Position numbers and translations under genes: made by a program. A stretch of DNA of 64,000 bases from contig JAJFFJ010000017.1 in NCBI GenBank assembly GCA_021776685.1, positions 62,001-126,000 of the forward strand, in the 5' to 3' direction. The notes under the pieces are model-generated. The model searched no databases, was not told the DNA's origin, and saw only the letters and a program-made list of their open reading frames with translations. This stretch comes from Alphaproteobacteria bacterium (GTDB lineage: Bacteria > Pseudomonadota > Alphaproteobacteria > Bin65). This document shows, in pieces, positions 1-64,000 of this stretch; positions within the stretch are counted from its first letter, which is position 1; each line of letters starts with the position of its first letter.

Positions 1-95
1 CGCGGCGCACCGTCGCCAAATACCGAAATGAGCTTGGAATTCCGTCTTCTGCCGGGCGTCAGAAGTCAAAATCCGGAAGTTTGTCGAAAGACTAA
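1..95 (+). CDS. rpoN: RNA polymerase sigma-54 factor, 3' end only
   Basis: The window opens inside this gene. Reading frame 3 gives the stretch RRTVAKYRNELGIPS and stops at TAA 93-95. This matches the RpoN box (ARRTVAKYR), the C-terminal signature that contacts the -24 promoter element, so only about the last 30 codons are present. Sigma-54 directs activator-dependent transcription of nitrogen, motility and envelope genes. Downstream hpf and ptsN are its classical neighbours, which supports the call. After the box the tail is short and rich in Ser and Lys. Certain as to family; nothing can be said about the rest of the protein. Confidence 0.9.
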   Translation, partial: RRTVAKYRNELGIPSSAGRQKSKSGSLSKD

Positions 96-550
96 ATCCG
101 GGCACTGGCCCCACTGCTGAAGCGTGCGGCACCATTGAAATTGGTCCAGCTGATCTGTGGCTCGCCGCCCACCGCACGGCTGCATCTGGACCTGGTGCCA
201 GTAGCCCGCCACGAGCGATCCGGGCGGAGGTTAAGTGTTGTTGTGGGGCCGGGATTTGGCGATCAGAAAATTAGCCTACGAATAGCTTATGTTCCCAGCT
301 GCCCTATGCACAATTTGTCCCGTGACACCAGCTTGACAGGGGGGCGAAGGCGCTTCTACGGTCCGGCCCTCGCTGCGTCGCAATCGCCATTGAGTGATGA
401 ACCAGCGGCACCCGCCAGCCGGCTTACCCTTTTTGGGACGGCGCGCGGGGGTACATAAATTCAGACCGGTTTGGGCGCAGGTATGATTGCGGGGCCGGTC
501 GGATACGCCATCAGGCGAACCCGCGACCAGACAAGAATGAACGGAGTCCC
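96..550 (+). other. rpoN-hpf intergenic region, no convincing gene
   Basis: These 455 bases are a wide gap for a locus that is often tight. A 107-codon open frame from 135 to 458 has no Shine-Dalgarno sequence and no recognisable composition, so I do not call it a gene. The region holds two promoter-like patterns (see the promoter entry) and an inverted repeat GACCGG (464-469) / CCGGTC (495-500) just before hpf. hpf and ptsN therefore probably have a promoter separate from rpoN. Confidence 0.5.
460..487 (+). promoter_or_regulatory. candidate sigma-70 promoter for hpf-ptsN
   Basis: TTCAGA (460-465), a 16-base spacer and TATGAT (482-487) lie about 60 bases before the hpf start codon. The -10 matches consensus at 5 of 6 positions and the -35 at 4 of 6. 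A second, weaker option upstream has a perfect TTGACA at 333-338 but a poor -10. Pattern match only. Confidence 0.35.
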
Positions 551-1147
551 ATGCAGGTCACAGTCACCGGCCGTCAACTTGATGTGGGGGATGCACTGCG
601 CACCCATGTCGAAGACGGATTGGATCAGGCAGTTGCGAAATATTTCGACCGGCCGATGGATGCGGCGGTCAAATTTTCGCGCAACGGTTCGGAGTTTCAC
701 GCCGATATTCAGGTTCATGTGGGCCGCGGAATTCTGGTGCATGGCGGCGCAGAAGCTGGGGACGCCTATGGCGCCTTCAACCAGGCGGCAGAACATATTG
801 CCAAGCGGCTTCGGCGCTACAAACGCCGCCTGCGCGATCACCATATTGGTGAGGCGAGGGCGTTCGAATCCGAAATGGCGCAAAAATTCATCCTCGCCGC
901 TGACAGCGGAGAAGAGGCTGAGGAGGATGCAGTTGGCGGCGAGCCCGCCATCATTGCAGAAATGGAGACCGAGGTGCCGACGCTGACAGTTGGCGACGCG
1001 GTCATGAGCATGGACTTGGCCAACGTGCCAGCCCTGATGTTCCGCAACCCGGCCCATGGGGGCCTGAACATGATCTACCGCCGGCCGGATGGAAATATCG
1101 GCTGGGTTGACCCCCGAGGGGTCAGGGAGAACACAACGAAAGCGTAG
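551..1147 (+). CDS. hpf: long-form ribosome hibernation promoting factor
   Basis: A 198-residue protein of the long HPF family. It binds the 30S subunit and, through its C-terminal domain, dimerises 70S ribosomes into inactive 100S particles in stationary phase or starvation. The N-terminal ribosome-binding domain (about residues 1-100) starts MQVTVTGRQLDVGDALR and carries the basic patch AKRLRRYKRRLRDH. After an acidic linker, the C-terminal dimerisation domain (about 135-190) contains ALMFRNPAHGGLNMIYRRPD. GGAG at 543-546 supports the ATG at 551. It sits between rpoN and ptsN, the usual alphaproteobacterial order. An inverted repeat TGACCCC-CGA-GGGGTCA (1108-1124) lies within its last codons and may shape the mRNA before ptsN. 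Confidence 0.95.
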   Translation: MQVTVTGRQLDVGDALRTHVEDGLDQAVAKYFDRPMDAAVKFSRNGSEFHADIQVHVGRGILVHGGAEAGDAYGAFNQAAEHIAKRLRRYKRRLRDHHIGEARAFESEMAQKFILAADSGEEAEEDAVGGEPAIIAEMETEVPTLTVGDAVMSMDLANVPALMFRNPAHGGLNMIYRRPDGNIGWVDPRGVRENTTKA

Positions 1148-1223
1148 GCCAGCCGCCTGCACCGGCACCCGCCGGAATAAAAAATGGGCGGCGACCCCGC
1201 AGGAGAAGAAGTCGGATTTGGTG

Positions 1224-1688
1224 ATGGAAATCGTCGATCTGATCAGCCCGGACCGGGTGCTGCCAAGCGCCCGTGCCAGCGGCAAGAAACAGATACTGCA
1301 GGACCTCGCAAAGGAGGCTGCCCGCTGCACAAACTTGCCTGAACGTCAGATCTTTGACGTGCTGCTGGAGCGTGAGCGCTTGGGCACCACTGGCGTTGGC
1401 GGCGGTATCGCGATTCCGCACGGCCGCCTCGGCAAGATGGAAACGCTGTTTGGCTTGTTCGCGCGGTTTGAGGATCCGGTGGAATTTGACGCCATCGATG
1501 ATCAGCCGGTGGACCTGGTGTTCCTGCTGCTTGCGCCTGAAGATGCCGGCGCAGACCACCTGAAGGCGTTGGCCCGTGTCTCGCGCCTCCTGCGCGACAA
1601 GGAGATGTGCGAAAAGCTGCGCGGCTCCACCACCCAGGACGCGCTTTACGCGCTGCTTACGGATTCGACGTCCAGCCGCGCTGCGTAG
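1224..1688 (+). CDS. ptsN: nitrogen PTS enzyme IIA (EIIA-Ntr)
   Basis: This 154-residue cytoplasmic phosphoprotein is the terminal acceptor of the nitrogen phosphotransferase chain. In other bacteria it signals nitrogen/carbon status to potassium transport, sigma-54 functions and (p)ppGpp enzymes. The phosphorylated histidine is His66 in GGGIAIPHGRLGK, and the family pattern DQPVDLVFLLLAPE follows. I chose the ATG at 1224, which gives the normal family length; a GTG lies one codon earlier and the closest good Shine-Dalgarno (AGGAG, 1201-1205) is rather far, so the start may be a few codons off. Its likely phosphodonors, HPr-type proteins, are encoded near 52.5 kb of the same window. Confidence 0.93.
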   Translation: MEIVDLISPDRVLPSARASGKKQILQDLAKEAARCTNLPERQIFDVLLERERLGTTGVGGGIAIPHGRLGKMETLFGLFARFEDPVEFDAIDDQPVDLVFLLLAPEDAGADHLKALARVSRLLRDKEMCEKLRGSTTQDALYALLTDSTSSRAA

Positions 1689-1751
1689 CACTGACAATTT
1701 CCAAAATAAAATATATCAAGTGGCCGTATTTTGCGGCGGGTGAGCAACTCG

Positions 1752-1967
1752 TCAGTGGACGCTGGCTGGCTCCAGGCCGTTCTGGCGCACTGCAGCCATA
1801 GCCACATCGCGGTTGTCCATCACGGTAATGGGCGTACCGTCGGCGGCGTGTATTGCATAGCCGATCTGGCCATTCATCTCGATGCGCTTGACATAGGCCA
1901 CGTGATCGACCGCAAAGGCGCCCCAATCGGCATCCGGCATGGTCTTCAGTGTGTGTTCAGCAATCAT
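1752..1967 (-). CDS. DUF1150 family small protein
   Basis: A 71-residue protein of the DUF1150 family, found mainly in alphaproteobacteria and often beside small heat-shock genes. The core is YVKRIEMNGQIGYAIHAADG followed by TPITVMDNRDVAMAAVRQN. It has no signal peptide or membrane segment. Its neighbour on the same strand is the Hsp20 gene, 64 bases upstream in the direction of transcription, so the two are probably co-transcribed. Function is unknown; a link to protein quality control is only suggested by the context. Confidence 0.8.
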   Translation of the reverse strand: MIAEHTLKTMPDADWGAFAVDHVAYVKRIEMNGQIGYAIHAADGTPITVMDNRDVAMAAVRQNGLEPASVH

Positions 1968-2031
1968 GGCACTGTCCTCGTCGCGTTCGCGCTGCCCCTG
2001 ATCAATCGTGATCTGTTGTTGCGGCTGCGGC

Positions 2032-2502
2032 TCAGCCTGATGTCCCAGGCTTCAGGTCGATGGTTTCTCCGCTTTTGTCCGAACCTTTTCTGGCGCCCTT
2101 GATCTCGACGGTCTTCACATGGTCTTCGATCTTTGGCCGGGCCAGGTCGATATGCAGTAGTCCGTTGTCCAGTTCTGCACCTGTCACCTCGATACCTTCC
2201 GCCAGAAGAAAGCTGCGTTGAAACTGACGGGCGGCGATGCCGCGGTGCAGATATATTTTCTCGTCACTGTCGTCGGTCTGGCGGCCCCTGATCTGTAACT
2301 GGTTGGCTTCAACGGTGATGTTCAGGTCATCGGTACTGAAGCCGGCAACAGCCAGGGTGATGCGCAGGCCATACTCGGATGTCTGCTCGATGTTGTAGGG
2401 CGGGTAACCGTCGCCTGACGCCTTTTGCAGGCGCTCCATCATCTGTTCGATGTGATCGAAACCCAGAAGTAGTGGGCTATTGAACAGTGACAGACGCGAC
2501 AT
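2032..2502 (-). CDS. Hsp20/IbpA-type small heat-shock protein
   Basis: A 156-residue alpha-crystallin-type chaperone that holds unfolding proteins for later refolding by DnaK and ClpB. The short N-terminal arm (MSRLSLFNSPLLLGFDHIEQ) resembles IbpA-type proteins. The alpha-crystallin domain spans roughly residues 35-130, with LHRGIAARQFQRSFLL and the closing strand GLLHIDLARP. The ATG at 2502 is preceded by a very strong GGAGGAGG, so the 18 extra in-frame codons upstream are unlikely to be translated. Expression is probably heat controlled, but I see no clear sigma-32 site or thermosensor hairpin. Confidence 0.93.
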   Translation of the reverse strand: MSRLSLFNSPLLLGFDHIEQMMERLQKASGDGYPPYNIEQTSEYGLRITLAVAGFSTDDLNITVEANQLQIRGRQTDDSDEKIYLHRGIAARQFQRSFLLAEGIEVTGAELDNGLLHIDLARPKIEDHVKTVEIKGARKGSDKSGETIDLKPGTSG

Positions 2503-2540
2503 GGCAGAGCCTCCTCCATCGAGCGAGTTGCCGCCGGCTG

Positions 2541-2568
2541 AAACCCGTCTGCCCAAACCCGTCTACCC
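2541..2568. repeat. 14-bp tandem duplication
   Basis: AAACCCGTCTGCCC and AAACCCGTCTACCC stand head to tail, differing at one base, in the intergenic region upstream of the small heat-shock gene. Two copies only; no function inferred beyond possible promoter-region polymorphism. Confidence 0.7.
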
Positions 2569-2734
2569 GGGGGGCTGCCTGGTCCGGCCGGATTGGATCC
2601 CCGTCATGCTGAATTCAGCTGAGGCATCCGGTTTCGCGGCCCGGTACTGGCGCCGCGTTCGGGATGTTCCTGTCCCGTGCCTCCGATATGGGGCCCTGCG
2701 GCGGCGGATTCAAGCGGTTGGCACAACACCCGAA

Positions 2735-2887
2735 TTAGAAGGCGTTTGTGGTCTCCACCAGGTCGATCAGATCGTCGGTGTAGTACTGTTCGATTTCGTC
2801 GTAGATGGTCTCTTCCAGCAGATTTTCTGGTTCGGTCTGCTCGAAAAGGTCTGCGAACGGATCTTCTAGTTTGGTTGTCGGTTTCAT
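2735..2887 (-). CDS. 50-residue acidic protein behind a CtrA-type box
   Basis: A small, strongly acidic protein of 50 residues beginning MKPTTKLEDPFADLFEQ and ending DLIDLVETTNAF. I do not recognise a family. About a third of the residues are Asp or Glu; there is no Cys, signal peptide or membrane helix, and the middle is likely helical (EIEQYYTDDLIDLVE). It is called real because the ATG at 2887 follows a perfect AGGAGG (complement at 2897-2902) with 8-base spacing, and a TTAA-N7-TTAA box lies about 100 bases upstream. Upstream in-frame codons exist but lack a ribosome binding site. It stands alone between the hsp20 and gst genes. It could be a small regulator or adaptor; this is speculation. 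Confidence 0.65.
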   Translation of the reverse strand: MKPTTKLEDPFADLFEQTEPENLLEETIYDEIEQYYTDDLIDLVETTNAF

Positions 2888-2984
2888 TTCGGTGTTCCTC
2901 CTGTATCGGAATTTGAGGTGATTAAACCCCTGTCCGATGAGGAGCACAGTGACATGGATCACATGAACCGATCGTTTATACGAC

Positions 2985-2999
2985 GTTAATCTGAGGTTA
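2985..2999 (-). promoter_or_regulatory. CtrA-type binding box (TTAA-N7-TTAA)
   Basis: On the minus strand the sequence reads TTAACC-TCAGA-TTAAC, matching the full CtrA consensus TTAA-N7-TTAA including the CC after the first half. It lies about 100 bases before the 50-residue gene. A further exact half-site TTAACCAT is at 3026-3033 on the plus strand. CtrA is the alphaproteobacterial cell-cycle and motility regulator; binding here is inferred from pattern alone. Confidence 0.6.
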
Positions 3000-3025
3000 A
3001 TGCTGGGCGGCGCGGAAATCCGATA

Positions 3026-3033
3026 TTAACCAT
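3026..3033 (+). promoter_or_regulatory. CtrA half-site TTAACCAT
   Basis: Exact copy of the 8-base CtrA half-site, 27 bases beyond the full box at 2985-2999 and in an AT-rich pocket. Clustering with the full box raises its credibility; an isolated 8-mer would be weak evidence. Confidence 0.45.
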
Positions 3034-3069
3034 AGTGTTTCCGGCGGATTTCGCACCGGCCCGGTGCCG

Positions 3070-3690
3070 TCAGGTAAGCGGCAGACAGACATGTTCCACA
3101 TATGCCGGTCGCTCCCGGAGACGGTCGTACCAGGCGTTCAGGTGCGGCAGGGTCGGCTTTTCGATGTCCAGTGACAGATACCGCCAGGCGAAGGCACCGG
3201 TCGGAATGTCGCCCATAGTGAACTCATCTCCGGCGATGTAGGGGCGGTCGGCCAAATGGGCCTCGAGAATGCCGAAAGTGTTTTTGAGGTTTCCGGTATG
3301 GCGGGCAATGGCCTCGGGGTTGCGGTCAGGCTCGGGGGTGCGGATTAGCTGCCAGAAGACCGGGATCAGGTCGACCAGGGGCACGGTCTGCACCCAGTCC
3401 ATCCACATATCTGCCTTGGCCCGCTCCGCCGGATCGTCAGCCCACAGGGGCGAGCCGCCATATTTCGCCGCGATATAGCGCACGACCGCGTTGGATTCCC
3501 AGATCACCGTATCCCCGTCGATCAGCGTGGGGATTCGCCGGTTGGGATTGAGCGCGCCATAGTCTGCCGTATCCACCTTGCCAAAGGCGCCGCCTGCATC
3601 CAGCCGCTCGTAGGGCGTACCGGTTTCCTCCAACGCCCAGACCACCTTTTGTACATTGATGGAATTGTTGCGTCCCCAGACGGTGATCAT
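3070..3690 (-). CDS. glutathione S-transferase family protein
   Basis: A 206-residue cytosolic GST. The thioredoxin-like N-terminal domain (about 1-80) begins MITVWGRNNSINVQKVVWAL, where NNSINVQ takes the place of the catalytic Ser/Cys region of related beta/theta-type enzymes. NRRIPTLIDGDTVIWESNAV carries the cis-proline and the Glu-Ser pair that bind glutathione. The all-helical C-terminal domain follows, with GDEFTMGDIPTGAF. It lies downstream of the IclR gene and their ends overlap by 4 bases (ATGA), so they form one transcript. A role in detoxifying or isomerising an intermediate of the adjacent monooxygenase pathway is plausible but unproven. Confidence 0.9.
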   Translation of the reverse strand: MITVWGRNNSINVQKVVWALEETGTPYERLDAGGAFGKVDTADYGALNPNRRIPTLIDGDTVIWESNAVVRYIAAKYGGSPLWADDPAERAKADMWMDWVQTVPLVDLIPVFWQLIRTPEPDRNPEAIARHTGNLKNTFGILEAHLADRPYIAGDEFTMGDIPTGAFAWRYLSLDIEKPTLPHLNAWYDRLRERPAYVEHVCLPLT

Positions 3691-4478
3691 GACCCATTCC
3701 TTTTTGTTCTTGCCGCGGCGTCTGCTGCCAACGCTTCGGTAAGTTCAACCGCGCAGTCGCAGCACAGTTTGATACCTTTCCTGCGCCCGCTGTCGTCAAG
3801 CCTGTCGAGCGGACCGGCGAGAGAAAGCGCGGCGACCACATGGCCGCCCAACCTGATTGGCGCCGAGACCCCCCAAAGGCCCCGATCGACCTCGCCGAAG
3901 CTCTCCGCCCAATCCTGCTGCCTGGCTGTGGTCAGTTCCTTGTTCCAGTCGGCCCGCCGGCGGGCAAACGCCGCGTCCAGGTTTGACAGCCGATCAAGGT
4001 AGGCGGTGCGGCTGCTCGCGGGCAAAGAGGCAAGCAGCATCTTTGCAGGTGCGCCGGCCGTCAACGGCATGGTTCGCCCAGGGGAGTAGGCGAGGCGTAT
4101 CGGCGGGTTCGATTCTACCTGATCCACAGCTACGGCTGCGTCACCGAGGAGCCGGACGAGAACCGCTGTTTCCCCGGTCAACGCTGCCAGGCGATGGAGG
4201 ACCGGCCGCGCTCGGACGATTAAGCCGCCGGCGGCGTCAGCAGCCCGGGTCAGGCCATAGACCCGCGCTGAGACATGGTATTGGCCGCGCCGGCCTTGCT
4301 CCAGCAGACCCAATTCCCGCAACAACGCGACGTGACGATAGACGCTGCTAAGCGGCTGGCCGGTGGCTGTGGCCAACTCCGCTACGCTCGCTCCTACGTG
4401 GCTCTCATCGAAATGCAGCAACAGGTGCAGGGCCTTGCGGGCGCTCTCAACGCCATCGGTGCGTCGGCTCAGCGCCAT
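3687..4478 (-). CDS. IclR family transcriptional regulator
   Basis: A 263-residue regulator. The N-terminal winged helix-turn-helix (about residues 8-70) includes SVAELATATGQPLSSVYRHVALLRELGLLEQ. The C-terminal effector domain (about 85-250) contains the family stretches LAYSPGRTMPLTAGAPAKMLLA and GLWGVSAPIRLGGHVVAALSLAG, read here in shorter pieces. IclR proteins usually control a nearby catabolic operon in response to its substrate. This gene is divergent from the first luciferase-like monooxygenase gene, with a 17-bp inverted repeat between them, and is co-transcribed with a GST. It is therefore the likely local regulator of the 4.6-9.4 kb cluster. No good Shine-Dalgarno precedes the ATG at 4478. 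Confidence 0.9.
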   Translation of the reverse strand: MALSRRTDGVESARKALHLLLHFDESHVGASVAELATATGQPLSSVYRHVALLRELGLLEQGRRGQYHVSARVYGLTRAADAAGGLIVRARPVLHRLAALTGETAVLVRLLGDAAVAVDQVESNPPIRLAYSPGRTMPLTAGAPAKMLLASLPASSRTAYLDRLSNLDAAFARRRADWNKELTTARQQDWAESFGEVDRGLWGVSAPIRLGGHVVAALSLAGPLDRLDDSGRRKGIKLCCDCAVELTEALAADAAARTKRNGS

Positions 4479-4494
4479 GCCGACAAATTCATTT

Positions 4495-4511
4495 TTCTCA
4501 ACATATGAGAA
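4495..4511. promoter_or_regulatory. inverted repeat, candidate IclR operator
   Basis: TTCTCA-N5-TGAGAA, perfect in both arms, lies 17 bases before the IclR start codon and about 80 bases before the divergent monooxygenase gene. The position suits autoregulation plus control of the divergent operon. The assignment to this IclR protein is inferred from position. Confidence 0.5.
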
Positions 4512-4536
4512 TTATAAGCCGCCGCGTTGCGAAATT

Positions 4537-4551
4537 GCCATGCATCATATT
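4537..4551 (+). promoter_or_regulatory. upstream element shared by the two monooxygenase genes, copy 1
   Basis: GCCATGCATCATATT is repeated with one change as GCCATGCATAATATT at 5856-5870. Both copies lie 43-63 bases before the start codon of a duplicated monooxygenase gene, while the sequence between element and gene has diverged. The TATT end could be a -10 region. Retention after duplication suggests function. Confidence 0.45.
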
Positions 4552-4593
4552 CTTTGGTTCGTGCACGCGGCCAGGGCCGCAGAGGAGATATCC

Positions 4594-5664
4594 ATGGACC
4601 TTTCGCTGTTCTACCTGCCGACCTGGCGCGCCGGATTCGGCGGCTCGCTGACCCAATATTTCGAGGACATGACCGAGAATGTGAAGCTCGCCGACAAGCT
4701 TGGTTGGGCGCGGGTGCTGACCACGGAACATCATTTCCACTACTACGGCGGCGCTGTCCCGAACCCGGCAGTGATCCTTGCCGCATGGGCGCGGGAGACG
4801 AAGCAGATCCGCCTGGCATCCGGCGTTTCACTGATGCAACTTCGTGATCCGCTCAAGGTGGCGGAAGACTATGCCATGGTTGACCAGCTTTCCGGCGGCC
4901 GCTGCGACATGGGGGTGGCCAACGGCTTCGTGCCCCATGAATTCGCCGCGTTCGGGATAGATCAGACGCAGGTGCCCGCGCGCATCGCAGAAGGCCTGGA
5001 CGTCTGTATCAAGTTCTGGGCCGGCGAGCCCTTCGAACATGAGGGTGAATTTTTCCAGTTCGACCGCCTGCAGCCCTGGCCGGAAACCGTCAATGGCTTC
5101 CTGCCGATCTGGAATGCGGCGTCGAACTCGCCAGAAAGCTTCACCAACGCGGCGGAGCGCGGCTATCACCTGATGATGAACCAGTATCCGATGAGCTATG
5201 AATCGCTGGTCGAGAAGTTCGGCCTCTATGCCGAGACCTGGGAAGCCAATAACCGCAAGACCGAGGACCGCAAGGCCATGGTCGCCTTCATGGTCCACAT
5301 CGCGGATACCGAAGAGCAGGCCATCGACGAGGCCAAGGCGGCGCTCCAGGAACATGCCGGGGCGTTCGGCAAGTTGCTCCACGGCAAACAGTGGGACACC
5401 GATTACGAAGCGGAGATCTCCACGCTGCTGATGATGTGTGAGGACGACGACTGGCGGGATGTCTTCCGACGCCGGACCTTGATTTGCACGCCGGAGCAGG
5501 CGGCTGAACGCCTGCAGAAGTATGTGGATCTCGGATTTACCGAGTTTTCCATGGTGCCCCGTTACGGGGCGCTGACCCATGAACAGGCGACAACCTCGAT
5601 GCGTCGGATCAGTGAAGAAGTGATGCCGATGCTTGGGTCGGCCATTGCCCAGGCGGCCGAATAG
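4594..5664 (+). CDS. luciferase-like flavin-dependent monooxygenase, copy A
   Basis: A 356-residue member of the bacterial luciferase-like (LLM) superfamily, TIM-barrel enzymes that use reduced FMN (or F420) and oxygen to oxidise an organic substrate. Recognisable features are TTEHHFHYYGG near residue 45, ARETKQIRLASGVSLMQLRDP near 67, and the signature AEDYAMVDQLSGGRCDMGV near 90. AGAGGAG just before the ATG at 4594 fixes the start; the longer upstream open frame has none. It is about 83 % identical by hand count to the next gene, so the pair is a tandem duplication. Identity falls most in the last 45 residues, which may mean altered substrate choice. Substrate unknown; a flavin reductase partner is not encoded alongside. 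Confidence 0.92.
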   Translation: MDLSLFYLPTWRAGFGGSLTQYFEDMTENVKLADKLGWARVLTTEHHFHYYGGAVPNPAVILAAWARETKQIRLASGVSLMQLRDPLKVAEDYAMVDQLSGGRCDMGVANGFVPHEFAAFGIDQTQVPARIAEGLDVCIKFWAGEPFEHEGEFFQFDRLQPWPETVNGFLPIWNAASNSPESFTNAAERGYHLMMNQYPMSYESLVEKFGLYAETWEANNRKTEDRKAMVAFMVHIADTEEQAIDEAKAALQEHAGAFGKLLHGKQWDTDYEAEISTLLMMCEDDDWRDVFRRRTLICTPEQAAERLQKYVDLGFTEFSMVPRYGALTHEQATTSMRRISEEVMPMLGSAIAQAAE

Positions 5665-5932
5665 GCACTGCAAGGCGGGTTGCCGGTGGTCGCCGGTGCC
5701 CCGACGCACCTTCTATGTGGCTTTCGTTAAACCATGGCCGTCTCTCCACCGCCGCACGGAGCCTTTCGGCAGCAGCGACCTGGCGCGCCGTCGCTCTGGC
5801 ATAGGTTTCTGACGCCTCAATACCCAAAAATTCTTGGCCACCATCTTGCGCCGCGGCCATGCATAATATTGTCTACAGACAGCACGTATTTGAGGCAGCC
5901 CCCAGAATGGCACGAGCGGCGAGGGAGATTCC
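5665..5932 (+). promoter_or_regulatory. spacer between duplicated monooxygenase genes with regulatory motifs
   Basis: The 268-base spacer carries the second copy of the shared element (GCCATGCATAATATT, 5856-5870), immediately followed by the palindrome TGTCTACAGACA (5870-5881). The latter resembles sites of GntR/FCD-type repressors. It is absent before copy A, so the two copies may be regulated differently. No open frame here looks real. Confidence 0.4.
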
Positions 5933-7003
5933 ATGGACCTGTCATTGATGTATTTGCCCACCTGGCGCGCCGGCTACGGCATGTCGCTGACCCAGTATTT
6001 CGAGGAGATGACGGATTCCGTGAAACTCGCAGACCAGCTCGGCTGGGCGCGGGCGCTGACCACCGAACATCACTTCCACTATTACGGTGGCCCGGTGCCT
6101 AATCCTGCAGTTATCCTTGCCGCCTGGGCGCGGGAGACCAAGCAGATCCGTATGTCGCCGGCGGTGTCGCTGATGCAATTGCGCGACCCGCTCAAAGTGG
6201 CCGAGGACTATGCGATGGTTGACCAGCTCTCGGGTGGGCGTTGCGACATGGGCGTGGCGAAAGGTTTCGTACCCCACGAATTCGAAGCCTTTCACATCGA
6301 TCAGTCGGAGGTGCCGGAGCGCATCGCCGAAGGTCTGGATATCTGCATCAAATTCTGGGCCAACGAGCCCTTCGAGCATAAGGGCAAGTTCTTCCAGTTT
6401 GACCGGCTTCAGCCCTGGCCTGAATCCGTCAACGGATCCCTGCCCATCTGGAATGCGGCTTCCAACTCGCCGGACAGCTTCACCAACGCGGCGGAGCGCG
6501 GCTATCACCTGATGATGAACCAGTACCCGATGAGCTATGAATCGCTGGTCGAGAAATATGGCCTATATGCCGAATCCTGGGAGGCCCAGGGCCGCAAGAC
6601 CGAAGACCGCAAGTCCATGGTCGTGTTCATGGCCCACTTGGCAGATACCGAGGAGCAGGCGATCGACGAGGCCAAGGCGGCGCTGCAGGAGCATGCAGCT
6701 GCTTTCGGCAAGGTGCTGCACGGCAAGCAATGGGACACGGACTATGAGGGCGATATCTCCACGCTGTTGATGATGTGCGAGGGCGATGACTGGCGGGATG
6801 TCTTCCGCCGCCGCACCCTCATCTGTACGCCGGAACAGGCGGCCGAGCGAATCCAGCGCTATCTCGACCTCGGCTTCACGGAGATCGGCATCGCTGCCCG
6901 TTATGCCGGCCTGACCCACGAGCAGGGCTGTGCCACTATCAGGCGGATGAATGACGAGGTGCTGCCGATGTTGGGTCTGGCCCCCGCCCAGGCGGCGGAA
7001 TAG
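5933..7003 (+). CDS. luciferase-like flavin-dependent monooxygenase, copy B
   Basis: A 356-residue paralogue of the preceding LLM enzyme, with the same landmarks: TTEHHFHYYGG, ARETKQIRMSPAVSLMQL and AEDYAMVDQLSGGRCDMGVA. GAGGGAG before the ATG at 5933 supports the start. Differences from copy A are scattered through the barrel and dense near the C-terminus (LGFTEIGIAARYAG against LGFTEFSMVPRYGA). It is tightly linked to the Rid-family gene, whose ATG begins 2 bases after this stop, indicating translational coupling. By analogy with RutA-RutC, an LLM oxygenase and a Rid protein in one operon suggest oxidation of a nitrogen-containing compound; this is inference. Confidence 0.92.
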   Translation: MDLSLMYLPTWRAGYGMSLTQYFEEMTDSVKLADQLGWARALTTEHHFHYYGGPVPNPAVILAAWARETKQIRMSPAVSLMQLRDPLKVAEDYAMVDQLSGGRCDMGVAKGFVPHEFEAFHIDQSEVPERIAEGLDICIKFWANEPFEHKGKFFQFDRLQPWPESVNGSLPIWNAASNSPDSFTNAAERGYHLMMNQYPMSYESLVEKYGLYAESWEAQGRKTEDRKSMVVFMAHLADTEEQAIDEAKAALQEHAAAFGKVLHGKQWDTDYEGDISTLLMMCEGDDWRDVFRRRTLICTPEQAAERIQRYLDLGFTEIGIAARYAGLTHEQGCATIRRMNDEVLPMLGLAPAQAAE

Positions 7004-7005
7004 CC

Positions 7006-7479
7006 ATGGCAGGCAAGATCGACGCCCGTATCGCTGAGCTGGGCATTGAGATGCCGGGAGCGTCTGCCCCCCGCATCGCCAAAATCGAGGGCTGGGCGCT
7101 GCACAACGACATGTTGCTGATTTCCGGCGCTGTTCCGAAACTTCAGGGCGAGCCGCAGTTCATCGGCAAGGTGGGACGGGAATTTGACTTGGCCGAGGGC
7201 CAGGCAGCCGCCCGGCTTTCTGCCCTCAACATGATCGAGCAGGCGCGCCTCGCGTTGGACGGCGACCTGGACCGGATCGAACGCATCCTGAAGCTGAACG
7301 GCTTCGTCAACGCCATGCCTGACTTCACGCAGATCCCCGATGTGGTGAACGGCGCCTCGGAGGTTTTCCTGGATATCTGGGGTGACGCCGGCAGGCACGC
7401 ACGAACGGCCGTTGGCGTGGCGGTTATGCCTTTCGACGTGGCGATCGAGGTTGAAGGCACCTTTATCGTCCGCACCTGA
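7006..7479 (+). CDS. RidA/YjgF family protein (putative enamine/imine deaminase)
   Basis: A 157-residue member of the Rid superfamily, trimeric proteins that hydrolyse reactive enamines or imines. Family landmarks are ISGAVPKLQG (strand-turn near residue 45), a helix AAARLSALNMIEQARLALDG, KLNGFVNAMPDF, and the C-terminal MPFDVAIEVEGTFIV. It has the Gly-x-Val and final Glu-Val-Glu pattern but lacks the canonical Arg105 context IEIEAVA-R of RidA, so it is closer to the longer YjgF-like group whose deaminase activity is not assured. It is translationally coupled to the upstream monooxygenase. Confidence 0.85.
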   Translation: MAGKIDARIAELGIEMPGASAPRIAKIEGWALHNDMLLISGAVPKLQGEPQFIGKVGREFDLAEGQAAARLSALNMIEQARLALDGDLDRIERILKLNGFVNAMPDFTQIPDVVNGASEVFLDIWGDAGRHARTAVGVAVMPFDVAIEVEGTFIVRT

Positions 7480-7493
7480 GCGGCGTACCGATC

Positions 7494-8285
7494 GTGGTGG
7501 AAAAGCTGCCCGACGATCCCGTCGCTCTCCGCCATCTGGCGCGGTCGGGGCGGCTGGCCGGGCCGACCCACGGCCTAGCGGCAGGCTATGTCCAGTGCAA
7601 TCTGATGATCCTGCCGGCGGCACACGGGACGGCGTTCGGCGACTGGTGCGCGGCCAATCACAAGGCCTGCCCGGTGCTGGCGGTCTCGGATGCGGGTGAC
7701 CCACATCTGCCGGCCCTTGGCGATGATCTGGACCTGCGCACTGACCTGCCCAGCTACCGCGTGTTCAAAGACGGCGAGGTGGCGGGCGACGTCGCTGACA
7801 TCGGCGATCTATGGCGGGACGATCTGGTCGCCTTCGCTTTTGGCTGCTCCTTTTCGTTCGAAGATGCACTCAGGCGCGAGGGTGTCGATCTCGCCTTCCG
7901 CGACCGGGGCGATGTGGAGGCGCTGTATCTCAGCAGTCTAGAGACCGTGCCGGTGGGTCCCTTTCGCGGGCCGGTGGCTGTTTCCATGCGTCCGCTTCGG
8001 GCTGCCACGGCGGTTGCGGCCTTCGGCGTCACCGGTACCTATCCGGGAGTGCATGGCGCGCCGGTGCACGTGGGCCGGCCGGAAATGATTGGCGTGGAAA
8101 TGGACACCCCGCTCGACACCATCGGTCAAACCCGGGTGCTGGCGGATGAGCTGCCGGTCTTCTGGGCGTGCGGCGTTACCCCCCAACTGGCCATGGCGGC
8201 GGCGCGCCTGCCGCTGGCGATTACCCACACCTCCGCGCATATGCTGATCACGGATCTCCGTCTCGCGGATCTCGCCCAAGCCTGA
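7494..8285 (+). CDS. DUF1445 putative hydro-lyase (D-glutamate cyclase-like)
   Basis: A 263-residue DUF1445 protein. The family includes proteins annotated as putative hydro-lyases and the mitochondrial D-glutamate cyclase. Landmarks are AAGYVQCNLMILPAAHG near residue 28, FAFGCSFSFEDALRREG near 115, GPVAVSMRPLRAATAV near 160, TGTYPGVHGAPVHVG near 180, and FWACGVTPQLAMAAARLPLAITH near 222, which together cover the conserved core. Translation starts at GTG 7494, 14 bases after the Rid gene. A cyclase/hydro-lyase next to a Rid protein hints at an amino-acid-like or lactam intermediate. The operon may end at the hairpin at 8404-8426. Confidence 0.88.
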   Translation: MVEKLPDDPVALRHLARSGRLAGPTHGLAAGYVQCNLMILPAAHGTAFGDWCAANHKACPVLAVSDAGDPHLPALGDDLDLRTDLPSYRVFKDGEVAGDVADIGDLWRDDLVAFAFGCSFSFEDALRREGVDLAFRDRGDVEALYLSSLETVPVGPFRGPVAVSMRPLRAATAVAAFGVTGTYPGVHGAPVHVGRPEMIGVEMDTPLDTIGQTRVLADELPVFWACGVTPQLAMAAARLPLAITHTSAHMLITDLRLADLAQA

Positions 8286-8300
8286 CGGAATGGTGGCCCC

Positions 8301-8441
8301 GTGTTCCTCCCGGTGATCGTCCCTGTGCTGGCTATGGCTGGTGCGGCGATGGTGCGGGGTTGGCGCAGGCGGCCTGCCTCCGCTAAAACGTCACTGCCCC
8401 GTGCCCCGTCGCGCGGGGTTTTCTTTGCCACCAACCCATGA
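8301..8441 (+). CDS. possible 46-residue membrane peptide coupled to MaoC gene
   Basis: A short frame starting at GTG 8301 encodes a hydrophobic stretch FLPVIVPVLAMAGAAMV followed by a positively charged tail (RGWRRRP). Its TGA stop (8439-8441) overlaps the ATG of the next gene as ATGA, a common arrangement for translational coupling; the MaoC gene has no obvious Shine-Dalgarno of its own. Against it: a weak ribosome binding site (GGTGG), a GTG start, and a terminator-like hairpin inside the frame. Treat as a possibility only. Confidence 0.25.
   Translation: MFLPVIVPVLAMAGAAMVRGWRRRPASAKTSLPRAPSRGVFFATNP
8404..8426 (+). terminator. rho-independent terminator-like hairpin
   Basis: CCCCG (8404-8408), loop TCGCG, CGGGG (8414-8418), then TTTTCTTT. 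The stem is short but all G-C and the T-tract is clear. It would end the monooxygenase B-Rid-DUF1445 transcript just 11 bases before the MaoC gene, or act as an attenuator for read-through. Confidence 0.55.
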
Positions 8442-8926
8442 TGCTCATGACCCGCGCGCCCAAGCACAACGATTTCTCCAAAAAATGGTTCGACGATTTT
8501 ACCGTCGGCGACACTTGGGAATTCGGCGATCATCTGGTCACCAAGGAGGAGATCCTCGCCTTCGGCCGGCAATATGACCCGGAGCCATTTCACCGGGACG
8601 AAGACGAAGCGAAGGCGTCGATCATGGGTGGGTTGATCGCCAGCGGCATCCAGATGATGGCCTGGATGCGCAACATGCAGTGCCTGGCCATGACCGAGGT
8701 TGAATTTGGCGTCTCGCCGGGCTGGGGTGATATTCGCTTCGTGGCGTCGGTCCGGGCTGGGGACCGGTTGCACTGCCGGGGCGAGGTGGTGGAAGCGCGT
8801 CGGTCCAAGAGCAAATCAAATATGGGGATTGTCAGATACCGCTATGCGCTGCTCGATGCGAAGGATGAGGTGAAGTTCACCTCCCAACCCACGGCGCTGC
8901 ACAGCTGCAAGCCCACGGATAAATGA
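8438..8926 (+). CDS. MaoC-like hotdog-fold dehydratase, copy A
   Basis: A 162-residue MaoC-family protein, a hotdog-fold (R)-enoyl-CoA hydratase type. FAFGRQYDPEPFHRDED-like sequence near residue 45 gives the conserved Asp-Pro-x-x-x-H-x-D hydratase motif, and MGGLIASGIQMMAWMRN provides the buried central helix. Three in-frame ATG codons (8438, 8441, 8447) are possible starts. It overlaps copy B by 4 bases (ATGA). MaoC pairs often form heterodimers, so the two proteins may act together. Substrate is unknown; enoyl-CoA is the family norm, but no CoA ligase is adjacent. Confidence 0.9.
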   Translation: MMLMTRAPKHNDFSKKWFDDFTVGDTWEFGDHLVTKEEILAFGRQYDPEPFHRDEDEAKASIMGGLIASGIQMMAWMRNMQCLAMTEVEFGVSPGWGDIRFVASVRAGDRLHCRGEVVEARRSKSKSNMGIVRYRYALLDAKDEVKFTSQPTALHSCKPTDK

Positions 8927-9438
8927 CCCGGAATGAGAGCCTGACCATGAGCCGCGAACCGACCCTCAACGATTCCTCAAAGGCCTGCTGGGATGACTTC
9001 GCCGTGGGCGACCGCTGGGTGACAGGCGCTCATCTGGCGACGAAAGAAGAGATCCTCGCCTTTGGCAAGCAATATGACCCGGAGCCGTTTCACCGGGACG
9101 AGGAGGAGGCCAAGGCGTCGATGATGGGTGGCCTGATCGCAAGCGGCATCCAGATGGCAGCCTGGTACCGGAACCTGCATTGCCTGGCCCTGCCCGATGT
9201 GGGCTGGACCCTGTCGCCGGGCTGGGACAACATTCGCTTTGTCAATTCGGTACGCCCGGGCGATGTGCTGACTCTGCACATTCATGTCACCGACATGCGC
9301 CCCTCGGCCAGCCGCCCTGACTGGGGCATCATCAACTGGTCAGGTGAACTCAAGGACGCCAACGGCGAGACCAAGCTCGCCTGCGACCCAATCATCTTCT
9401 ATCGCCGGCGCAGCGCCATGGAAGCAGAAGGCGCCTGA
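8923..9438 (+). CDS. MaoC-like hotdog-fold dehydratase, copy B
   Basis: A 171-residue paralogue of copy A, alike along its whole length (KEEILAFGKQYDPEPFHRDE, then MGGLIASGIQMAAWYRNLHC). The hydratase motif Asp-Pro-x-x-x-His-x-Asp is intact. The start could be 8923 (overlapping the previous stop) or ATG 8947, which removes eight residues. The overlapping arrangement and similarity indicate a tandem duplication, and a heterodimer or pseudo-heterodimer is likely. Last gene of the rightward cluster that begins at 4594. Confidence 0.9.
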   Translation: MTRNESLTMSREPTLNDSSKACWDDFAVGDRWVTGAHLATKEEILAFGKQYDPEPFHRDEEEAKASMMGGLIASGIQMAAWYRNLHCLALPDVGWTLSPGWDNIRFVNSVRPGDVLTLHIHVTDMRPSASRPDWGIINWSGELKDANGETKLACDPIIFYRRRSAMEAEGA

Positions 9439-9470
9439 GCGGGGCAGATGATCGGGCGACGGTGTGTGCA

Positions 9471-10088
9471 TCAGGCAGATACAGATCCGGTCAGCCGGGT
9501 CACTTCGTCTTCCAGGGATGCGATACGTTCCAGCAGCGAGGCGTTGGCCTGCGCCACGTCGTCTTCCGTATAGCGTGGCGTAATGTGTTGGGGGCAATTC
9601 CAGTCGAAGGCCTCCACATCGATCAGCAGGCCACGCTCAACAGCGGCGCGATAGTCCGGCACCACGAGCCGGTCGAGATTTTCCCGATCCTCCGCATCGA
9701 TCACCCGCGTGCGGCCGAGCAGCTTGAGCCGCCGCCGGTTGGGATAGTCCATGAAGAAGATCGACACCCGGTTGTCGGTCTGCAGGTTGCCGACGCTCAC
9801 ATACTGCCGGTTGCCGCGAAAATCCGCGAAGCCGAGTGTGGTTTCGTCCAGTACCTTCACAAATCCCGCGGGCCCGCCGCGATGTTGCACATAAGGCCAG
9901 CCGGTCTCGCTGACAGTCGCCATATAGAAGCTGTCGCGTTCTGCGATGAAACCCGACTCGGTATCGCCCAGGAGGTTGTTGCTCGGCGCGCCGCCTTCCA
10001 TGCGGGCATAGCTGCTCCGGCTGCGGTAAGTTTCTTGCAGTTCCTTGACCGTGTCGGTGAAGGCGATTTCGGCGAATCGGTTGCCCAT
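9471..10088 (-). CDS. pyridoxamine 5'-phosphate oxidase family flavoprotein
   Basis: A 205-residue protein of the split-barrel FMN-binding PPOX group. FYMATVSETGWPYVQHRGGP and LDETTLGFADFRGNRQYVSVG are the barrel strands that hold the flavin, and VSIFFMDYPNRRRLKLLGRTRV follows in the usual order (quoted in part). The C-terminus is a short coiled-coil-like segment (LLERIASLEDEVTRL). The ATG at 10088 is preferred to an upstream one because it matches the family start. Such proteins act as oxidoreductases on small or flavin/F420-type substrates; the actual substrate is unknown. Likely co-transcribed after the AhpD-like gene. Confidence 0.87.
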   Translation of the reverse strand: MGNRFAEIAFTDTVKELQETYRSRSSYARMEGGAPSNNLLGDTESGFIAERDSFYMATVSETGWPYVQHRGGPAGFVKVLDETTLGFADFRGNRQYVSVGNLQTDNRVSIFFMDYPNRRRLKLLGRTRVIDAEDRENLDRLVVPDYRAAVERGLLIDVEAFDWNCPQHITPRYTEDDVAQANASLLERIASLEDEVTRLTGSVSA

Positions 10089-10164
10089 TGTCGGTATCCT
10101 TTGAATCTGTGCCTTGCCCACCAGGGCCCCTTCCTTTCAGGGCACCCGGCGGGCAGGCGGAGCG

Positions 10165-10719
10165 TTATGCGGCCTGTTGCAGGTCGTTCAACTCAACCTT
10201 CGGGAAGTCGATCGCAACCTGGGACACCTTGCCGACCAGATTGGAGAACAGGTTCAGCGCCACGTGGCCGACGATTTCCACGATCTCGGCATCGGAATGG
10301 CCGGCGTCGCGTACCGCGTCGAATTCCGCCGGAGTCACATTGCCTAGCGTATCGACAAGCGCTTGCGTGAACTGGAGCGCGGCTTCGGCCTTGGGGTCCG
10401 CTGATCGGCCGCGGCGGTTGTCGAGGATTTCAGCAGTATCGAGGCCGGCGTTGGCGCCCAACACGGTGTGGGCGGAAACGCAATACTGACAGCCGGTCTG
10501 CTGCGCGACGGCCAGTGCGATCCGCTCCCGTGTCTGCGGGTCCAGAATGCCGCCGCCGGCCAGGCCATGCAGTCCGGTGAAGGCGTTGAGCGCAGTGGGT
10601 GAATGGGCCAGCACACGCACAAAGTTGGGGGTGGCGCCAATCGCGCGGGCGGCGCCGTCCAGCGCCGCCTTGGCGTCGGCATCGGCGGTTGTGGGATCGA
10701 CAGGTGCAATTCGGGACAT
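10165..10719 (-). CDS. AhpD-like carboxymuconolactone decarboxylase family protein
   Basis: A 184-residue all-helical protein of the CMD/AhpD family. The peroxidase-type active site is present as QQTGCQYCVSAHTVLG, giving Cys-x-x-Cys and the downstream His of the AhpD pattern, so thiol-dependent hydroperoxide reduction is the best guess. The start at ATG 10719 gives the normal family length; AAAGGAAAT precedes it. It is divergent from a LysR gene with a 17-bp inverted repeat between, suggesting induction by that regulator, perhaps under electrophile or oxidative stress. Confidence 0.88.
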   Translation of the reverse strand: MSRIAPVDPTTADADAKAALDGAARAIGATPNFVRVLAHSPTALNAFTGLHGLAGGGILDPQTRERIALAVAQQTGCQYCVSAHTVLGANAGLDTAEILDNRRGRSADPKAEAALQFTQALVDTLGNVTPAEFDAVRDAGHSDAEIVEIVGHVALNLFSNLVGKVSQVAIDFPKVELNDLQQAA

Positions 10720-10823
10720 GGGATTTCCTTTCGAGGGTGTTTGGGCAGAACCGTTCCTGCCCTCTGCTGACATAGATGCGCCTTCCCACCAATTTTAATA
10801 ATAGGGAAAATTATCAATATATT

Positions 10824-10840
10824 ATTCCAATAAATGGAAT
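10824..10840. promoter_or_regulatory. inverted repeat, candidate LysR operator
   Basis: ATTCCA-N5-TGGAAT, perfect arms, inside a strikingly AT-rich tract (10796-10850) between the divergent AhpD-like and LysR genes. It contains the T-N11-A pattern of LysR sites and lies 13 bases before the LysR start, as expected for autorepression. Confidence 0.55.
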
Positions 10841-10852
10841 TATAAAAAGCCA

Positions 10853-11770
10853 ATGGATCGATTTCGGGAAATGGCGGTTTTTGTGGGTGTGGTCGATTCC
10901 GGCAGCTTTTCCGGCGCCGCCGCGCAGTTGCGCATGTCGCCGCCCGCGGTCACGAGAATCATCAACGCGCTCGAAACCCGGTTAGGTGTGCGCCTGCTCA
11001 ACCGCACCACCCGCAGCCTTCGATTGACCGAAACCGGTTCGGGCTTTCTGGAGCGCGCACGAGAAATTCTGGCAGAGGTGGACGCTGCGGAACGTGCGGC
11101 TGGCGGCGAAACTGCTGTCCCCCGCGGCCGGCTGACGATTACTGCATCGGCCACTTTCGGACGCATCGCCTTGTTCCCGGTGGCCCGGGCCTTTGCGCAG
11201 CAGGAGCCAGAGGTCGTCGTGTCGGCGCTATTGCTGGACCGGGTCGTCAACCTGGTGGAGGAGGGCATCGATGTGGGCGTTCGCATCAGCCACCTGCCAG
11301 ACTCCGGCCTGATTGCGCGGAAGGTGGGGGAGGTGCGCCGGGTGCTTCTGGCGAGCCCGGCCTATCTGGCGGCGCAAGGCGGTGGTCCGGTCACGCCACG
11401 AGACCTTGGCGATCATGATATCATCGCCTTTGCCGGGCAGATGCCGCAGGGCGACTGGCGCTATCAGTCAGATGGAAAGCCACAGTCGGTGGCGCTTCGG
11501 CCACGGCTCGAGGTGAATGACGCAGCGGCGGCCATCGCGGCAGCAGAGGCGGGCGAAGGGATTGCGGGCGCTTTGAGCTATATGGCGGCGGACAGCCTGC
11601 GTGCGGGCAAGCTGGTGACGGTCCTTGATGAGTTTGCCTTGCCGCCGGTGCCGGTCCATCTGATCCACGCGGAAGGCCGGCTGGTGACACCCAATGTCAG
11701 GGCTTTCATGGATTTCGCAACGCCGCGTCTGGAACAGGTGTTAAGCGCGTTGGCCCCGCCGGCGGGCTAG
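10853..11770 (+). CDS. LysR family transcriptional regulator
   Basis: A 305-residue LysR regulator. The N-terminal helix-turn-helix (about 1-60) begins MDRFREMAVFVGVVDSGSFS and includes LGVRLLNRTTRSLRLTETG. The periplasmic-binding-like effector domain (about 90-300) contains GRLTITASATFGR and NLVEEGIDVGVRISHLPDS. The sequence is of the AaeR/DsdC-like group common near detoxification genes. It is divergent from the AhpD-like/PPOX pair, its likely targets. Its TAG stop shares the tetranucleotide CTAG with the stop of the convergent DUF192 gene. Confidence 0.92.
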   Translation: MDRFREMAVFVGVVDSGSFSGAAAQLRMSPPAVTRIINALETRLGVRLLNRTTRSLRLTETGSGFLERAREILAEVDAAERAAGGETAVPRGRLTITASATFGRIALFPVARAFAQQEPEVVVSALLLDRVVNLVEEGIDVGVRISHLPDSGLIARKVGEVRRVLLASPAYLAAQGGGPVTPRDLGDHDIIAFAGQMPQGDWRYQSDGKPQSVALRPRLEVNDAAAAIAAAEAGEGIAGALSYMAADSLRAGKLVTVLDEFALPPVPVHLIHAEGRLVTPNVRAFMDFATPRLEQVLSALAPPAG

Positions 11771-12258
11771 CGCTCTCGATTGCCGAATATTTCGTGGCGA
11801 ATGATCGAGCCCGGTTTGATGCCTAACTTGGCGGCGCGGCCCTTGCGTACCTCCAGCACGCCCCGGATCGGGCCTTTTGATGCTACCGGCTTCAGCGACA
11901 GGGGCACCCCATCGCCGATGCTGTCCACGGTCCCGTCCGCCTTGATGAAGATGATGTCCAGCGGGATCAGTGTGTTGCGCATCCAGAAATTGCCTGGCTG
12001 TACAATTCCCATGTCGAACAGCATCCCGTCCCAGGGCTTGATCGTGTTCCGGTACATGAGCCCCTGCCGCAGTTGATCAGGGGTGCGGGCGAACATCACC
12101 TTCAGCCGCGTGGCGCCAAAGCCGCTGTCGACAACGATCTGCGTCTCACCGAACTTGACCTTGCCCCCGGTCTTGTCCTCGACCCCGGTCTGGGCGCCGG
12201 CGAGCGGCGGCAGGAACAGGAGTGCGATCATCACGGGGAGCCAGCGCAAGCGAGTCAT
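11767..12258 (-). CDS. DUF192 family exported protein
   Basis: A 163-residue protein of the DUF192 family. Residues 1-22 form a signal peptide (basic start, MIALLFLPPLAGA core, cleavage after AGA), so it is periplasmic. The conserved core includes LMYRNTIKPWDGMLF, GNFWMRNTLIPLDIIFIKADG and the final VLEVRKGRAAKLGIKPG. Function is unknown; the FWMRNT segment is the family hallmark. It follows the PPOX gene with a 4-base ATGA overlap and ends in a CTAG overlap with the LysR gene. Confidence 0.9.
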   Translation of the reverse strand: MTRLRWLPVMIALLFLPPLAGAQTGVEDKTGGKVKFGETQIVVDSGFGATRLKVMFARTPDQLRQGLMYRNTIKPWDGMLFDMGIVQPGNFWMRNTLIPLDIIFIKADGTVDSIGDGVPLSLKPVASKGPIRGVLEVRKGRAAKLGIKPGSIIRHEIFGNRER

Positions 12259-12890
12259 TCGTACAGTTTGCTGACCGCGGCGTCGTAGGACTCGTCGGCA
12301 GCGTCCGGGTCACCAGAAAGGTTGGCCATATCCATCACCATGCGCCCGACCCCCGGTAACTCCTTACGGTCGATCTGCGCATCCTCTTCCCACAGGCGCG
12401 ACCGGCGGATCGCCTTGGCGCAATGCAGCAAGGCCTCGCGCACGTGGACGCGGATCGCCACCTTGGGGATGTGGCCGTTCATCTCCATCGCCGCCAGCAC
12501 GGCCGAATCCTGCACCACATCGGCTGTGCCGTTGACGCGCAAGGTCTCGTCCCAGCCAGGGATGAAGAAGATCAGTCCGACCTCCGGGTTGGCGACGATG
12601 TTCGCCATGCTGTCCAGCCGGTTGTTGCCAGGCCGGTCGGGGATCAGCAGCGTCTTGTCGTCCAACACGGTGACAAAGCCAGCCGGATCGCCCCGGGGCG
12701 AGACATCGGCCTGCCCATCAGCATTGGCGGTCGCCAGGCACAGGAAGGGCGAGCGCTTGATGATTTCCCGGCAATGCCGGTCCAGATGGGGAATCGCCTT
12801 TTTCTGCACCCGCTCGGACGGTTCGCGGAAGTTCCCGCGCAATTCGTCTTCGTCGGCGATGGTGCGGAGGTCTTGCGCATTGTCAGTCAT
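12255..12890 (-). CDS. PPOX-type flavoprotein, MSMEG_1061-like
   Basis: A 211-residue split-barrel flavoprotein of the group often labelled MSMEG_1061. Landmarks are RSPFLCLATANADGQADVSPRGDPAGFV, seen in parts (LCLATANADGQADVSPRGD), LLIPDRPGNNRLDSMANI and VGLIFFIPGWDETLRVNG. These form the FMN pocket. I chose ATG 12890 because AGGA stands 6 bases upstream; another ATG two codons earlier lacks spacing. It lies before and overlaps the DUF192 gene. It is a different PPOX subgroup from the one at 9471. Substrate unknown. Confidence 0.88.
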   Translation of the reverse strand: MTDNAQDLRTIADEDELRGNFREPSERVQKKAIPHLDRHCREIIKRSPFLCLATANADGQADVSPRGDPAGFVTVLDDKTLLIPDRPGNNRLDSMANIVANPEVGLIFFIPGWDETLRVNGTADVVQDSAVLAAMEMNGHIPKVAIRVHVREALLHCAKAIRRSRLWEEDAQIDRKELPGVGRMVMDMANLSGDPDAADESYDAAVSKLYE

Positions 12891-12909
12891 GGTCATTCCT
12901 GTGCGGCTT

Positions 12910-13368
12910 TCAATTCTTGTTGGTGTCACGGATAGCATAAACAGACGTCACGTGGCTTGCGGCTTCCGCAGCCCTTTCCGAGGTTAGCCAGCATTCCAGA
13001 TAGCTGCTGCGCCGGCCTCGGCGGACGATGCGAGCCTCGGCGATCAGGTCGGTGGCCAGCGCCGGGCGCAGGAAATTGATGGTGTAGCTTTGCATCACCG
13101 GCACCACATCGGGGCCGAAACCAGCCAGGCAGCAGGCATACATGGCCGTGTCTGCAAGGCCCATTACGATGGGCCCGGAGAAAACTCTGAGGTCGCTGTC
13201 GCCCCCGGGAGACCCCCAGGTTTCGTCGCCTACGAAGCTTCTGTCAAAGGGCAGCCGCAGACGCAGGCTGCTGTCCGTCGCCTCTTCCACCACCTCGCCA
13301 TGATGGTCGGCCCGCGGCAAGTTGCGGCGGATCAGGGCTTCCAGTTCGGTGGGGGTGGGCGTCGCCAT
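12910..13368 (-). CDS. PaaI-type hotdog thioesterase
   Basis: A 152-residue single hotdog-domain protein. SGPIVMGLADTAMYACCLAG is the central helix in which an acidic residue acts in acyl-CoA thioesterases (Asp in LADTA), and YTINFLRPALATDLIAEARIVRRG gives the following strands (in parts). It probably hydrolyses acyl- or aryl-CoA, releasing CoA. It precedes the PPOX and DUF192 genes on the same strand and may head their transcript. Confidence 0.85.
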   Translation of the reverse strand: MATPTPTELEALIRRNLPRADHHGEVVEEATDSSLRLRLPFDRSFVGDETWGSPGGDSDLRVFSGPIVMGLADTAMYACCLAGFGPDVVPVMQSYTINFLRPALATDLIAEARIVRRGRRSSYLECWLTSERAAEAASHVTSVYAIRDTNKN

Positions 13369-13496
13369 GGTCGGACCTATTTAAGGCGCATCCGGACTGC
13401 AGGCAATCGCGCGGCCAGTGCAGCCTAGACGCGACCGATGCGTGCTGGACGGGTGCGGGAGGCGGCGCATAGTTTAGACGAAAGAGGGAGAATTCC

Positions 13497-14606
13497 ATGC
13501 AGCTTGGCCTGTTCCTGATGCCGGCGGCCCGTCCTGGCCGCCCTCTGTCCGAAACCCTTGCCTGGAACCAGGAGATGATCCGCAGGGCCGATGCGCTTGG
13601 CTATGACGAGGCCTGGGTCGGCCAGCACATAACCTCCTTGTGGGAGCCGATCCCGTCCCCCCAGCAGATCATCGCCCACGCCATCGCGGAGACGGACAGC
13701 ATCCGCCTCGGCACCGGGGTGGAGGTGCTGTATCAGTCCCACCCGGTCCGTCTGGCGGCGGAACTGGCGCAACTCGACCACATGGCCGGCGGACGACTGA
13801 TGTTCGGCTTCGGCGCGGGCGGTACCCTGACGGACGGACAGCTCTACAATCTCGACCTGCGCACCGGTGAGAGCCAGAAACGGTCCCAGGAAGCGCTCAG
13901 GATTATCCTCGACTGCTGGAAAGACGGTGGGCCGGACGATTTTGACGGCGAGTTCTGGACCGTCCGCCGGCCTGCCAACTATTCGGACGCTTATCAGTGG
14001 CATTTGACGCCCGTGAGCGATCCGACCCCCCGCATTGGTTTCGCGGGCTTCATGCCCCAGTCGGGTTCGCTGACCACGGCGGGCGAGCATGGTTATATCC
14101 CGTTGAGCTTCAACGTGGCGCCCGAACATGTGGCAGTGCATTGGGACTCGGTGCTGGAAGGCGCCTCCCGTTCAGGACGCACGCCGGACCGCGGCACGTG
14201 GCGGCACATCCGCGAGATTTATGTGGCAGAGACGGCGGCGGAGGCGCGCGCCGCGGTGGTCGACGGTTTCGCCGGCGAGTTCTGGAATCAATATTTCAGT
14301 GTCATCGCCCAGCGCCTGAATATCGAGCATATGTTCCGGCGAGACGGTGCGCCCGCCGATGTGCCGCTGGATGCGGCGGCCCTGGTGGATCATGGCACCT
14401 GGTTCGTGGGGGACCCCGACCAGGTGGCGGCACAGATCGTTGAGCAACATGAGCTTACCGGTGGTTTCGGCGTCCTCCTGCAGATCGGCTTCGACTATGC
14501 CGATGCTGACACCCGCGACGGCTGGTTCCGCTCCATGCAGCTTCTGGCGGAAGAGGTCATGCCGCGGGTACGGGCGAAGCTGGGCATCGCCGCAGCTGCG
14601 GAGTAA
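13497..14606 (+). CDS. luciferase-like flavin-dependent monooxygenase, third gene
   Basis: A 369-residue LLM-superfamily enzyme, only distantly like the duplicated pair at 4.6-7.0 kb. Landmarks are QLGLFLMPAARPGRPLSET at the start, YDEAWVGQHITSLWEPIPSP near 38, and the signature ELAQLDHMAGGRLMFGFGAGG near 88. An LLM of this type oxidises small organics with reduced flavin. GAGGGAG before the ATG at 13497 fixes the start. It is convergent with a flavodiiron-type MBL gene ending 10 bases away. Substrate unknown. Confidence 0.9.
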   Translation: MQLGLFLMPAARPGRPLSETLAWNQEMIRRADALGYDEAWVGQHITSLWEPIPSPQQIIAHAIAETDSIRLGTGVEVLYQSHPVRLAAELAQLDHMAGGRLMFGFGAGGTLTDGQLYNLDLRTGESQKRSQEALRIILDCWKDGGPDDFDGEFWTVRRPANYSDAYQWHLTPVSDPTPRIGFAGFMPQSGSLTTAGEHGYIPLSFNVAPEHVAVHWDSVLEGASRSGRTPDRGTWRHIREIYVAETAAEARAAVVDGFAGEFWNQYFSVIAQRLNIEHMFRRDGAPADVPLDAAALVDHGTWFVGDPDQVAAQIVEQHELTGGFGVLLQIGFDYADADTRDGWFRSMQLLAEEVMPRVRAKLGIAAAAE

Positions 14607-14615
14607 CGCCTGCCG

Positions 14616-15356
14616 TCACCCGTCCAGCGCATCCGCCAGGCGGTGCAGCATGGCGGCGCCGTCGCCTTGCCAGACCGGGCCGTGCATGCCGGCCAGGTTG
14701 GCGGGCTTCAGGGCGGCCATCTCTTCCAGCTTAGGGCGGGCGGCCTGTGGATTGGAATAGTAGGGCAGGCGCTGGCGCAGCTCCTCGCTGGCCGGCAGGA
14801 TATCGTCGGTGGTGGTGGCCGGATGGTCGTCGCCCATCAGGGTAAACAGGTCGCCGCACATCAGCGTCTTGGTGGTGGTTTCGAACATCATGCCAGCTTC
14901 CCAGTTGTGCGGCAGATGCGGCGTATCCAGCCACATGACCTCGTGACGGCCGATCTTGCGGGTCTCCCCATGGCCCAGCACTACAGCGGGGCGGGGGGCC
15001 GCGTCGTTCACCACCAGGCGGCTTAGCATGGTCCCCACCAGCACCTCGCACTTGGGCGCCGCCTCGAGAATTTGCAGCATCGAGCCTGATTCATCGGATT
15101 CGCCATGGCCGAAGGAGAGCCACCGCAGCTTGTCGATCGGGCAGATCTTCTCGAGCGCGGTCACCAGGCAATCGAACATGCGCCGGGGGCCGGTGTGGTA
15201 GAGCAGCGGCTCGTCACCCATGAGCAGAAACTGACCGTAGGTGAAGCCCATGGGCGGGAAATGCTCTGCGGCCACCGGGGTGGACAGGCGGAAAATGCCA
15301 TCGGCCACTTCATCGATTTGGGTTTCAACGCCCGCGAAAGGTTCGTTGCTGCTCAT
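14616..15356 (-). CDS. stand-alone flavodiiron-type MBL-fold (ODP) protein
   Basis: A 246-residue metallo-beta-lactamase-fold protein of the oxygen-binding diiron (ODP) branch. The ligand set of flavodiiron proteins can be traced: His-x-Glu-x-Asp in SFGHGESDESG, a histidine in PHLPHNWEAG, Asp in LMCGDLFTL, and a final His in NLAGMHGPVWQ. Flavodiiron proteins reduce oxygen or NO with electrons from an attached flavodoxin; this protein has no flavodoxin domain, so it would need a separate donor or acts as an oxygen/NO sensor or hydrolase. GAGGGAG precedes the ATG at 15356. Confidence 0.85.
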   Translation of the reverse strand: MSSNEPFAGVETQIDEVADGIFRLSTPVAAEHFPPMGFTYGQFLLMGDEPLLYHTGPRRMFDCLVTALEKICPIDKLRWLSFGHGESDESGSMLQILEAAPKCEVLVGTMLSRLVVNDAAPRPAVVLGHGETRKIGRHEVMWLDTPHLPHNWEAGMMFETTTKTLMCGDLFTLMGDDHPATTTDDILPASEELRQRLPYYSNPQAARPKLEEMAALKPANLAGMHGPVWQGDGAAMLHRLADALDG

Positions 15357-15480
15357 CGGATTTTCTCCCTCTGGTTCCCGCGCATCCTACAGCCATGGCG
15401 GCAGCGGCCGATAGGCTTGCTGGTCTTTCCCCCGGCGGGGCGCACCCGTTAAACTCAACCAGCAAAACAGGAGAGTCATC

Positions 15481-15966
15481 ATGGCCCTGACGGGAGGCTG
15501 CAGCTGCGGCGAGGTAACCTATGAGATTACGGATGCGCCCTTGTTCACCCAGGCGTGTCATTGCACGGATTGCCAACGCACGACCGGCAGCGCCTTTGTG
15601 GTTCACGCGGTGCTCGCCGAAAAAGATTTCGCCATCACCGGTGAAACCCGGGCGTCACAACTGTCTACCGGCAGCGGCGCCGGCCGCGAACATCACTTCT
15701 GCCCCACCTGTGGCACCCCGATCTGGGTGCGGTATCTCTATCATCAGGTGCCGGTGATTGCCCTACGCACGGGCACGCTGGACGATGCCAGCCAATTGCC
15801 GCCCCAGGCCCATATCTTCACCCGCAGCAAGCAACCCTGGGTGCTGTTGCCCGGCGATGCGCCCGCCTTTGAAGAAGGCGCAGCCCGCGATGAGATCTGG
15901 CCGGCGGAAAGTATCCGCCGCTATGAGGCGCTGGCAGGGGCGCTGGCAGGGGCGCTGGCGGAGTGA
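15481..15966 (+). CDS. GFA (CENP-V/GFA domain) family protein
   Basis: A 161-residue zinc protein of the GFA family, named after glutathione-dependent formaldehyde-activating enzyme. The metal-binding cysteines are in GGCSCGEVTYE (near residue 7), ACHCTDCQRTTGSAF (27-32) and FCPTCGTPIWV (about 80). Many members are not formaldehyde enzymes, so only a glutathione- or thiol-linked role is inferred. CAGGAGAG precedes the ATG. The C-terminus ends in a small GALAGALAE repeat created by a duplicated 12-base unit (15936-15960). Confidence 0.9.
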   Translation: MALTGGCSCGEVTYEITDAPLFTQACHCTDCQRTTGSAFVVHAVLAEKDFAITGETRASQLSTGSGAGREHHFCPTCGTPIWVRYLYHQVPVIALRTGTLDDASQLPPQAHIFTRSKQPWVLLPGDAPAFEEGAARDEIWPAESIRRYEALAGALAGALAE

Positions 15967-16005
15967 GCCGCTCGTCCCCTGGATGCCGAATGCTGTGGTC
16001 GAGCG

Positions 16006-17052
16006 CTATTCCGCTGCCTCGCGGGTCACGGGCTCGTCCGATTCTTCCTGGATCAACCGGCTGAGGATCCGGCGCGCGCGAATACCGCCGCCGTCTGCGG
16101 AAATGTTGACCGGCGTCTTGTCACCGAACCGATTGAACCCCGCCTGTACCCCCTCGATCGCCATGACATCTTCCGTGAATGCGGTCAGGAATTGCTTCCG
16201 CACGGTCGCCGAGACCTCTGTATCGTCCAGCGAGAAATTGCGGACGTGGGTCCAGAAGTAATAGCTCGTCTTCTCCGTCGCCGGGGTAACGAGGTTGAAG
16301 GCGTGGAGCTCGATCCCCTGACTTCGGTCGCCGTCAACCGCGCCCGTGCCAGCGATACAGCTTCCCATGTCCACTTCCACCATGATCGGCGGCGTATAGG
16401 TGATGATCTGCCAACGGTCGACATTGTCCGTGAAGCCACCGAGCCGGGCATAAACCGGCGCTGCGGGCGAGTCGAGAATCCACCTGGTGACTGTAACGAA
16501 ATCACCATCCTGCGCAGTCTCCTGGGGTATCTCCGCCACATCGGCGGTGCCCAGGGTGGATTTGTGCAGAAAGCTGACATGGCTGGGGTCGAGAAGATTA
16601 TCTGCAACCAGCCGATAATCTCCCTGGACAGGGATTGCCTCGCCGCTGACGCAGGCCCAGTCGGCATGGTCGTTGCGCCAGATGTCCGGGATCAGGTCCG
16701 GGTCGGCCAGCGCCGGGTCGCCCATCCAGATCCAGACAAACTTCCAACGTTCAGCCACTGGATAGTTGCGAATGTCGGCGCCCTGGGGCACGGCTTGCTG
16801 GCCCGGCACGCGTATGCAGACGCCAGTGCAATCGAATTCCATCCCATGATAGCCGCAGACAATGACATCGTCCTTCAGTTCGCCGGCGGACAGCGGATAG
16901 AAACGATGGGAGCAGCGGTCTTCCAGGGCCACCGGCCCGCCATCCTGCTTGCGGTAGAGGACGACGGGTTCATCGAGGAAAACGCGCCCGAGCAGATTAT
17001 CTGTCAGCTCATGGGCGGCGGCGGCGACATACCAGCAATTTTTCAGGAACAT
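16006..17052 (-). CDS. Rieske-type oxygenase alpha subunit (VanA-like)
   Basis: A 348-residue Rieske non-heme iron oxygenase. The Rieske [2Fe-2S] ligands are in DRCSHRFYPLS and CGYHGMEFD (Cys-x-His ... Cys-x2-His, residues about 45-70). The catalytic iron site appears as DNLLDPSHVSFLHKS (His-x4-His with the bridging Asp). The short N-terminus MFLKNCWYVAAAAHEL and overall length match vanillate O-demethylase and related oxygenases that dealkylate or hydroxylate aromatic or other cyclic compounds. The ATG at 17052 fits the family start. No reductase gene is adjacent. It is the last gene of the leftward group from 19909. Confidence 0.9.
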   Translation of the reverse strand: MFLKNCWYVAAAAHELTDNLLGRVFLDEPVVLYRKQDGGPVALEDRCSHRFYPLSAGELKDDVIVCGYHGMEFDCTGVCIRVPGQQAVPQGADIRNYPVAERWKFVWIWMGDPALADPDLIPDIWRNDHADWACVSGEAIPVQGDYRLVADNLLDPSHVSFLHKSTLGTADVAEIPQETAQDGDFVTVTRWILDSPAAPVYARLGGFTDNVDRWQIITYTPPIMVEVDMGSCIAGTGAVDGDRSQGIELHAFNLVTPATEKTSYYFWTHVRNFSLDDTEVSATVRKQFLTAFTEDVMAIEGVQAGFNRFGDKTPVNISADGGGIRARRILSRLIQEESDEPVTREAAE

Positions 17053-17087
17053 GCTCTTCCTCCGGTTCGGATGCAGCCGCGCCGGCC

Positions 17088-17930
17088 TCAACCGTCTCCT
17101 GTCTCTTTCGGGTTGGCGGTGGCAGAACCCCATTCTGCCCAGGAGCCATCGTAAACCGGAATATCGGTCCGGCCTGTCAGGTGCAGCGCCAGGGCGAGTT
17201 GGCAGGCGCTGACACCCGACCCGCAGGTCATCACCAATGGTTGGTCCAGGTCCACGCCTTTCTCCCGGAACAGCTCTTCTATCTCAGCGGGGCTGCGGTA
17301 GAGGCCGGTCGCAGAGGCCATTACTGATTCATAGTGGATATTGGTCGAACCCGGGATATGCCCGGACGCGACGCCCGCGCGGATTTCGGGGAGGCGTCCG
17401 GCAAACCGTTCCGGTGGCCGGGCATCCACGACCTGCTCATCCCCGACCGACAGGTTGTCCCGCATCGCGGTCATGGTGCGCAGCAAACCGGGACAGGTGC
17501 GTGCGCTATAGGTGCCGGGCTGAATCGTTGGAGCGCCGGCCTCTACCGGCCGTTCCTCCATCAGCCATTTGGGCAAACCGCCGTCCAGCACAGCGACATT
17601 CTCGTGGCCGAACATCCGGAACATCCACCAGGCTCGGGCAGCCGCATATTCTCCTTTGTCGTAGGCGATGATGGTGTGGTCACTGCCGAGGCCAAGCGCG
17701 CCAACCTGTGCTGCGAATTGATCTGCTGACGGCAGCATGTGCGGGGCCGATTGGGCCCTGTCGCTGATCTCGCTGATGTTGAAATAGACGCTGCCGGGGA
17801 TGTGCGCGTCCTCGAATTCCCGGCCGGCATCGGTCCCCGCGGTTGGCAGATACCAGGTAGCATCCAGCGTTTTTACAGCAGGGTTTTCGAGGTTTTCGGC
17901 CAGCCATTCTGTCGTTACCAGCGGATGCAT
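17088..17930 (-). CDS. sseA: 3-mercaptopyruvate sulfurtransferase
   Basis: A 280-residue two-domain rhodanese that transfers sulfur from 3-mercaptopyruvate to thiols or cyanide. The inactive N-terminal rhodanese domain (about 1-130) contains ARAWWMFRMFGHENVAVLDGG, in parts, and the active C-terminal domain carries the loop CGSGVSAC with catalytic Cys. CGSGVSA rather than CRKGVTA identifies the mercaptopyruvate-type enzyme. GGGAGGAA precedes the ATG at 17930. Co-directional with the Rieske oxygenase (35-base gap) and the GST-like gene. Confidence 0.93.
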   Translation of the reverse strand: MHPLVTTEWLAENLENPAVKTLDATWYLPTAGTDAGREFEDAHIPGSVYFNISEISDRAQSAPHMLPSADQFAAQVGALGLGSDHTIIAYDKGEYAAARAWWMFRMFGHENVAVLDGGLPKWLMEERPVEAGAPTIQPGTYSARTCPGLLRTMTAMRDNLSVGDEQVVDARPPERFAGRLPEIRAGVASGHIPGSTNIHYESVMASATGLYRSPAEIEELFREKGVDLDQPLVMTCGSGVSACQLALALHLTGRTDIPVYDGSWAEWGSATANPKETGDG

Positions 17931-17978
17931 ATGGATATTCCTCCCAAGGCCTTGCTGTCACGCGATCCAGCTCTTGGT

Positions 17979-18995
17979 CTAGTTGTTCCCCTGTATCGCC
18001 GGCAGCCAGCCTGCATCCTCGAGCAGAGGTGTGAGTTGGGCGCGGACCTCGCCATTCAGGTCGCCCCATTCACGGCGCAGGATTGTCAGGCATTTTACCT
18101 GATAGGGAAAGCTGGTCTGGCTGAAATCGTGCCCCTCGAGTGCGACCGTGAATTCGCTCTCGCCGGCCGCAACGGCCGCCTCGTTTGCCAGCAAAAAGGG
18201 CGCATAGACGGCGCCGCTGTGGTGGAGCAGGGCCGTGACCGTATCACTCAACGGGGCGTCAGCGGGGGACCATGCCCCGTCGATGCCGCTGGCGTCGTCG
18301 GTGCGGTCCAGCCAGTCGCGCAGGGCGGGCTGGCGGGCCAGCAGGATGTCGCGGGGGGTCGGGTCGGTGGCCAGTTGGCGAAGCATGCCATAGAGCGCGA
18401 AGTCCGCCACCGATGGCCGCGTGCCGAACAGCCAACGACCGTCCTCGGTTGAAGCGGTCATGGCGTCCATGGTTGCGAGAAAGCTTGCCTCGATCAGAGG
18501 TTCATTTTCGGGCGTGCAGCCCACCAGCGGCATGCGGCTGATTTGGCGTTCCTGGAATGCAGCACCAAAAGCGTCCAACTCGGCACGGCTGGCGCCCGGG
18601 TTGACCTCGCGGGACAGCCATTCCCTTGCATGGGAGATGTCTGGCTCGCGCGCCCAGCGGTACCAGAAGATCGGCTTGGTCAGCCATTCGTCGGCAAAAT
18701 CCTCCAGCAGCAGCGCCAGGAACCGCTGGCCGGCGTCATCCGGATAGATGCTGCGGGCGCCGCCGTCCTCCGCTTCCAGCACCTGGGCCAGTGGTGTGGA
18801 ATCCACATGCTGGCTGCCGTCGTCACCCCGCTCAAAGATCGGCAGGACGAGCGGCCGCACGTGCCAGCGTTCGGGCTCCGTGTAGGGGAAGGTCTGCACC
18901 CAATCGAACGGGATGCGACGGTAGCGCAGGATCGCCCGGACCTTGATGGAATAGGGCGAGCCATTGACGCCATAGAGAATGTGGCGAACCCCCAT
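17979..18995 (-). CDS. GST N-terminal domain protein, long form
   Basis: A 338-residue protein with a thioredoxin-like GST N-terminal domain: MGVRHILYGVNGSPYSIKVRAIL starts the fold (in parts SPYSIKVRAIL), with LVLPIFERGDDG as the proline loop and HVDSTPLAQVLE as the Asp/Ser-Thr glutathione contact. A helical C-terminal domain holds RWLFGTRPSVADFALYGML. The roughly 100 extra residues at the C-terminus are longer than a classical GST. GAGGAG precedes the start. It follows the FkbM-type gene by 11 bases, so they are one operon. Exact reaction unknown. Confidence 0.82.
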   Translation of the reverse strand: MGVRHILYGVNGSPYSIKVRAILRYRRIPFDWVQTFPYTEPERWHVRPLVLPIFERGDDGSQHVDSTPLAQVLEAEDGGARSIYPDDAGQRFLALLLEDFADEWLTKPIFWYRWAREPDISHAREWLSREVNPGASRAELDAFGAAFQERQISRMPLVGCTPENEPLIEASFLATMDAMTASTEDGRWLFGTRPSVADFALYGMLRQLATDPTPRDILLARQPALRDWLDRTDDASGIDGAWSPADAPLSDTVTALLHHSGAVYAPFLLANEAAVAAGESEFTVALEGHDFSQTSFPYQVKCLTILRREWGDLNGEVRAQLTPLLEDAGWLPAIQGNN

Positions 18996-19006
18996 ATCGT
19001 GACTCC

Positions 19007-19909
19007 TCAGATCTTACCGCTGCGCCGCGTCAGCGCCAGGTCGGCGGCCTCGATCTCACGCTCGGCGGTGACCTCGCCCAAGCGGCCGATCACCGCGTCG
19101 ATCGGCATCAGGTCGACCGAGCCGGGCAGATCGCCTTCGCGAAGGATCGCGCCGTGGCTGAACATGCCGGCGATCAGGCCATGATAGCGGTCGAGATCCG
19201 CGCCCAGGCGCTTGAGCCCATAGGGCCAGTACTCAGTCAGCACCAGGTGGGCGCGTTCCAGTACATCGAGCCCGCCGGCGACCGCTAGGGGCTCGGCGCC
19301 CTGGATGTCCATCTTGACCACCAGCGGATCCACCAGCAGCGAAACGTCAATGATGTCGTCCAGCCGCTGGGCCGGCACGTCAATCACCGCGCGCCCTTCT
19401 TCGCCATAGCGCGCCTCGCCTTCAGGCGCGTCCGGGTGAATCCGGTGATCGCCCAGATTTTCCTCAGCCACCTCCAGCGGCAGCATGCCGGGCTCGTCGC
19501 TGATGGCGGCGTGGATCACCGTTGTGCGGCCGCCAACCCGGTTGCGCGCCAGGTTGAGTTCCAGCAGACGCAGGTTCGCAGGATGTGGCTCGACGGCCCA
19601 GGCCAGCACCCCCCGCTGGCGCACCACCGGCACGGTGGTCAGGCCGATATTCGCGCCCAGATCCACATAGCTGCCACCGCCGCTCGCGTCGAAGACCGAC
19701 TGGGCACGGCCGATGATCTCCGCCGACCAGGTCCCGTTCTTGGCGTATTTGGCCATCACCTTGAGGTCGGCGGTATAGCCTTCGATCTCGCCATTTTCGC
19801 CCTGGGCGACCACGGTCTCGATACCGTCCGCATGCAGCTGGTGAAACAGCAGCGCCATACGTTCTTTGGCCGGCAGCGCGCCGATCAGCGGGGCGAGGGG
19901 GTGATCCAT
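19007..19909 (-). CDS. FkbM family methyltransferase
   Basis: A 300-residue S-adenosylmethionine-dependent methyltransferase of the FkbM group. The SAM-binding glycine loop is SYVDLGANIGLTTVPV (about residues 100-115), followed by the acidic AWAVEPHPANLRLLELN and the late motif VVKMDIQGAEPLAVAGG. FkbM enzymes O-methylate sugars, polyketides or small metabolites. First gene of a leftward operon with the GST-like, sulfurtransferase and Rieske oxygenase genes; the group might modify one compound but the genes are individually widespread. Confidence 0.87.
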   Translation of the reverse strand: MDHPLAPLIGALPAKERMALLFHQLHADGIETVVAQGENGEIEGYTADLKVMAKYAKNGTWSAEIIGRAQSVFDASGGGSYVDLGANIGLTTVPVVRQRGVLAWAVEPHPANLRLLELNLARNRVGGRTTVIHAAISDEPGMLPLEVAEENLGDHRIHPDAPEGEARYGEEGRAVIDVPAQRLDDIIDVSLLVDPLVVKMDIQGAEPLAVAGGLDVLERAHLVLTEYWPYGLKRLGADLDRYHGLIAGMFSHGAILREGDLPGSVDLMPIDAVIGRLGEVTAEREIEAADLALTRRSGKI

Positions 19910-20282
19910 GGACGGACTATCGCCCGTTCCACAGCCGGGCGGCTATCGAATTGTTGCGGGTGTGGCCAATTGATAGAGGGAAAACGACGGCCCGTTCGGA
20001 CGAAGGGGTGCGCCGGCTGATCGCCACCCAGTTGTCCCATCATGCCGTGTGCGATGAAATCAACATGTGCGATCTCGCAACAGAGGCTGCAACTCCACAT
20101 CATCAGTCCGCTTACCCTCAAGAAGCAGAAGCACTCCGCAATGCATGTGGATGAACGCTTCTGATCCTCTGTGAACATCCAACAGTTCAAGGTCACCCGA
20201 ATGTTGTTATTGTCAGCGCTGGTTCGCAGGCTTTGGCGAACAAATTGGGGGGCCGGCCTGGGCGACTGGGTCGGTGGCGTGA
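19910..20282 (+). other. divergent intergenic region before the cyclase gene
   Basis: The 373 bases between the divergent FkbM and cyclase genes hold no gene I trust; a 67-codon frame at 19951-20154 lacks a ribosome binding site. The region is locally richer in A and T than its surroundings. An inverted repeat GTTCGC-N8-GCGAAC lies at 20222-20241, about 40 bases before the cyclase start, and could be an operator or leader hairpin. Confidence 0.5.
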
Positions 20283-22157
20283 ATGGCGAATTCCGAACTA
20301 GACGGCGACCTGTCAGGCGAGATCCGCATCCGCCAATCGATGCTGGTGGTGCGTGGCATGCCGGTGCTGATCGGCGGCAATCTGACCGCGGTCCTTCTAA
20401 TCGCGCAGCTGGATTGGGAGAAATTTGTATCGAGCTACGCGGTCGCCCCCGCTGGATTGCTCTTCGTGCTCCTGCTGCCACTAATGCTCAACTGGCTCCG
20501 CCTCCACAACAAGCCGCGGCCCGAACGAACCAGTGTCCGCCGGATCCGCCGCATCGAGGCGCATTCCTTGCTCATGGGTCTGGCATGGGGGGCGGTATTG
20601 GCGCTTTTCGTGCCTGTGGTCAGCGAGACAGATAAGGTGTTCTCGTCAATGGTCGCCGTCTTCATCTGGTACGGCGCCATCGCCTTGATCGGGGGCGTGC
20701 CGAAGGCCGCCGCCGCCTATGTTCTGCCGGCGTGGCTGGCCATCATTGTGATGGTCCTGATCTACGGCGGCGACGCCGCGTTCTCGATGATCCTTTTCGC
20801 CTCCGTCGCATTGGCGGCGATGATTCAGACCGGCCGGCAGAACTGGGCAGAATTCCGCACGAATGTTGCGCTGGAACTGGAACGCGAGCGCATCACCCGT
20901 GAAAATCTGGAGGCCGAAGCAGCCCGTCAGGCTGCGGTCGCCGATGCGCAACGCCGGATGATCGATGCCATTCCCTTCCCGCTGATTGTCACCTGCAAAG
21001 ATGGGGTGCTGCCGGTTGGCAGGCAGGCAGGCGGGCTCTTCAAGATCGGATCGGAAGATCTGACCGGCCAATCAATTCAAAAGTTTTTCGTCAATCCGAA
21101 GGACCAGGAGAGAACCTTTGGCCTCCTGGAGAAGGATGGCCGTTACGACGACGTCGAATTGGAAATGCAGGACACTGAGGGCAACCCGTTCTGGGTCATG
21201 GCATCCGCCCGGCCGCTCGATTACGAGGGCGAATCCTGCTTTCTGAATTCAATCATTCTTATCGACGACCTCAAACGCGCCGAGGCTGAATTGCTCAAGG
21301 CGAAGCAGAAGGCGGAGGAGGCGAACCAGACGGTGCTCGAACAGAACAGGACGCTGGAAACCGTCTCGAGCCAGCTTGGCAAATATATGTCGCCGCAGCT
21401 CTATCAGGCGATTTTCAGTGGCCAGCAGAAGGTCGAGATCGAATCCAGGCGCAAGAAGCTGACCGTGTTTTTCTCGGATATCGCCGATTTTACGGAAATC
21501 ACGGACCAACTGGAATCAGAGGAGCTGACAGCGCTGCTCAACCTGTATCTCACTGAGATGTCAAAAATCGCCCAGGAACATGGCGCCACTATCGACAAGT
21601 TCATCGGCGACGCCATCGTTCTGTATTTCGGCGACCCCGATTCCAAGGGCGTCAAGGAAGACGCCGCGGCCTGTGTGCAGATGGCGATTGCCATGCAGAA
21701 ACGCATGGCTGAGCTCAAGGATGAATGGCTAAACCTCGGCCTGGAACGAACATTCGAACTCCGTATTGGCATCAATACCGGCTACTGCACAGTCGGCAAC
21801 TTCGGCAGCGAAGACCGGATGGATTACACGATCATCGGCAGCGAGGTGAACTTGGCCGCCAGGCTTGAGTCCGCGGCAGATGTGGGTGGCATCCTGCTGG
21901 CTAACGAAACCCATTCGCTGGTCAAGGATTGGCTGGTGGCGGAGGAGGGCGAAGCCATCACGGTCAAGGGCTTCCCGAGGCCGATCAAGACCTTCCGCGT
22001 GTTGGGCTCGCATGATGCGCTTGCAGCCGAGGGGCGCGTCCTTCATCGCGAGCAAAACGGCCTGACGCTCACGATCGACCACGACCGGATGATTGGCTCA
22101 GATAAATCGGAGGCCGTCCGGGCGCTCAAAGAAGCGCTGGCGCAGCTCGAAAATTAG
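20283..22157 (+). CDS. membrane-anchored class III adenylate/guanylate cyclase with PAS-like domain
   Basis: A 624-residue sensor cyclase. Residues about 25-175 form an integral membrane domain with five or six hydrophobic helices (LLFVLLLPLMLNWL, VFIWYGAIALIGGV, WLAIIVMVLIYGGDA). A PAS-like domain follows (about 225-325), then a coiled coil (AEAELLKAKQKAEEANQTV) and the catalytic domain (about 380-580). Both metal-binding aspartates are present in FFSDIADFT and DKFIGDAIV, with the transition-state Asn/Arg in NLAARLES. MDYTIIGSEV gives the purine-contact region. The protein should be an active cyclase making cAMP, less likely cGMP, in response to a membrane or cytosolic signal. It stands alone, divergent from the FkbM operon. 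Confidence 0.92.
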   Translation: MANSELDGDLSGEIRIRQSMLVVRGMPVLIGGNLTAVLLIAQLDWEKFVSSYAVAPAGLLFVLLLPLMLNWLRLHNKPRPERTSVRRIRRIEAHSLLMGLAWGAVLALFVPVVSETDKVFSSMVAVFIWYGAIALIGGVPKAAAAYVLPAWLAIIVMVLIYGGDAAFSMILFASVALAAMIQTGRQNWAEFRTNVALELERERITRENLEAEAARQAAVADAQRRMIDAIPFPLIVTCKDGVLPVGRQAGGLFKIGSEDLTGQSIQKFFVNPKDQERTFGLLEKDGRYDDVELEMQDTEGNPFWVMASARPLDYEGESCFLNSIILIDDLKRAEAELLKAKQKAEEANQTVLEQNRTLETVSSQLGKYMSPQLYQAIFSGQQKVEIESRRKKLTVFFSDIADFTEITDQLESEELTALLNLYLTEMSKIAQEHGATIDKFIGDAIVLYFGDPDSKGVKEDAAACVQMAIAMQKRMAELKDEWLNLGLERTFELRIGINTGYCTVGNFGSEDRMDYTIIGSEVNLAARLESAADVGGILLANETHSLVKDWLVAEEGEAITVKGFPRPIKTFRVLGSHDALAAEGRVLHREQNGLTLTIDHDRMIGSDKSEAVRALKEALAQLEN

Positions 22158-22249
22158 ATGCGGAGTCGGTGTCCGCCACTAGCTAAAGGCGGGCGTTGGC
22201 CTCTGATCTGACTTCCTGGCTGGATGCCAGCTTGCCAGACAGCTTGCGG

Positions 22250-22261
22250 GCCTAGCTAGGC
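22250..22261. repeat. 12-bp perfect palindrome between cyclase gene and tRNA
   Basis: GCCTAGCTAGGC lies between the 3' ends of the cyclase gene and the tRNA-Ala gene, which converge. It contains two CTAG tetranucleotides. It may form part of a bidirectional terminator but lacks a T-tract. Confidence 0.4.
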
Positions 22262-22296
22262 TTGCGCCTAAAACCTTACGCCAAACCGGGGGGAAA

Positions 22297-22372
<76 letters not shown>

Positions 22373-22431
22373 ACAGGGATGGGCCGGCCGACTGCGTAGG
22401 GCAGAGGCTGGCCGCAAATTCAGGTCGCCTC

Positions 22432-22458
22432 AATATAGGCAACAAGCGGATCGATCAA
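22432..22458 (-). promoter_or_regulatory. candidate promoter for tRNA-Ala
   Basis: On the minus strand TTGATC, a 15-base spacer and TATATT stand about 60 bases before the tRNA 5' end. The -10 is good, the spacer is short. It is the only promoter-like pattern I found in the 200-base gap between the tRNA and the zinc-ribbon gene. Confidence 0.3.
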
Positions 22459-22572
22459 GGGCGATCGGGGCAGTGCGAGAAGGATCTCGCGCGGGGCAAG
22501 GCCGATCAGAGGCGGATCTGGGGCGATCAGGCGAAAAGTCCAGTTGCCGCAGGCCGCCAATTTACTGAACGA

Positions 22573-22935
22573 TCAGGTCTCTTCTTTGCGGTCCACATTT
22601 TCGATGACGTCCGCTACGTCGGCGTCATCCTCGCCCAGGTCAGATGCGTCTTCCAGGACGTTGTCGTCTTCATCGTCGTCGTCGATGGCCTCCACCTCGG
22701 CGACCTCATCCAGTTCCTCTTCAGGCTCCTTGGCCTTTTCCACCGGCTTCGGCTTTGGGGCTTCCACAGGTGTGCTCGCCCGGCGGCGGCCTTTGACCAG
22801 CTCGTCGGGATTAAAGACGGTCTCGCAGTAAGGGCATTCCGCCGGCGATTTGCCCAGATCGTAGAAACGGCCCGTACAGCTCGGGCACAGCCGCTTCTTG
22901 CCCATTTCTTCTGTCGCCAGTTGCGCTTTGACCAC
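22573..22935 (-). CDS. TIGR02300 family zinc-ribbon protein with acidic tail
   Basis: A 120-residue protein. The N-terminal zinc ribbon reads GKKRLCPSCTGRFYDLGKSPAECPYC, seen as CPSC and CPYC pairs with the FYDL signature typical of the TIGR02300 family, which is confined mainly to alphaproteobacteria and often lies next to aroA. After a Pro/Lys linker the C-terminal half is extremely acidic (runs such as AIDDDDEDDN). Translation probably starts at GTG 22935, because GGAGGA stands 5 bases upstream; the longer frame has no such site. Function unknown; divergent from aroA. Confidence 0.87.
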   Translation of the reverse strand: MVKAQLATEEMGKKRLCPSCTGRFYDLGKSPAECPYCETVFNPDELVKGRRRASTPVEAPKPKPVEKAKEPEEELDEVAEVEAIDDDDEDDNVLEDASDLGEDDADVADVIENVDRKEET

Positions 22936-23085
22936 TGATGTCCTCCGACGCCGAAAATTTTCGGTGTGCATGAATTGAAGGCGCGCAAGTGCCACGCTCA
23001 GGCCATTGTGTCAAAAGCAAATTTGACCCGCCGGGTTTGCCCTTCCCGATGGCTGTGCTAGGCAAGGCCAATCCTGAAACCCAGA

Positions 23086-24420
23086 GTGCCGCCCACCGTG
23101 ACCCCGCTCACCGCCCCTCCCAGTGGCCCGCTCACCGGCCGTTTGCGCGTGCCGGGTGATAAATCCATCTCCCATCGCGCGCTGATGTTGGGCGCCATCT
23201 CGACCGGCAAGACCGAGATCCACGGCCTGTTGGAAGGCGAGGATGTGATCGCGACCGGACGTGCGTTGACGATGCTGGGTGCAGACATCTCCCGCTCGGG
23301 TGCTGTCTGGCGGGTGCGCGGCGCCGGTGTTGGCGGGCTGGCTGCGCCTGAACAGGTTCTCGATATGGGCAACTCCGGCACCGCAGCGCGGCTGTTGATG
23401 GGTGTGCTCGCCAGCCACAATTTCTCCAGCGTGATCACCGGCGATGCGTCTTTGAACCGCCGGCCCATGGGCCGGGTGATGACGCCGCTCCGCCAGATGG
23501 GCGCGGATTTCGACGCGCGCGACGGCGACCGTCTGCCTTTGACCGTGCGCGGCGCACCACTGCCGGTTCCGATCGACTACCGCCTGCCTGTCGCCTCCGC
23601 CCAGGTAAAATCCGCGATCCTGCTGGCAGGACTCAATACCGCCGGGCAGACGACGGTGACGGAACCGTCACCCACCCGCGACCACACCGAGCGCATGCTG
23701 CGCCATTTCGGGGCCGATGTGGCGGTGGCGGATGATGCGGACGGCCGGCACGTGACCGTGACCGGCTATCCGGAGTTGACCGGCCAACAGGTGCAGGTGC
23801 CGTCTGACCCGTCCTCCGCGGCTTTTCCACTGGTGGCAGCGTTGCTTGTTCCCGGTTCTGAAGTCACGGTCACGGGCGTCGGCCTCAATCCTCTGCGTGC
23901 GGGCCTCTACGACGCGCTGAGGGAGATGGGCGCCGACCTGAGCATCGAAAACCAGCGCGACGTCGCGGGCGAACCGATCGCGGATATCACGGCGAAGGCC
24001 GGCAACCTGCAGGGTGTTACGGCCCAAGCGGTCCGCGCACCGGCGATGATCGACGAATACCCGATCCTGGCCGTGGCCGCCGCCTGCGCCCTTGGGGAAA
24101 CCCGCTTCGAGGGGGTCGGCGAACTGCGGGTCAAAGAAAGCGATCGCCTGGCGGCCGTTGAGGCGGGATTGCGTCTTTGCGGTGTCGAGACCGACTCGGG
24201 CGAAGATTGGCTGACGATCCAGGGTTGCGCAGGGCCACCGCCGGGGCCAGCCCCTGGCGCCGCCGTCGCCACACATATGGACCACCGCATCGCCATGAGC
24301 TTTCTGATCCTGGGCATGGCGGCCCGGCAGCCAGTAACCATCGACGACAGCGCAATGATCGACACCAGCTTTCCCGGCTTCGCGGCGCAGATGGCAGAAA
24401 TTGGCGCAGGGTTGACCTAA
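23086..24420 (+). CDS. aroA: 3-phosphoshikimate 1-carboxyvinyltransferase (EPSP synthase)
   Basis: A 444-residue enzyme of the shikimate pathway that joins phosphoenolpyruvate to shikimate-3-phosphate. Landmarks: LRVPGDKSISHRALMLGAI at residue 20, LDMGNSGTAARLLMGVLA (glyphosate/PEP loop, with GNSGTAAR and no Gly-to-Ala insensitivity hallmark in the classical position), VKSAILLAGLNTAGQTTV, and the C-terminal DHRIAMSFLILG. The start is either GTG 23086 or GTG 23098; both lack a strong ribosome binding site. First gene of the aroA-cmk-rpsA-ihfB array. Confidence 0.95.
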   Translation: MPPTVTPLTAPPSGPLTGRLRVPGDKSISHRALMLGAISTGKTEIHGLLEGEDVIATGRALTMLGADISRSGAVWRVRGAGVGGLAAPEQVLDMGNSGTAARLLMGVLASHNFSSVITGDASLNRRPMGRVMTPLRQMGADFDARDGDRLPLTVRGAPLPVPIDYRLPVASAQVKSAILLAGLNTAGQTTVTEPSPTRDHTERMLRHFGADVAVADDADGRHVTVTGYPELTGQQVQVPSDPSSAAFPLVAALLVPGSEVTVTGVGLNPLRAGLYDALREMGADLSIENQRDVAGEPIADITAKAGNLQGVTAQAVRAPAMIDEYPILAVAAACALGETRFEGVGELRVKESDRLAAVEAGLRLCGVETDSGEDWLTIQGCAGPPPGPAPGAAVATHMDHRIAMSFLILGMAARQPVTIDDSAMIDTSFPGFAAQMAEIGAGLT

Positions 24421-24519
24421 TCCCGGGCGCGACCCCCGGAGCTTCGCCAGGCATCATATGGGTGTGGCATAGGGGCGCGGCCAACTATCACCGGCCGAGC
24501 GGGCCTTTGGGAGACGTGC

Positions 24520-25164
24520 ATGATTATCGCCATCGACGGCGCAGCCGGCACCGGCAAGGGCACGCTAGCCAAGCGGCTGGCAGGGCATCTGGGGATGGCT
24601 CATCTGGACACCGGTGCGCTGTATCGGGCCGTCGGTCTTACCGTCTTGCAGGCTGGCGGCGACCCGTCGGACGCGGCGTCGGCCACCAAAATTGCCCAAA
24701 ATCTGGACGTTTCGGTGCTGGAATCACCGGAACTGCGCAGTGAGACCACCGGTGCTGCCGCCTCGAAGGTCGCGGCAATTCCTGCGGTTCGCGAAGCGCT
24801 GTTTGATTTTCAACGCCGCTTCGCTACCCAACCACCGGGCGGCGCTGCCGGTGCGGTCCTGGACGGTCGTGACGTGGGCACAGTGATCTGCCCGGATGCC
24901 AATGCCAAATTTTACCTGGACGCCAGCCTGGATGAGCGTGTGGGCCGCCGGGTGAAAGAGTTGCGGGAACGCGGTCTTCCGGCTATATCCTCCGCCGTCC
25001 GGCAGGAAATGCAGGACAGAGACGCACGCGATGCGTCCCGCGCCATTGCGCCGTTAAAGCCCGCAGATGACGCCTTCATCCTGGACACCACAGGTCTGGA
25101 TGCAGACGCCGTATTTGAGCGGGCGCTGGGCCGGCTCCGAGAGCTGGCTCTGGTGAGCGGCTGA
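24520..25164 (+). CDS. cmk: cytidylate kinase
   Basis: A 214-residue P-loop kinase that phosphorylates CMP and dCMP to the diphosphates. The nucleotide-binding loop is IAIDGAAGTGKGTLAKRLA (residues about 3-21), followed by HLDTGALYRAVGL for CMP recognition and LDGRDVGTVICPDANAKFYLDA. GGGAG stands 8 bases before the ATG at 24520. Between aroA and rpsA as in most alphaproteobacteria. Confidence 0.95.
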   Translation: MIIAIDGAAGTGKGTLAKRLAGHLGMAHLDTGALYRAVGLTVLQAGGDPSDAASATKIAQNLDVSVLESPELRSETTGAAASKVAAIPAVREALFDFQRRFATQPPGGAAGAVLDGRDVGTVICPDANAKFYLDASLDERVGRRVKELRERGLPAISSAVRQEMQDRDARDASRAIAPLKPADDAFILDTTGLDADAVFERALGRLRELALVSG

Positions 25165-25354
25165 GGGGTGTGGAGTGGGAGCAGGCTGCTGTTAGGCAGC
25201 TGCGCCCGAATAGCCAGAAATGCACAAGCGCCTGCCTTCGGCCCGGCCGTTGTGACCCCACCTGAGCCTTTGCTGGCAGGGTGCCGATGGTTCCAATGGA
25301 TGCGATCCGCGGGGGGCAGGCCAAGCGTTTCCGGCGCGAAAGGAAGTAGACCGA
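25165..25354 (+). promoter_or_regulatory. rpsA leader region
   Basis: A 190-base gap before rpsA. It holds a hairpin GCTGC-TGTTAG-GCAGC around 25184-25199, and AAGGAAG (25339-25345) as ribosome binding site. S1 genes are often autoregulated through their leader; I cannot identify the known leader structure here. Confidence 0.35.
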
Positions 25355-27355
25355 ATGAGTAGCGATATTGAAACGGCAGAAGTAATGGATTCAGGCGAGG
25401 ATTTCGCCGCGCTCCTCGAGGAAAGCCTCGGTGAGATGGAGCGCTTTGAGGGACGGGTAATCGCCGGCAGGGTGATTGCCGTCGACAAGGATACGGTGGT
25501 TGTGGACGTTGGCCTTAAGGCCGAAGGCCGCATCCCGATGAAAGAATTTGGCGCTGACGGCGAATTGGAGATCAAGACCGGCGACACGGTCGATGTCTTT
25601 GTCGAGCGCATGGAAAATGTGAACGGCGAAGCCGTTCTGTCCCGCGACCGGGCTCGCCGCGAAGAGGCGTGGGAGGTGCTGGAAGGCGCTTTCAACGACA
25701 GCCAGCGCGTCACCGGCCGCATCTTCGGCAAGGTCAAGGGCGGCTTCACGGTGGATCTGAACGGCGCCGTGGCGTTCCTGCCCGGCTCCCAGGTGGATAT
25801 CCGCCCGGTGCGCGACGTGACCCCGCTGATGAACACGCCGCAGCCCTTCCAGATCCTCAAGATGGACCGCCAGCGAGGCAACATCGTCGTCTCGCGCCGT
25901 GCGGTGCTTGAGGAAACCCGCGAGGAAGCCCGCGCCGAGCTGGTGCAGAACCTCAAAGAAGGTCAGGTGCTGCAGGGCGTGGTCAAGAATATCACCGACT
26001 ATGGCGCCTTCGTGGATCTGGGCGGCATCGATGGCCTGCTGCACGTGACCGACATCTCGTGGAAGCGCGTCAATCACCCGACCGAGGCCCTGCAGATCGG
26101 CCAGACTGTCGATGTTCAGGTGATCCGCTTCAATCCGGAAACCCAGCGCATCAGCCTCGGCATGAAGCAGTTGGAAGCCGATCCCTGGGAAGGCGTCGAC
26201 GCCAAATACCCGATCGGCATGCGGGTTACCGGCCGTGTCACCAATATTACCGACTATGGCGCCTTCGTGGAACTGGAGGCCGGTATCGAAGGCCTGGTGC
26301 ACGTCTCCGAAATGTCCTGGACCAAAAAGAACGTCCACCCTGGCAAGATCGTTTCGACCAGCCAGGAAGTGGATGTCATGGTCCTCGATGTGGACAGCCA
26401 GCGCCGCCGGATCAGCTTGGGCCTCAAGCAGACCATGGACAATCCGTGGGAAGCCTTCGCCGCACAGTATCCGTCCGGCACCGAGCTGGAAGGCGAGGTC
26501 AAGAATATCACCGAATTCGGCCTGTTTGTCGGCCTGCCCGGCGATATCGACGGCATGGTGCACCTTTCTGACCTGTCCTGGGACAAGTCCGGCGACGAGG
26601 CAGTAGCCGATTTCGCCAAAGCTGACATGGTCAAGTTCAAGATCCTCGAAGTTGACGTGGAGAAAGAGCGCATCAGCCTCGGCATCAAACAGCTCGAAAG
26701 CGATCCCTTCGAGGCCGTCGCGGGTGAGCTTAAACGGGGCGTCATTGTCACCTGCACCATCACCGCAGTGACCGATGGTGGCCTTGAGGTGACCGTTTCC
26801 GACGGCGTCCCGGGCTTTATCCGCAAGGCGGAGCTGGCGCGGGAGCGGCAGGATCAACGGCCTGACCGTTTCGCAGTGGGCGAAAAGGTCGATGCCAAGA
26901 TCAGCAACATCGACAAGCACAGCCGCAAGCTGTCTCTGTCGATTAAGGGCCGTGAGGTGGAAGAAGACAAAAAAGCCATGGCACAGTATGGCTCGTCCGA
27001 TTCCGGTGCATCCCTGGGCGATATCCTGGGTGCAGCCCTGAACCAGGCGCAACCTGAAGATGGGTCCGACGACGGGGCAGGCGGCGAGGCGGTGGAGGCC
27101 GCGGAAGCGCCTGCGGCTGAAGAAGCGCCCACTGAAGAAGCCGCCGCCGAAGAAGCGCCAGCCGAAGAAGCTGCCGCGGAAGAGGCGCCGGCCGAAGAAG
27201 CTGTCGCAGAAGAAGCTGCCGCGGAAGAAGCGCCAGCGGAAGAAGCCGCAGCCGAAGAGGCTGTCGCCGAAGAAGCTGCTGCAGCCAAAGACGGCGATGA
27301 CGGCGAGTCTGGGGAGGCCGCCGACGAGAAGCCCAAAAAGGGCAAGAAAAAGTAA
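25355..27355 (+). CDS. rpsA: 30S ribosomal protein S1 with extended Glu/Ala repeat tail
   Basis: A 666-residue S1 protein, which brings mRNA to the 30S subunit. Six S1 (OB-fold) domains can be followed: about 33-100, 117-180, 200-270, 287-357, 374-443 and 460-532, with typical strands such as GVVKNITDYGAFVDLGGIDG, GRVTNITDYGAFVELEAG and GEVKNITEFGLFVGLPGD. After the usual end (SLGDILGAALNQA, about residue 560) there is an additional tail of about 95 residues made of EEAxA repeats, ending in lysines (KPKKGKKK). Typical alphaproteobacterial S1 proteins stop near 560-570 residues. AAGGAAG precedes the ATG. Neighbours cmk and ihfB are standard. Confidence 0.97.
   Translation: MSSDIETAEVMDSGEDFAALLEESLGEMERFEGRVIAGRVIAVDKDTVVVDVGLKAEGRIPMKEFGADGELEIKTGDTVDVFVERMENVNGEAVLSRDRARREEAWEVLEGAFNDSQRVTGRIFGKVKGGFTVDLNGAVAFLPGSQVDIRPVRDVTPLMNTPQPFQILKMDRQRGNIVVSRRAVLEETREEARAELVQNLKEGQVLQGVVKNITDYGAFVDLGGIDGLLHVTDISWKRVNHPTEALQIGQTVDVQVIRFNPETQRISLGMKQLEADPWEGVDAKYPIGMRVTGRVTNITDYGAFVELEAGIEGLVHVSEMSWTKKNVHPGKIVSTSQEVDVMVLDVDSQRRRISLGLKQTMDNPWEAFAAQYPSGTELEGEVKNITEFGLFVGLPGDIDGMVHLSDLSWDKSGDEAVADFAKADMVKFKILEVDVEKERISLGIKQLESDPFEAVAGELKRGVIVTCTITAVTDGGLEVTVSDGVPGFIRKAELARERQDQRPDRFAVGEKVDAKISNIDKHSRKLSLSIKGREVEEDKKAMAQYGSSDSGASLGDILGAALNQAQPEDGSDDGAGGEAVEAAEAPAAEEAPTEEAAAEEAPAEEAAAEEAPAEEAVAEEAAAEEAPAEEAAAEEAVAEEAAAAKDGDDGESGEAADEKPKKGKKK
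27102..27292 (+). repeat. tandem 15-bp coding repeats in rpsA tail
   Basis: About a dozen imperfect copies of a 15-base unit encoding Ala-Glu-Glu-Ala-x (variants with Pro, Ala, Val at x). Copies differ at synonymous positions, so the array is not freshly expanded, but units such as GAAGAAGCGCCAGC recur. Such arrays can change copy number by slippage, giving length variation of the S1 tail. Confidence 0.8.
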
Positions 27356-27370
27356 TCCGACCAATTGGTT

Positions 27371-27413
27371 GGCTTGACGCCGCCCGCCTCGATTGGCAGG
27401 CTAGCGTCAAGCC
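27371..27413. terminator. long inverted repeat between rpsA and ihfB
   Basis: GGCTTGACGC (27371-27380) and GCGTCAAGCC (27404-27413) are perfect 10-base arms, with an inner GCCT/AGGC pairing. It would make a strong stem 15 bases after the rpsA stop. No T-tract follows, so it may be a processing or stability element rather than a classical terminator. Confidence 0.45.
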
Positions 27414-27517
27414 GGCTCTGGCCGGAAAACACAAACGCGCGGCGGTCGGCTCAACGAAACCGATACTGTAACCGCCGTCGGGGAGGCAGGGAGGCCATAG
27501 GCCTCCGTGGCGAAGGC

Positions 27518-27811
27518 ATGACGAAGTCCGAACTCATTCGGCGGCTGTCCGATCGCTATCCGGAACTGGCGCAGCGGCGCATTTTCGACCGCATTGTTCA
27601 GGCCGTTTTCGAAGAGATTTCCCGTGCTCTTGAGCAGGGCGACCGTGTGGAACTTCGCGGGTTTGGCGCCTTTTCGGTCAAGCAGCGGGACCCGCGCATT
27701 GGCCGCAACCCCCGCACCGGCGATGCCGTGGCGGTAGCGTCAAAACGGGTTCCCTATTTCAAGACCGGTAAGTTGCTGCGCGAACGGCTTAACTCGAAAG
27801 CGGCGGATTGA
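27518..27811 (+). CDS. ihfB: integration host factor subunit beta
   Basis: A 97-residue HU/IHF-family DNA-bending protein. [19 protein letters not shown] at the start, [28 protein letters not shown] across the DNA-binding arm (the turn RNPRTG), and [15 protein letters not shown] near the end are standard IhfB features. The family start is ATG 27518; upstream in-frame codons are not conserved. IHF sharply bends DNA and helps sigma-54 promoters, replication and recombination. Follows rpsA as in most proteobacteria. Confidence 0.95.
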
Positions 27812-27851
27812 GCCATCTGACCCGGCGCGCCGCCCTGGTCGCGGGTGAAGC

Positions 27852-28148
27852 ATGATCAGGTTATTTGTCTGGCTGATTGTTGTTGTGGTGGCGCTGGTGC
27901 TGGTGATTTTCGCCGCGACCAACCACCATTGGACGACTGTAGATTTCTGGCCCAGTGACGTGAGCTTGCGGATTCCCGCCATCGCGCTCCTGTTCGTGGG
28001 TCTGGCCGTGGGGTTTCTGGTGGGGTTGTTCGTGTCCTGGATCGCGGGTGGCGGCACGCGACGCGAAGCCCGCCGGCAGCGACGTGAAGTCAAGCGCCTG
28101 ACAGATCGGCTGGAAAAGCAGGCCGCCTCACCCCCTGCGCCCCGCTGA
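27852..28148 (+). CDS. LapA-domain (DUF1049) membrane protein
   Basis: A 98-residue inner-membrane protein with two helices: LFVWLIVVVVALVLVIFAA (residues 4-22) and IPAIALLFVGLAVGFLVGLFV (about 41-61, in parts), followed by a basic, helical cytoplasmic tail (REARRQRREVKRLTDRLEK). This is the DUF1049/LapA pattern linked in E. coli to lipopolysaccharide assembly control. 40 bases downstream of ihfB, the place where lapA also lies in enterobacteria, and probably co-transcribed with it. Confidence 0.87.
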   Translation: MIRLFVWLIVVVVALVLVIFAATNHHWTTVDFWPSDVSLRIPAIALLFVGLAVGFLVGLFVSWIAGGGTRREARRQRREVKRLTDRLEKQAASPPAPR

Positions 28149-28163
28149 GCCACGAGATAACCC

Positions 28164-29114
28164 ATGCTTCACATTAGTGCCGAGCAGATTCACGCCGGCC
28201 TCGACTATCCGGCGCTGATAGAGGCGCTGCGGGACATGTTCCGCGACGGCTGCGAAATGCCGGTGCGCCATCACCATCAGATTGAGGTGCCCGGGGCGCC
28301 GGACGCGACTCTCCTGTTGATGCCTGCCTGGCAGCCGGGTCGCGAGATTGGCGTCAAGGTCGTGTCTGTGTTCCCAGGAAACGGGGACAGAGACTTGCCA
28401 GCCATCATGGGCCAGTACCTGCTGCTGGACGGTGAGACAGGTGCCCCCCGGGCACTGCTGGATGGTCAGGCGTTGACGGTCCGGCGCACGGCGGCGGCCT
28501 CGGCCCTTGCCGCCGGCTATCTGGCGCGGCCCGATGCGGCGCGCCTGTTGATGGTCGGCACGGGCGCGCTTGCGCCCCATCTGATTCAGGCGCACGCCGC
28601 CGTCCGGCCAATTCGTGAGGTCGTGGTTTGGGGGCGGCGTTCCGACCGGGCGCAGGCAGTGGTCGACGGCCTCGACCTCCCACACATCGAGTTTTCCGTG
28701 GCAGATGACCTGGCCGCCGCCGTCGGCACTGCCGACGTGGTATCTTGCGCGACCATCTCGGTCGACCCGTTGATCCAGGGCGACTGGCTCCGCCCTGGCC
28801 AGCATCTGGACCTGGTCGGCGCTTTCCGCCCGGATATGCGCGAGTCCGATGATGTGGCCGTGACCCGCGCCCGGTTGTTTGTCGATACCCGCGCCGGTGC
28901 CCTCAAGGAAGGCGGCGATCTGGCGATACCGCTGTCGGCGGGTGTGATTTCCGAGACTGACGTGCTTGCCGACCTTTACGATCTCACCCGCGGCGATGCG
29001 GCCGGCCGGGTGACTGATGACGACATCACCCTCTTCAAGTCTGTGGGCGCGGCGCTGGAGGACCTGGCTGCGGCACAACTCGCCGTGGCGCGGTTGGACG
29101 GCGCAAAAAGTTAA
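28164..29114 (+). CDS. ornithine cyclodeaminase/mu-crystallin family protein
   Basis: A 316-residue NAD(P)-binding protein. The N-terminal half holds IGVKVVSVFPGNGDRDLPA and the substrate-domain strand GQYLLLDGETGAPRALLDG; ALTVRRTAAASALAAGYLA precedes the Rossmann loop LLMVGTGALAPHL (Gly-x-Gly at about residue 132). Members include ornithine cyclodeaminase, alanine dehydrogenase (archaeal) and imine reductases. The lack of close ornithine-pathway neighbours leaves the substrate open; a reductase of cyclic imines is possible. Confidence 0.87.
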   Translation: MLHISAEQIHAGLDYPALIEALRDMFRDGCEMPVRHHHQIEVPGAPDATLLLMPAWQPGREIGVKVVSVFPGNGDRDLPAIMGQYLLLDGETGAPRALLDGQALTVRRTAAASALAAGYLARPDAARLLMVGTGALAPHLIQAHAAVRPIREVVVWGRRSDRAQAVVDGLDLPHIEFSVADDLAAAVGTADVVSCATISVDPLIQGDWLRPGQHLDLVGAFRPDMRESDDVAVTRARLFVDTRAGALKEGGDLAIPLSAGVISETDVLADLYDLTRGDAAGRVTDDDITLFKSVGAALEDLAAAQLAVARLDGAKS

Positions 29115-29216
29115 TGGCGTGCCGATCGCTCAACCTTATCGCCATAATTCCGGCACCTTGAACCGGCAGGATAAATCTATGAGGATGCTGCAGCCCAACG
29201 CAGAAGGAATTGGCCC

Positions 29217-30149
29217 ATGAGCTGGCTCGACAACATCATGCGCCCGAAGATCCGCGGCCTCGGCTCACGCGAGGCGCCGGACAATCTTTGGGTCAAATGC
29301 GACAGCTGCGGCCAGATGATCTTCCATCGCGAGTTGGAGGCCAATCACAAGGTCTGTAACCATTGCGGCCATCACCTGCGCATCTCGGCGAATGAGCGAC
29401 TCACATTTCTGTTCGACGATGGCGAATTTACCGTGATCGAACAGCCAGAAACCGTGACCGACCCGCTGAAATTCCGGGACCGCAAGCGCTATTCCGACCG
29501 CCTGAAGGAAGCGCAGAGCAAAACCGGCACCGGCAAGAGCGACGCCATCATCGTCGCCCATGGCAAGATCGGCGGCCTGCCGGCAGTAATCGCGGTATTC
29601 GATTTTAAGTTTATGGGCGGTTCCATGGGCATCGCGGTGGGTGAGGCCTTTGTCTCGGCCGCGCGTCTGGCCACGCTGCAGGAGGCGCCGCTGATTGCGA
29701 TTCCAGCCTCGGGTGGCGCGCGCATGCAGGAGGGAATTCTCTCGCTGATGCAGATGCCGCGGACGGTCATCGCCGTGGAAGAGGTCAAGGAAGCCGGCCT
29801 GCCGGTGATCGTGCTGCTGACCGACCCGACGACCGGCGGCGTCTCCGCCTCGTTCGCCATGCTGGGGGATATTGCTATTGCGGAGCCTGGCGCGGTGATT
29901 GGGTTCGCCGGCAAGCGGGTGATCGAGGACACCATCCGCGAAAACCTCCCGGAAGGCTTCCAAAGCGCCGAATATCTGCTGGAGCATGGCATGGTCGATA
30001 TGGTCGTGCCACGGGGCGAGTTGCGCGACACGATCGCCCGGCTGATCCGCCATTTAATCCGGCCCAAGGCGACTGCCGAGGTGGTCGCCTTGCCGCGCAC
30101 CCGGGAAGCCCTGCCGGACGCGTCCAGCGCCGCGCCTGCGGATGGATGA
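29217..30149 (+). CDS. accD: acetyl-CoA carboxylase carboxyltransferase subunit beta
   Basis: A 310-residue subunit of acetyl-CoA carboxylase, which makes malonyl-CoA for fatty acid synthesis. The N-terminal zinc ribbon is formed by CDSCG and CNHCG (residues about 28-54). The carboxyltransferase core contains GGSMGIAVGEAFVSAARLA and PASGGARMQEGILSLMQMPR, the oxyanion-hole glycines. AAGGA precedes the ATG at 29217. It overlaps folC by 8 bases, as in many alphaproteobacteria. Confidence 0.96.
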   Translation: MSWLDNIMRPKIRGLGSREAPDNLWVKCDSCGQMIFHRELEANHKVCNHCGHHLRISANERLTFLFDDGEFTVIEQPETVTDPLKFRDRKRYSDRLKEAQSKTGTGKSDAIIVAHGKIGGLPAVIAVFDFKFMGGSMGIAVGEAFVSAARLATLQEAPLIAIPASGGARMQEGILSLMQMPRTVIAVEEVKEAGLPVIVLLTDPTTGGVSASFAMLGDIAIAEPGAVIGFAGKRVIEDTIRENLPEGFQSAEYLLEHGMVDMVVPRGELRDTIARLIRHLIRPKATAEVVALPRTREALPDASSAAPADG

Positions 30150-31473
30150 TCTTTCCCGGCCGGAACCTTCCGGCCTGAGTGCAGAAATCGACGCGCGTCT
30201 GGCGCACCTCCAGAAACTTCACCCGCGGGTAATCGACCTGTCCCTTGGCAGGATTGAACGCCTGCTGCAGGCCCTGGGCCGCCCACAGGACCGACTGCCG
30301 CCGGTGATCCACCTTGCCGGCACCAATGGCAAGGGCTCGACCCTGGCCTTCCTGAACGCTTGTCTGGCGGCGTCGGGCAAGCGGGTGCACACATACACCT
30401 CCCCGCATCTAATACGCTTCAACGAGCGGATCGGCCTTGCGGGCGCGCCAGTCACGGATGCCCTGTTGCTGGATTTGATTGATCGCGTCGAGGCCGCGAA
30501 CCAGGGACAGGAAATCACCTGGTTCGAGATCACCACGGCCATCGCCTATCTTGCCTATGCGGAAAAACCCGCGGACTGGCTGCTTCTGGAGACCGGTCTT
30601 GGTGGCCGGCTGGACGCGACCAATGTCGTCGATAAGCCCGCACTTTCGGTGATAACGCCCGTTTCCATCGACCATCAGGGATATCTGGGCGATACGCTCG
30701 CGCAGATTGCCGGGGAGAAAGCTGGTATCTTCAAGCCAGACGTCCCGGCGGTCATCGCGCCGCAATCGACGGTGGCTTGGAGAGTGCTGGAAGACGCTGC
30801 AACGGCCACTGGATCGCCGCTGTTCGCGGCTCCCGCTCAATGGCGGGTCGAGACACGGCGGGACGGGTTCGCCTACCGGGGCCGCCGCTGGTCGTTTGAT
30901 TTGCCCACCCCGGCCCTCTCTGGTCTGCATCAGTCAATCAACGCCGCAACCGCGATTGCCTGCCTCGACCTGCTTGACCTGCCAGATGTTGGGGAAGCTG
31001 AGATCGTGGCGGGTATTGGCAAGGCCACATGGCCGGGGCGGCTGCAGCCGTTGGCAGGTATTGGAGGCCAGGCGCCCGGCTGGCAGGTCTGGGTGGATGG
31101 CGGCCACAATCGTGCCGCGGCTGAGGCGTTGGCCGCATGGGTGCAGCATCAGCATGGGCCGGTCTGGCTGGCAGCCGCGTTGCTGGACAATCGCGATCTG
31201 CCGGACTTCCTCGCGCCTTTTGCCGGGCGTGTTCAGGGCGTTATTGGTCTGGCCGGGCCGGGAGACCACGACTGGCACGTGCCGGATAGGGTGGCAGCCG
31301 TGGCCACTGACCTTGGCATGCAAGGCCACAGCGCCGGGTCAGTCGAACAGGCTTTGGCTCTGGCCGGGCAGCAATCAGCTACGGGCACCCTGCTGGTGAC
31401 CGGCTCACTCTATCTGGTCGGAGATATACTGGGCCGGTACGGGGACCAGATCGTAACAGCGCCTAGCCGTTGA
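30142..31473 (+). CDS. folC: bifunctional folylpolyglutamate/dihydrofolate synthase
   Basis: A 443-residue ATP-dependent ligase that adds glutamate to dihydropteroate and then to folates. The P-loop is [17 protein letters not shown] (about residues 56-72), followed by [18 protein letters not shown] and the second loop [42 protein letters not shown] includes the magnesium-binding region. It is coupled to accD by an 8-base overlap and its last 11 bases overlap the convergent trxA gene. Confidence 0.95.
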
Positions 31474-31789
31474 CCTCGCCCTCGACCCATTCATAAAGCT
31501 TGCTTTTCGGCAGGCTGCCAACCTTCGTCGAGGCGGGCTGGCCATCCTTGAACAGGATCAGGGTGGGGATGCCGCGGACGTTGTATTTCTGCGGCGTAAG
31601 CGGGTTTTCGTCGATATTCACTTTGGCGACGGTGACCTTGTCGCCCAGATCAGCGGCCAAATCATCAAGCGCCGGCGCGATCTGTTTGCAGGGTCCGCAC
31701 CACTCCGCCCAAAAGTCCACGATGACCGGCTTGTCCGCATTCAGAACGTCAGTCTCAAACGAGTCGTCGGTAACTTTGGTCGTGCTCAT
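31463..31789 (-). CDS. trxA: thioredoxin
   Basis: A 108-residue thioredoxin. The redox centre is [19 protein letters not shown] with the classic Trp-Cys-Gly-Pro-Cys, and the cis-proline lies in [15 protein letters not shown]. It reduces cytoplasmic disulfides and serves ribonucleotide reductase. The ATG at 31789 gives the usual length. It follows addA after 78 bases, a conserved alphaproteobacterial order, and converges on folC. Confidence 0.96.
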
Positions 31790-31867
31790 CACACCCTCGC
31801 TAACTTTGCTATGCTGCGGGAGGCGCCGAATTCTCGAAATCGTGCACCATCCGCGAACCAACGGAAT

Positions 31868-34800
31868 CTAGGTAGCGGCATCACCGGGGTCAACCACCCC
31901 CACTGTGGGTAAATTGACATCCAGGAATGCCCCGGAAAGCTTCATGATTCGAGCTTCAGACGTCCACAGCAAGAAACAATTCACCTCTTTGCCCGGGTAA
32001 ATTTGGCGCAATAGGGCCCGATATAAGGCCATCTGCGCGGCATAGAGAGGGGCTACACCGGCCTCTTCTGTTGGCGGTGGGCGGTTGGTTTTGTAGTCGA
32101 CGATGGACACACTGTCGTCGTCCACCACCAGCCGGTCGATCTGCCCCGAGACCACATGGCCGTCCACCAATCCGGTCAGGGGGACTTCGGCGCGGGAGCC
32201 AGCAGCGAAGAGCGGCGCCAGCGCCGGATCAGATAACAGCGCCAACACCTCCACGGAGATCTGCGCGTTTTCTTCGTCACCCAGGCTCACTGCCGGACGG
32301 GACAAATACCGCTCAATGGCGTCTTCCCGGCCGTCGGGCGGCATGTCAGGCAGGCTTTGCAATAGACGGTGGATCACCAAGCCGCGGCGAAACCTCGACC
32401 CGCCGTCCTCCGTCAGGGGCGGGAAGACAGGGGGCTCTTCGTCCACGGCGCGGGAAGGTGTCAGCGGCCTTGGCGGGGTGTCTTCCGGAGGCGCGGGCGC
32501 AAACAGCCATTCCTGCGGTGGGATGGCGGCGGTCTCGTCATCCTGGACAGACCCGGCGGCCTCCTTGCCGCGATCGTAGATCCAGCCCTCGCCGGTCCAG
32601 GTGGCGAAGGTCATCTCCGTTGGCTCGCCCAGCCGGGCGATTCCAGCCTTCACGGTTTCGTACCAGCAGTTCTCCTGAATTTTGATCTTGGGCGATGCGC
32701 CGCAGACGATCAGCCGGTCCTCTGCCCGGGTGAGCGCCACATAGAGAAGCCGGCGATATTCCTCCAGCCGCCGGGTCTCAGAATCCAGCCGGCGGCCTTT
32801 CATCGTCTCGGTTTCATAGCGGCGGAGCGGCGCCCACAAAGGCACGTCGTCTTCACCGCCCCACAGGATGCGCTCTGAATCCCGCGGAACGCTGACCGTA
32901 TCGGGCATGAAGACAATGGGCGCCTGCAGGCCTTTGGCGCCATGCACCGTCATTACGCGCACCTCGTCCCGTTCTGCCTGGTCGAGGTCCCGCTTGATTA
33001 CCGTGTCGCCGCTCCGGACCCAATGGAGGAAATCCTGCATCGACGGCGTCCGTGTTGCTTCATAGGTGGCGGCGAGGCCCAGGAATTCATCGACCGGATC
33101 GTCGGCTTCACTGCCCAGTCGGGCGCGGATGTCCCGACGGCCACTCTGCCGCGGGTCGCCCGCGGCGCTGTCCAGGACACGGGCGAAAAAATCGAACGGG
33201 GACAGATAGTCGACTTGGTCCAGCCAGCCCGCCAGGCGCTGGCGCGCGTGCCTGCTCTCCGGGTCTTCGCTGAGGCCGAGTTGCTGCCAGAGCGTGCCCT
33301 CTCGTCCGTGAGCGAGAGCAAACAGCTGGTCTTCGTCCAGCCCGATCAGCGGAGATTTCAAGACAGTGGCCAACGCCAGGTTGTCGGATGGCAAAAGCAG
33401 GAAGTCGCCCAGCACCATCAGGTCCATGACCGAGATCTGCTCGCCCAGATGCATGCGGTCCACGCCTGCCACTGGCACATCCGCGGCCTTCAGTTCGCGG
33501 ACGATCATGTCGACCAGTTCGTTGCGCCTGCGCACCAGGATCATCACGTCGGACGGGCGAAGCGGGCGCATGCTGCGGGTCTTGTCCGCATTTGTGAACC
33601 AGACCATCGGCTCGCGGCGTTTCCACCAGCCCTTGATGGTACTGGCGATCTGCCGGGCCAGGGCGAGATTCGGCGCCAGCGGCCCCTCGGTAACGGTAGG
33701 CAACTCCCACGCGTCTTCCTCTTCCGCCGCGAGGGCTGGCGCGAGCGGCCAAAGCTCTACCCGGCCATACTGATCCTCGCGCACCGCGGTGTGCTGGAGT
33801 TGGTCACCTGCCGCGCGGACACCTGCCGATGTCTCGCCATCGGCGAAGGTTTCATCCACGATGTCCAGCACGGCCTGGGTCGAGCGGAAGGACTCCATCA
33901 GGGGGACGTCTTCCCACTGCCGCCCGGCGCCCGTTACCCGATTTCGGTACGTCTCATGGGTGGCGCTGAAAACGGCGGCGTCAGCGCCCTGAAAGCTGAA
34001 GATCGATTGTTTCGGATCGCCGACGACGAAGACGGAGCGGTCCAGGCCCTTATCCTCGTGCTGGTCCATGCCGGAATAGAATTCGTCGGTAATGCTCTGG
34101 ACCAGTTGCCACTGATCCGCGCTGGTGTCCTGGGCTTCATCCACCAGCACATGCTCGATGCCCTCATCCAATTTGAACTGCACCCAGGCCGCCTGGCCGC
34201 TCTGTAGCAAGCGGCGCACCCGGTCGATCAGATCGGCATAGTCGAGCGCCGCACGGCCCGCTTTCAGTTGTTCGAAACGATTGATGACCGCCTCTGCCAG
34301 CCGCAGCACCGCCTGGTTCAGCTCGAACAGACGCACGGGCTGCAAGTGGCCCCGGTAGTCCATCAGGCGGTCTGCCTCCGCGCCAAGGATGTCTTCGATA
34401 TCAGGCAGGGCCTCCCGCGGCGCCTTGTTGGCGAACTTCTTGCGCCGCTCGCCGGCAGTGGTCAGAAACACCAGCTCGTAGGCAGGCAACAGCGCGGCGC
34501 GGCGGTCCGGCTCCGCGTCCAGCCACCGTTGCAGCGCGTCGCCCCGCTTGCGCTCCGCATCAGTATCGCCTTGAAGGGCCGCCGCTGCCTGGGCCAGCAC
34601 CTGATCGCGACCGGTATCGGCGGCGACGAATGCGGCGGTCAGTCCGGCAGCGGTCTGATCTGTTGCCAGGGCGAGCACGTCGCGTAACGCGCCGGCCCAG
34701 CTTTGTGTGGCGCCCAGGCTTGCCGCCAGCCGATGCCGCGCCGCCGTAAGCGCCGCCATTACCTCATCAAACGCGCGGTCGTCGATCTCGATCGACAGGG

Positions 34801-35374
34801 CCTTGACGGCTGCGGCCATGCCAGCGTCAGCGGTGGGGCCGTCAGACTGAGCACTGGAAAGTACCTGCCGCCGGGCCTCATCCAGCAAATCGGCGGCGTC
34901 CCGTTCGGTCAGAACCTCGAAGTGCGGCGCGACGCCGGCCTCCAAAGGGAAGCGTTTCAGCACCTCCTGGCAGAAGGCGTGGATCGTGTCGATCCGCAGG
35001 CCGATGGAATCATCCAGGACGGTCGCGAACAGGCGGCGGGCATTCTCCAGCGTTTCCGCGTCTGGCGCTTCGTCCGTGAGGGCATGGATTTCCGCTGCCA
35101 ATGCGTCGTCGTCCAGGGTTGCCCAGTCAGAAAGGTCGCCCGCGACCCGCTTGCGCATTTCTGCGGCGGCGGCGCGGGTAAAGGTGATGCACAGAATCCG
35201 GTTGGGCAGGGTGCCCGCCAGCAACAGGCGCAACACCCGGTCCGTCAGCACCTTGGTCTTGCCGGTGCCGGCATTGGCAGTGACCCAGGCACTGGTCCAG
35301 GGGTCGGAGGCCTGCCGCTGACGCCGGGTGGCGCGTTCTGCTGGGGTGGCGGCCGGGGTGGAAAGGTCGGTCAT
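31868..35374 (-). CDS. addA: double-strand break repair helicase AddA
   Basis: A 1168-residue UvrD-family helicase-nuclease, the main subunit of the AddAB (RecBCD-like) complex that resects double-strand breaks for RecA. Walker A is ANAGTGKT at residues 33-40, with CITFTRAAAAEMRKRV (motif Ia) and LVDEAQDTSADQWQLVQ (Walker B/motif II). The later helicase motif VMTVHGAKGLQAPIV is present. The C-terminal PD-(D/E)xK nuclease shows GLVDGHVVSGQIDRLVV and IVDYKTNRPP, so nuclease activity is expected. It starts at ATG 35374, overlapping the addB stop as ATGA. Confidence 0.96.
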   Translation of the reverse strand: MTDLSTPAATPAERATRRQRQASDPWTSAWVTANAGTGKTKVLTDRVLRLLLAGTLPNRILCITFTRAAAAEMRKRVAGDLSDWATLDDDALAAEIHALTDEAPDAETLENARRLFATVLDDSIGLRIDTIHAFCQEVLKRFPLEAGVAPHFEVLTERDAADLLDEARRQVLSSAQSDGPTADAGMAAAVKALSIEIDDRAFDEVMAALTAARHRLAASLGATQSWAGALRDVLALATDQTAAGLTAAFVAADTGRDQVLAQAAAALQGDTDAERKRGDALQRWLDAEPDRRAALLPAYELVFLTTAGERRKKFANKAPREALPDIEDILGAEADRLMDYRGHLQPVRLFELNQAVLRLAEAVINRFEQLKAGRAALDYADLIDRVRRLLQSGQAAWVQFKLDEGIEHVLVDEAQDTSADQWQLVQSITDEFYSGMDQHEDKGLDRSVFVVGDPKQSIFSFQGADAAVFSATHETYRNRVTGAGRQWEDVPLMESFRSTQAVLDIVDETFADGETSAGVRAAGDQLQHTAVREDQYGRVELWPLAPALAAEEEDAWELPTVTEGPLAPNLALARQIASTIKGWWKRREPMVWFTNADKTRSMRPLRPSDVMILVRRRNELVDMIVRELKAADVPVAGVDRMHLGEQISVMDLMVLGDFLLLPSDNLALATVLKSPLIGLDEDQLFALAHGREGTLWQQLGLSEDPESRHARQRLAGWLDQVDYLSPFDFFARVLDSAAGDPRQSGRRDIRARLGSEADDPVDEFLGLAATYEATRTPSMQDFLHWVRSGDTVIKRDLDQAERDEVRVMTVHGAKGLQAPIVFMPDTVSVPRDSERILWGGEDDVPLWAPLRRYETETMKGRRLDSETRRLEEYRRLLYVALTRAEDRLIVCGASPKIKIQENCWYETVKAGIARLGEPTEMTFATWTGEGWIYDRGKEAAGSVQDDETAAIPPQEWLFAPAPPEDTPPRPLTPSRAVDEEPPVFPPLTEDGGSRFRRGLVIHRLLQSLPDMPPDGREDAIERYLSRPAVSLGDEENAQISVEVLALLSDPALAPLFAAGSRAEVPLTGLVDGHVVSGQIDRLVVDDDSVSIVDYKTNRPPPTEEAGVAPLYAAQMALYRALLRQIYPGKEVNCFLLWTSEARIMKLSGAFLDVNLPTVGVVDPGDAAT

Positions 35375-38300
35375 TCGCCGTCCCCGTCGCCGGCCGGCGT
35401 GGTCCATTCGCGCACCCGGGCGAGATGTTCATAGTCGTCAAATGCGGGTGCAAATTGTGGTTTGGGCCGGCAGGCATAGGGGGTTTCAGGGTTGTCGAAA
35501 GCGTGGACCAGTCGTGAAAGGCCATCCCGCGCCTCGTCAATCAGTTGCTCGACCGTGGCCTTCGACGCAACCGCGGTGGTGACCGCACCCGCGGGCGTGC
35601 CGCCGGCGAGCCGCCAGTACCAGAAGCCTGCAATCTCATTGATCTCCGCGCTGCTCAAGCCCTCGAAAACGCCGTCCTGCGCGATCAATCCCTCCAGCGG
35701 CAGTTGGGGAGCATAGCCCTTTGCCACATCTTTCTGCGCAGGCGGGCGGCCGGTCTTGTAGTCGGAAATATCGATCGCGCCCGCCGCTGAAACATCCAGC
35801 CGGTCTGCCTTGGCTGTCAGCCGGAAAGGCCCTTTGGGACCCGGGATATCGTGGTGACCTTCGACCTCCGTCAGGGTCCGCTGGGTCACAGCGCGCCTGT
35901 CTGTCTCTTCGCCAATGAACCAGGCGGCGATCTGCTGGAAGCGCGGCCACCAGAAAGCGCGGACAATCGGGCTTTCCAGGGCCTGGTCAAAGGCCGCCCG
36001 GCCAAAGTCTTCCAACTGTTGGAGTGCATCGGTTGGCAAGGCCCCCGTCCCCTGCGCCTTCATGAACTGGTCGATGGCGTCGTGGATGAAATTGCCCCGG
36101 TCCCGGGCACCGGGCGGTGCGTCCAGGTCTTCCAGTGCGCGCAGCTTGAGGATTCGCCGGGCGTAGACCTCGTAGGGATTGCGCCGCCAGCGTTCGATCT
36201 GTGTGACAGAGAGCTGGCGTGGCCGATCCGCGACCTGCGGCTTTGGCTGGGGCCTACCGACGGGCGTGGCGGCGCCGGCGTCGTCAAGCTGACCATAGAG
36301 CTCGTTGTGGGTGTCGTTGCGCCAGGCAATTGAGGAAGAATCCTCGGCCTGGGCGCCGGTCAGCTTCAGGCATTTCAGAACCGTTTCCAATCTCAGCAGC
36401 CAGCGCGATGGTACCGTGGGACTGCCTTCGGCGCGCTGCGCCCTGGTCAGCATCACCGTTGGCGCACCCAGCAGTTGCGCCACATCGTGGGCGGAGAGGC
36501 CCACACGCCGGTCCACCGGCATCAGCCCCAGCGCATCGCGCATGGACCGGCTCATCCAGGGGTCGGCGGGCGGCGCGCCGGGCCAGTCGCCCTCGTTCAG
36601 GCTGCCCACGACCACCAGGTCGAAATGCTGCAGCCGCGCCTCGAGCGGTCCGAGAATGGCAAGCCGCGGATGGGTGCCATAGCGGGGCCGCAACACCCGG
36701 CCGGACATGAGCGCCTGCAACAGGGCAGCATGATGCAGGGGCGGCAGACTGAGCTCCGCGCCCGCATCCGCCAAATCGTCCACAAACCGGGCGGTCGCTT
36801 CGCCGTCGTCGCCAGCCCACAGGCGCGCCGCACCCTCTTCATCATCGGTGGCAGCCAGGGCCTGGGCGACTGCCATATGTGCGGCCAGCAGTTCCGGCAG
36901 CGGTGTCTCCGGTTTGGCCATCGCCGCGATCAGAGGCGCGGCCACCTCTTTCAACCGGCCCACCAGAGCCGCTTCCTTATCGACTCGCAATTCTTCGCCG
37001 CGGGCGGCAGCCGCAGACGCAGCGGCCGTAAGGGCGTGGCTCAGCCCATTCAAGCCCGGCGCAGGCCGAGGGCCGCGCAGGATCAGCCGTTCCAGGCGTC
37101 GCAAGCTGGCCAGAAACTCACCGCGCGGCATCCCGGCGGCCGCCAGCGGGTGTTTCAGCGCCGCCAGCAGGGGCACCGGCGCGAAATCGGCCGCGATCAT
37201 CTCGGCGATCAGCACGAGGAATATTGCGGGGGCGCTGTGGCCCAGCGGTTGGCCCGCGGAGTCGTCGATCTCGATGCCCCAGCGGCGCAAGGCAATCGCC
37301 ACCCGCCGCGCCAGGTCGCGGTTGGCCGTGACCAGCGCCGCGGTTGCCTCAGGGGTGTTCAGCTGTGCCCGCAGCGCCACCGCGATGGCTCCAGCCTCTT
37401 CCCTCGGCGCGCGGCTCTCGCTCAAAAATACCAGGTTGGGGGCCGCCAAAGACCGCCGAACTGCCTCGGTGTCGAGATCGCACGCTGCCCAGCGGTGGGT
37501 CGTAATGGCGGGACGGAACGCCTCCGATACCAACCCCAGACGTGCTGTTGGCGCAATCTCGTGGCGGGACTGTTCTGGTGCGGGCCAGGCGCGCACATCA
37601 TCCCGCGTGATGTCCAGCCGTTCCAGCAATCGCGAAAGCCCGTATTGCGGATGGGAGGCGGTCCTGCCCACCGCCACCCAGCTTTCCGGGTCGAGGGTCT
37701 GGTCAAGCCCCGGAAGCACCACTTCGCCTTGGGGCAAGTGCGCCACCACGCCCAGCAGATCGGCGGTAGCCGGGATTGTTCCGGTGGAGCCGGCGGCGAT
37801 GACCGGATGATCCGGCGGTGCCTTCTGCCAGGCCTCGGCCTGGGCGCGGATCATGCGGTTGCGCCGGTCCGCCGGGTCGATCGCGCCCTCCGCGGCCAGC
37901 TGCTTCGGCCAGGCGTCGGTGACAATTTCCAGGAACCGGACGGTCTGTTGCCAATGGGCCGCCAGTTCCTCGGGCACGATGTCCGGCAGCTTGCTGAAAT
38001 CGATGCCTTCGGTATGTGCCTGGTCGATCAGCCGGGCCAGTTCAGCGGCCAGCCAGGACGCCTGGTCGATGGTCATGTCCGGGCCGGTGGCGTCCCGCTG
38101 CGCCAGCACCAGCCGGCTGAGCAACAGACGCCGGCGCAGGTCGCTGATCGCCGGCGGCAGATCTATCGCGGCCTGCAGGTCCCCCGATTCGTCGGCGGCG
38201 AAGGCCAGTTCTTCATCATCCACATCGCCGATGGGGCGAAGCCGCGGAAGCAGCAGGGCCTGCCCCTCGCTCTGGCGCAGGAACGCATCGGACAGGGCCC

Positions 38301-38454
38301 GGCAGGCTCTGCGGGTGGGCAGGAGCACCTCATAGCCGCTGAGCGCTAGAGGGTCACCCGCGGTTCGCGCCAGCAACTCCGCCGCCACGGTATCGACAAA
38401 TGGCAGGTTCGCCGGGATGGTCGAGACGTCGGGCGGGCGGGGTGCCTGGCTCAT
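35371..38454 (-). CDS. addB: double-strand break repair protein AddB
   Basis: A 1027-residue partner of AddA. It is the alphaproteobacterial AddB type. The N-terminal inactive helicase region includes SGYEVLLPTRRACRALSDAFL, without a Walker A loop. The C-terminal nuclease domain has LTAKADRLDVSAAGAIDISDYKTGRPPAQ (in parts, DRLD and ISDYKTG), and the likely iron-sulfur cysteines typical of some AddB proteins are not evident, apart from a late YACRPKPQF. Overlaps addA by ATGA and follows murU after 8 bases, so tsaE-amgK-murU-addB-addA-trxA form one leftward unit. Confidence 0.94.
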   Translation of the reverse strand: MSQAPRPPDVSTIPANLPFVDTVAAELLARTAGDPLALSGYEVLLPTRRACRALSDAFLRQSEGQALLLPRLRPIGDVDDEELAFAADESGDLQAAIDLPPAISDLRRRLLLSRLVLAQRDATGPDMTIDQASWLAAELARLIDQAHTEGIDFSKLPDIVPEELAAHWQQTVRFLEIVTDAWPKQLAAEGAIDPADRRNRMIRAQAEAWQKAPPDHPVIAAGSTGTIPATADLLGVVAHLPQGEVVLPGLDQTLDPESWVAVGRTASHPQYGLSRLLERLDITRDDVRAWPAPEQSRHEIAPTARLGLVSEAFRPAITTHRWAACDLDTEAVRRSLAAPNLVFLSESRAPREEAGAIAVALRAQLNTPEATAALVTANRDLARRVAIALRRWGIEIDDSAGQPLGHSAPAIFLVLIAEMIAADFAPVPLLAALKHPLAAAGMPRGEFLASLRRLERLILRGPRPAPGLNGLSHALTAAASAAAARGEELRVDKEAALVGRLKEVAAPLIAAMAKPETPLPELLAAHMAVAQALAATDDEEGAARLWAGDDGEATARFVDDLADAGAELSLPPLHHAALLQALMSGRVLRPRYGTHPRLAILGPLEARLQHFDLVVVGSLNEGDWPGAPPADPWMSRSMRDALGLMPVDRRVGLSAHDVAQLLGAPTVMLTRAQRAEGSPTVPSRWLLRLETVLKCLKLTGAQAEDSSSIAWRNDTHNELYGQLDDAGAATPVGRPQPKPQVADRPRQLSVTQIERWRRNPYEVYARRILKLRALEDLDAPPGARDRGNFIHDAIDQFMKAQGTGALPTDALQQLEDFGRAAFDQALESPIVRAFWWPRFQQIAAWFIGEETDRRAVTQRTLTEVEGHHDIPGPKGPFRLTAKADRLDVSAAGAIDISDYKTGRPPAQKDVAKGYAPQLPLEGLIAQDGVFEGLSSAEINEIAGFWYWRLAGGTPAGAVTTAVASKATVEQLIDEARDGLSRLVHAFDNPETPYACRPKPQFAPAFDDYEHLARVREWTTPAGDGDGE

Positions 38455-38462
38455 GATGCGGC

Positions 38463-39215
38463 TCAGAACAGCCGTTGCAGCGCCTTGGGGCGCCGGAAAA
38501 TGGTCTCCACTTCTGCCAGTCCTTCCGGGGTGCCGACATGGTACCAGTCGCCGTCATGGCGCAGACCGAACAGGCGGCCTGCGGCAAGCGCCTTGTCGTA
38601 GATGCGGTTGAGCGAGAATTTACCCGGCGCCTCGCCGTCGAAGCAGCGTGGGTGCAGAATCTGGATGCCGGTGAACAGAAATGGCGCAACGCCGCCTTCC
38701 TGACGGCGGGTCAACGCCCCGTCCGGCTCCATGAAAAAATCACCGCGCCCTACGTAGCCCACAGCATTCACGGTCGAATGCAGCAGCAGAAGCGCATCCA
38801 TGCGGGTGTCGTCCCAGACATCCCTCATGCGGGATAGCGCCGGTGTAGGCCCGTCCCCCCATAGGGCGTCACTGTTGGCAGCAACAAAGGGTGCGTCGCC
38901 CAGCTGGTCCAGTGCGTGCAACACGCCGCCACCGGTTTCCAGGATCTCGCTTTCCGGAGACAGAATAATGTCCGGCGAGTTGCGGGGGGCCAGATGGTCC
39001 CTGATCTGGTCGCCCAGATAGTGGCTGTTGACCACCACCTTGGAGATGCCCGCTGTCTCGAAATGGTCCAGCGCCCGGTCCAGCAGGGCGCGGCCGGCCA
39101 CCTGCACCAGTGGCTTGGGCAAGGTGTCCGTAATCGGCCGCATGCGCTTGCCGAAACCCGCAGCCAGGATCATGCCGTGAGTGAGGTTCAGTTTCCGGGG
39201 TGTTTTGGCAGTCAT
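38463..39215 (-). CDS. murU: N-acetylmuramate alpha-1-phosphate uridylyltransferase
   Basis: A 250-residue nucleotidyltransferase. The sugar-nucleotide signature is ILAAGFGKRMRPITDTLPKP (residues about 16-35), with metal-binding Asp in APFVAANSDALWGDG and the late lysine/glycine pattern HDGDWYHVGTPEGLAE. On its own it could be a mannose-1-phosphate guanylyltransferase; the adjacent sugar-kinase gene of the AmgK type points to MurU. MurU converts MurNAc-1-phosphate to UDP-MurNAc in the peptidoglycan recycling route that bypasses fosfomycin-sensitive MurA. 27 bases after amgK. Confidence 0.88.
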   Translation of the reverse strand: MTAKTPRKLNLTHGMILAAGFGKRMRPITDTLPKPLVQVAGRALLDRALDHFETAGISKVVVNSHYLGDQIRDHLAPRNSPDIILSPESEILETGGGVLHALDQLGDAPFVAANSDALWGDGPTPALSRMRDVWDDTRMDALLLLHSTVNAVGYVGRGDFFMEPDGALTRRQEGGVAPFLFTGIQILHPRCFDGEAPGKFSLNRIYDKALAAGRLFGLRHDGDWYHVGTPEGLAEVETIFRRPKALQRLF

Positions 39216-39242
39216 GGCGATCGATGTTCAGGCTGTCGATGT

Positions 39243-40235
39243 TCAGGCAGATGGTGCGGTACGCAGGTGAGGCGGCGCATGAATTTGCAGCCACGCCTTG
39301 AGCGGCGTCAGTGCAGGATGGGCAAGGTCGGCTTCGAGCAGCTGCCAGACCCGGGGGATATGCCCTAGATAGCCCGACTTGCCGTCCCGGCGCGAGAGCC
39401 GGGTGAAAATGCCGATGATTTTGCAGTTGCGTTGTGCGGATAACACAGCCGCGGCCGCGACGTAGGCGGCCCGATCGATGTCCGGGAAGGCGGCCAGATA
39501 GCGGGCAGTCATGGCCTGCTTGAGCGGGGCCGGCACATCGCGACGGGCATCGTGCAGCAGGGAGATCATGTCATAGGCGACCGGTCCGATCAGCGCGTCC
39601 TGGAAATCCAGCAGGCCGCAACGCTGGACACCCGTGCGTCCGGCAAGGGCCATCAGGTTGTCCACGTGAAAATCGCGCAGCACCAGGGTGACCGGAACAG
39701 CATCGGCCAGGGGCAGCAGGTTTCTCCAGACATCTTCATATGCTTCGACCGCGGCCGTCATCGGCGCGGCATCCATGGCGGGCAGGAACCACTCGGTCAG
39801 CAGGCGCGCTTCGGTCAGGTAGGCGGCAAGGTCATAGGGCGGCGCTTCCACGTCGGTCGCCGCAGGTAGACGGTGCAGGGCGATCAGCGCGTCCGTCGCC
39901 AATTCATAGAGTTCAGTCTCATCGGCGTCTGCGGCCAGCAATTGGGTGTAGGTGTCGTTGCCGAAGTCCTCGATCACCAGCAGGCCGCGCGCCTCATCGG
40001 CGGCGTGGATCGCGGGAGCGCTCAGGCCCAGCCCGATCAGGTGCCGCGCGATGCGAGCGAAGGGGCGCACATCTTCCTCGGGCGGTGGTGCATCCATCAA
40101 CATCGCGGGCGAGGGTCCACCCACCAATCGCTCATACCGCCGGAAGGACGCGTCCCCTGGAAGCGGATCGCGCCTTGCATCGCGCCAGGGTGTTGCCTGC
40201 AGAAAGGCACTGATTTCCGAGTCGCGTTCAGCCAT
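39243..40235 (-). CDS. amgK: anomeric MurNAc/GlcNAc kinase
   Basis: A 330-residue aminoglycoside phosphotransferase-fold kinase. The catalytic loop is VTLVLRDFHVDNLMAL (Asp-x-His-x-x-Asn) and the metal-binding motif CGLLDFQDALIGPVAYDM. The N-terminal DASFRRYERLV is typical of the AmgK group. It phosphorylates the anomeric carbon of MurNAc for MurU, giving UDP-MurNAc recycling in the cytoplasm. Its start overlaps tsaE by 8 bases; tsaE-amgK-murU is a conserved alphaproteobacterial order. Confidence 0.9.
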   Translation of the reverse strand: MAERDSEISAFLQATPWRDARRDPLPGDASFRRYERLVGGPSPAMLMDAPPPEEDVRPFARIARHLIGLGLSAPAIHAADEARGLLVIEDFGNDTYTQLLAADADETELYELATDALIALHRLPAATDVEAPPYDLAAYLTEARLLTEWFLPAMDAAPMTAAVEAYEDVWRNLLPLADAVPVTLVLRDFHVDNLMALAGRTGVQRCGLLDFQDALIGPVAYDMISLLHDARRDVPAPLKQAMTARYLAAFPDIDRAAYVAAAAVLSAQRNCKIIGIFTRLSRRDGKSGYLGHIPRVWQLLEADLAHPALTPLKAWLQIHAPPHLRTAPSA

Positions 40236-40683
40236 TGCGGTGGGTCACCGTCACCCGGCGCAGATCGTGTTCCTCCACAAATTCAAGCGACAGGTCCGTG
40301 CGCCGGGCCGGCAGCAACGGGCCCATCCGTTCTGGCCACTCGATCAGGGATATGCCGCCGGCGAGCGCATCCTCAAGGCCCAGTTCCCAGACCTCGTCCG
40401 CGGTCGCGAGCCGGTAGAGGTCAAAATGCCAGATCGCGCCGCCGGGCAATTCATAGGTCTGAACCAACGTGAAAGTCGGACTGGGGACCTCGTCGACCTG
40501 GACACCGGCCTGCGCTGCGCGTGCGCGGATAAAGGAGCGGGCGAAGGTGGTTTTGCCGGCACCCAAGTCACCCCAGAGTGCGATCAGGTCGCCGCCACGG
40601 ACGGTGGCGGCCAGATCGCCCGCGAGCCGGGAGAGGCCGTCTTCATCAATCAAATCGGGACTGGTCGCGGCGTTGACGGTCAT
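40228..40683 (-). CDS. tsaE: tRNA threonylcarbamoyladenosine biosynthesis ATPase TsaE
   Basis: A 151-residue P-loop ATPase that works with TsaD and TsaB to place the t6A modification on tRNAs reading ANN codons. Walker A is LWGDLGAGKTTFARSFI (about residues 34-50); VPSPTFTLVQTYE and IWHFDLYRL are family hallmarks, and ISLIEWPERMG near 110 completes the set. The ATG at 40683 fits family length; a longer frame upstream is not conserved. It begins the leftward unit with amgK. Confidence 0.94.
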   Translation of the reverse strand: MTVNAATSPDLIDEDGLSRLAGDLAATVRGGDLIALWGDLGAGKTTFARSFIRARAAQAGVQVDEVPSPTFTLVQTYELPGGAIWHFDLYRLATADEVWELGLEDALAGGISLIEWPERMGPLLPARRTDLSLEFVEEHDLRRVTVTHRNG

Positions 40684-40741
40684 CTTGCCGAGGTTATAGG
40701 GGCGGGGAAGGGAAGGGTATAGGCCACGCCCGAGCTGCATT

Positions 40742-40783
40742 TTGACTGACGTCCGATTGACGGCTGATTGACGTTGGGTCAAC
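40742..40783. repeat. GATTGACG direct repeats and small hairpin between divL and tsaE
   Basis: GATTGACG occurs at 40755-40762 and 40766-40773 (11-base phase), preceded by TTGACTGACG at 40742-40751. The last copy also forms TTGAC-N5-GTCAA (40769-40783). An 11-base helical phase of direct repeats can mark a regulator site in front of tsaE (leftward). No binding protein is known to me. Confidence 0.4.
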
Positions 40784-40786
40784 CGT

Positions 40787-43333
40787 CTATTCCGCGGCGA
40801 CGCCCTGTTCCGCGTCGCCCACATCGTCGATCGGCGGCATCGGTTCGCCGGCGCTCAGGTCGGTGGGGCCGGCAGGCAGAACGCAGATCACCTTGGTGCC
40901 TTCGCCTGGCTTGGACTCCAGTTCCACCTTGCCGCCATGCAGTTCCACCAGGCTTTTCACCAGCGACAGGCCAAGTCCTGCGCCCACCTGCCGGGCATTG
41001 GCGTTCTCACCCTGGACGAATTTGCCAAACACGCGGTCCTGGTCGTCGTCTTCGATGCCGGCACCGGTATCTTCGACTACCAGCCGCAGGTCGTTTTCCT
41101 GCCGAGAGGCGGAAACCACGATGCTCCCACCGGGCGGGGTGAATTTGATGGCGTTGGAAATCAGGTTGAACAGCGCGTGCTTCAGCCGGCTCTCGTCGGC
41201 CCGTACTTCGCCCACATCCGCGGGACAGCTGAAGCGGATCGACAGGTCCTGTTCGCGCGCCCATTCGCTGGTGAGGACCGACACGCCCTGCAGCAGCTCG
41301 TTGACCTTGACCGGTTGCAGGTCCAGCACCATGCGTCCGGCTTCGATGACGGCCAGGTCGAGAATGTCGTTGATCAGGGATAGCAGGCGGCTCGACGCTT
41401 CCAGGATGCCCTGGACATATTCCTTCTGCCGGCCGTTCAACTCGCCGAAGTAGTTGTTATCGAGAATTTCGGTGAAACCGATGATCGTGTTAAGCGGCGT
41501 CCGCAGCTCGTAGGACACGTTGGCGACGAACTCAGATTTGAGCCTGTCGGCGGCCTCAAGCGCCTCGTTCCGCTCGCGCAGGGCGCGTTCCACCCTGATC
41601 GCGTCAGACATATCGCGGCACGAGAAGAGCGCGCCACCATCGGGCAGCGGCACCAGACCCCAGCCGATGACTTTCTCGTCGACCCGGTTCCAAACCGCGC
41701 TTTGGGTGTCGCGGCTGGCCAATTGTGCCAGAAAGGCGTCGGTGAAGGCGTCGAAGTCCTTGCCATAGCGGATCAGTGGCTCACAGCGGCCCAGAATGTC
41801 CCGCACATGGGGGCTACCGGCCAGATACTCCTCATCCAGCTCCCACAGCTCTCTGAAGGCCGGGTTGGACAGCTTGATGCAGCCATCTTCACCAAACACC
41901 GCGACGCCTTCGGCAAGGTTGTCCAGGGTTTCGCGCTGGACGTCGATCAGCGTGTTGTAGGAGCGCTCAAGGGTCAGCCGGTCGGTAACGTCCTCAAAGG
42001 TGACGAGGATGCCGCCGAAGGGGTGAGGCGAGATGACGGTCCAGATCGCCTGCCCGTTGGGCAGGTACATCAACTCCTCGCGCGGCGACAACAAGCTCGT
42101 AAAGTGGCCGTCCCATTCTTCCTTGAAGGCCCGGAAGTCGCCGGTTTCCGGCACCATGCGCCGGTCGCGGAGCCGGTCGAGGATCTCGTTCAGTTCCGGA
42201 TTGCTGGTCAGCCATTCCTCTTCCAGCTCCCAGATGCGGGCGAAAGCGCTGTTGAAGAAGGTGATGCGCCTGTCGGGGCCGAAGATCGCGATCGCCGTTG
42301 CCAGCCGTTCCAGCACCTCATCATGGGCGCGGACGACGCGGGTGAGATCCTGATGCACTTCCTCCAGGATCGTTGCGTCGAGCGCAAACCCGGCGGTCTG
42401 CCCGCCTTTGCCGAGCGGCACCTCAGTGAGGTCGTACAGCCGGCGCTGGCCGCCCACCACGATGTGGTGGCTTTCGGTCTGGGCGAGGCCGCTTTCCAGG
42501 GCACGCTGGGCGAGGGTGCGGGCGGAGGTGGCCAGATTGCCTTCGGCGAACTCCCGGCTCTCGGTCACGACATCGTCGCGGGTTTCGGCCTCCACAGCGC
42601 TCACATAGGCAGCGTTGCAATCCTGGATCGACAGACCCTGATTTCGGCTCCACATGGGCAGGGGCAGGCTGTCCACAAGGGACCGCAGCCGTTCATATTG
42701 ATGGTCGCGGTTTTCCAGTGCGCCGGCATGTTCACTGACATCTGTAAGCAGCAGCGCGTCGCCGCGCTCGCCGGGCGCAGCATCGATACGGATGTATTTG
42801 CCGGCGGCAGATTTAAGAGTCAGGCGGAAGGGGGTGCCGGTCTTGGACAGGTCGTTGAGCGCACTGACCAGCTTGTCCGATTCGTCGTCGTCAAACGCAT
42901 CTCGGATGGCTTCCAGTTCGAGGTTCCGGCGCGGCGCGATGCCCAAGAGCGCTGGCAATCCGGCGCTGGCGACGATTTTGTCCGATGGCAGGCGGACGAC
43001 GCATTCGGTCCCGGTCGCTGCGAGCAGCTGTTGTGCGCTTCGGCCCAGTAAACGGCCGCGGGACCGGCTGGTCCGGACCAGCAGCCAACCGAGGCCAAAA
43101 ACCAGCAACAATGCGGCCACGCCTACGGCGGCGCCGACGCCGGCGATGTCCAGGTTTGCCTGGGCCTTGTCCAACAGCGGGTTGGCCAGGGCAGGGGCCG
43201 GCAGCAGCAAAGCCCCTGAGAAGAACGCAGCTTTAGCGAGCCCGCCCAAACGAGCGGTGCGAAGGTGTAAAACTGGCAGTCGAGCGGCGGTTTTGACCAC
43301 AGTTTCTTGTCTGCATATCCCCGGCGGCGTCAA
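40787..43333 (-). CDS. divL: DivL-type PAS sensor kinase with tyrosine in the H-box
   Basis: An 848-residue membrane-anchored kinase-like protein. A hydrophobic start and one helix (VGAAVGVAALLLVFGLGWLLV, about 64-86) anchor it; at least three PAS domains follow (about 215-590). The dimerisation domain reads FVANVSYELRTPLNTIIGF: Tyr608 (TAC, codon 41510-41512) replaces the phospho-acceptor histidine, the hallmark of Caulobacter DivL. The ATPase domain is complete (NLISNAIKFTPPGG, DTGAGIED, GAGLGLSLVK). In Caulobacter DivL helps control the CckA-ChpT-CtrA relay together with DivK. Position next to ahcY and tsaE supports orthology. It may carry a conformational rather than catalytic role. Confidence 0.88.
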   Translation of the reverse strand: MTPPGICRQETVVKTAARLPVLHLRTARLGGLAKAAFFSGALLLPAPALANPLLDKAQANLDIAGVGAAVGVAALLLVFGLGWLLVRTSRSRGRLLGRSAQQLLAATGTECVVRLPSDKIVASAGLPALLGIAPRRNLELEAIRDAFDDDESDKLVSALNDLSKTGTPFRLTLKSAAGKYIRIDAAPGERGDALLLTDVSEHAGALENRDHQYERLRSLVDSLPLPMWSRNQGLSIQDCNAAYVSAVEAETRDDVVTESREFAEGNLATSARTLAQRALESGLAQTESHHIVVGGQRRLYDLTEVPLGKGGQTAGFALDATILEEVHQDLTRVVRAHDEVLERLATAIAIFGPDRRITFFNSAFARIWELEEEWLTSNPELNEILDRLRDRRMVPETGDFRAFKEEWDGHFTSLLSPREELMYLPNGQAIWTVISPHPFGGILVTFEDVTDRLTLERSYNTLIDVQRETLDNLAEGVAVFGEDGCIKLSNPAFRELWELDEEYLAGSPHVRDILGRCEPLIRYGKDFDAFTDAFLAQLASRDTQSAVWNRVDEKVIGWGLVPLPDGGALFSCRDMSDAIRVERALRERNEALEAADRLKSEFVANVSYELRTPLNTIIGFTEILDNNYFGELNGRQKEYVQGILEASSRLLSLINDILDLAVIEAGRMVLDLQPVKVNELLQGVSVLTSEWAREQDLSIRFSCPADVGEVRADESRLKHALFNLISNAIKFTPPGGSIVVSASRQENDLRLVVEDTGAGIEDDDQDRVFGKFVQGENANARQVGAGLGLSLVKSLVELHGGKVELESKPGEGTKVICVLPAGPTDLSAGEPMPPIDDVGDAEQGVAAE

Positions 43334-43363
43334 CGACGACGCTACCGGCCAAGATGGTAATAT

Positions 43364-43371
43364 ATGGTTAA
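43364..43371 (-). promoter_or_regulatory. CtrA half-site upstream of divL
   Basis: TTAACCAT on the minus strand, 31 bases before the divL start codon, in a short AT-rich patch. An exact CtrA half-site; a partner TTAA at 7-base spacing is not present. Would suggest feedback of CtrA on divL, but an 8-mer alone is weak evidence. Confidence 0.35.
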
Positions 43372-43470
43372 CCTCTTGGTTTGGATACGCTAGATGTTGT
43401 GGCCTTGTGCGTTCTTCGCCCCATTCATCCGCTCACGCGGCTCAGCCCCGTTGCGCCGCCCTGGTAGCGC

Positions 43471-44874
43471 CTAATAGCGATAGTGATCCGGCTTGTAGGG
43501 GCCTGCTGACGGCACGCCGATATAGTCTGCCTGCTCTTTGCTGAGCTGGGTCAGCGTCGCACCCACCTTGGCCAGGTGAAGCATGGCGACTTTCTCGTCC
43601 AGATGCTTCGGCAAGACGTAGACGTCTTTCTCATATTTGTCCGGGTTCTGCCAGATTTCCATCTGGGCCAGGACCTGGTTGGTGAAGGACGCTGACATCA
43701 CGAAGCTCGGGTGGCCCATGGCGTTGCCAAGGTTCACCAGACGCCCTTCAGAAAGCAGAATCATGCGTTTGCCGTCCGGGAACTCAATCTCGTCCACCTG
43801 CGGCTTGACGTTGTGCCATTTGAAGTTCTTCAGGCCGGCGACCTGAATCTCGCTGTCGAAGTGGCCGATGTTGCAGACGATGGCCCGGTCTTTCATGGCG
43901 CGCATGTGATCGACGGTAATGACATCGATGTTGCCGGTGGTGGTGCAGAAGATGTCAGCTTGCGATACGGCATCCTCCATGGTGACCACTTCGTAGCCCT
44001 CCATGGCCGCCTGAAGCGCGCAGATAGGATCGATTTCCGTCACCATGACGCGGCAGCCGGCGTTGCGGAGTGACTGGGCAGACCCCTTGCCAACGTCGCC
44101 GTAGCCAGCGACCAACGCCACTTTACCGGACATCATGACGTCCGTGCCGCGGCGAATGCCATCGACCAGGGATTCGCGGCAGCCATAGAGGTTGTCGAAT
44201 TTGGATTTGGTGACGCTGTCATTGACGTTGATAGCCGGGAACAGCAGTTCACCCCGCTTCTGCATTTCATACAGGCGGTGAACGCCTGTGGTGGTCTCTT
44301 CGGTCACGCCCTTGATGGACTTTGCGACCTCGCTGTACCAGCCCGGCTTCTCGGCCAGCCGCTTCTTGATGGATGCGAAGGCGGCTTCCTCTTCCTCGTT
44401 CTGCGGATTGTCCAGGACGGAAGGATCGGTCTCGGCCTTCAGGCCCAGGTGAACCAGCATGGTGGCGTCGCCGCCGTCGTCCAGGATCATGTTGGGCACG
44501 CCGCCGTCCGACCAATCGAAGATGCGGTGGGCGTAGTCCCAATATTCTTCCAGCGTCTCGCCTTTGACGGCAAAGACCGGCGTGCCGCCGGCGGCAATGG
44601 CCGCCGCGGCATGGTCCTGGGTGGAATAGATGTTGCAAGTGGCCCAACGGACATCCGCGCCCAGTGCTTCGAGGGTCTGGATCAGGACCGCGGTCTGGAT
44701 GGTCATGTGCAGGGAGCCGGCGATGCGCGTGCCCTTCAGGGGCTGCTCGGCGGCAAACTCTTCCCGCGTCGCCATCAGGCCCGGCATTTCAACCTCGGCC
44801 AGGGCGATTTCCTTGTCGCCCCATTCTGCAAGGCTGATGTCTGCAATTACATAATCGTTGCCGTTAGCGCTCAT
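43471..44874 (-). CDS. ahcY: adenosylhomocysteinase
   Basis: A 467-residue NAD-dependent enzyme that splits S-adenosylhomocysteine into adenosine and homocysteine, relieving product inhibition of methyltransferases. Landmarks: [21 protein letters not shown] near residue 45 (in parts), [19 protein letters not shown], the catalytic region [20 protein letters not shown], and the NAD loop [19 protein letters not shown]. The C-terminal KPDHYRY is the invariant end. The ATG at 44874 gives normal length. Upstream lies a 20-bp palindrome likely to be its operator and a strong leader hairpin. Adjacent to divL, as in other alphaproteobacteria. Confidence 0.97.
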
Positions 44875-44927
44875 GTTCTTCTCCGTCGCTGCTAGGATTT
44901 GTTGTCTCTTGGGCCCGCACACACGAA

Positions 44928-44958
44928 CCGCGCCTCTGCTCTCGCAGCAGCGGCGCGG
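44928..44958 (-). promoter_or_regulatory. leader hairpin of ahcY
   Basis: CCGCGCC (44928-44934) pairs with GGCGCGG (44952-44958), and CTGCT/AGCAG extends the stem to a 5-base loop with a single mismatch. It would lie in the ahcY 5' leader, about 55 bases before the start. I compared it with the SAH riboswitch and SAM-II pseudoknot patterns and see no match, so it is an unassigned structure. Confidence 0.4.
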
Positions 44959-45014
44959 TCGTTTGGGGCATCAAATTCAATCAACTATGTAGCGGTTCTC
45001 GCCATTTCAGGCAA

Positions 45015-45034
45015 ACATAAAGATATCTTTATGT
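45015..45034. promoter_or_regulatory. 20-bp perfect palindrome, candidate ahcY operator
   Basis: ACATAAAGATATCTTTATGT is a perfect palindrome between the leftward acyl-CoA ligase gene end and the ahcY gene, about 140 bases before the ahcY start. A stretch of this length does not arise casually at 63 % GC. Regulators of the S-adenosylmethionine cycle such as ArsR-type SahR are known to bind palindromes before ahcY; assigning this site to SahR is inference. Confidence 0.65.
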
Positions 45035-45061
45035 AATGATTTATTGCCGCACCTTGTTCCT

Positions 45062-46654
45062 TCAAACTTGGTCGAGCGGGACCAGGGCGTCGGCCCGGGC
45101 CCAGTCCCGCAACTCGGTCTTGCGAATCTTGCCGCTTGCGGTCAGGGGGAACTCCCCGACCCGGAACCACTGGGCAGGGATCTTGTAGCCGGCGATCCGG
45201 TCCCGGCACCAAGCCTGCAGGTCTGCGGGGGAGACGTCTTCCGTCAGAGTCATCGCCGCGGCCACTGCCTCTCCATAATAGCTGTCCGGTACGCCGAAGA
45301 CGGCGATATCCAGGATGGCAGGATGGGCGCGGAGCAGGTTTTCGATCTCGACGGGATAAATGTTTTCGCCGCCCCGGATGATTATGTCGCGCAGCCGTCC
45401 GCCGGCCATGACCAGATAGCCCGCATCATTGAGCACCCCCAGGTCGCCGGTACGCATCCAGCCATCGTCGCGGATGGTATCGGCCGTAGCCTCCGGGTTC
45501 TTGTGATAGCCGTGCATCAGCATGGGACCGGTGGTTTCAATCTGGCCGATCTCGCCGGTGGGCAGCGGCGCGCCTGTCACCGCGTCTGTGATGCGCACCT
45601 GTGCGCCGGGCAGGGGCGGGCCGCAGGTCTCCCAACGGGCCGGGTCGTCGCAATCGGCCAGGCTGGTGAGCGTGCTGGCCTCTGTCTGTCCATAAACCTG
45701 CACCACTCCCGGTACAGGAAAGGCCTCCGCACAGGCTTTGAGCAGCGCCGGGTCCGTATCGGCGCCGCCGCAGGTGCCGGCGCGCAGACTGGTCAGGTCG
45801 AAATTTGCCCGCTCCGGGCTTTCCAGCATGGCGATATAGGAGGTGGGCACGCCGGAGATCATGGTGCAGCGGGCGTCCTCGATGATCCGGAACATCTCAA
45901 CGGTGTCGAAGCCCGGTACGCCGTAATAGGTGGCGCCCCGTTGCAGCGCACCCATGATGGTCATGATGCACCCGGCGCAATGAAACAGTGGAATGAAGGT
46001 GAGCCAGCGGTCCGTGGGCGAGACTTGCAGGCGGCCGGAGATGCCCCAAGCATTCGCCATCATGCCGTGGTGGGTAAGCAGAGCGCCTTTGGGAAAGCCC
46101 GTGGTGCCCGACGTATATTGCAGCGAACCGACCGCCCAGGGGTCCACTTCCGGCAACGCGGCATCACTGTCAGTGCCCGTAGCGATCAGGTCATCCAGGG
46201 TCAGCAGGCCGTCCACGGGGTCGAGGGCGACGACCGCTTCCAGGTCCGGCATCCGCGGCCGGAGCGACGTCACCATGTCCAGATAGCGGCTGTTGCGGAA
46301 CGCCTCCGACAGGAACAACCACCGAACCCCGGCATTCTCGAGGGCAAAGCCGAGCTCCTCCTCGCGGTAATGGGTGTTCAGGGGCACTAGCACGGCGCCC
46401 GCCAGCGCCACGCCCAGCTGCACCACCGGCCATTCGATGCGATTTTCGGCCAGCAGACCCACAGGGTCGCCCGGGCCGATGCCTGCCGTGATCAGCGCGC
46501 GTGCGATGGCCAGTGACTGGGCGTGCCATTCGCCGAAGGTCAGCTGCCTGTCCGACTGAGGGAATACAAGCGCCGGCTGGTCGCCGCGAGATGCCGCCTG
46601 GGCGGCCAGAGCGTCACCCGGTGTGGCGAATGGGGAGAGAAGATCTTTTGTCAT
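45062..46654 (-). CDS. AMP-binding acyl-CoA synthetase (FadD3-like)
   Basis: A 530-residue adenylate-forming ligase that activates a carboxylic acid with ATP and joins it to CoA. The phosphate loop is QYTSGTTGFPKGALLTH (about residue 175), the adenine motif VYGQTEAST, the hinge MRTGDLGVLNDAGYLVMAGR-like segment, and the C-terminal lysine in FPLTASGKIRKTEL. All needed residues appear. It faces an SDR and is near an acyl-CoA dehydrogenase gene, so it probably feeds beta-oxidation-type degradation. Acid substrate unknown. Confidence 0.9.
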   Translation of the reverse strand: MTKDLLSPFATPGDALAAQAASRGDQPALVFPQSDRQLTFGEWHAQSLAIARALITAGIGPGDPVGLLAENRIEWPVVQLGVALAGAVLVPLNTHYREEELGFALENAGVRWLFLSEAFRNSRYLDMVTSLRPRMPDLEAVVALDPVDGLLTLDDLIATGTDSDAALPEVDPWAVGSLQYTSGTTGFPKGALLTHHGMMANAWGISGRLQVSPTDRWLTFIPLFHCAGCIMTIMGALQRGATYYGVPGFDTVEMFRIIEDARCTMISGVPTSYIAMLESPERANFDLTSLRAGTCGGADTDPALLKACAEAFPVPGVVQVYGQTEASTLTSLADCDDPARWETCGPPLPGAQVRITDAVTGAPLPTGEIGQIETTGPMLMHGYHKNPEATADTIRDDGWMRTGDLGVLNDAGYLVMAGGRLRDIIIRGGENIYPVEIENLLRAHPAILDIAVFGVPDSYYGEAVAAAMTLTEDVSPADLQAWCRDRIAGYKIPAQWFRVGEFPLTASGKIRKTELRDWARADALVPLDQV

Positions 46655-46749
46655 GGGGCATCGTTTTATGGCCTCCGTCGCTCTTGTCCAGCCTCAAAAC
46701 CCGGTTCACAACAGGGCGTCGCAGGGTCAACGGAAAAAAGGACAGGCTC

Positions 46750-47535
46750 ATGAACAGCCCCAAGGACCGGCCCGGGGACATCTCAGGCCGCTTCGCAGGC
46801 AAAGTTGTGATTGTCACCGGCGCGCAGAAAGGCATCGGCCGGTCGATGGTCGAAACCTTCGCCGGCGCGGGCGCTTCCGTGGTGATCAATTGGCTGGACG
46901 ATGAAGCCGCGGCTGCGGAGACGGCTGCGGCCGCTGATGCAGCCGGCGTCGCCACCGCGCTCGTGCAGGGCGATGTGCGCGAGGCTTCTACTGCCGCCGC
47001 CCTGGTGGAAGCCGCAGCTGGGCTCGGCGGGCCCGATATCCTGATCAACAACGCCGGCATCTATCCCCGCGCCGAATTTCTCGAATTGAGCGAAGATTTG
47101 TGGGACCAGGTGCTGGACGTGAATCTGAAGGGCGGCTTTCTGTGCTCTCAGGCCGTGGCCCGTTGGATGGTCGACGCGGGCCGGCCCGGCGCCATCGTCA
47201 ACATCGCCTCCGCCGCCTTCTGGGTGCCCGTGGGCAACGGCGTCCACTATACGGCCAGTAAGGGGGGTGTCATCGGCATGACCCGCGCCATCGCGGCGGC
47301 GCTCGCATCCCATCATATCCGGGTCAATGTTATCGCGCCGGGCATTGCCGACACCGACCAGCCCCGCGGTGGGCTCAGCGAGGATGCGGTGCAGGCGCGG
47401 GGCGCGGGTCTGCCTCTGGGCCGCCTGACCCGGCCCGATGAGATTGCCGAAGCCGCGCTTTATCTCAGCTCTGACGCTGCCACACAGGTGACGGGTGAAA
47501 CCCTGCATGTGAATGGCGGGCAAATCATGGTTTGA
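46750..47535 (+). CDS. SDR family NAD(P)-dependent oxidoreductase
   Basis: A 261-residue classical short-chain dehydrogenase. Nucleotide loop VIVTGAQKGIGRSMV (Thr-Gly-x3-Gly-x-Gly), INNAGIYPRAEF, catalytic Ser and Tyr-x3-Lys in VNIASAAFWVPVGNGVHYTASKGG, and C-terminal GETLHVNGGQIMV. The ATG at 46750 is chosen because it precedes the family start; upstream frame is unconserved. Divergent from the acyl-CoA ligase gene, so a shared control region is likely. Substrate unknown. Confidence 0.92.
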   Translation: MNSPKDRPGDISGRFAGKVVIVTGAQKGIGRSMVETFAGAGASVVINWLDDEAAAAETAAAADAAGVATALVQGDVREASTAAALVEAAAGLGGPDILINNAGIYPRAEFLELSEDLWDQVLDVNLKGGFLCSQAVARWMVDAGRPGAIVNIASAAFWVPVGNGVHYTASKGGVIGMTRAIAAALASHHIRVNVIAPGIADTDQPRGGLSEDAVQARGAGLPLGRLTRPDEIAEAALYLSSDAATQVTGETLHVNGGQIMV

Positions 47536-47684
47536 TCCACCAGGCAGCGGGTCAATCCAGCGTGCCAGGCCACGAGACCAGCACGGCCATTGATCATTCG
47601 CTGACGGTCACATGGGCGGCCACAATCATGCGCTATTCGAAAAATCCATAAGTCGAGCCGGCTTCCCTAACTCAATCCGGGTCC
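47536..47684 (+). other. spacer between SDR and glycosyltransferase-like gene
   Basis: 149 bases with no gene. The end is richer in A and T than the upstream part and marks the left edge of the compositionally distinct gene that follows. No target-site duplication or integrase remnant was found. Confidence 0.4.
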
Positions 47685-49373
47685 ATGGCAACAGAAAACC
47701 CTCGTTCTTCAATCTGGCACCCGATCATCGCAGCGCTTTTGCTCACCGTTCTGAACGCGTTCAAACCGCTGACGATTGATGACACTGCGTTTTATCTGCT
47801 GGCTGAGATTTTTGCGGATCAGCCTCTCCGGCCTTACAGCGGGCTGATCTTTTGGTTTGATGCGCCTGAACCCGCGATAAATATTACGGCTCCGCCTGTG
47901 TTTTTGTACTGGTTTGCCGGGGCCATAACTTTGTTCGGCGATTCCCCGTTTTTGTGGAAGCTGGCTCTATTTCCGATCATCTTTTTGCTGGCGAAATTGT
48001 TACAGGTGCTTGGCCGATATTTTGCGCCCGGGTGCCACAATATTCTCATGTGGTTCGTGATGTTCTCGCCGGCGGTTTTGCCGGCGGTCAATCTCATGAT
48101 CGACATTCCTGCGTTGACCGTTGGCTTAGGCGCCGTTGCGCTGTTCCGTTATGGGATTGATCACAGGTCAACAAACCGGAAAATCGTTTTGGTGCTGGCA
48201 GCCGGGTTGCTGGCCGGCCTGGCAATGCAAACCAAATATACCGGTATCAGTGCAGTCGCGGGCATGGCGGCGTTTGCCCTTGTCGGACGCTCGTATTGGT
48301 CTTTTCTGGCCGGCGCAACTGCCGCTGCGGTGGTATTTCTCGGCTGGGAAGGCTTTATCTACAGCATTCACGGAACGTCCAAGCTTTGGCAGGCTTTCCT
48401 GTTTTTTGGCGCCAAGGACATTCACGCGGCGTCTCGCGTCCTGCTGTCTTTCATCACGATATTTGGTGTTCTCGCAATCGCGCTGTTGCCGCTGGTGATC
48501 TCCCTGGCAACCGGCCGGATCCTTCTTGTCATCATTGCTTTGATTGGAAGTTTCCTGCTGTTGCTGTCGATTGCTCTGTATCCGCCCGTAGAATGGAGGG
48601 GGCACTTTTCGAACTTTGGCCTCCGGTCATTCGGCCAGAACGGAGTCCTCGGCTTGCTGGCATGGGGCGCCGTCATATGGGCGGTGGCGATGCAGTCGCT
48701 CCCATCCAAAACTTCTGGTCGGCGATTGCTCAGCCTGGGCCGCGGCTTTGATCCATTGTCGACCTGCCTGTTGTTGTGGCTTGGCGCGGAAATAGTGATC
48801 ACTTTCGTGATCTCCCCGTTCCCGGCAGCGCGAAGGTTCGAGTTCTTGTTCGTCATCTGCTGTCTGCTGGTGGGTCGCTCGGTTGCGTACACCTCGCTGA
48901 ATGCTTCCGCCTACAGGCGCCCGGCAACTCTCGCGACCATCGGCAGTGCCATCGCGGGCCTGTTTGTGTGGGCGGTTGATGTCGTGGACGCCCGAACCGA
49001 AAGAGATGCAGCATTGCGCGGTGCAGGATTGGCGCGTGCAATTTCACCCAACACCACCCATTGGTTCCTGGGGCATTGGGGGTTCCAGTTCTATGCGCTT
49101 TCCGCCGGATTGCGCCCTCTTGTCCCCGGCAAATCAACGGTCAACCGCGGCGACTTGCTGGTGGTGCCTGCACGGCTCGTTGATTTGCCGAACTATCGAA
49201 TTGAAAAGGATCGATTTGTCGTCGTCCGGCGGATATGGGTTGGTGCCAACCTCCCCTGGACGGTGAAAATGGGCTTTTATGGGACGACCAATCCGGTGCT
49301 GAGCTTGCGTGATCACAGAATTCCTGTGGTGATCTATCGAGCAAAGGTCAAATTCGTTCCCGGTGCCAAATAG
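47685..49373 (+). CDS. multi-spanning membrane protein, ArnT/PMT-like glycosyltransferase
   Basis: A 562-residue protein with about 10-12 hydrophobic helices, for example LALFPIIFLLAKLLQVLG, IVLVLAAGLLAGLAMQ and ILLVIIALIGSFLLLLSIAL. The first loop contains LTIDDTAFYLLAEIFADQPLRPYSG (in parts), with the Asp-Asp pair typical of GT-C glycosyltransferases (PMT, ArnT), and TKYTGISAVAGMAAFALVG resembles that family's middle helix. It would transfer a sugar from a polyprenyl carrier in the inner membrane; acceptor unknown. Its codons are visibly less G/C-rich at third positions than its neighbours, suggesting recent acquisition. Start at ATG 47685 has only a weak ribosome binding site. Confidence 0.75.
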   Translation: MATENPRSSIWHPIIAALLLTVLNAFKPLTIDDTAFYLLAEIFADQPLRPYSGLIFWFDAPEPAINITAPPVFLYWFAGAITLFGDSPFLWKLALFPIIFLLAKLLQVLGRYFAPGCHNILMWFVMFSPAVLPAVNLMIDIPALTVGLGAVALFRYGIDHRSTNRKIVLVLAAGLLAGLAMQTKYTGISAVAGMAAFALVGRSYWSFLAGATAAAVVFLGWEGFIYSIHGTSKLWQAFLFFGAKDIHAASRVLLSFITIFGVLAIALLPLVISLATGRILLVIIALIGSFLLLLSIALYPPVEWRGHFSNFGLRSFGQNGVLGLLAWGAVIWAVAMQSLPSKTSGRRLLSLGRGFDPLSTCLLLWLGAEIVITFVISPFPAARRFEFLFVICCLLVGRSVAYTSLNASAYRRPATLATIGSAIAGLFVWAVDVVDARTERDAALRGAGLARAISPNTTHWFLGHWGFQFYALSAGLRPLVPGKSTVNRGDLLVVPARLVDLPNYRIEKDRFVVVRRIWVGANLPWTVKMGFYGTTNPVLSLRDHRIPVVIYRAKVKFVPGAK

Positions 49374-49664
49374 ACGGGCGTACTTAATCTCTTTAGTCGA
49401 TCGATTCTACCTTCCATAAATCTTGGAGCCTGGCTGTGGGGGCGCAACTGCCGCTTCCGGAATCACCGCGAACCAGACCAGCGGGGAACCAGTGGACAAT
49501 GTTGAATGTGAAGCTGCCGCTCGACCGCGTCGGGACGCCGGACGACAGGGCCAGCGTGGCGCTGTTTCCAGCCTCGCCGCGCGCTGCGTACGCAACCGGG
49601 CATTCGGTTCTGGTCGATGGCGGCCCGAGCCTCCTGTCGGTACATTAGGGCGTGAGAGACAATC
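49374..49664 (+). other. intergenic region with SDR remnant
   Basis: 291 bases. The first 60 are AT-rich and continue the composition of the glycosyltransferase-like gene; the rest returns to high GC and holds the SDR fragment. No promoter clearly seen, though one for the MFS gene is expected here. Confidence 0.45.
49497..49648 (+). pseudogene. C-terminal remnant of a short-chain dehydrogenase
   Basis: The frame around 49497-49648 ends in PLDRVGTPDDRASVALFPAS, ATGHSVLVDGG, the unmistakable C-terminal signature of SDR proteins (PLxRxGxPxDxAxxVxFLAS...TGxxLxVDGG). The Rossmann fold and catalytic Ser-Tyr-Lys are missing, and the sequence before it is unrelated. It is a decayed gene end. A 70-residue frame starting at 49436 includes it but would not fold as an SDR. 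It sits immediately after the glycosyltransferase-like gene. Confidence 0.75.
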
Positions 49665-50924
49665 ATGACTGAGTCCGCCCCGGCCGCAGACCGCCGGTCT
49701 TTCGCCGCCCTCCGTGTAAAGGGTTCGGCACCCTATCTGCTGTTCACGGCGTTGGTGATGATGGCGGACAGCATGGAACACGTCATCAGCTACTGGGTGA
49801 TCTACAAGAAGTTCAACTCGCCTGAACTGGCGGGCTTTGCGGTGATCTCACACTGGGTGCCGTTTCTGCTGTTCTCGGTCTACACCGGCGCGCTGGCGGA
49901 CCGGTTCGACCCCCGCCGGGTGATCCAGTTCGGCATGCTGCTGTTCATCAGCGTTTCCGTCGGCTGGGGCGTCCTGATATCGACCGACCTGCTGGAGCAG
50001 TGGCACGCGGTCATCCTGCTCATCGTCCATGGCCTCGCCGGCGTGTTCTGGTCGCCGGCGGCGCAATTGCTGCTGCACGACATCGTCAAGCCGCAGCAAT
50101 TGCACAGCGGCGTCCGTCTGCTGGCCATGGCCCGCACGGTGGGGCTGTTGCTGGGCCCGGCGGTTGGCGGTCTGCTGTTGCTGGTGATAGGCCCGGCCAC
50201 GGGTCTGTTCCTGAATGCGCTACTCTACCTGCCGCTGATGATTTGGCTGTGGCGCGCGCCCTATGGGCCGAAATTCCGCACTGGCGACCAGCCCCGGCCA
50301 TCAACCGCGCGGGGTTTTGCCGATATCCTCGCAACCCTGCGTGCCATTCGCGGCAACACCACCATAATTTCGATGATCGCAATCGCCGGCGCCGCGTCCT
50401 TCTTCATCGGCTTCGCCTATCAGGCCCAGATGGGCGCCTACGCGGGGGCGCTGGGGCATGTGAATTCCAGCTTCGGTTACTCGATGTTGCTGGTCGCGAA
50501 TGCGTCGGGTGCCGTGATTGGCGGCTTTATCCTGGAATGGCGGAACCTGCTGCCGGCCCGGCCAGGCGTGGCTTTTATCCTCGTCGGCGTCTGGGCGGCG
50601 TGCCTGGGCGGCTTTGCCCTTACCTCCAGCTTCCCCGTGGCGCTGGTGCTGTTGTTCGTGGCCGGGTTTCTCTATCTGGCCTACACGTCTATGGCCCAGA
50701 CGCTGGTGCAGATTCACGCGCCGCCGGAAATGCGCGGCCGAGTCATCGGCGTCTACAGTATGGCCGCGCTCGGGCTGATGACCTTCAGCGGTATGACAAT
50801 CGGCTTGCTCGGTGGTGTGGTGGGTGTGCACTGGTCGCTTGGCGGCAGCGCCATCGCGCTGTTCGTTGTCACTCTGCTGCTGGCGCGGCTGACGTTGGGC
50901 GGCGGCAAACCAGCGGCGGCCTAG
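49665..50924 (+). CDS. MFS transporter (EntS/MFS_3-like)
   Basis: A 419-residue major facilitator with about 12 helices. VYTGALADRFDPRRVIQFGM is the cytoplasmic loop 2-3 motif (Gly-x3-Asp-Arg-x-Gly/Arg-Arg), and MARTVGLLLGPAVGGLLLLVIG is the helix with the antiporter-like GPxxGG pattern. Related proteins export siderophores or drugs, driven by protons. The gene follows the SDR remnant and its TAG shares CTAG with the stop of the small convergent gene. Substrate unknown. Confidence 0.88.
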   Translation: MTESAPAADRRSFAALRVKGSAPYLLFTALVMMADSMEHVISYWVIYKKFNSPELAGFAVISHWVPFLLFSVYTGALADRFDPRRVIQFGMLLFISVSVGWGVLISTDLLEQWHAVILLIVHGLAGVFWSPAAQLLLHDIVKPQQLHSGVRLLAMARTVGLLLGPAVGGLLLLVIGPATGLFLNALLYLPLMIWLWRAPYGPKFRTGDQPRPSTARGFADILATLRAIRGNTTIISMIAIAGAASFFIGFAYQAQMGAYAGALGHVNSSFGYSMLLVANASGAVIGGFILEWRNLLPARPGVAFILVGVWAACLGGFALTSSFPVALVLLFVAGFLYLAYTSMAQTLVQIHAPPEMRGRVIGVYSMAALGLMTFSGMTIGLLGGVVGVHWSLGGSAIALFVVTLLLARLTLGGGKPAAA

Positions 50925-51154
50925 TTGGCCTCACCGAGCCAGATCACCTTTTCAAGCGCGGCCGTCCAGGCGGCCACCTCGCTGTCCCAGCGCATTTCCT
51001 TGTGACCGCCAATGGGAAACCAGCCCCGGCCGTCCTCGGCGTCGCGGCGGTATTCCTCGAAGCCAAAGCTGCCGTCGGGGCGGCGGAAGAGGTCGACGCA
51101 GTGGCTGCCGTCCGGGTTGTTGACGGAACGGAGGACGAGGGGCTTTTCGCGCAT
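50921..51154 (-). CDS. conserved small hypothetical protein, 77 residues
   Basis: A 77-residue soluble protein with GSHCVDLFRRPDGSFGFEEYRRD near the middle and GRGWFPIGGHKEMRWDSEVAAW towards the end; aromatic-rich. Similar small proteins occur next to acyl-CoA dehydrogenase genes in alphaproteobacteria, to my memory, but I cannot name a family. It is 6 bases downstream of the acyl-CoA dehydrogenase stop in the same direction and is probably co-transcribed. Confidence 0.65.
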   Translation of the reverse strand: MREKPLVLRSVNNPDGSHCVDLFRRPDGSFGFEEYRRDAEDGRGWFPIGGHKEMRWDSEVAAWTAALEKVIWLGEAN

Positions 51155-51160
51155 CTCTGG

Positions 51161-52297
51161 CTACCGGCCGGCCAGGATTTCCCGGCCGATGACCAGCTTC
51201 TGGATCTCGTTGGTGCCTTCGTAAATCTTGTAGATGCGGCAGTCGCGGTAGAGTTTTTCGACAACGCCGTGGCAAAATCCGCTGCCGCCGTGGATCTGCA
51301 CGGCGTCGGAGCAGACCTCCTCGGCCATCTGGGTCGCATAGAGCTTCGCCATGCTTGCGGCTTTGAGCGACGGTTCGCCCGCATCCTTGAGTCGCGCCGC
51401 GTGCAGGGTCATCTGGTGGCCGCATTCGACCTTGGTCGCCATCTCCGCGAGCATGAAGGTGATCGCCTGATGCTCGATGATCGGCTTGCCGAAGGTAACC
51501 CTTTCCCGGGCATACTCGACCGCTGTTTCATAGGCGGCCCGCGCCGCGCCCACGGCCTGGGCCGCCACGCCCACCCGACCGCCTTCCAGATAGGCGAGCG
51601 CGATGCGGTAACCGTTGCCTTCACCGCCTATCAGGCAGTCGTCATCCACTTCAATGTCCTCGAACACCAACTCTGCCGTATCGCAGGTGCGATGGCCCAG
51701 TTTTTGCTCCAGCCGCGCCACCTGGTAGCCGGGGGTATCCGTGGGTACGAAAAAGCAGGAGATGCCGCCCTTGCCGGCGTCCGGATCCGTGACGGCAATG
51801 ACCATGCAGACATCGGCGGTCTGCCCGGCGGTGATGAATTGTTTGCGGCCGTTGATCACCCAGCCCCGGTTTCCCTTGCGGGTAGCGCGGGTTTTGAGGG
51901 CCGACGCGTCGGAGCCGGCTTGGGGCTCGGTCAGGGCAAAGGCGCCCAGTTGCTGTCCGGTGGCGAGCGGGCGGAGGAAGCGCTCCTTCTGCGCCTCCGT
52001 GCCGTGATCCACCAGGGAGGCGCAGATCGGCGAATTGACGGCATTCATCATGTTGCAGAGGCCGCCGTCTGCACCGGAGATTTCCTGGGTGAGAAGGGCA
52101 TAGGAGACGAAGTCCGCTCCTACGCCGCCCCATTCCGGCGGCGTCAGCATGCCCATGAAGCCGAGTGCGCCCATTTTTCTTAGGGTCTCGACCGGAACAT
52201 GGCCATCGCGGTCCCAATCCAGCGCGTGGGGGGATATTTCAGTGCGCGCGAAGCTGCGGGCGAGGTCGTGAATCTTGGCTTGCTCTTCGGTCAGCAT
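51161..52297 (-). CDS. acyl-CoA dehydrogenase
   Basis: A 378-residue FAD enzyme that makes the alpha-beta double bond in acyl-CoA. N-terminal helical domain about 1-120; LGAFALTEPQAGSDASALKT is the family signature around the flavin and substrate; the middle beta domain has KQFITAGQTADVCMVIAVT. C-terminal YRDCRIYKIYEGTNEIQKL contains the base Glu in the short-chain position. The ATG at 52297 gives normal family length. It lies between the HPr gene (upstream) and the 77-residue gene. Confidence 0.93.
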   Translation of the reverse strand: MLTEEQAKIHDLARSFARTEISPHALDWDRDGHVPVETLRKMGALGFMGMLTPPEWGGVGADFVSYALLTQEISGADGGLCNMMNAVNSPICASLVDHGTEAQKERFLRPLATGQQLGAFALTEPQAGSDASALKTRATRKGNRGWVINGRKQFITAGQTADVCMVIAVTDPDAGKGGISCFFVPTDTPGYQVARLEQKLGHRTCDTAELVFEDIEVDDDCLIGGEGNGYRIALAYLEGGRVGVAAQAVGAARAAYETAVEYARERVTFGKPIIEHQAITFMLAEMATKVECGHQMTLHAARLKDAGEPSLKAASMAKLYATQMAEEVCSDAVQIHGGSGFCHGVVEKLYRDCRIYKIYEGTNEIQKLVIGREILAGR

Positions 52298-52332
52298 GGT
52301 TTTCCCCCGCCGGTTCTGATTTCGATTCCGAC

Positions 52333-52629
52333 TCAGGCGTTCGACAGTTCCTCGCCAAATCCGCCGGTCACCAGCGCCGCCAGTGATTCGATGGCGATTT
52401 GCGCATCTTCGCCCCTGGCTGAGAGTTCCACCTCCATGCCCGGCGCTGCCGCCAGCATCATCAACCCCATGATCGACAGGGCTGAGACCGTAATGCCGGC
52501 CCTGCTCACTGTCACCTCGGCCTGAAACTGCGCCGCCATCTGTGCCAGCTTTGCGGCGGCGCGGGCGTGCAGCCCCTTCTGATTTGTGATCCCGACGGTG
52601 CGGACAACAGGTCCCGCGCTGTCGTTCAT
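52333..52629 (-). CDS. ptsH: HPr family phosphocarrier protein
   Basis: A 98-residue HPr-type protein. The phosphorylated histidine is His21 in NQKGLHARAAAKLAQMA. The regulatory serine corresponds to Ser52 in SALSIMGLMMLAA, the site targeted by HPr kinase/phosphorylase; hprK is in the same locus. In alphaproteobacteria it acts in regulation, passing phosphate between EI-Ntr and EIIA proteins rather than importing sugar. Its start overlaps the EIIA(Man) gene by ATGA. Confidence 0.93.
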   Translation of the reverse strand: MNDSAGPVVRTVGITNQKGLHARAAAKLAQMAAQFQAEVTVSRAGITVSALSIMGLMMLAAAPGMEVELSARGEDAQIAIESLAALVTGGFGEELSNA

Positions 52630-53033
52630 TGAGCGGTCTCGCCCAACAGCGCGCTTGCCACATTTATATATTTGCGGCCGGCTTCCTGGGCCGCCGCAAC
52701 CGCCCCGGCCAGATCGTCCTTTTCACGCTCGGAGGCAATCTTGATCAGCAGCGGCAAGTTGATGCCGGCGACCACTTCCACCTTGTCGTCTTCCATCACG
52801 GAAATTGCCAGGTTGGACGGCGTGCCGCCAAACATGTCCGTCAACAGCACGACGCCAGCGCCGTCGTCCACTTTTTTGACGGCGGAAATGATATCGGCGC
52901 GGCGCGCCTCCATGTCATCGTCCGGGCCAATGCAGACGGTGGCCACGTTTTGCTGCGGGCCGACCACGTGTTCCAGCGCAGCGATAAATTCGTCTGCCAG
53001 GCGGCCATGGGTGACAAGCACCATTCCGATCAT
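52626..53033 (-). CDS. PTS EIIA component, mannose family
   Basis: A 135-residue EIIA(Man)-type protein. The active histidine is His9 in MVLVTHGRLADEFIAALEH; VVLLTDMFGGTPSNLAISVM is the second conserved stretch. In alphaproteobacteria this soluble protein (often named PtsM or ManX) has no membrane partner nearby and is believed to be regulatory. GGGAG precedes the ATG at 53033, which is preferred to a longer frame. Translationally coupled with the HPr gene. Confidence 0.92.
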   Translation of the reverse strand: MIGMVLVTHGRLADEFIAALEHVVGPQQNVATVCIGPDDDMEARRADIISAVKKVDDGAGVVLLTDMFGGTPSNLAISVMEDDKVEVVAGINLPLLIKIASEREKDDLAGAVAAAQEAGRKYINVASALLGETAQ

Positions 53034-53158
53034 TGTCGATCTCCCGTCCAGCGGCGTCCTGTAAGCCAATCAACCAACAGATGCCGCCGTTGGCTGAACC
53101 CTAGGCGGCAGGTTGCGCCATGGGCAATCGCCGTGCGGCGCGGCGTATGGCCACAAAC

Positions 53159-54109
53159 TCAGCCCGGCTCCTGCGTTTTTGTTTCAGCTGCAGGCAACGC
53201 GTCCAGTTCCCTATGGCGGACTTCTGCGGGAAAATCCTGTTCCCCCAGCCAGGCCGACAGCAGCTCTGCAACAAATACGGAGCGATGACGGCCACCCGTG
53301 CAGCCCATGGCGATGGTCAAATAGCTCTTTCCCTCTGCCCGGTAGCGGGGCAGCAGCGGTGCGAGCAGGCCCTTGAGGTGTTCGAGGAAAGCGTCGAAAT
53401 CCGGATCCTCACGGACATAGGCGGCTACGGTTGCATCTTTGCCGGTCAGGGTCCGAAGGGCGTCTTCATAGAAGGGGTTGCGCAGGAAACGCACATCAAA
53501 GACCAGATCAGCCTGGCGCGGCACGCCCTTGCCGTAGGCGAAGGACACCACAGAGACGATCATGCTGTGGGCGCTGTCGGAGGTGAACATTTGCCGGATA
53601 ACGCGCCGCAGGCCATGTTCATTCAGGTCGGTGGTGTCGACCGCCTGATCGGCATAGTCGCGCAGGCCACTCATGATGCGCCGCTCTTCCGCCAGGCCTT
53701 CGGCGACCGTCCTGTCAGAGGCCAGCGGGTGCCGGCGCCGGGTACTGGAATAGCGTTGCTCGAGCACCAAGTCGTCGCAATCCAGAAAAAGCAGCCGGAC
53801 ATCGATGTCGGTCCGGGTAATCAGCGTCTTCAGCCGCTCCTCCAGGGAGGCGCCGGCGAGATCGCGATTGCGGGCATCGACGCAGATGGCCAGCGGCCGC
53901 TGGGATACGGCATCAGAGGAGACCAGATAGGGGAGCAGGCTGAGGGGCAGGTTGTCGACGACTTCGTAGCCCAGGTCTTCGAGCGCACCCAGCGCGGCCG
54001 ATTTGCCGGCGCCGGACATGCCGGTGACGATCAGCAAACGGGGCTTGCCGCTGTCCGGCGCGTCGCCGTCTTTTTCGCTGTCCTGAGCCTCTTTGATCGT
54101 GCCGTCCAT
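53159..54109 (-). CDS. rapZ: RNase adapter protein RapZ
   Basis: A 316-residue P-loop protein. LIVTGMSGAGKSAALGALED is the Walker A region, LLFLDCDDLVLEQRYSSTRRRHPLA gives the family middle (in parts), and TIAMGCTGGRHRSVFVAE the C-terminal domain. RapZ of enterobacteria binds small RNA GlmZ and controls glucosamine-6-phosphate synthesis; in alphaproteobacteria no GlmZ is known and the target is open. Location between hprK and the PTS genes is conserved, but here an AEC transporter gene is placed between rapZ and hprK. Confidence 0.93.
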   Translation of the reverse strand: MDGTIKEAQDSEKDGDAPDSGKPRLLIVTGMSGAGKSAALGALEDLGYEVVDNLPLSLLPYLVSSDAVSQRPLAICVDARNRDLAGASLEERLKTLITRTDIDVRLLFLDCDDLVLEQRYSSTRRRHPLASDRTVAEGLAEERRIMSGLRDYADQAVDTTDLNEHGLRRVIRQMFTSDSAHSMIVSVVSFAYGKGVPRQADLVFDVRFLRNPFYEDALRTLTGKDATVAAYVREDPDFDAFLEHLKGLLAPLLPRYRAEGKSYLTIAMGCTGGRHRSVFVAELLSAWLGEQDFPAEVRHRELDALPAAETKTQEPG

Positions 54110-54286
54110 CGCTTGTTCCGCGCCGCGGGCAAAGGGCCTGCCAATGCCCCTATATGCGGCGGGCCCGGCGTGGGCGCAAGGGGGCTATGTGCCTGCCGCC
54201 GGTGGTCGGGCATTTCCCCCTGCCTGAATTGCCACTAGGGTCCGGCCTTCGGGTCACGGGGAAACTGCCTGGGGGGAGCCGCCTGG

Positions 54287-55183
54287 ATGTGGGGCCAGCT
54301 TTTCGACGTCATTGCGCCGGTCATTATGATCGCGGGGCTGGGCTATTTCTGGGCGCGGATCGGCCTGCCGTTCGAGCCGAAGATGCTGACGCCGTTGATC
54401 ATGTATGTGGGCGCGCCCTGCCTGATTGTCTCGACCCTGACGCGGTTAAAAGTCAGCCCTGCCGCCTTCGGCGAAGTGGCCGGTGCTGCGATATTGGCGG
54501 TCTTCTGCTTCCTGGCGATCGGTTTTCTGGTGTTGCGGGTCGCGCGATTGTCCGTACCCACCTATCTGCCGGGGCTGACGCTCCCCAATGTGGGCAATAT
54601 GGGGCTGCCGTTGGCGCTGTTTGCCTTCGGCGACGTGGGCCTGGCCTATGGCATCGCTATCTTCACGGTGATGTCGTTCAGCCAGTTCACCATTGGTGTG
54701 GCGCTCAATTCGGGTAGTTTTTCGGTGCGGCTGCTGTTGCGGACACCCCTGATCTATGCGGTGGCGCTCGCTATGGTGCTGATGCTGACCGAGACGTCGC
54801 CGCCGGCCTTTGTCCAGAATACATTGAACGTCTTGGGCGCCATGACAATCCCGCTCATGCTGATGGCCATGGGGGTTGCGCTTGCGTCGCTCAAGGTGGC
54901 TTCCATCGGGCGCAGTGTGGCGCTGTCGGCATTGCGATTGGGCATGGGATTTGGCGTGGCGTTGGGACTGGTGGCGCTGTTCGGGCTTGAGGGCGCGGCC
55001 CGAGGTGTTGTGATCATCCAGTGCACCATGCCGGTGGCAGTGTTCAATTTCCTGTTCGCCGCGCACTACGACAACAATCCGGAAGAGGTGGCCGGTTTTG
55101 TGGTGACCTCTGTGCTGATGTGTTTTCTGATCCTGCCCCTGGTGGTGGCGGTCGCGCTCGACCCGGGACTGCTGGGTATCTAG
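54287..55183 (+). CDS. AEC (auxin efflux carrier) family transporter
   Basis: A 298-residue membrane protein with about 8-10 helices, such as FDVIAPVIMIAGLGYFWARI, AILAVFCFLAIGFLVLRVA and LPGLTLPNVGNMGLPLALFAFG; the last, with the Asn-Pro-Asn/Gly region, is typical of AEC carriers. Related bacterial proteins export malonate, malate or other acids. It is on the opposite strand to the surrounding rapZ and hprK genes and interrupts a gene order that is otherwise conserved. Its stop shares CTAG with hprK. Confidence 0.87.
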   Translation: MWGQLFDVIAPVIMIAGLGYFWARIGLPFEPKMLTPLIMYVGAPCLIVSTLTRLKVSPAAFGEVAGAAILAVFCFLAIGFLVLRVARLSVPTYLPGLTLPNVGNMGLPLALFAFGDVGLAYGIAIFTVMSFSQFTIGVALNSGSFSVRLLLRTPLIYAVALAMVLMLTETSPPAFVQNTLNVLGAMTIPLMLMAMGVALASLKVASIGRSVALSALRLGMGFGVALGLVALFGLEGAARGVVIIQCTMPVAVFNFLFAAHYDNNPEEVAGFVVTSVLMCFLILPLVVAVALDPGLLGI

Positions 55184-55626
55184 CGGTTCAGCATCGCAAT
55201 CGCCTGCCGAACCTTGGCCGGTGCGGAGGCTTCAAATGGCGCCAGCACCATGACCGGCAGGTCAACCGACCGTTGGCCTTTTCTGGTGCCCTCACCGGCG
55301 ACTTCTACCGCTTCGGTCTGCGGCTCGGGCAGCCGTGGCACCAAGTCCGGCGCCACCAGATCCACCAACAGCATGAGGCGCGCCGGTGATGTTGGCTGTT
55401 CGATGATACCCACGCCGCGCACTTCGAGAAGATTGGCGAGAGCGTCGGGCGCGGCGGCTCTGATCTTGCCGTCGATCACTTCCAGAACAACCTGATCGTC
55501 TGCGACCAGCGCCGCCCCTGCCTCGATCAGGCGCAGCGCCAGATCGGATTTGCCGCTGCCCGACGGACCACGAAACAATACGCCCGCGCCGTCGATGGCG
55601 ATGCAGGTTCCATGGACCAGCAGCAT
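55180..55626 (-). CDS. hprK: HPr kinase/phosphorylase, short alphaproteobacterial form
   Basis: A 148-residue protein consisting only of the catalytic domain of HprK. Walker A is LFRGPSGSGKSDLALRLIEAG, and the family loop ALVADDQVVLEV and the signature LEVRGVGIIE follow. The N-terminal domain of the Firmicutes enzyme is missing, as in other alphaproteobacteria. It phosphorylates HPr on serine and can remove it. Neighbours chvG and chvI upstream suggest that the two-component system and PTS are co-transcribed. Confidence 0.93.
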   Translation of the reverse strand: MLLVHGTCIAIDGAGVLFRGPSGSGKSDLALRLIEAGAALVADDQVVLEVIDGKIRAAAPDALANLLEVRGVGIIEQPTSPARLMLLVDLVAPDLVPRLPEPQTEAVEVAGEGTRKGQRSVDLPVMVLAPFEASAPAKVRQAIAMLNR

Positions 55627-55643
55627 GTTACGGGTCGGGCGTG

Positions 55644-57374
55644 TCAGCGCGAGCGGGGCAGGCGAATAACGAAGCGCGCGCCGGTCACTACGCCGTCCTC
55701 GCCGGTGATGTTCTCGGCATAGATTTCGCCGCCCAGCGCATCGACGATCTGGCGCGAAATGCTCAGCCCCAGGCCGGAGTGGTTGCCGAATGCTTCGCCC
55801 GCTGGCCGCTCTGTATAGAAGCGGTCGAAGATCGCGCCCAGTTTGCCTTCGGGGATGCCGGGGCCTTGGTCCTCGACAGTCACCACCTGCTCGCCGCCGT
55901 CCTGGGCAGCGGAAATCCGTATCTCGCCGTCGGGCGGGCTGAAGGACAGCGCGTTCTGGATCAGGTTGTCGAATACCTGCATCAGCCGGTCTTCCACGGC
56001 CAGCGCGAACAGCGGCTCGTCTTCCAGGTTCAACTTCAGCCGAGGCCCTAGATTCTCTTCCGCGTCGCGGGTGGATACCTGGACGTCGATCAGGGTCCGC
56101 AACAGGTGAGCGATATCTACCGGTCCTGTGATGACACGGGACATTTCTGCATCCAACCGGGACGAGCGGGATATGTCGGTGATCAGCCGGTCCAGCCGCT
56201 CCACGTCGTGTTGGATGACTTCCATGAGCTTTTTCTGCCGCTCGGGATCACTCACCTTGGCAGCGGTCTCCACGGCGCTGCGCACGGATGACAACGGGTT
56301 CTTGATCTCGTGGGAGACGTCTGCGGCAAAGCCCTCAATGGCGTCGAGGCGGGCCCAGAGTTCAGATGTCAGGTCGCGCAAAGCGCCGGACAGATCGCCG
56401 ATCTCGTCCCGGCGGTCGGTGAAATCGGGGATCGACACGCTGCGCTTCTGACGGTGACGCATGGCTTCCGCTGCCGCCGCCAACCGGTTGATTGGCCGCG
56501 CGATCGACCGTGACAGGTAGAAGGACAGGAGCAGCGTCGTGAACAGGATCACCGCAAAAATCTGCATGATGTCCAGCCGTGTCTCGCGCACGTTGGCATC
56601 CACGCTCTGGCTGGAAATCGAGACCATCAGCGCGCCATAAACCCGCTTGTAGCGTTGCACCGGCACCGCATAGGACAGGATCAGGTGGCCCGTTTGCGCG
56701 CGCCGGATAAAGCTGCGCGATTCACCCTTCAGCGCTGCCTGGACTTCACTGAAGTCGGATGCCTTGAAGACCTTTTTCTCTACATACAACGGGGTCTCGT
56801 CGCGGGTACTGGAGAGCAGTAGGAAGAACCAGTCATAGACGCCGACCACTGCGGATGTCAGCCAGCCCGGCTCTTCCGCGGGCGCCGGCAGCTTCTCCTC
56901 GCGGATGTTGCGGCCCTGCTTCTTGCGCGTGTCGGCAATCAGGGTGCCGTCAGTCTTGAAGATACGCACCCGCACGCGGGTGGGCGTCACCAACTGCTTG
57001 ATGACCCAGTCAGCCACACGCACGTCGATCTGCTGCTCCTTCGCCGGGCCGGAAGGGACCGGAATGGCCGTTTCGCCCATGGCCCTGGTAAAGATGCGCG
57101 CCTGGGTGCCGAGCGACACCAGCTCCTGCTGAATCAGGCTGCGCTCGTAACTCCCCACATACAGCAGGCCCCCCAGAAGTGTGGCCACAGGAAATATGTT
57201 GAGGGCGATGATGGACAGGGTCAGCCGCGAAAAGCGCCGGCCGCCACGCGGAACCCTGGGAGGCTGTTGCCGGTTGGGGTTGCGGCCCTCAGCCTCTGGC
57301 TCGGGCAGGGGCGTTGCTGCCGGCGTTTCGATCGCCGGCAACTCGGTCTGCAGTTCTTTTGCGGGACCGTCCAT
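55644..57374 (-). CDS. chvG: sensor histidine kinase ChvG
   Basis: A 576-residue membrane kinase. Helix 1 (SIIALNIFPVATLLGGLLYVG, about 53-73, in parts) and helix 2 (IMQIFAVILFTTLLLSFYL, about 260) enclose a periplasmic sensor domain. HAMP follows (SIARPINRLAAAAEAM); the phospho-acceptor is His355 in ADVSHEIKNPLSSV; and the ATPase domain has NLIQNALSFSPPDG, VEDQGPGIPE and GLGLSISRQIV. ChvG senses acid and envelope conditions and pairs with ChvI. 37 bases after chvI. Confidence 0.93.
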   Translation of the reverse strand: MDGPAKELQTELPAIETPAATPLPEPEAEGRNPNRQQPPRVPRGGRRFSRLTLSIIALNIFPVATLLGGLLYVGSYERSLIQQELVSLGTQARIFTRAMGETAIPVPSGPAKEQQIDVRVADWVIKQLVTPTRVRVRIFKTDGTLIADTRKKQGRNIREEKLPAPAEEPGWLTSAVVGVYDWFFLLLSSTRDETPLYVEKKVFKASDFSEVQAALKGESRSFIRRAQTGHLILSYAVPVQRYKRVYGALMVSISSQSVDANVRETRLDIMQIFAVILFTTLLLSFYLSRSIARPINRLAAAAEAMRHRQKRSVSIPDFTDRRDEIGDLSGALRDLTSELWARLDAIEGFAADVSHEIKNPLSSVRSAVETAAKVSDPERQKKLMEVIQHDVERLDRLITDISRSSRLDAEMSRVITGPVDIAHLLRTLIDVQVSTRDAEENLGPRLKLNLEDEPLFALAVEDRLMQVFDNLIQNALSFSPPDGEIRISAAQDGGEQVVTVEDQGPGIPEGKLGAIFDRFYTERPAGEAFGNHSGLGLSISRQIVDALGGEIYAENITGEDGVVTGARFVIRLPRSR

Positions 57375-57411
57375 CCCCGGAGTGACTCCCTGCTAGCCCC
57401 TTTGGGCGGGC

Positions 57412-58113
57412 CTAGCCCTCTGAGTAGCGGTAACCGATGCCGTAGAGTGTTTCGATCTTGTCGAAGTCGTCATCCACCTGCTTGAACTTCTTGCGCAGGC
57501 GCTTGATGTGACTGTCGATGGTCCGGTCATCCACATAGATATTCTCGCCATAGGCCGCATCCATCAACTGGTCACGGCTTTTCACATGGCCTGGCCGGGC
57601 GGCGAGAGACTGCAGGATCAGGAATTCCGTGACCGTCAACTGCACGGGCGCTTCTTTCCAGGTGCAGAGATGGCGGTCCGGATCCATGACCAGTTCGCCG
57701 CGCACGATGACCTTCTCAGCACTCTCCGACTTGTCGCCATTGGCAACGACGTCCGACCGGCGCAGGATCGCGCGAATCCGCTCGATCAGCAGGCGCTGGG
57801 AGAAGGGCTTGGTAATATAGTCATCTGCGCCCATGCGCAGGCCCAACACCTCGTCAATCTCGTCGTCTTTCGACGTCAGAAAGATGACGGGCATCTTGGT
57901 CGAGCCCCGCAGGCGGCTCAGCAACTCCATGCCGTCCATGCGCGGCATCTTAATGTCCAGAATGGCCAGATCTACCGGACGGCTGTTCAGGCCATCCAGT
58001 GCATCGGCGCCGTCGCTGTATGTGCGCACGGCAAATCCCTCGGCCTCCAGGGCCATGGAAACCGATGTCAGGATGTTCTTGTCGTCGTCAACAAGCGCGA
58101 TCGTATGGCGCAT
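57412..58113 (-). CDS. chvI: response regulator ChvI
   Basis: A 233-residue OmpR-type regulator. The receiver (1-120) has acidic residues at the start of [15 protein letters not shown], the phosphorylated Asp53 in [14 protein letters not shown], and KPF at about 104. The C-terminal winged helix includes [21 protein letters not shown] and [14 protein letters not shown]. In Sinorhizobium and Agrobacterium ChvI controls envelope, motility and central metabolism. Divergent from the riboswitch-tonB unit, with about 180 bases between. Confidence 0.95.
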
Positions 58114-58294
58114 GAAGACACCCCTCTCAAAAAATGCGGCAACGTCATTAAGCGTTTACGTGCCGAGTTGGGCCATATTGGGACTGGAGCACGGCAATAT
58201 TACGTTAAATATAAACCATTTACGGAAGGTTGCCACGGGCAGTGCCGCAGTGCAGCACGATTGACCTGTGCGCAACACACGCCTAGGCTTGTCT

Positions 58295-58484
58295 CAGGTG
58301 GTCAAAACGCTTGTGAATGCAGGCGTTAGAGGGAATGCGGAAGGCGCACATCCACCATGGTGTGCGTTCAGCCGCAGCTGCCCCCGCAACTGTAAGCGGT
58401 GAGCCACGGGCCATTTTGCCACTGGGAAATCCCGGGAAGGCGGCCCGGACGCACTGATCCGCGAGCCAGGAAACCTGCCACCTG
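58295..58484 (+). ncRNA. cobalamin riboswitch
   Basis: An AdoCbl-type aptamer. The closing stem is CAGGTGG (58295-58301) with CCACCTG (58478-58484). Conserved core elements in order are GAGGGAATGCGGAAG, the invariant GCCCCCGCAACTGTAAGCG, GCCACTGGGAAATCCCGGGAAGG-like region, and the B12 box GCGAGCCAGGAAACCTGCC (58461-58479). Binding of cobalamin would normally lower expression of the gene downstream, here tonB. It is close to the divergent chvI gene. Confidence 0.93.
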
Positions 58485-58555
58485 AAGTCGTCACCCGCCG
58501 CTCCACGGGGTGTGGTTCGGGGCGCTCTGTGGCCTTGCCATGTCGTTAGCGGTGA

Positions 58556-58581
58556 CGGGGCGGACCGGTTGGTCCGTCGCC
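58556..58581 (+). promoter_or_regulatory. hairpin in the riboswitch expression platform
   Basis: GGACC-GGTT-GGTCC with flanking GGGC/GCCC makes a strong stem 70 bases past the aptamer and 34 bases before the tonB start. AGCGGTGACG just before it can also pair with CGTCACCCGCCGCT after the aptamer. No T-tract, so control may be on translation or through Rho. The exact switch is inferred. Confidence 0.4.
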
Positions 58582-58614
58582 CGGCAACGATATCGTAAGG
58601 AATGGCGCAGGCGG

Positions 58615-59709
58615 ATGGACGCGCAACTTCATAAGAACCACGGCAATACCCAAGCCGGTATCCCGGGCGGCATTGCAAACGCCGGTCCGATGGCGGCCGG
58701 GGACCACGCGCCGCGTGCGCCAGCCTCCCGCAGGGGCATTTGGTTCGGGGGATTCGTGATCGCGTCACTGGCAGCACATGGGGCAGTGGCCGGCGTGCTG
58801 TTGATAGGCCGGGATGCGCCGACGCCCTTGCCGGTGGTGACGGTTGAACTGGATCTTCGCCTCCCAGGCGGCGCCGGGCAGGCCGCGCCCACGCGGCGAG
58901 CCGCAAAGCCTGGCCTTGCTACCAGGACCGCAACGGCCGGGCAGCGGATAGCGGAGAAAAAGCCGAAGACACTGCCGCGTCCGCCAAAGCCCGCGGCCAA
59001 AGCGGCCAAGCCGAAGCTCAAACCGCCTGCCGATAAAAAGCTGGCGTCACCGGCCCAAAAGGCGCGCCCCCCGTCCCAAGTTTCCAAACCAATTCAGGTC
59101 GCCAAGACAGCGTCCCCTGCGCCGGCGGCGACTGCGCGGATGTACCGTGCCGTGTCGACCCAACCGGTAGTGCTGCGCCCGGCGCGGCCCCTGAACGCGA
59201 AGCCATCAAAGCAGGAAATCGCGCGGTTCCACAAAGCCCTGCCCAATCCCCGCGCCCAGTGGCAGGCCAAGGCTCGCCGCCAGGCGCGGCGCACCGTTGC
59301 CAGGGCGCCTGTCCGAAAATCACGCCATACCCGCCAGCCACCCCGCCAGCCACCCCGCCAGCCACACCGCCAGCAGCCGCGTCAGGTCGCGTCCCGCGCC
59401 TCCGCCGGCGCGCCGGCAGGCGCTGTCGTGCCGCCGCGCCCGGCCGGTGGCTTTGGCGGCAACCCCACGCCTCACTATCCGGCTGAAGCGCGGGACAATG
59501 GCTGGGAGGGCCGCGTGGTGCTGCACGTGCGTGTCAACGCGGCCGGCCGGCCTGACGGTGTCAGGGTCAGCCGCAGCAGCGGGTTTTCTGTGCTCGACGC
59601 CGCCGCGCGCCGGGCGGTCAGGCGCTGGCGCTTCCGGCCGGCCAGCCAGGCGGGCGTTGCGGTGGCGGCGTCGGTCCTGATCCCGATTCGATTCCGGCTT
59701 CGCCGGTAA
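58615..59709 (+). CDS. tonB: energy transducer TonB under cobalamin riboswitch
   Basis: A 364-residue TonB. A single N-terminal helix (about 42-64) carries the Ser51-x3-His55 pair in IASLAAHGAVAG that contacts ExbB/ExbD. A long Pro/Lys/Arg-rich periplasmic region follows, including KKPKTLPRPPKPAAK and repeats of PPRQ (59337-59386). The C-terminal domain (about 280-360) has TPHYPAEARDNGWEG and VRRWRFRPASQAG. The ATG at 58615 is preferred; a frame beginning at 58510 would start inside the riboswitch expression platform. TonB powers outer-membrane uptake of cobalamin and iron complexes. No receptor, exbB or exbD adjoins. Confidence 0.87.
   Translation: MDAQLHKNHGNTQAGIPGGIANAGPMAAGDHAPRAPASRRGIWFGGFVIASLAAHGAVAGVLLIGRDAPTPLPVVTVELDLRLPGGAGQAAPTRRAAKPGLATRTATAGQRIAEKKPKTLPRPPKPAAKAAKPKLKPPADKKLASPAQKARPPSQVSKPIQVAKTASPAPAATARMYRAVSTQPVVLRPARPLNAKPSKQEIARFHKALPNPRAQWQAKARRQARRTVARAPVRKSRHTRQPPRQPPRQPHRQQPRQVASRASAGAPAGAVVPPRPAGGFGGNPTPHYPAEARDNGWEGRVVLHVRVNAAGRPDGVRVSRSSGFSVLDAAARRAVRRWRFRPASQAGVAVAASVLIPIRFRLRR
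59337..59386 (+). repeat. 12-base tandem repeats in tonB
   Basis: CCACCCCGCCAG is repeated nearly perfectly (CCACCCCGCCAG, CCACCCCGCCAG, CCACACCGCCAG), encoding Pro-Pro-Arg-Gln units of the periplasmic spacer. Copy number could vary and change the reach of TonB. Confidence 0.7.
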
Positions 59710-59920
59710 TCGCCGGCGAATCGCTACGGCGCGACAATCGGGACGGCCTGCCAAGGTTGCCTGCCCCTGAACGTCTGTCTAGATTGCCGCTTTCTGGCTG
59801 AGAATTGCAGCCGTCAACCCGGTCACAGTTACAGATCAGGGACACGGCGCAAGCAGACAAAGTCGCGAGCGGTCGCAGCGGTGATAAGCGAGGCCTCGCA
59901 GCCTATCGGAGGAAGTTAAG

Positions 59921-61531
59921 GTGGCGCAGACGGGACCCGTGGTCAGCCGTAACGGGCTGGACCGGCATGGCATCAATACATCTGGTACCGAATTCTGGAA
60001 CCTGCAGGCGCCGTCGCTCTATGAAGAGTCGATCCGCCGCGGTGAGACCAGCCTGGCGGCAGGTGGCCCGATCGTCGCCATCACCGGTGAGCACACCGGC
60101 CGCTCCCCCAACGACAAATTTTTCGTCGACGAAGACTCCAGCCGTGATCACATCGACTGGGGCAGCGTCAACAAATCCACGACCCCCGAGAATTTCGACC
60201 GGTTGCTGGCCAAGTTGCTGGACTTTTACAGCACCCGAGACGCATTCGTGCAGGATCTGCATGCTGGCGCGGATCCGGACTATCGTCTGAACATTCGCGT
60301 CATTACGGAATGCGCCTGGCACAGCCTGTTTGCCCGCAACATGTTCCTGGCGCCCAAGGCCGACGAGCTGGCCGGTTTCGAGCCGGAGTTTACCGTCATC
60401 CAGGCGCCTTCGGTGATGGCCGATCCGGAGAGCGACGGCACCAACAGCGGCACCTTCATCCTGGTCAGCTTCGAGCGGCGCATAGTGATCATCGGCGGCA
60501 CGTCCTATGCCGGTGAAATCAAGAAGTCCGTGTTTGGCATCCTCAACTATCTCCTCCCGGCGCAGAATGTGCTGCCGATGCACTGCTCGGCCAACATTGG
60601 CGAGCGCGGTGACACGGCGATCTTCTTTGGCCTCTCCGGGACGGGAAAGACGACGCTCAGCGCCGACAGTTCACGCACCCTGATCGGCGACGACGAACAT
60701 GGCTGGACCCCCAACGGCGTCTTCAATTTTGAGGGCGGCTGCTATGCCAAGGTGATTAACCTGTCGGCAGCGGCGGAGCCGGAAATCTACGCCACCACCA
60801 GTCGTTTCGGCACAATCCTCGAAAATGTGGTGATGGACCCCGATACCGGCGTGCTGGATCTGGACGACAACCGTTATACCGAGAATACGCGCGCCAGCTA
60901 TCCCGCCAGCTTCATCCCGAATTTCAGCCCGGACGGAACCGGCGGCCATCCGGACAATGTCGTTATGTTGACCGCGGACGCCTTTGGCGTGCTGCCGCCG
61001 GTGTCAAAGCTGACGCCCGAACAGGCGATGTATCATTTCCTCTCTGGCTACACCGCCCGGGTCGCGGGAACGGAAAAGGGCCTGGGCAACGAGCCGCAGG
61101 CGACCTTCTCAACCTGCTTCGGTGCGCCATTCATGCCGCGGCATCCGTCGGTCTATGCCAAACTGCTGGGAGAAAAGATCGCTGCCAGTGGCGCAAACTG
61201 CTGGCTGGTCAACACCGGCTGGTCCGGCGGCGCCTATGGCGTCGGCGAGCGGATGAAGATTGCCCATACCCGCGCCATGATCCGCGCCATCCTCGACGGC
61301 TCGCTGGCCACCGCGGGCGCCACGGCGGACCCGAATTTCGGCCTGCTGGTGCCGGAGAACTGCCCGGATGTCCCCCAGGGTGTGCTCAATCCGAAGGACA
61401 CCTGGTCGGACAAGGGCGCCTATGACCAGATGGCCCACGAGGTGGCGAAACGGTTCGAGTCCAATTTCGAGCAGTTCAACGCCTATGTTGACGATGGCGT
61501 AAAGGCTGCCGCCATCCACGCCGCGGCGTAA
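59921..61531 (+). CDS. pckA: phosphoenolpyruvate carboxykinase (ATP)
   Basis: A 536-residue enzyme of gluconeogenesis converting oxaloacetate and ATP to phosphoenolpyruvate. The kinase P-loop is [11 protein letters not shown] (residues 237-247), followed by LIGDDEHGW with metal-binding Asp pair and [26 protein letters not shown] near 65 and the C-terminal [15 protein letters not shown] complete the family signature. Translation starts at GTG 59921 after GGAGGAAG. Divergence of pckA from chvI is a conserved alphaproteobacterial arrangement; here the riboswitch-tonB unit lies between them. Its product links to PTS through phosphoenolpyruvate. Confidence 0.96.
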
Positions 61532-61580
61532 ATCTCACCGCCTGACTTTTGTCACCTGAGTTTCGACCCCTGGTTCCCCT

Positions 61581-61594
61581 CGGGGTGATCCCCG
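61581..61594 (+). terminator. small hairpin after pckA
   Basis: CGGGG-TGAT-CCCCG follows the pckA stop by 50 bases. No T-tract. It may help end the pckA transcript; weak evidence. Confidence 0.3.
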
Positions 61595-61667
61595 TTGTCT
61601 GGGTGGTGGCGTCTGGCCCTGCCCATTTCCCTCCGCTATAAATTTCGCAAGAACGAGGGAGTGAGCT

Positions 61668-63413
61668 ATGGATGACATTGCCCCACATCCGGTGCAGCCG
61701 GACGCGGCGGAGACGCCCGCCGGCCGGACCTACCTGCACCCGATCAATGGCCTGTCCCATGTAAAGGGCACCACGGCCGTACCGTTGTGGCGACGGACAA
61801 TCTCCGATCTGTTCAAGGAAACAGCCGCCCGCAACCCGGACCGGGATGCGATCGTGTTCAAGGCCCAAGACGTCCGCTGGAGCTGGACTGAATTTGACGT
61901 GAAGATCGACCAGCTTGCGGCCGCATTGAAATCTCTGGGACTGGTGAAAGGTGACCGTGCGGGAATCTGGGCGCCCAACCGGGCCGAATGGGTGCTGGTC
62001 CAGTTCGCCACGGCGCGCCTGGGCGTCATTCTGGTCAACATCAATCCTGCCTATCGGCTCTATGAACTGGAATACGCCCTCAACAAATCCGGATGCACAG
62101 CGCTGATCCTGGCCGACCGGTACAAGACCAGTGATTACGTGGGCATGATCCAGGAGCTGGCGCCTGAACTCGCTGATGCTGAGCCGGGCGAACTGTCCGC
62201 CACCAAACTGCCGAACCTCAAGTGGGTCGTGCGTATGGGCGAAGCGCGGACCCCGGGTATGCTCGGCTTTGACGAACTGATGGATCGGGGGGCAGACCCG
62301 GATGTCGCTGCCCTGGATACGATCAGCGCCGGCCTCGACCCGGACGACCCGATCAATATCCAGTTCACCAGTGGGACCACGGGCAACCCCAAGGGCGCAA
62401 CGCTGACCCACAACAATATCGTCAACAACGCCCGCTATACCTCGCGGCAACTGCGTATGGGACCGGACGACAAACTCTGCGTCCCGGTGCCCATGTACCA
62501 TTGCTTCGGCATGGTTCTGTCGGTCCTTGTCTGCGTGGCCAGCGGCGCGAGCATGGTTTATCCGGGCGAGACCTTCGAGCCGAGCCCAACGCTGGCGGCG
62601 ATACACGAGGAACGGTGCACGGTGCTGCACGGAGTACCGACCATGTTCGTTGGCATGTTGGGCGCCCCGGACCTGGACGACTATGACCTGACCTCATTGC
62701 GCACGGGGCTGATTGGCGGCGCCCCGGTGCCGATGGAGGTGATGCGCCAGCTGGCCGTGCAGATGCATCTGCCGGAAATGATCTGCGCCTATGGCATGAC
62801 GGAAACCAGCCCGGTCTCTTTTCTCAACCACACCAATGATCCGCTGGAACGGCGGGTATCGACGGTTGGCCGGGTGACCGATCAGCTGGAATGCAAGATC
62901 ATCGATGCCAATGGCAAGACCGTGCCTGTGGGCGAGCAGGGTGAAATCTGTACCAGGGGCTATTCCGTGATGCCGGGCTATTGGGAAGACGAGGAAAACA
63001 CCCGGGCCGCCATCGACGCCGACGGCTTCATGCATACCGGCGATCTCGGTACCTTTGACGAGGAAGGCTATTGCCGCATCACGGGCCGGGTGAAGGACAT
63101 GCTGATCCGGGGTGGCGAGAACATCTATCCGCGCGAGATCGAAGAATTTCTCTTCACCCACCCGAAAGTTCAGGACGTGCAGGTGTTCGGTATACCTGAC
63201 GCAAAATATGGCGAGGAAGCCTGCGCCTGGATTGTCCTGAAAGATGGCGAGGACACGACCGCGGAAGATATCCTGGCGTTTTGCCAGGGTCAGATCACCC
63301 ACTTCAAAATTCCGCGCTATATCCGCTTCAAGGACGAGTTGCCGCTGACCGTAACCGGCAAGCCGCAGAAGTTCGTTATGCGCGACGCGATGGTGGCGGA
63401 ATTGGGTCTGTAG
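61668..63413 (+). CDS. AMP-binding acyl-CoA synthetase
   Basis: A 581-residue adenylate-forming ligase of the medium/long-chain fatty acyl-CoA synthetase type. Phosphate loop FTSGTTGNPKGATLTH, acyl-adenylate motif AYGMTETSPVSFLNH, hinge HTGDLGTFDEEGYCRITGR, and the catalytic C-terminal lysine in LPLTVTGKPQKF. The gene IGGAPVPMEVMR segment is typical of AcsF2-like ligases. GAGGGAG precedes the ATG at 61668. A substrate-binding protein of an ABC importer starts 380 bases downstream, which would fit uptake and activation of an organic acid. Confidence 0.92.
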   Translation: MDDIAPHPVQPDAAETPAGRTYLHPINGLSHVKGTTAVPLWRRTISDLFKETAARNPDRDAIVFKAQDVRWSWTEFDVKIDQLAAALKSLGLVKGDRAGIWAPNRAEWVLVQFATARLGVILVNINPAYRLYELEYALNKSGCTALILADRYKTSDYVGMIQELAPELADAEPGELSATKLPNLKWVVRMGEARTPGMLGFDELMDRGADPDVAALDTISAGLDPDDPINIQFTSGTTGNPKGATLTHNNIVNNARYTSRQLRMGPDDKLCVPVPMYHCFGMVLSVLVCVASGASMVYPGETFEPSPTLAAIHEERCTVLHGVPTMFVGMLGAPDLDDYDLTSLRTGLIGGAPVPMEVMRQLAVQMHLPEMICAYGMTETSPVSFLNHTNDPLERRVSTVGRVTDQLECKIIDANGKTVPVGEQGEICTRGYSVMPGYWEDEENTRAAIDADGFMHTGDLGTFDEEGYCRITGRVKDMLIRGGENIYPREIEEFLFTHPKVQDVQVFGIPDAKYGEEACAWIVLKDGEDTTAEDILAFCQGQITHFKIPRYIRFKDELPLTVTGKPQKFVMRDAMVAELGL

Positions 63414-63794
63414 CCCTCTCATTCGCCGCATCCGCCGGTCTGCAGTTGATACCGCCGCATCTGCCATTGACCATGGTCAAGGCGGTAGGCATTCTGCGCT
63501 GGCAGTGTTCCAAGGGACCGGTGATCGCCTTGCTGCCGCGGGCCTGAATTGCGGACTTCCGTTAGTCTGGCAACTGACCGTGGCGGTGATGTTTCTTCTG
63601 ACGATATAGGCTTCGCGCCTGTCAGGGGATCTATTTGGGTGGGTTGTTGGTTCGTCGTGACATGCCGGCGCAGGGCCACCATAAGGCCGACGGGGGCTTC
63701 CGCCGAAAGCAGGTGCTGACCACCAGGTTTCTGGGAGGATCCTGGCGTCTGTTCCCACGACCAATGCTGCGGCCACCATTTCGGAGCGAAAGAA
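63414..63794 (+). other. intergenic region before the ABC transporter gene
   Basis: 381 bases with no convincing gene. It contains a perfect 14-base palindrome TTGACCATGGTCAA (63467-63480), a possible operator, and a ribosome binding site GGAG near 63783. Short open frames seen here lack start sites and conserved sequence. Confidence 0.5.
63467..63480. promoter_or_regulatory. 14-bp perfect palindrome
   Basis: TTGACCATGGTCAA lies 54 bases after the acyl-CoA ligase stop and about 315 bases before the substrate-binding protein gene. Perfect symmetry suggests a dimeric regulator site, but the distance to the next gene is large. Confidence 0.35.
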
Positions 63795-64000
63795 ATGCGC
63801 ACTTTCAGAATTACAGCAACAACCATCGCGGCGGCGGCTTTTCTCGCCGGCGCCGGTGTTGCCCAGGCAAAAGACGTCAAGGTTGGCGTCCTGCTGGGCT
63901 TCAAGGGCATTTATGCAAAGCTCGCCGAGCAGATTATGCAGGGCTATGACATTGCGCTCGACCATGTCGGTCGCACCATCAATGGCAACAAGATTGTCAT
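63795..64000 (+). CDS. ABC transporter substrate-binding protein, 5' part
   Basis: The first 68 codons of a gene cut by the window edge. MRTFRITATTIAAAAFLAGA followed by GVAQA is a signal peptide (cleavage after AQA), so the product is periplasmic. The mature start KDVKVGVLLGFKGIYAKLAE and QGYDIALDHVG are typical of the branched-chain amino acid/amide-type (LivK-like, peripla_BP_6) receptors. The ligand cannot be told. GGAG lies upstream of ATG 63795. It probably heads an importer operon continuing beyond 64000. Confidence 0.85.
   Translation, partial: MRTFRITATTIAAAAFLAGAGVAQAKDVKVGVLLGFKGIYAKLAEQIMQGYDIALDHVGRTINGNKIV

Follow-up and report, generated by a model that had tools for sequence, protein, structure and literature searches.

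The window, a stretch of 64,000 nucleotides, comes from a draft alphaproteobacterial genome (158 contigs, 98.85% complete) and carries a cobalamin riboswitch aptamer immediately before a tonB gene (Table 1). The aptamer is complete, and its score is far beyond chance: a covariance search (cmscan, Rfam) matched RF00174 end to end (model positions 1-189) with 111 bits (E = 5.9e-27), where the gathering score is 31.5 bits. This search confirmed an earlier sequence-only reading, which had described a complete aptamer with a B12 box and a closing stem about 130 bases before tonB. We counted 130 nt from P1, or ~120 nt from the end of the Rfam match, to the ATG at 58615. Among three candidate start codons (58540, 58615, and 58690), this ATG is the most likely one because AAGGA lies 13 nt upstream. 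A consensus promoter scan gave no + strand match upstream of the riboswitch-tonB unit, where a weak possible promoter would start the RNA at P1.

The 364-residue product has the features of a TonB energy transducer. It has a TonB_C domain (PF03544, E = 1.4e-25) and also matched TIGR01352 and TonB chains in the PDB. A single N-terminal transmembrane helix, GFVIASLAAHGAVAGVLLI, contains SxxxH, which is a hallmark of TonB. Between helix and TonB_C domain lies a Pro/Lys/Arg/Ala-rich spacer, in which these four residues make up 57% of positions 61-280. The spacer also contains a 12-base tandem repeat, CCCGCCAGCCAC (3.8 copies, 59330-59374), which is in frame, encodes RQPP repeats, and is possibly a length-variable site.

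Genes resembling chvG and chvI lie divergently upstream of the unit. Pfam annotation of the neighbours revealed no btuB or cobalamin-synthesis gene near it, as the sequence-only reading had noted for the genes after tonB. A btuB hidden downstream is ruled out, since the next genes are pckA and, beside it, one for an AMP-binding enzyme.

Table 1. Features of the riboswitch-tonB locus (window coordinates)
Feature	Position	Strand	Basis or remark
OmpR-type response regulator (ChvI-like), divergent neighbour	57412..58113	-	Pfam; ortholog also beside riboswitch-tonB in G001 and G003
Possible promoter, TTGACC-17-TAGGCT, RNA start at P1	58261..58289	+	sequence; weak, below promoter-scan threshold
Cobalamin riboswitch aptamer, RF00174	58282..58496	+	cmscan, full model
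Aptamer P1	58295-58301/58478-58484	+	cmscan and sequence
L5 segment CCCCG, complementary to L13 CGGGG	58382..58386	+	sequence; kissing-loop role inferred from PMC10653944
Aptamer segment GCCACTG	58418-58424	+	cmscan and sequence
B12 box	58463-58479	+	cmscan and sequence
Proposed antisequestor 5' strand CGTCACC	58489..58495	+	pairs with 58551-58557
P13-like hairpin CCAC-GGGGT-GTGG, carrying CGGGG (58506-58510)	58503..58515	+	sequence
CCTTGC, anti-Shine-Dalgarno strand of sequestor hairpin	58533..58538	+	minimum-energy fold; pairs with 58595-58600
Antisequestor 3' strand GGTGACG, inside sequestor hairpin in alternative fold	58551..58557	+	folding, leader comparison
GTAAGGA, probable Shine-Dalgarno of tonB	58595..58601	+	13 nt before ATG 58615
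tonB (364 aa)	58615..59709	+	PF03544, TIGR01352, PDB TonB chains
ATP-type PEP carboxykinase pckA, downstream neighbour	59921..61531	+	Pfam PF01293

The leader between aptamer and tonB

The terminator scan found no intrinsic terminator between the aptamer and tonB, in line with the earlier observation that the expression platform lacks a T-tract. The sole + strand terminator-like site (58723) is inside tonB and without a real T run, and such sites were not clearly enriched over shuffled sequences. Kissing-loop cobalamin riboswitches of the E. coli btuB type pair L5 with L13, sequester the Shine-Dalgarno in a hairpin, and are repressed by their ligand (PMC10653944). The window's leader shares their aptamer family, a predicted Shine-Dalgarno hairpin, and an L13 loop downstream of P1 that is complementary to L5, and by analogy we would expect ligand repression here too. 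The E. coli switch controls the receptor gene btuB, whereas this one would control the energy transducer. Most of the tonB and btuB leaders that we compared also have a (G)CGGG(G) motif no more than 25 nt past the aptamer.

We folded region 58480-58640 both freely and, as a proxy for the bound state, with region 1 and the P1 strand barred from pairing. The unpaired probability of the Shine-Dalgarno (58596-58600) was 0.00-0.01 in the free fold and 0.07-0.12 in the proxy, and forcing the helix CGTCACC (58489):GGTGACG (58551) mostly freed it. The folds therefore give both states, a Shine-Dalgarno hairpin and a mutually exclusive alternative helix, with energies far apart: across the full leader, the antisequestor fold came to -59 and the sequestor fold to -76 kcal/mol. 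Given this large difference in stability, switching would have to be cotranscriptional.

The putative antisequestor is present in all three tonB leaders (those of the window, G001, and G003) and recurs in several btuB leaders, two of which carry double changes (GATCACC:GGTGATC in the host genome and TGTCATC:GATGACA in G001). In the same comparison, the cbt-labelled leaders showed no such helix. The case for this helix draws on its repetition across leaders and on the double changes; we regard it as a supported model and not as proof, because against shuffled sequences the helix in single leaders is not significant (p 0.05-0.5). The anatomy of the leader, with the Shine-Dalgarno in a predicted hairpin and no terminator, argues for translational control, one of the two modes (the other being Rho-type) that had been guessed from the sequence.

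Receptor and TonB genes in the host genome

The host genome contains exactly two cobalamin riboswitches, one before tonB (contig C67) and one before btuB (contig C123). The latter heads a TonB-dependent receptor gene followed by genes for a periplasmic-binding protein, a FecCD-type permease, and an ABC ATPase (BtuF/C/D-type), with cobU convergent to the cluster. Among solved structures, E. coli BtuB is the best match of the receptor (E = 2.5e-27). Searches of the genome for plug and barrel domains of TonB-dependent receptors returned one gene each, the same BtuB. As the only such receptor found, BtuB would most simply be the client of the TonB in the window. A count of tonB genes, proposed as a check by the sequence-only reading, gave two TonB_C genes, one of them under a cobalamin riboswitch. 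The second, on contig C82, belongs to an exbB-exbD-exbD-tonB cluster (L032:6571-9241), and a scan of the surrounding 19 kb found no cobalamin riboswitch or receptor.

The position of tonB in relatives

All of the relatives compared are draft genomes. A stand-alone tonB with its own riboswitch and a divergent chvI occurs in three genera of the window's family (the host, G001, and G003), and G001 and G003 have one TonB-dependent receptor each. In G001, tonB is split over two contigs (start on C133, end on C340, with pckA further along C340); the break falls within the gene's Pro-rich portion, so tonB genes of this kind may be missed in drafts. G005 (74% complete) has the receptor, and no tonB was found in it. 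Six genomes of one genus, g3 (G004 and G006-G010), have one cobalamin riboswitch each, no TonB_C gene, plug matches that are weak only, and no BtuB-grade receptor. Thus, within the family, every genome in which tonB was found also has a BtuB-grade receptor. In G010, the riboswitch is followed by cbtA, a cobalt transporter gene (L053), and G006 has a near-identical ORF (L056), with riboswitches in G004 and G007-G009 that resemble those of these two loci; the combination of riboswitch-cbtA with no TonB_C gene suggests synthesis instead of uptake in these relatives.

In other relatives, riboswitch-btuB-F-C-D clusters end with a TonB of the window's type (G002, G011, G035, and G039); G041 shows the same spacing, and in G018 btuB is followed by tonB. 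Two kinds of operon resemble the window in TonB type and riboswitch class, and several of them in their btuB-type leader as well. These are the alphaproteobacterial riboswitch-btuB-btuF-btuC-btuD-tonB operons (L036, L037, L039, and L040) and the riboswitch-btuB-tonB arrangements, found in L038 and in three gammaproteobacterial contigs from a wider search with three TonB sequences as query (L144, L146, and L164). All of them place tonB at a distal position among the genes of the receptor operon; the window's tonB stands apart, under a riboswitch of its own. A riboswitch tree, mostly of low support, did not show the source of this tonB copy. The three gammaproteobacterial contigs carry the riboswitch, a btuB-like receptor gene, tonB, and a further gene, whose product (MGHRLSKI(Y/T)TRTGD...) resembles a cobalamin adenosyltransferase.

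To see how common the direct arrangement is, as the sequence-only reading had proposed, we counted same-strand riboswitch-TonB pairs within 9 kb in 289 alphaproteobacterial genomes. The survey crossed the best ~150 riboswitch matches, plus the riboswitch places in relatives, with the best ~150 TonB matches, and its counts are lower bounds. It yielded at least 19 pairs among the matches listed, of which 18 are 2.3-6.1 kb apart, leaving room for btu genes between; the window's pair, with the riboswitch 0.9 kb from the TonB_C domain, was the only direct one. By these counts, it is common for a cobalamin riboswitch to head an operon that includes tonB, and uncommon for tonB to stand alone behind one. 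An aptamer regular expression overlooked a known case (L069) and produced some chance matches, so its matches were checked with Rfam.

Proposed cobalamin control of a TonB for B12 uptake

We propose, with good confidence, that the riboswitch controls a unit consisting of tonB alone, that the TonB it encodes serves BtuB, the one TonB-dependent receptor of the cell, and that cobalamin turns off translation of tonB. Bound cobalamin would dock L5 on L13 and disfavour the antisequestor; the Shine-Dalgarno (58596-58601) would then be kept in its hairpin, and no TonB would be made. In the absence of cobalamin, the antisequestor would form, and TonB would be made at the same time as BtuB-F-C-D from the cluster under the other riboswitch. 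The sign of this response follows known btuB riboswitches by analogy. The window's tonB is the counterpart of the distal gene in the relatives' riboswitch-btuBFCD-tonB operons, separate from the btu genes and under its own riboswitch.

The sequence-only reading had left a choice between cobalamin control of the whole TonB supply and a dedicated TonB for B12 uptake. Its second half is the one that appears to stand: dedication to B12 uptake is well supported by gene content, since the sole receptor found is BtuB, under the other riboswitch, and the same tonB is found in the btu operons of relatives. We consider it very unlikely that the riboswitch limits a TonB used by many receptors, so that cobalamin status would set siderophore and other uptake. 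That just two TonB_C genes exist, one under the riboswitch, would suit such global control, but the one receptor detected is BtuB, G001 and G003 are likewise single-receptor genomes, and the second TonB comes with an exbB-exbD-exbD cluster of its own. A link between vitamin status and the entire TonB supply means little in a genome that yielded no further receptor for this protein; the switch most likely lowers the energy supply for B12 uptake at B12 sufficiency.

Also unlikely, if less so, is a relic riboswitch, or one that acts at transcription, by Rho or attenuation, rather than at translation. Action at transcription is compatible with the sequence, and the static fold has an antisequestor weaker than the sequestor; against this, the aptamer is intact with a conserved core, riboswitch-tonB is kept in three genera, no intrinsic terminator intervenes before tonB, and the Shine-Dalgarno lies inside a predicted hairpin. 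Returning to the dedicated, translationally controlled TonB, we lean toward a picture in which B12 uptake in this family consists of two separately located, parallel riboswitch units, one for the receptor and ABC transporter and one for the energiser, with cobalamin gating the transducer as a second tap.

In the cobalamin regulons surveyed in PMC3766115, transporters of B12 form one of the standard classes of target. The window resembles those regulons in having B12 transport as the target and differs in the putative control of tonB, a gene that a search of the survey's main text did not find. Among the papers that our literature search covered, none described a stand-alone riboswitch-tonB; we view the unit as a tidy but unsurprising variation on known B12 regulation. 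Riboswitch-linked tonB genes become annotatable as B12-uptake genes. Judging by the draft genome, this TonB has a single client receptor, which makes it a simple system in which TonB specificity and vitamin control can be tested directly. The TonB-like protein on C82 is very Lys/Pro-rich and has AxxxH instead of SxxxH in its helix; its exbB-exbD-exbD-tonB cluster sits in a genome where the searches for TonB-dependent receptors turned up BtuB alone, and this second TonB could serve BtuB.
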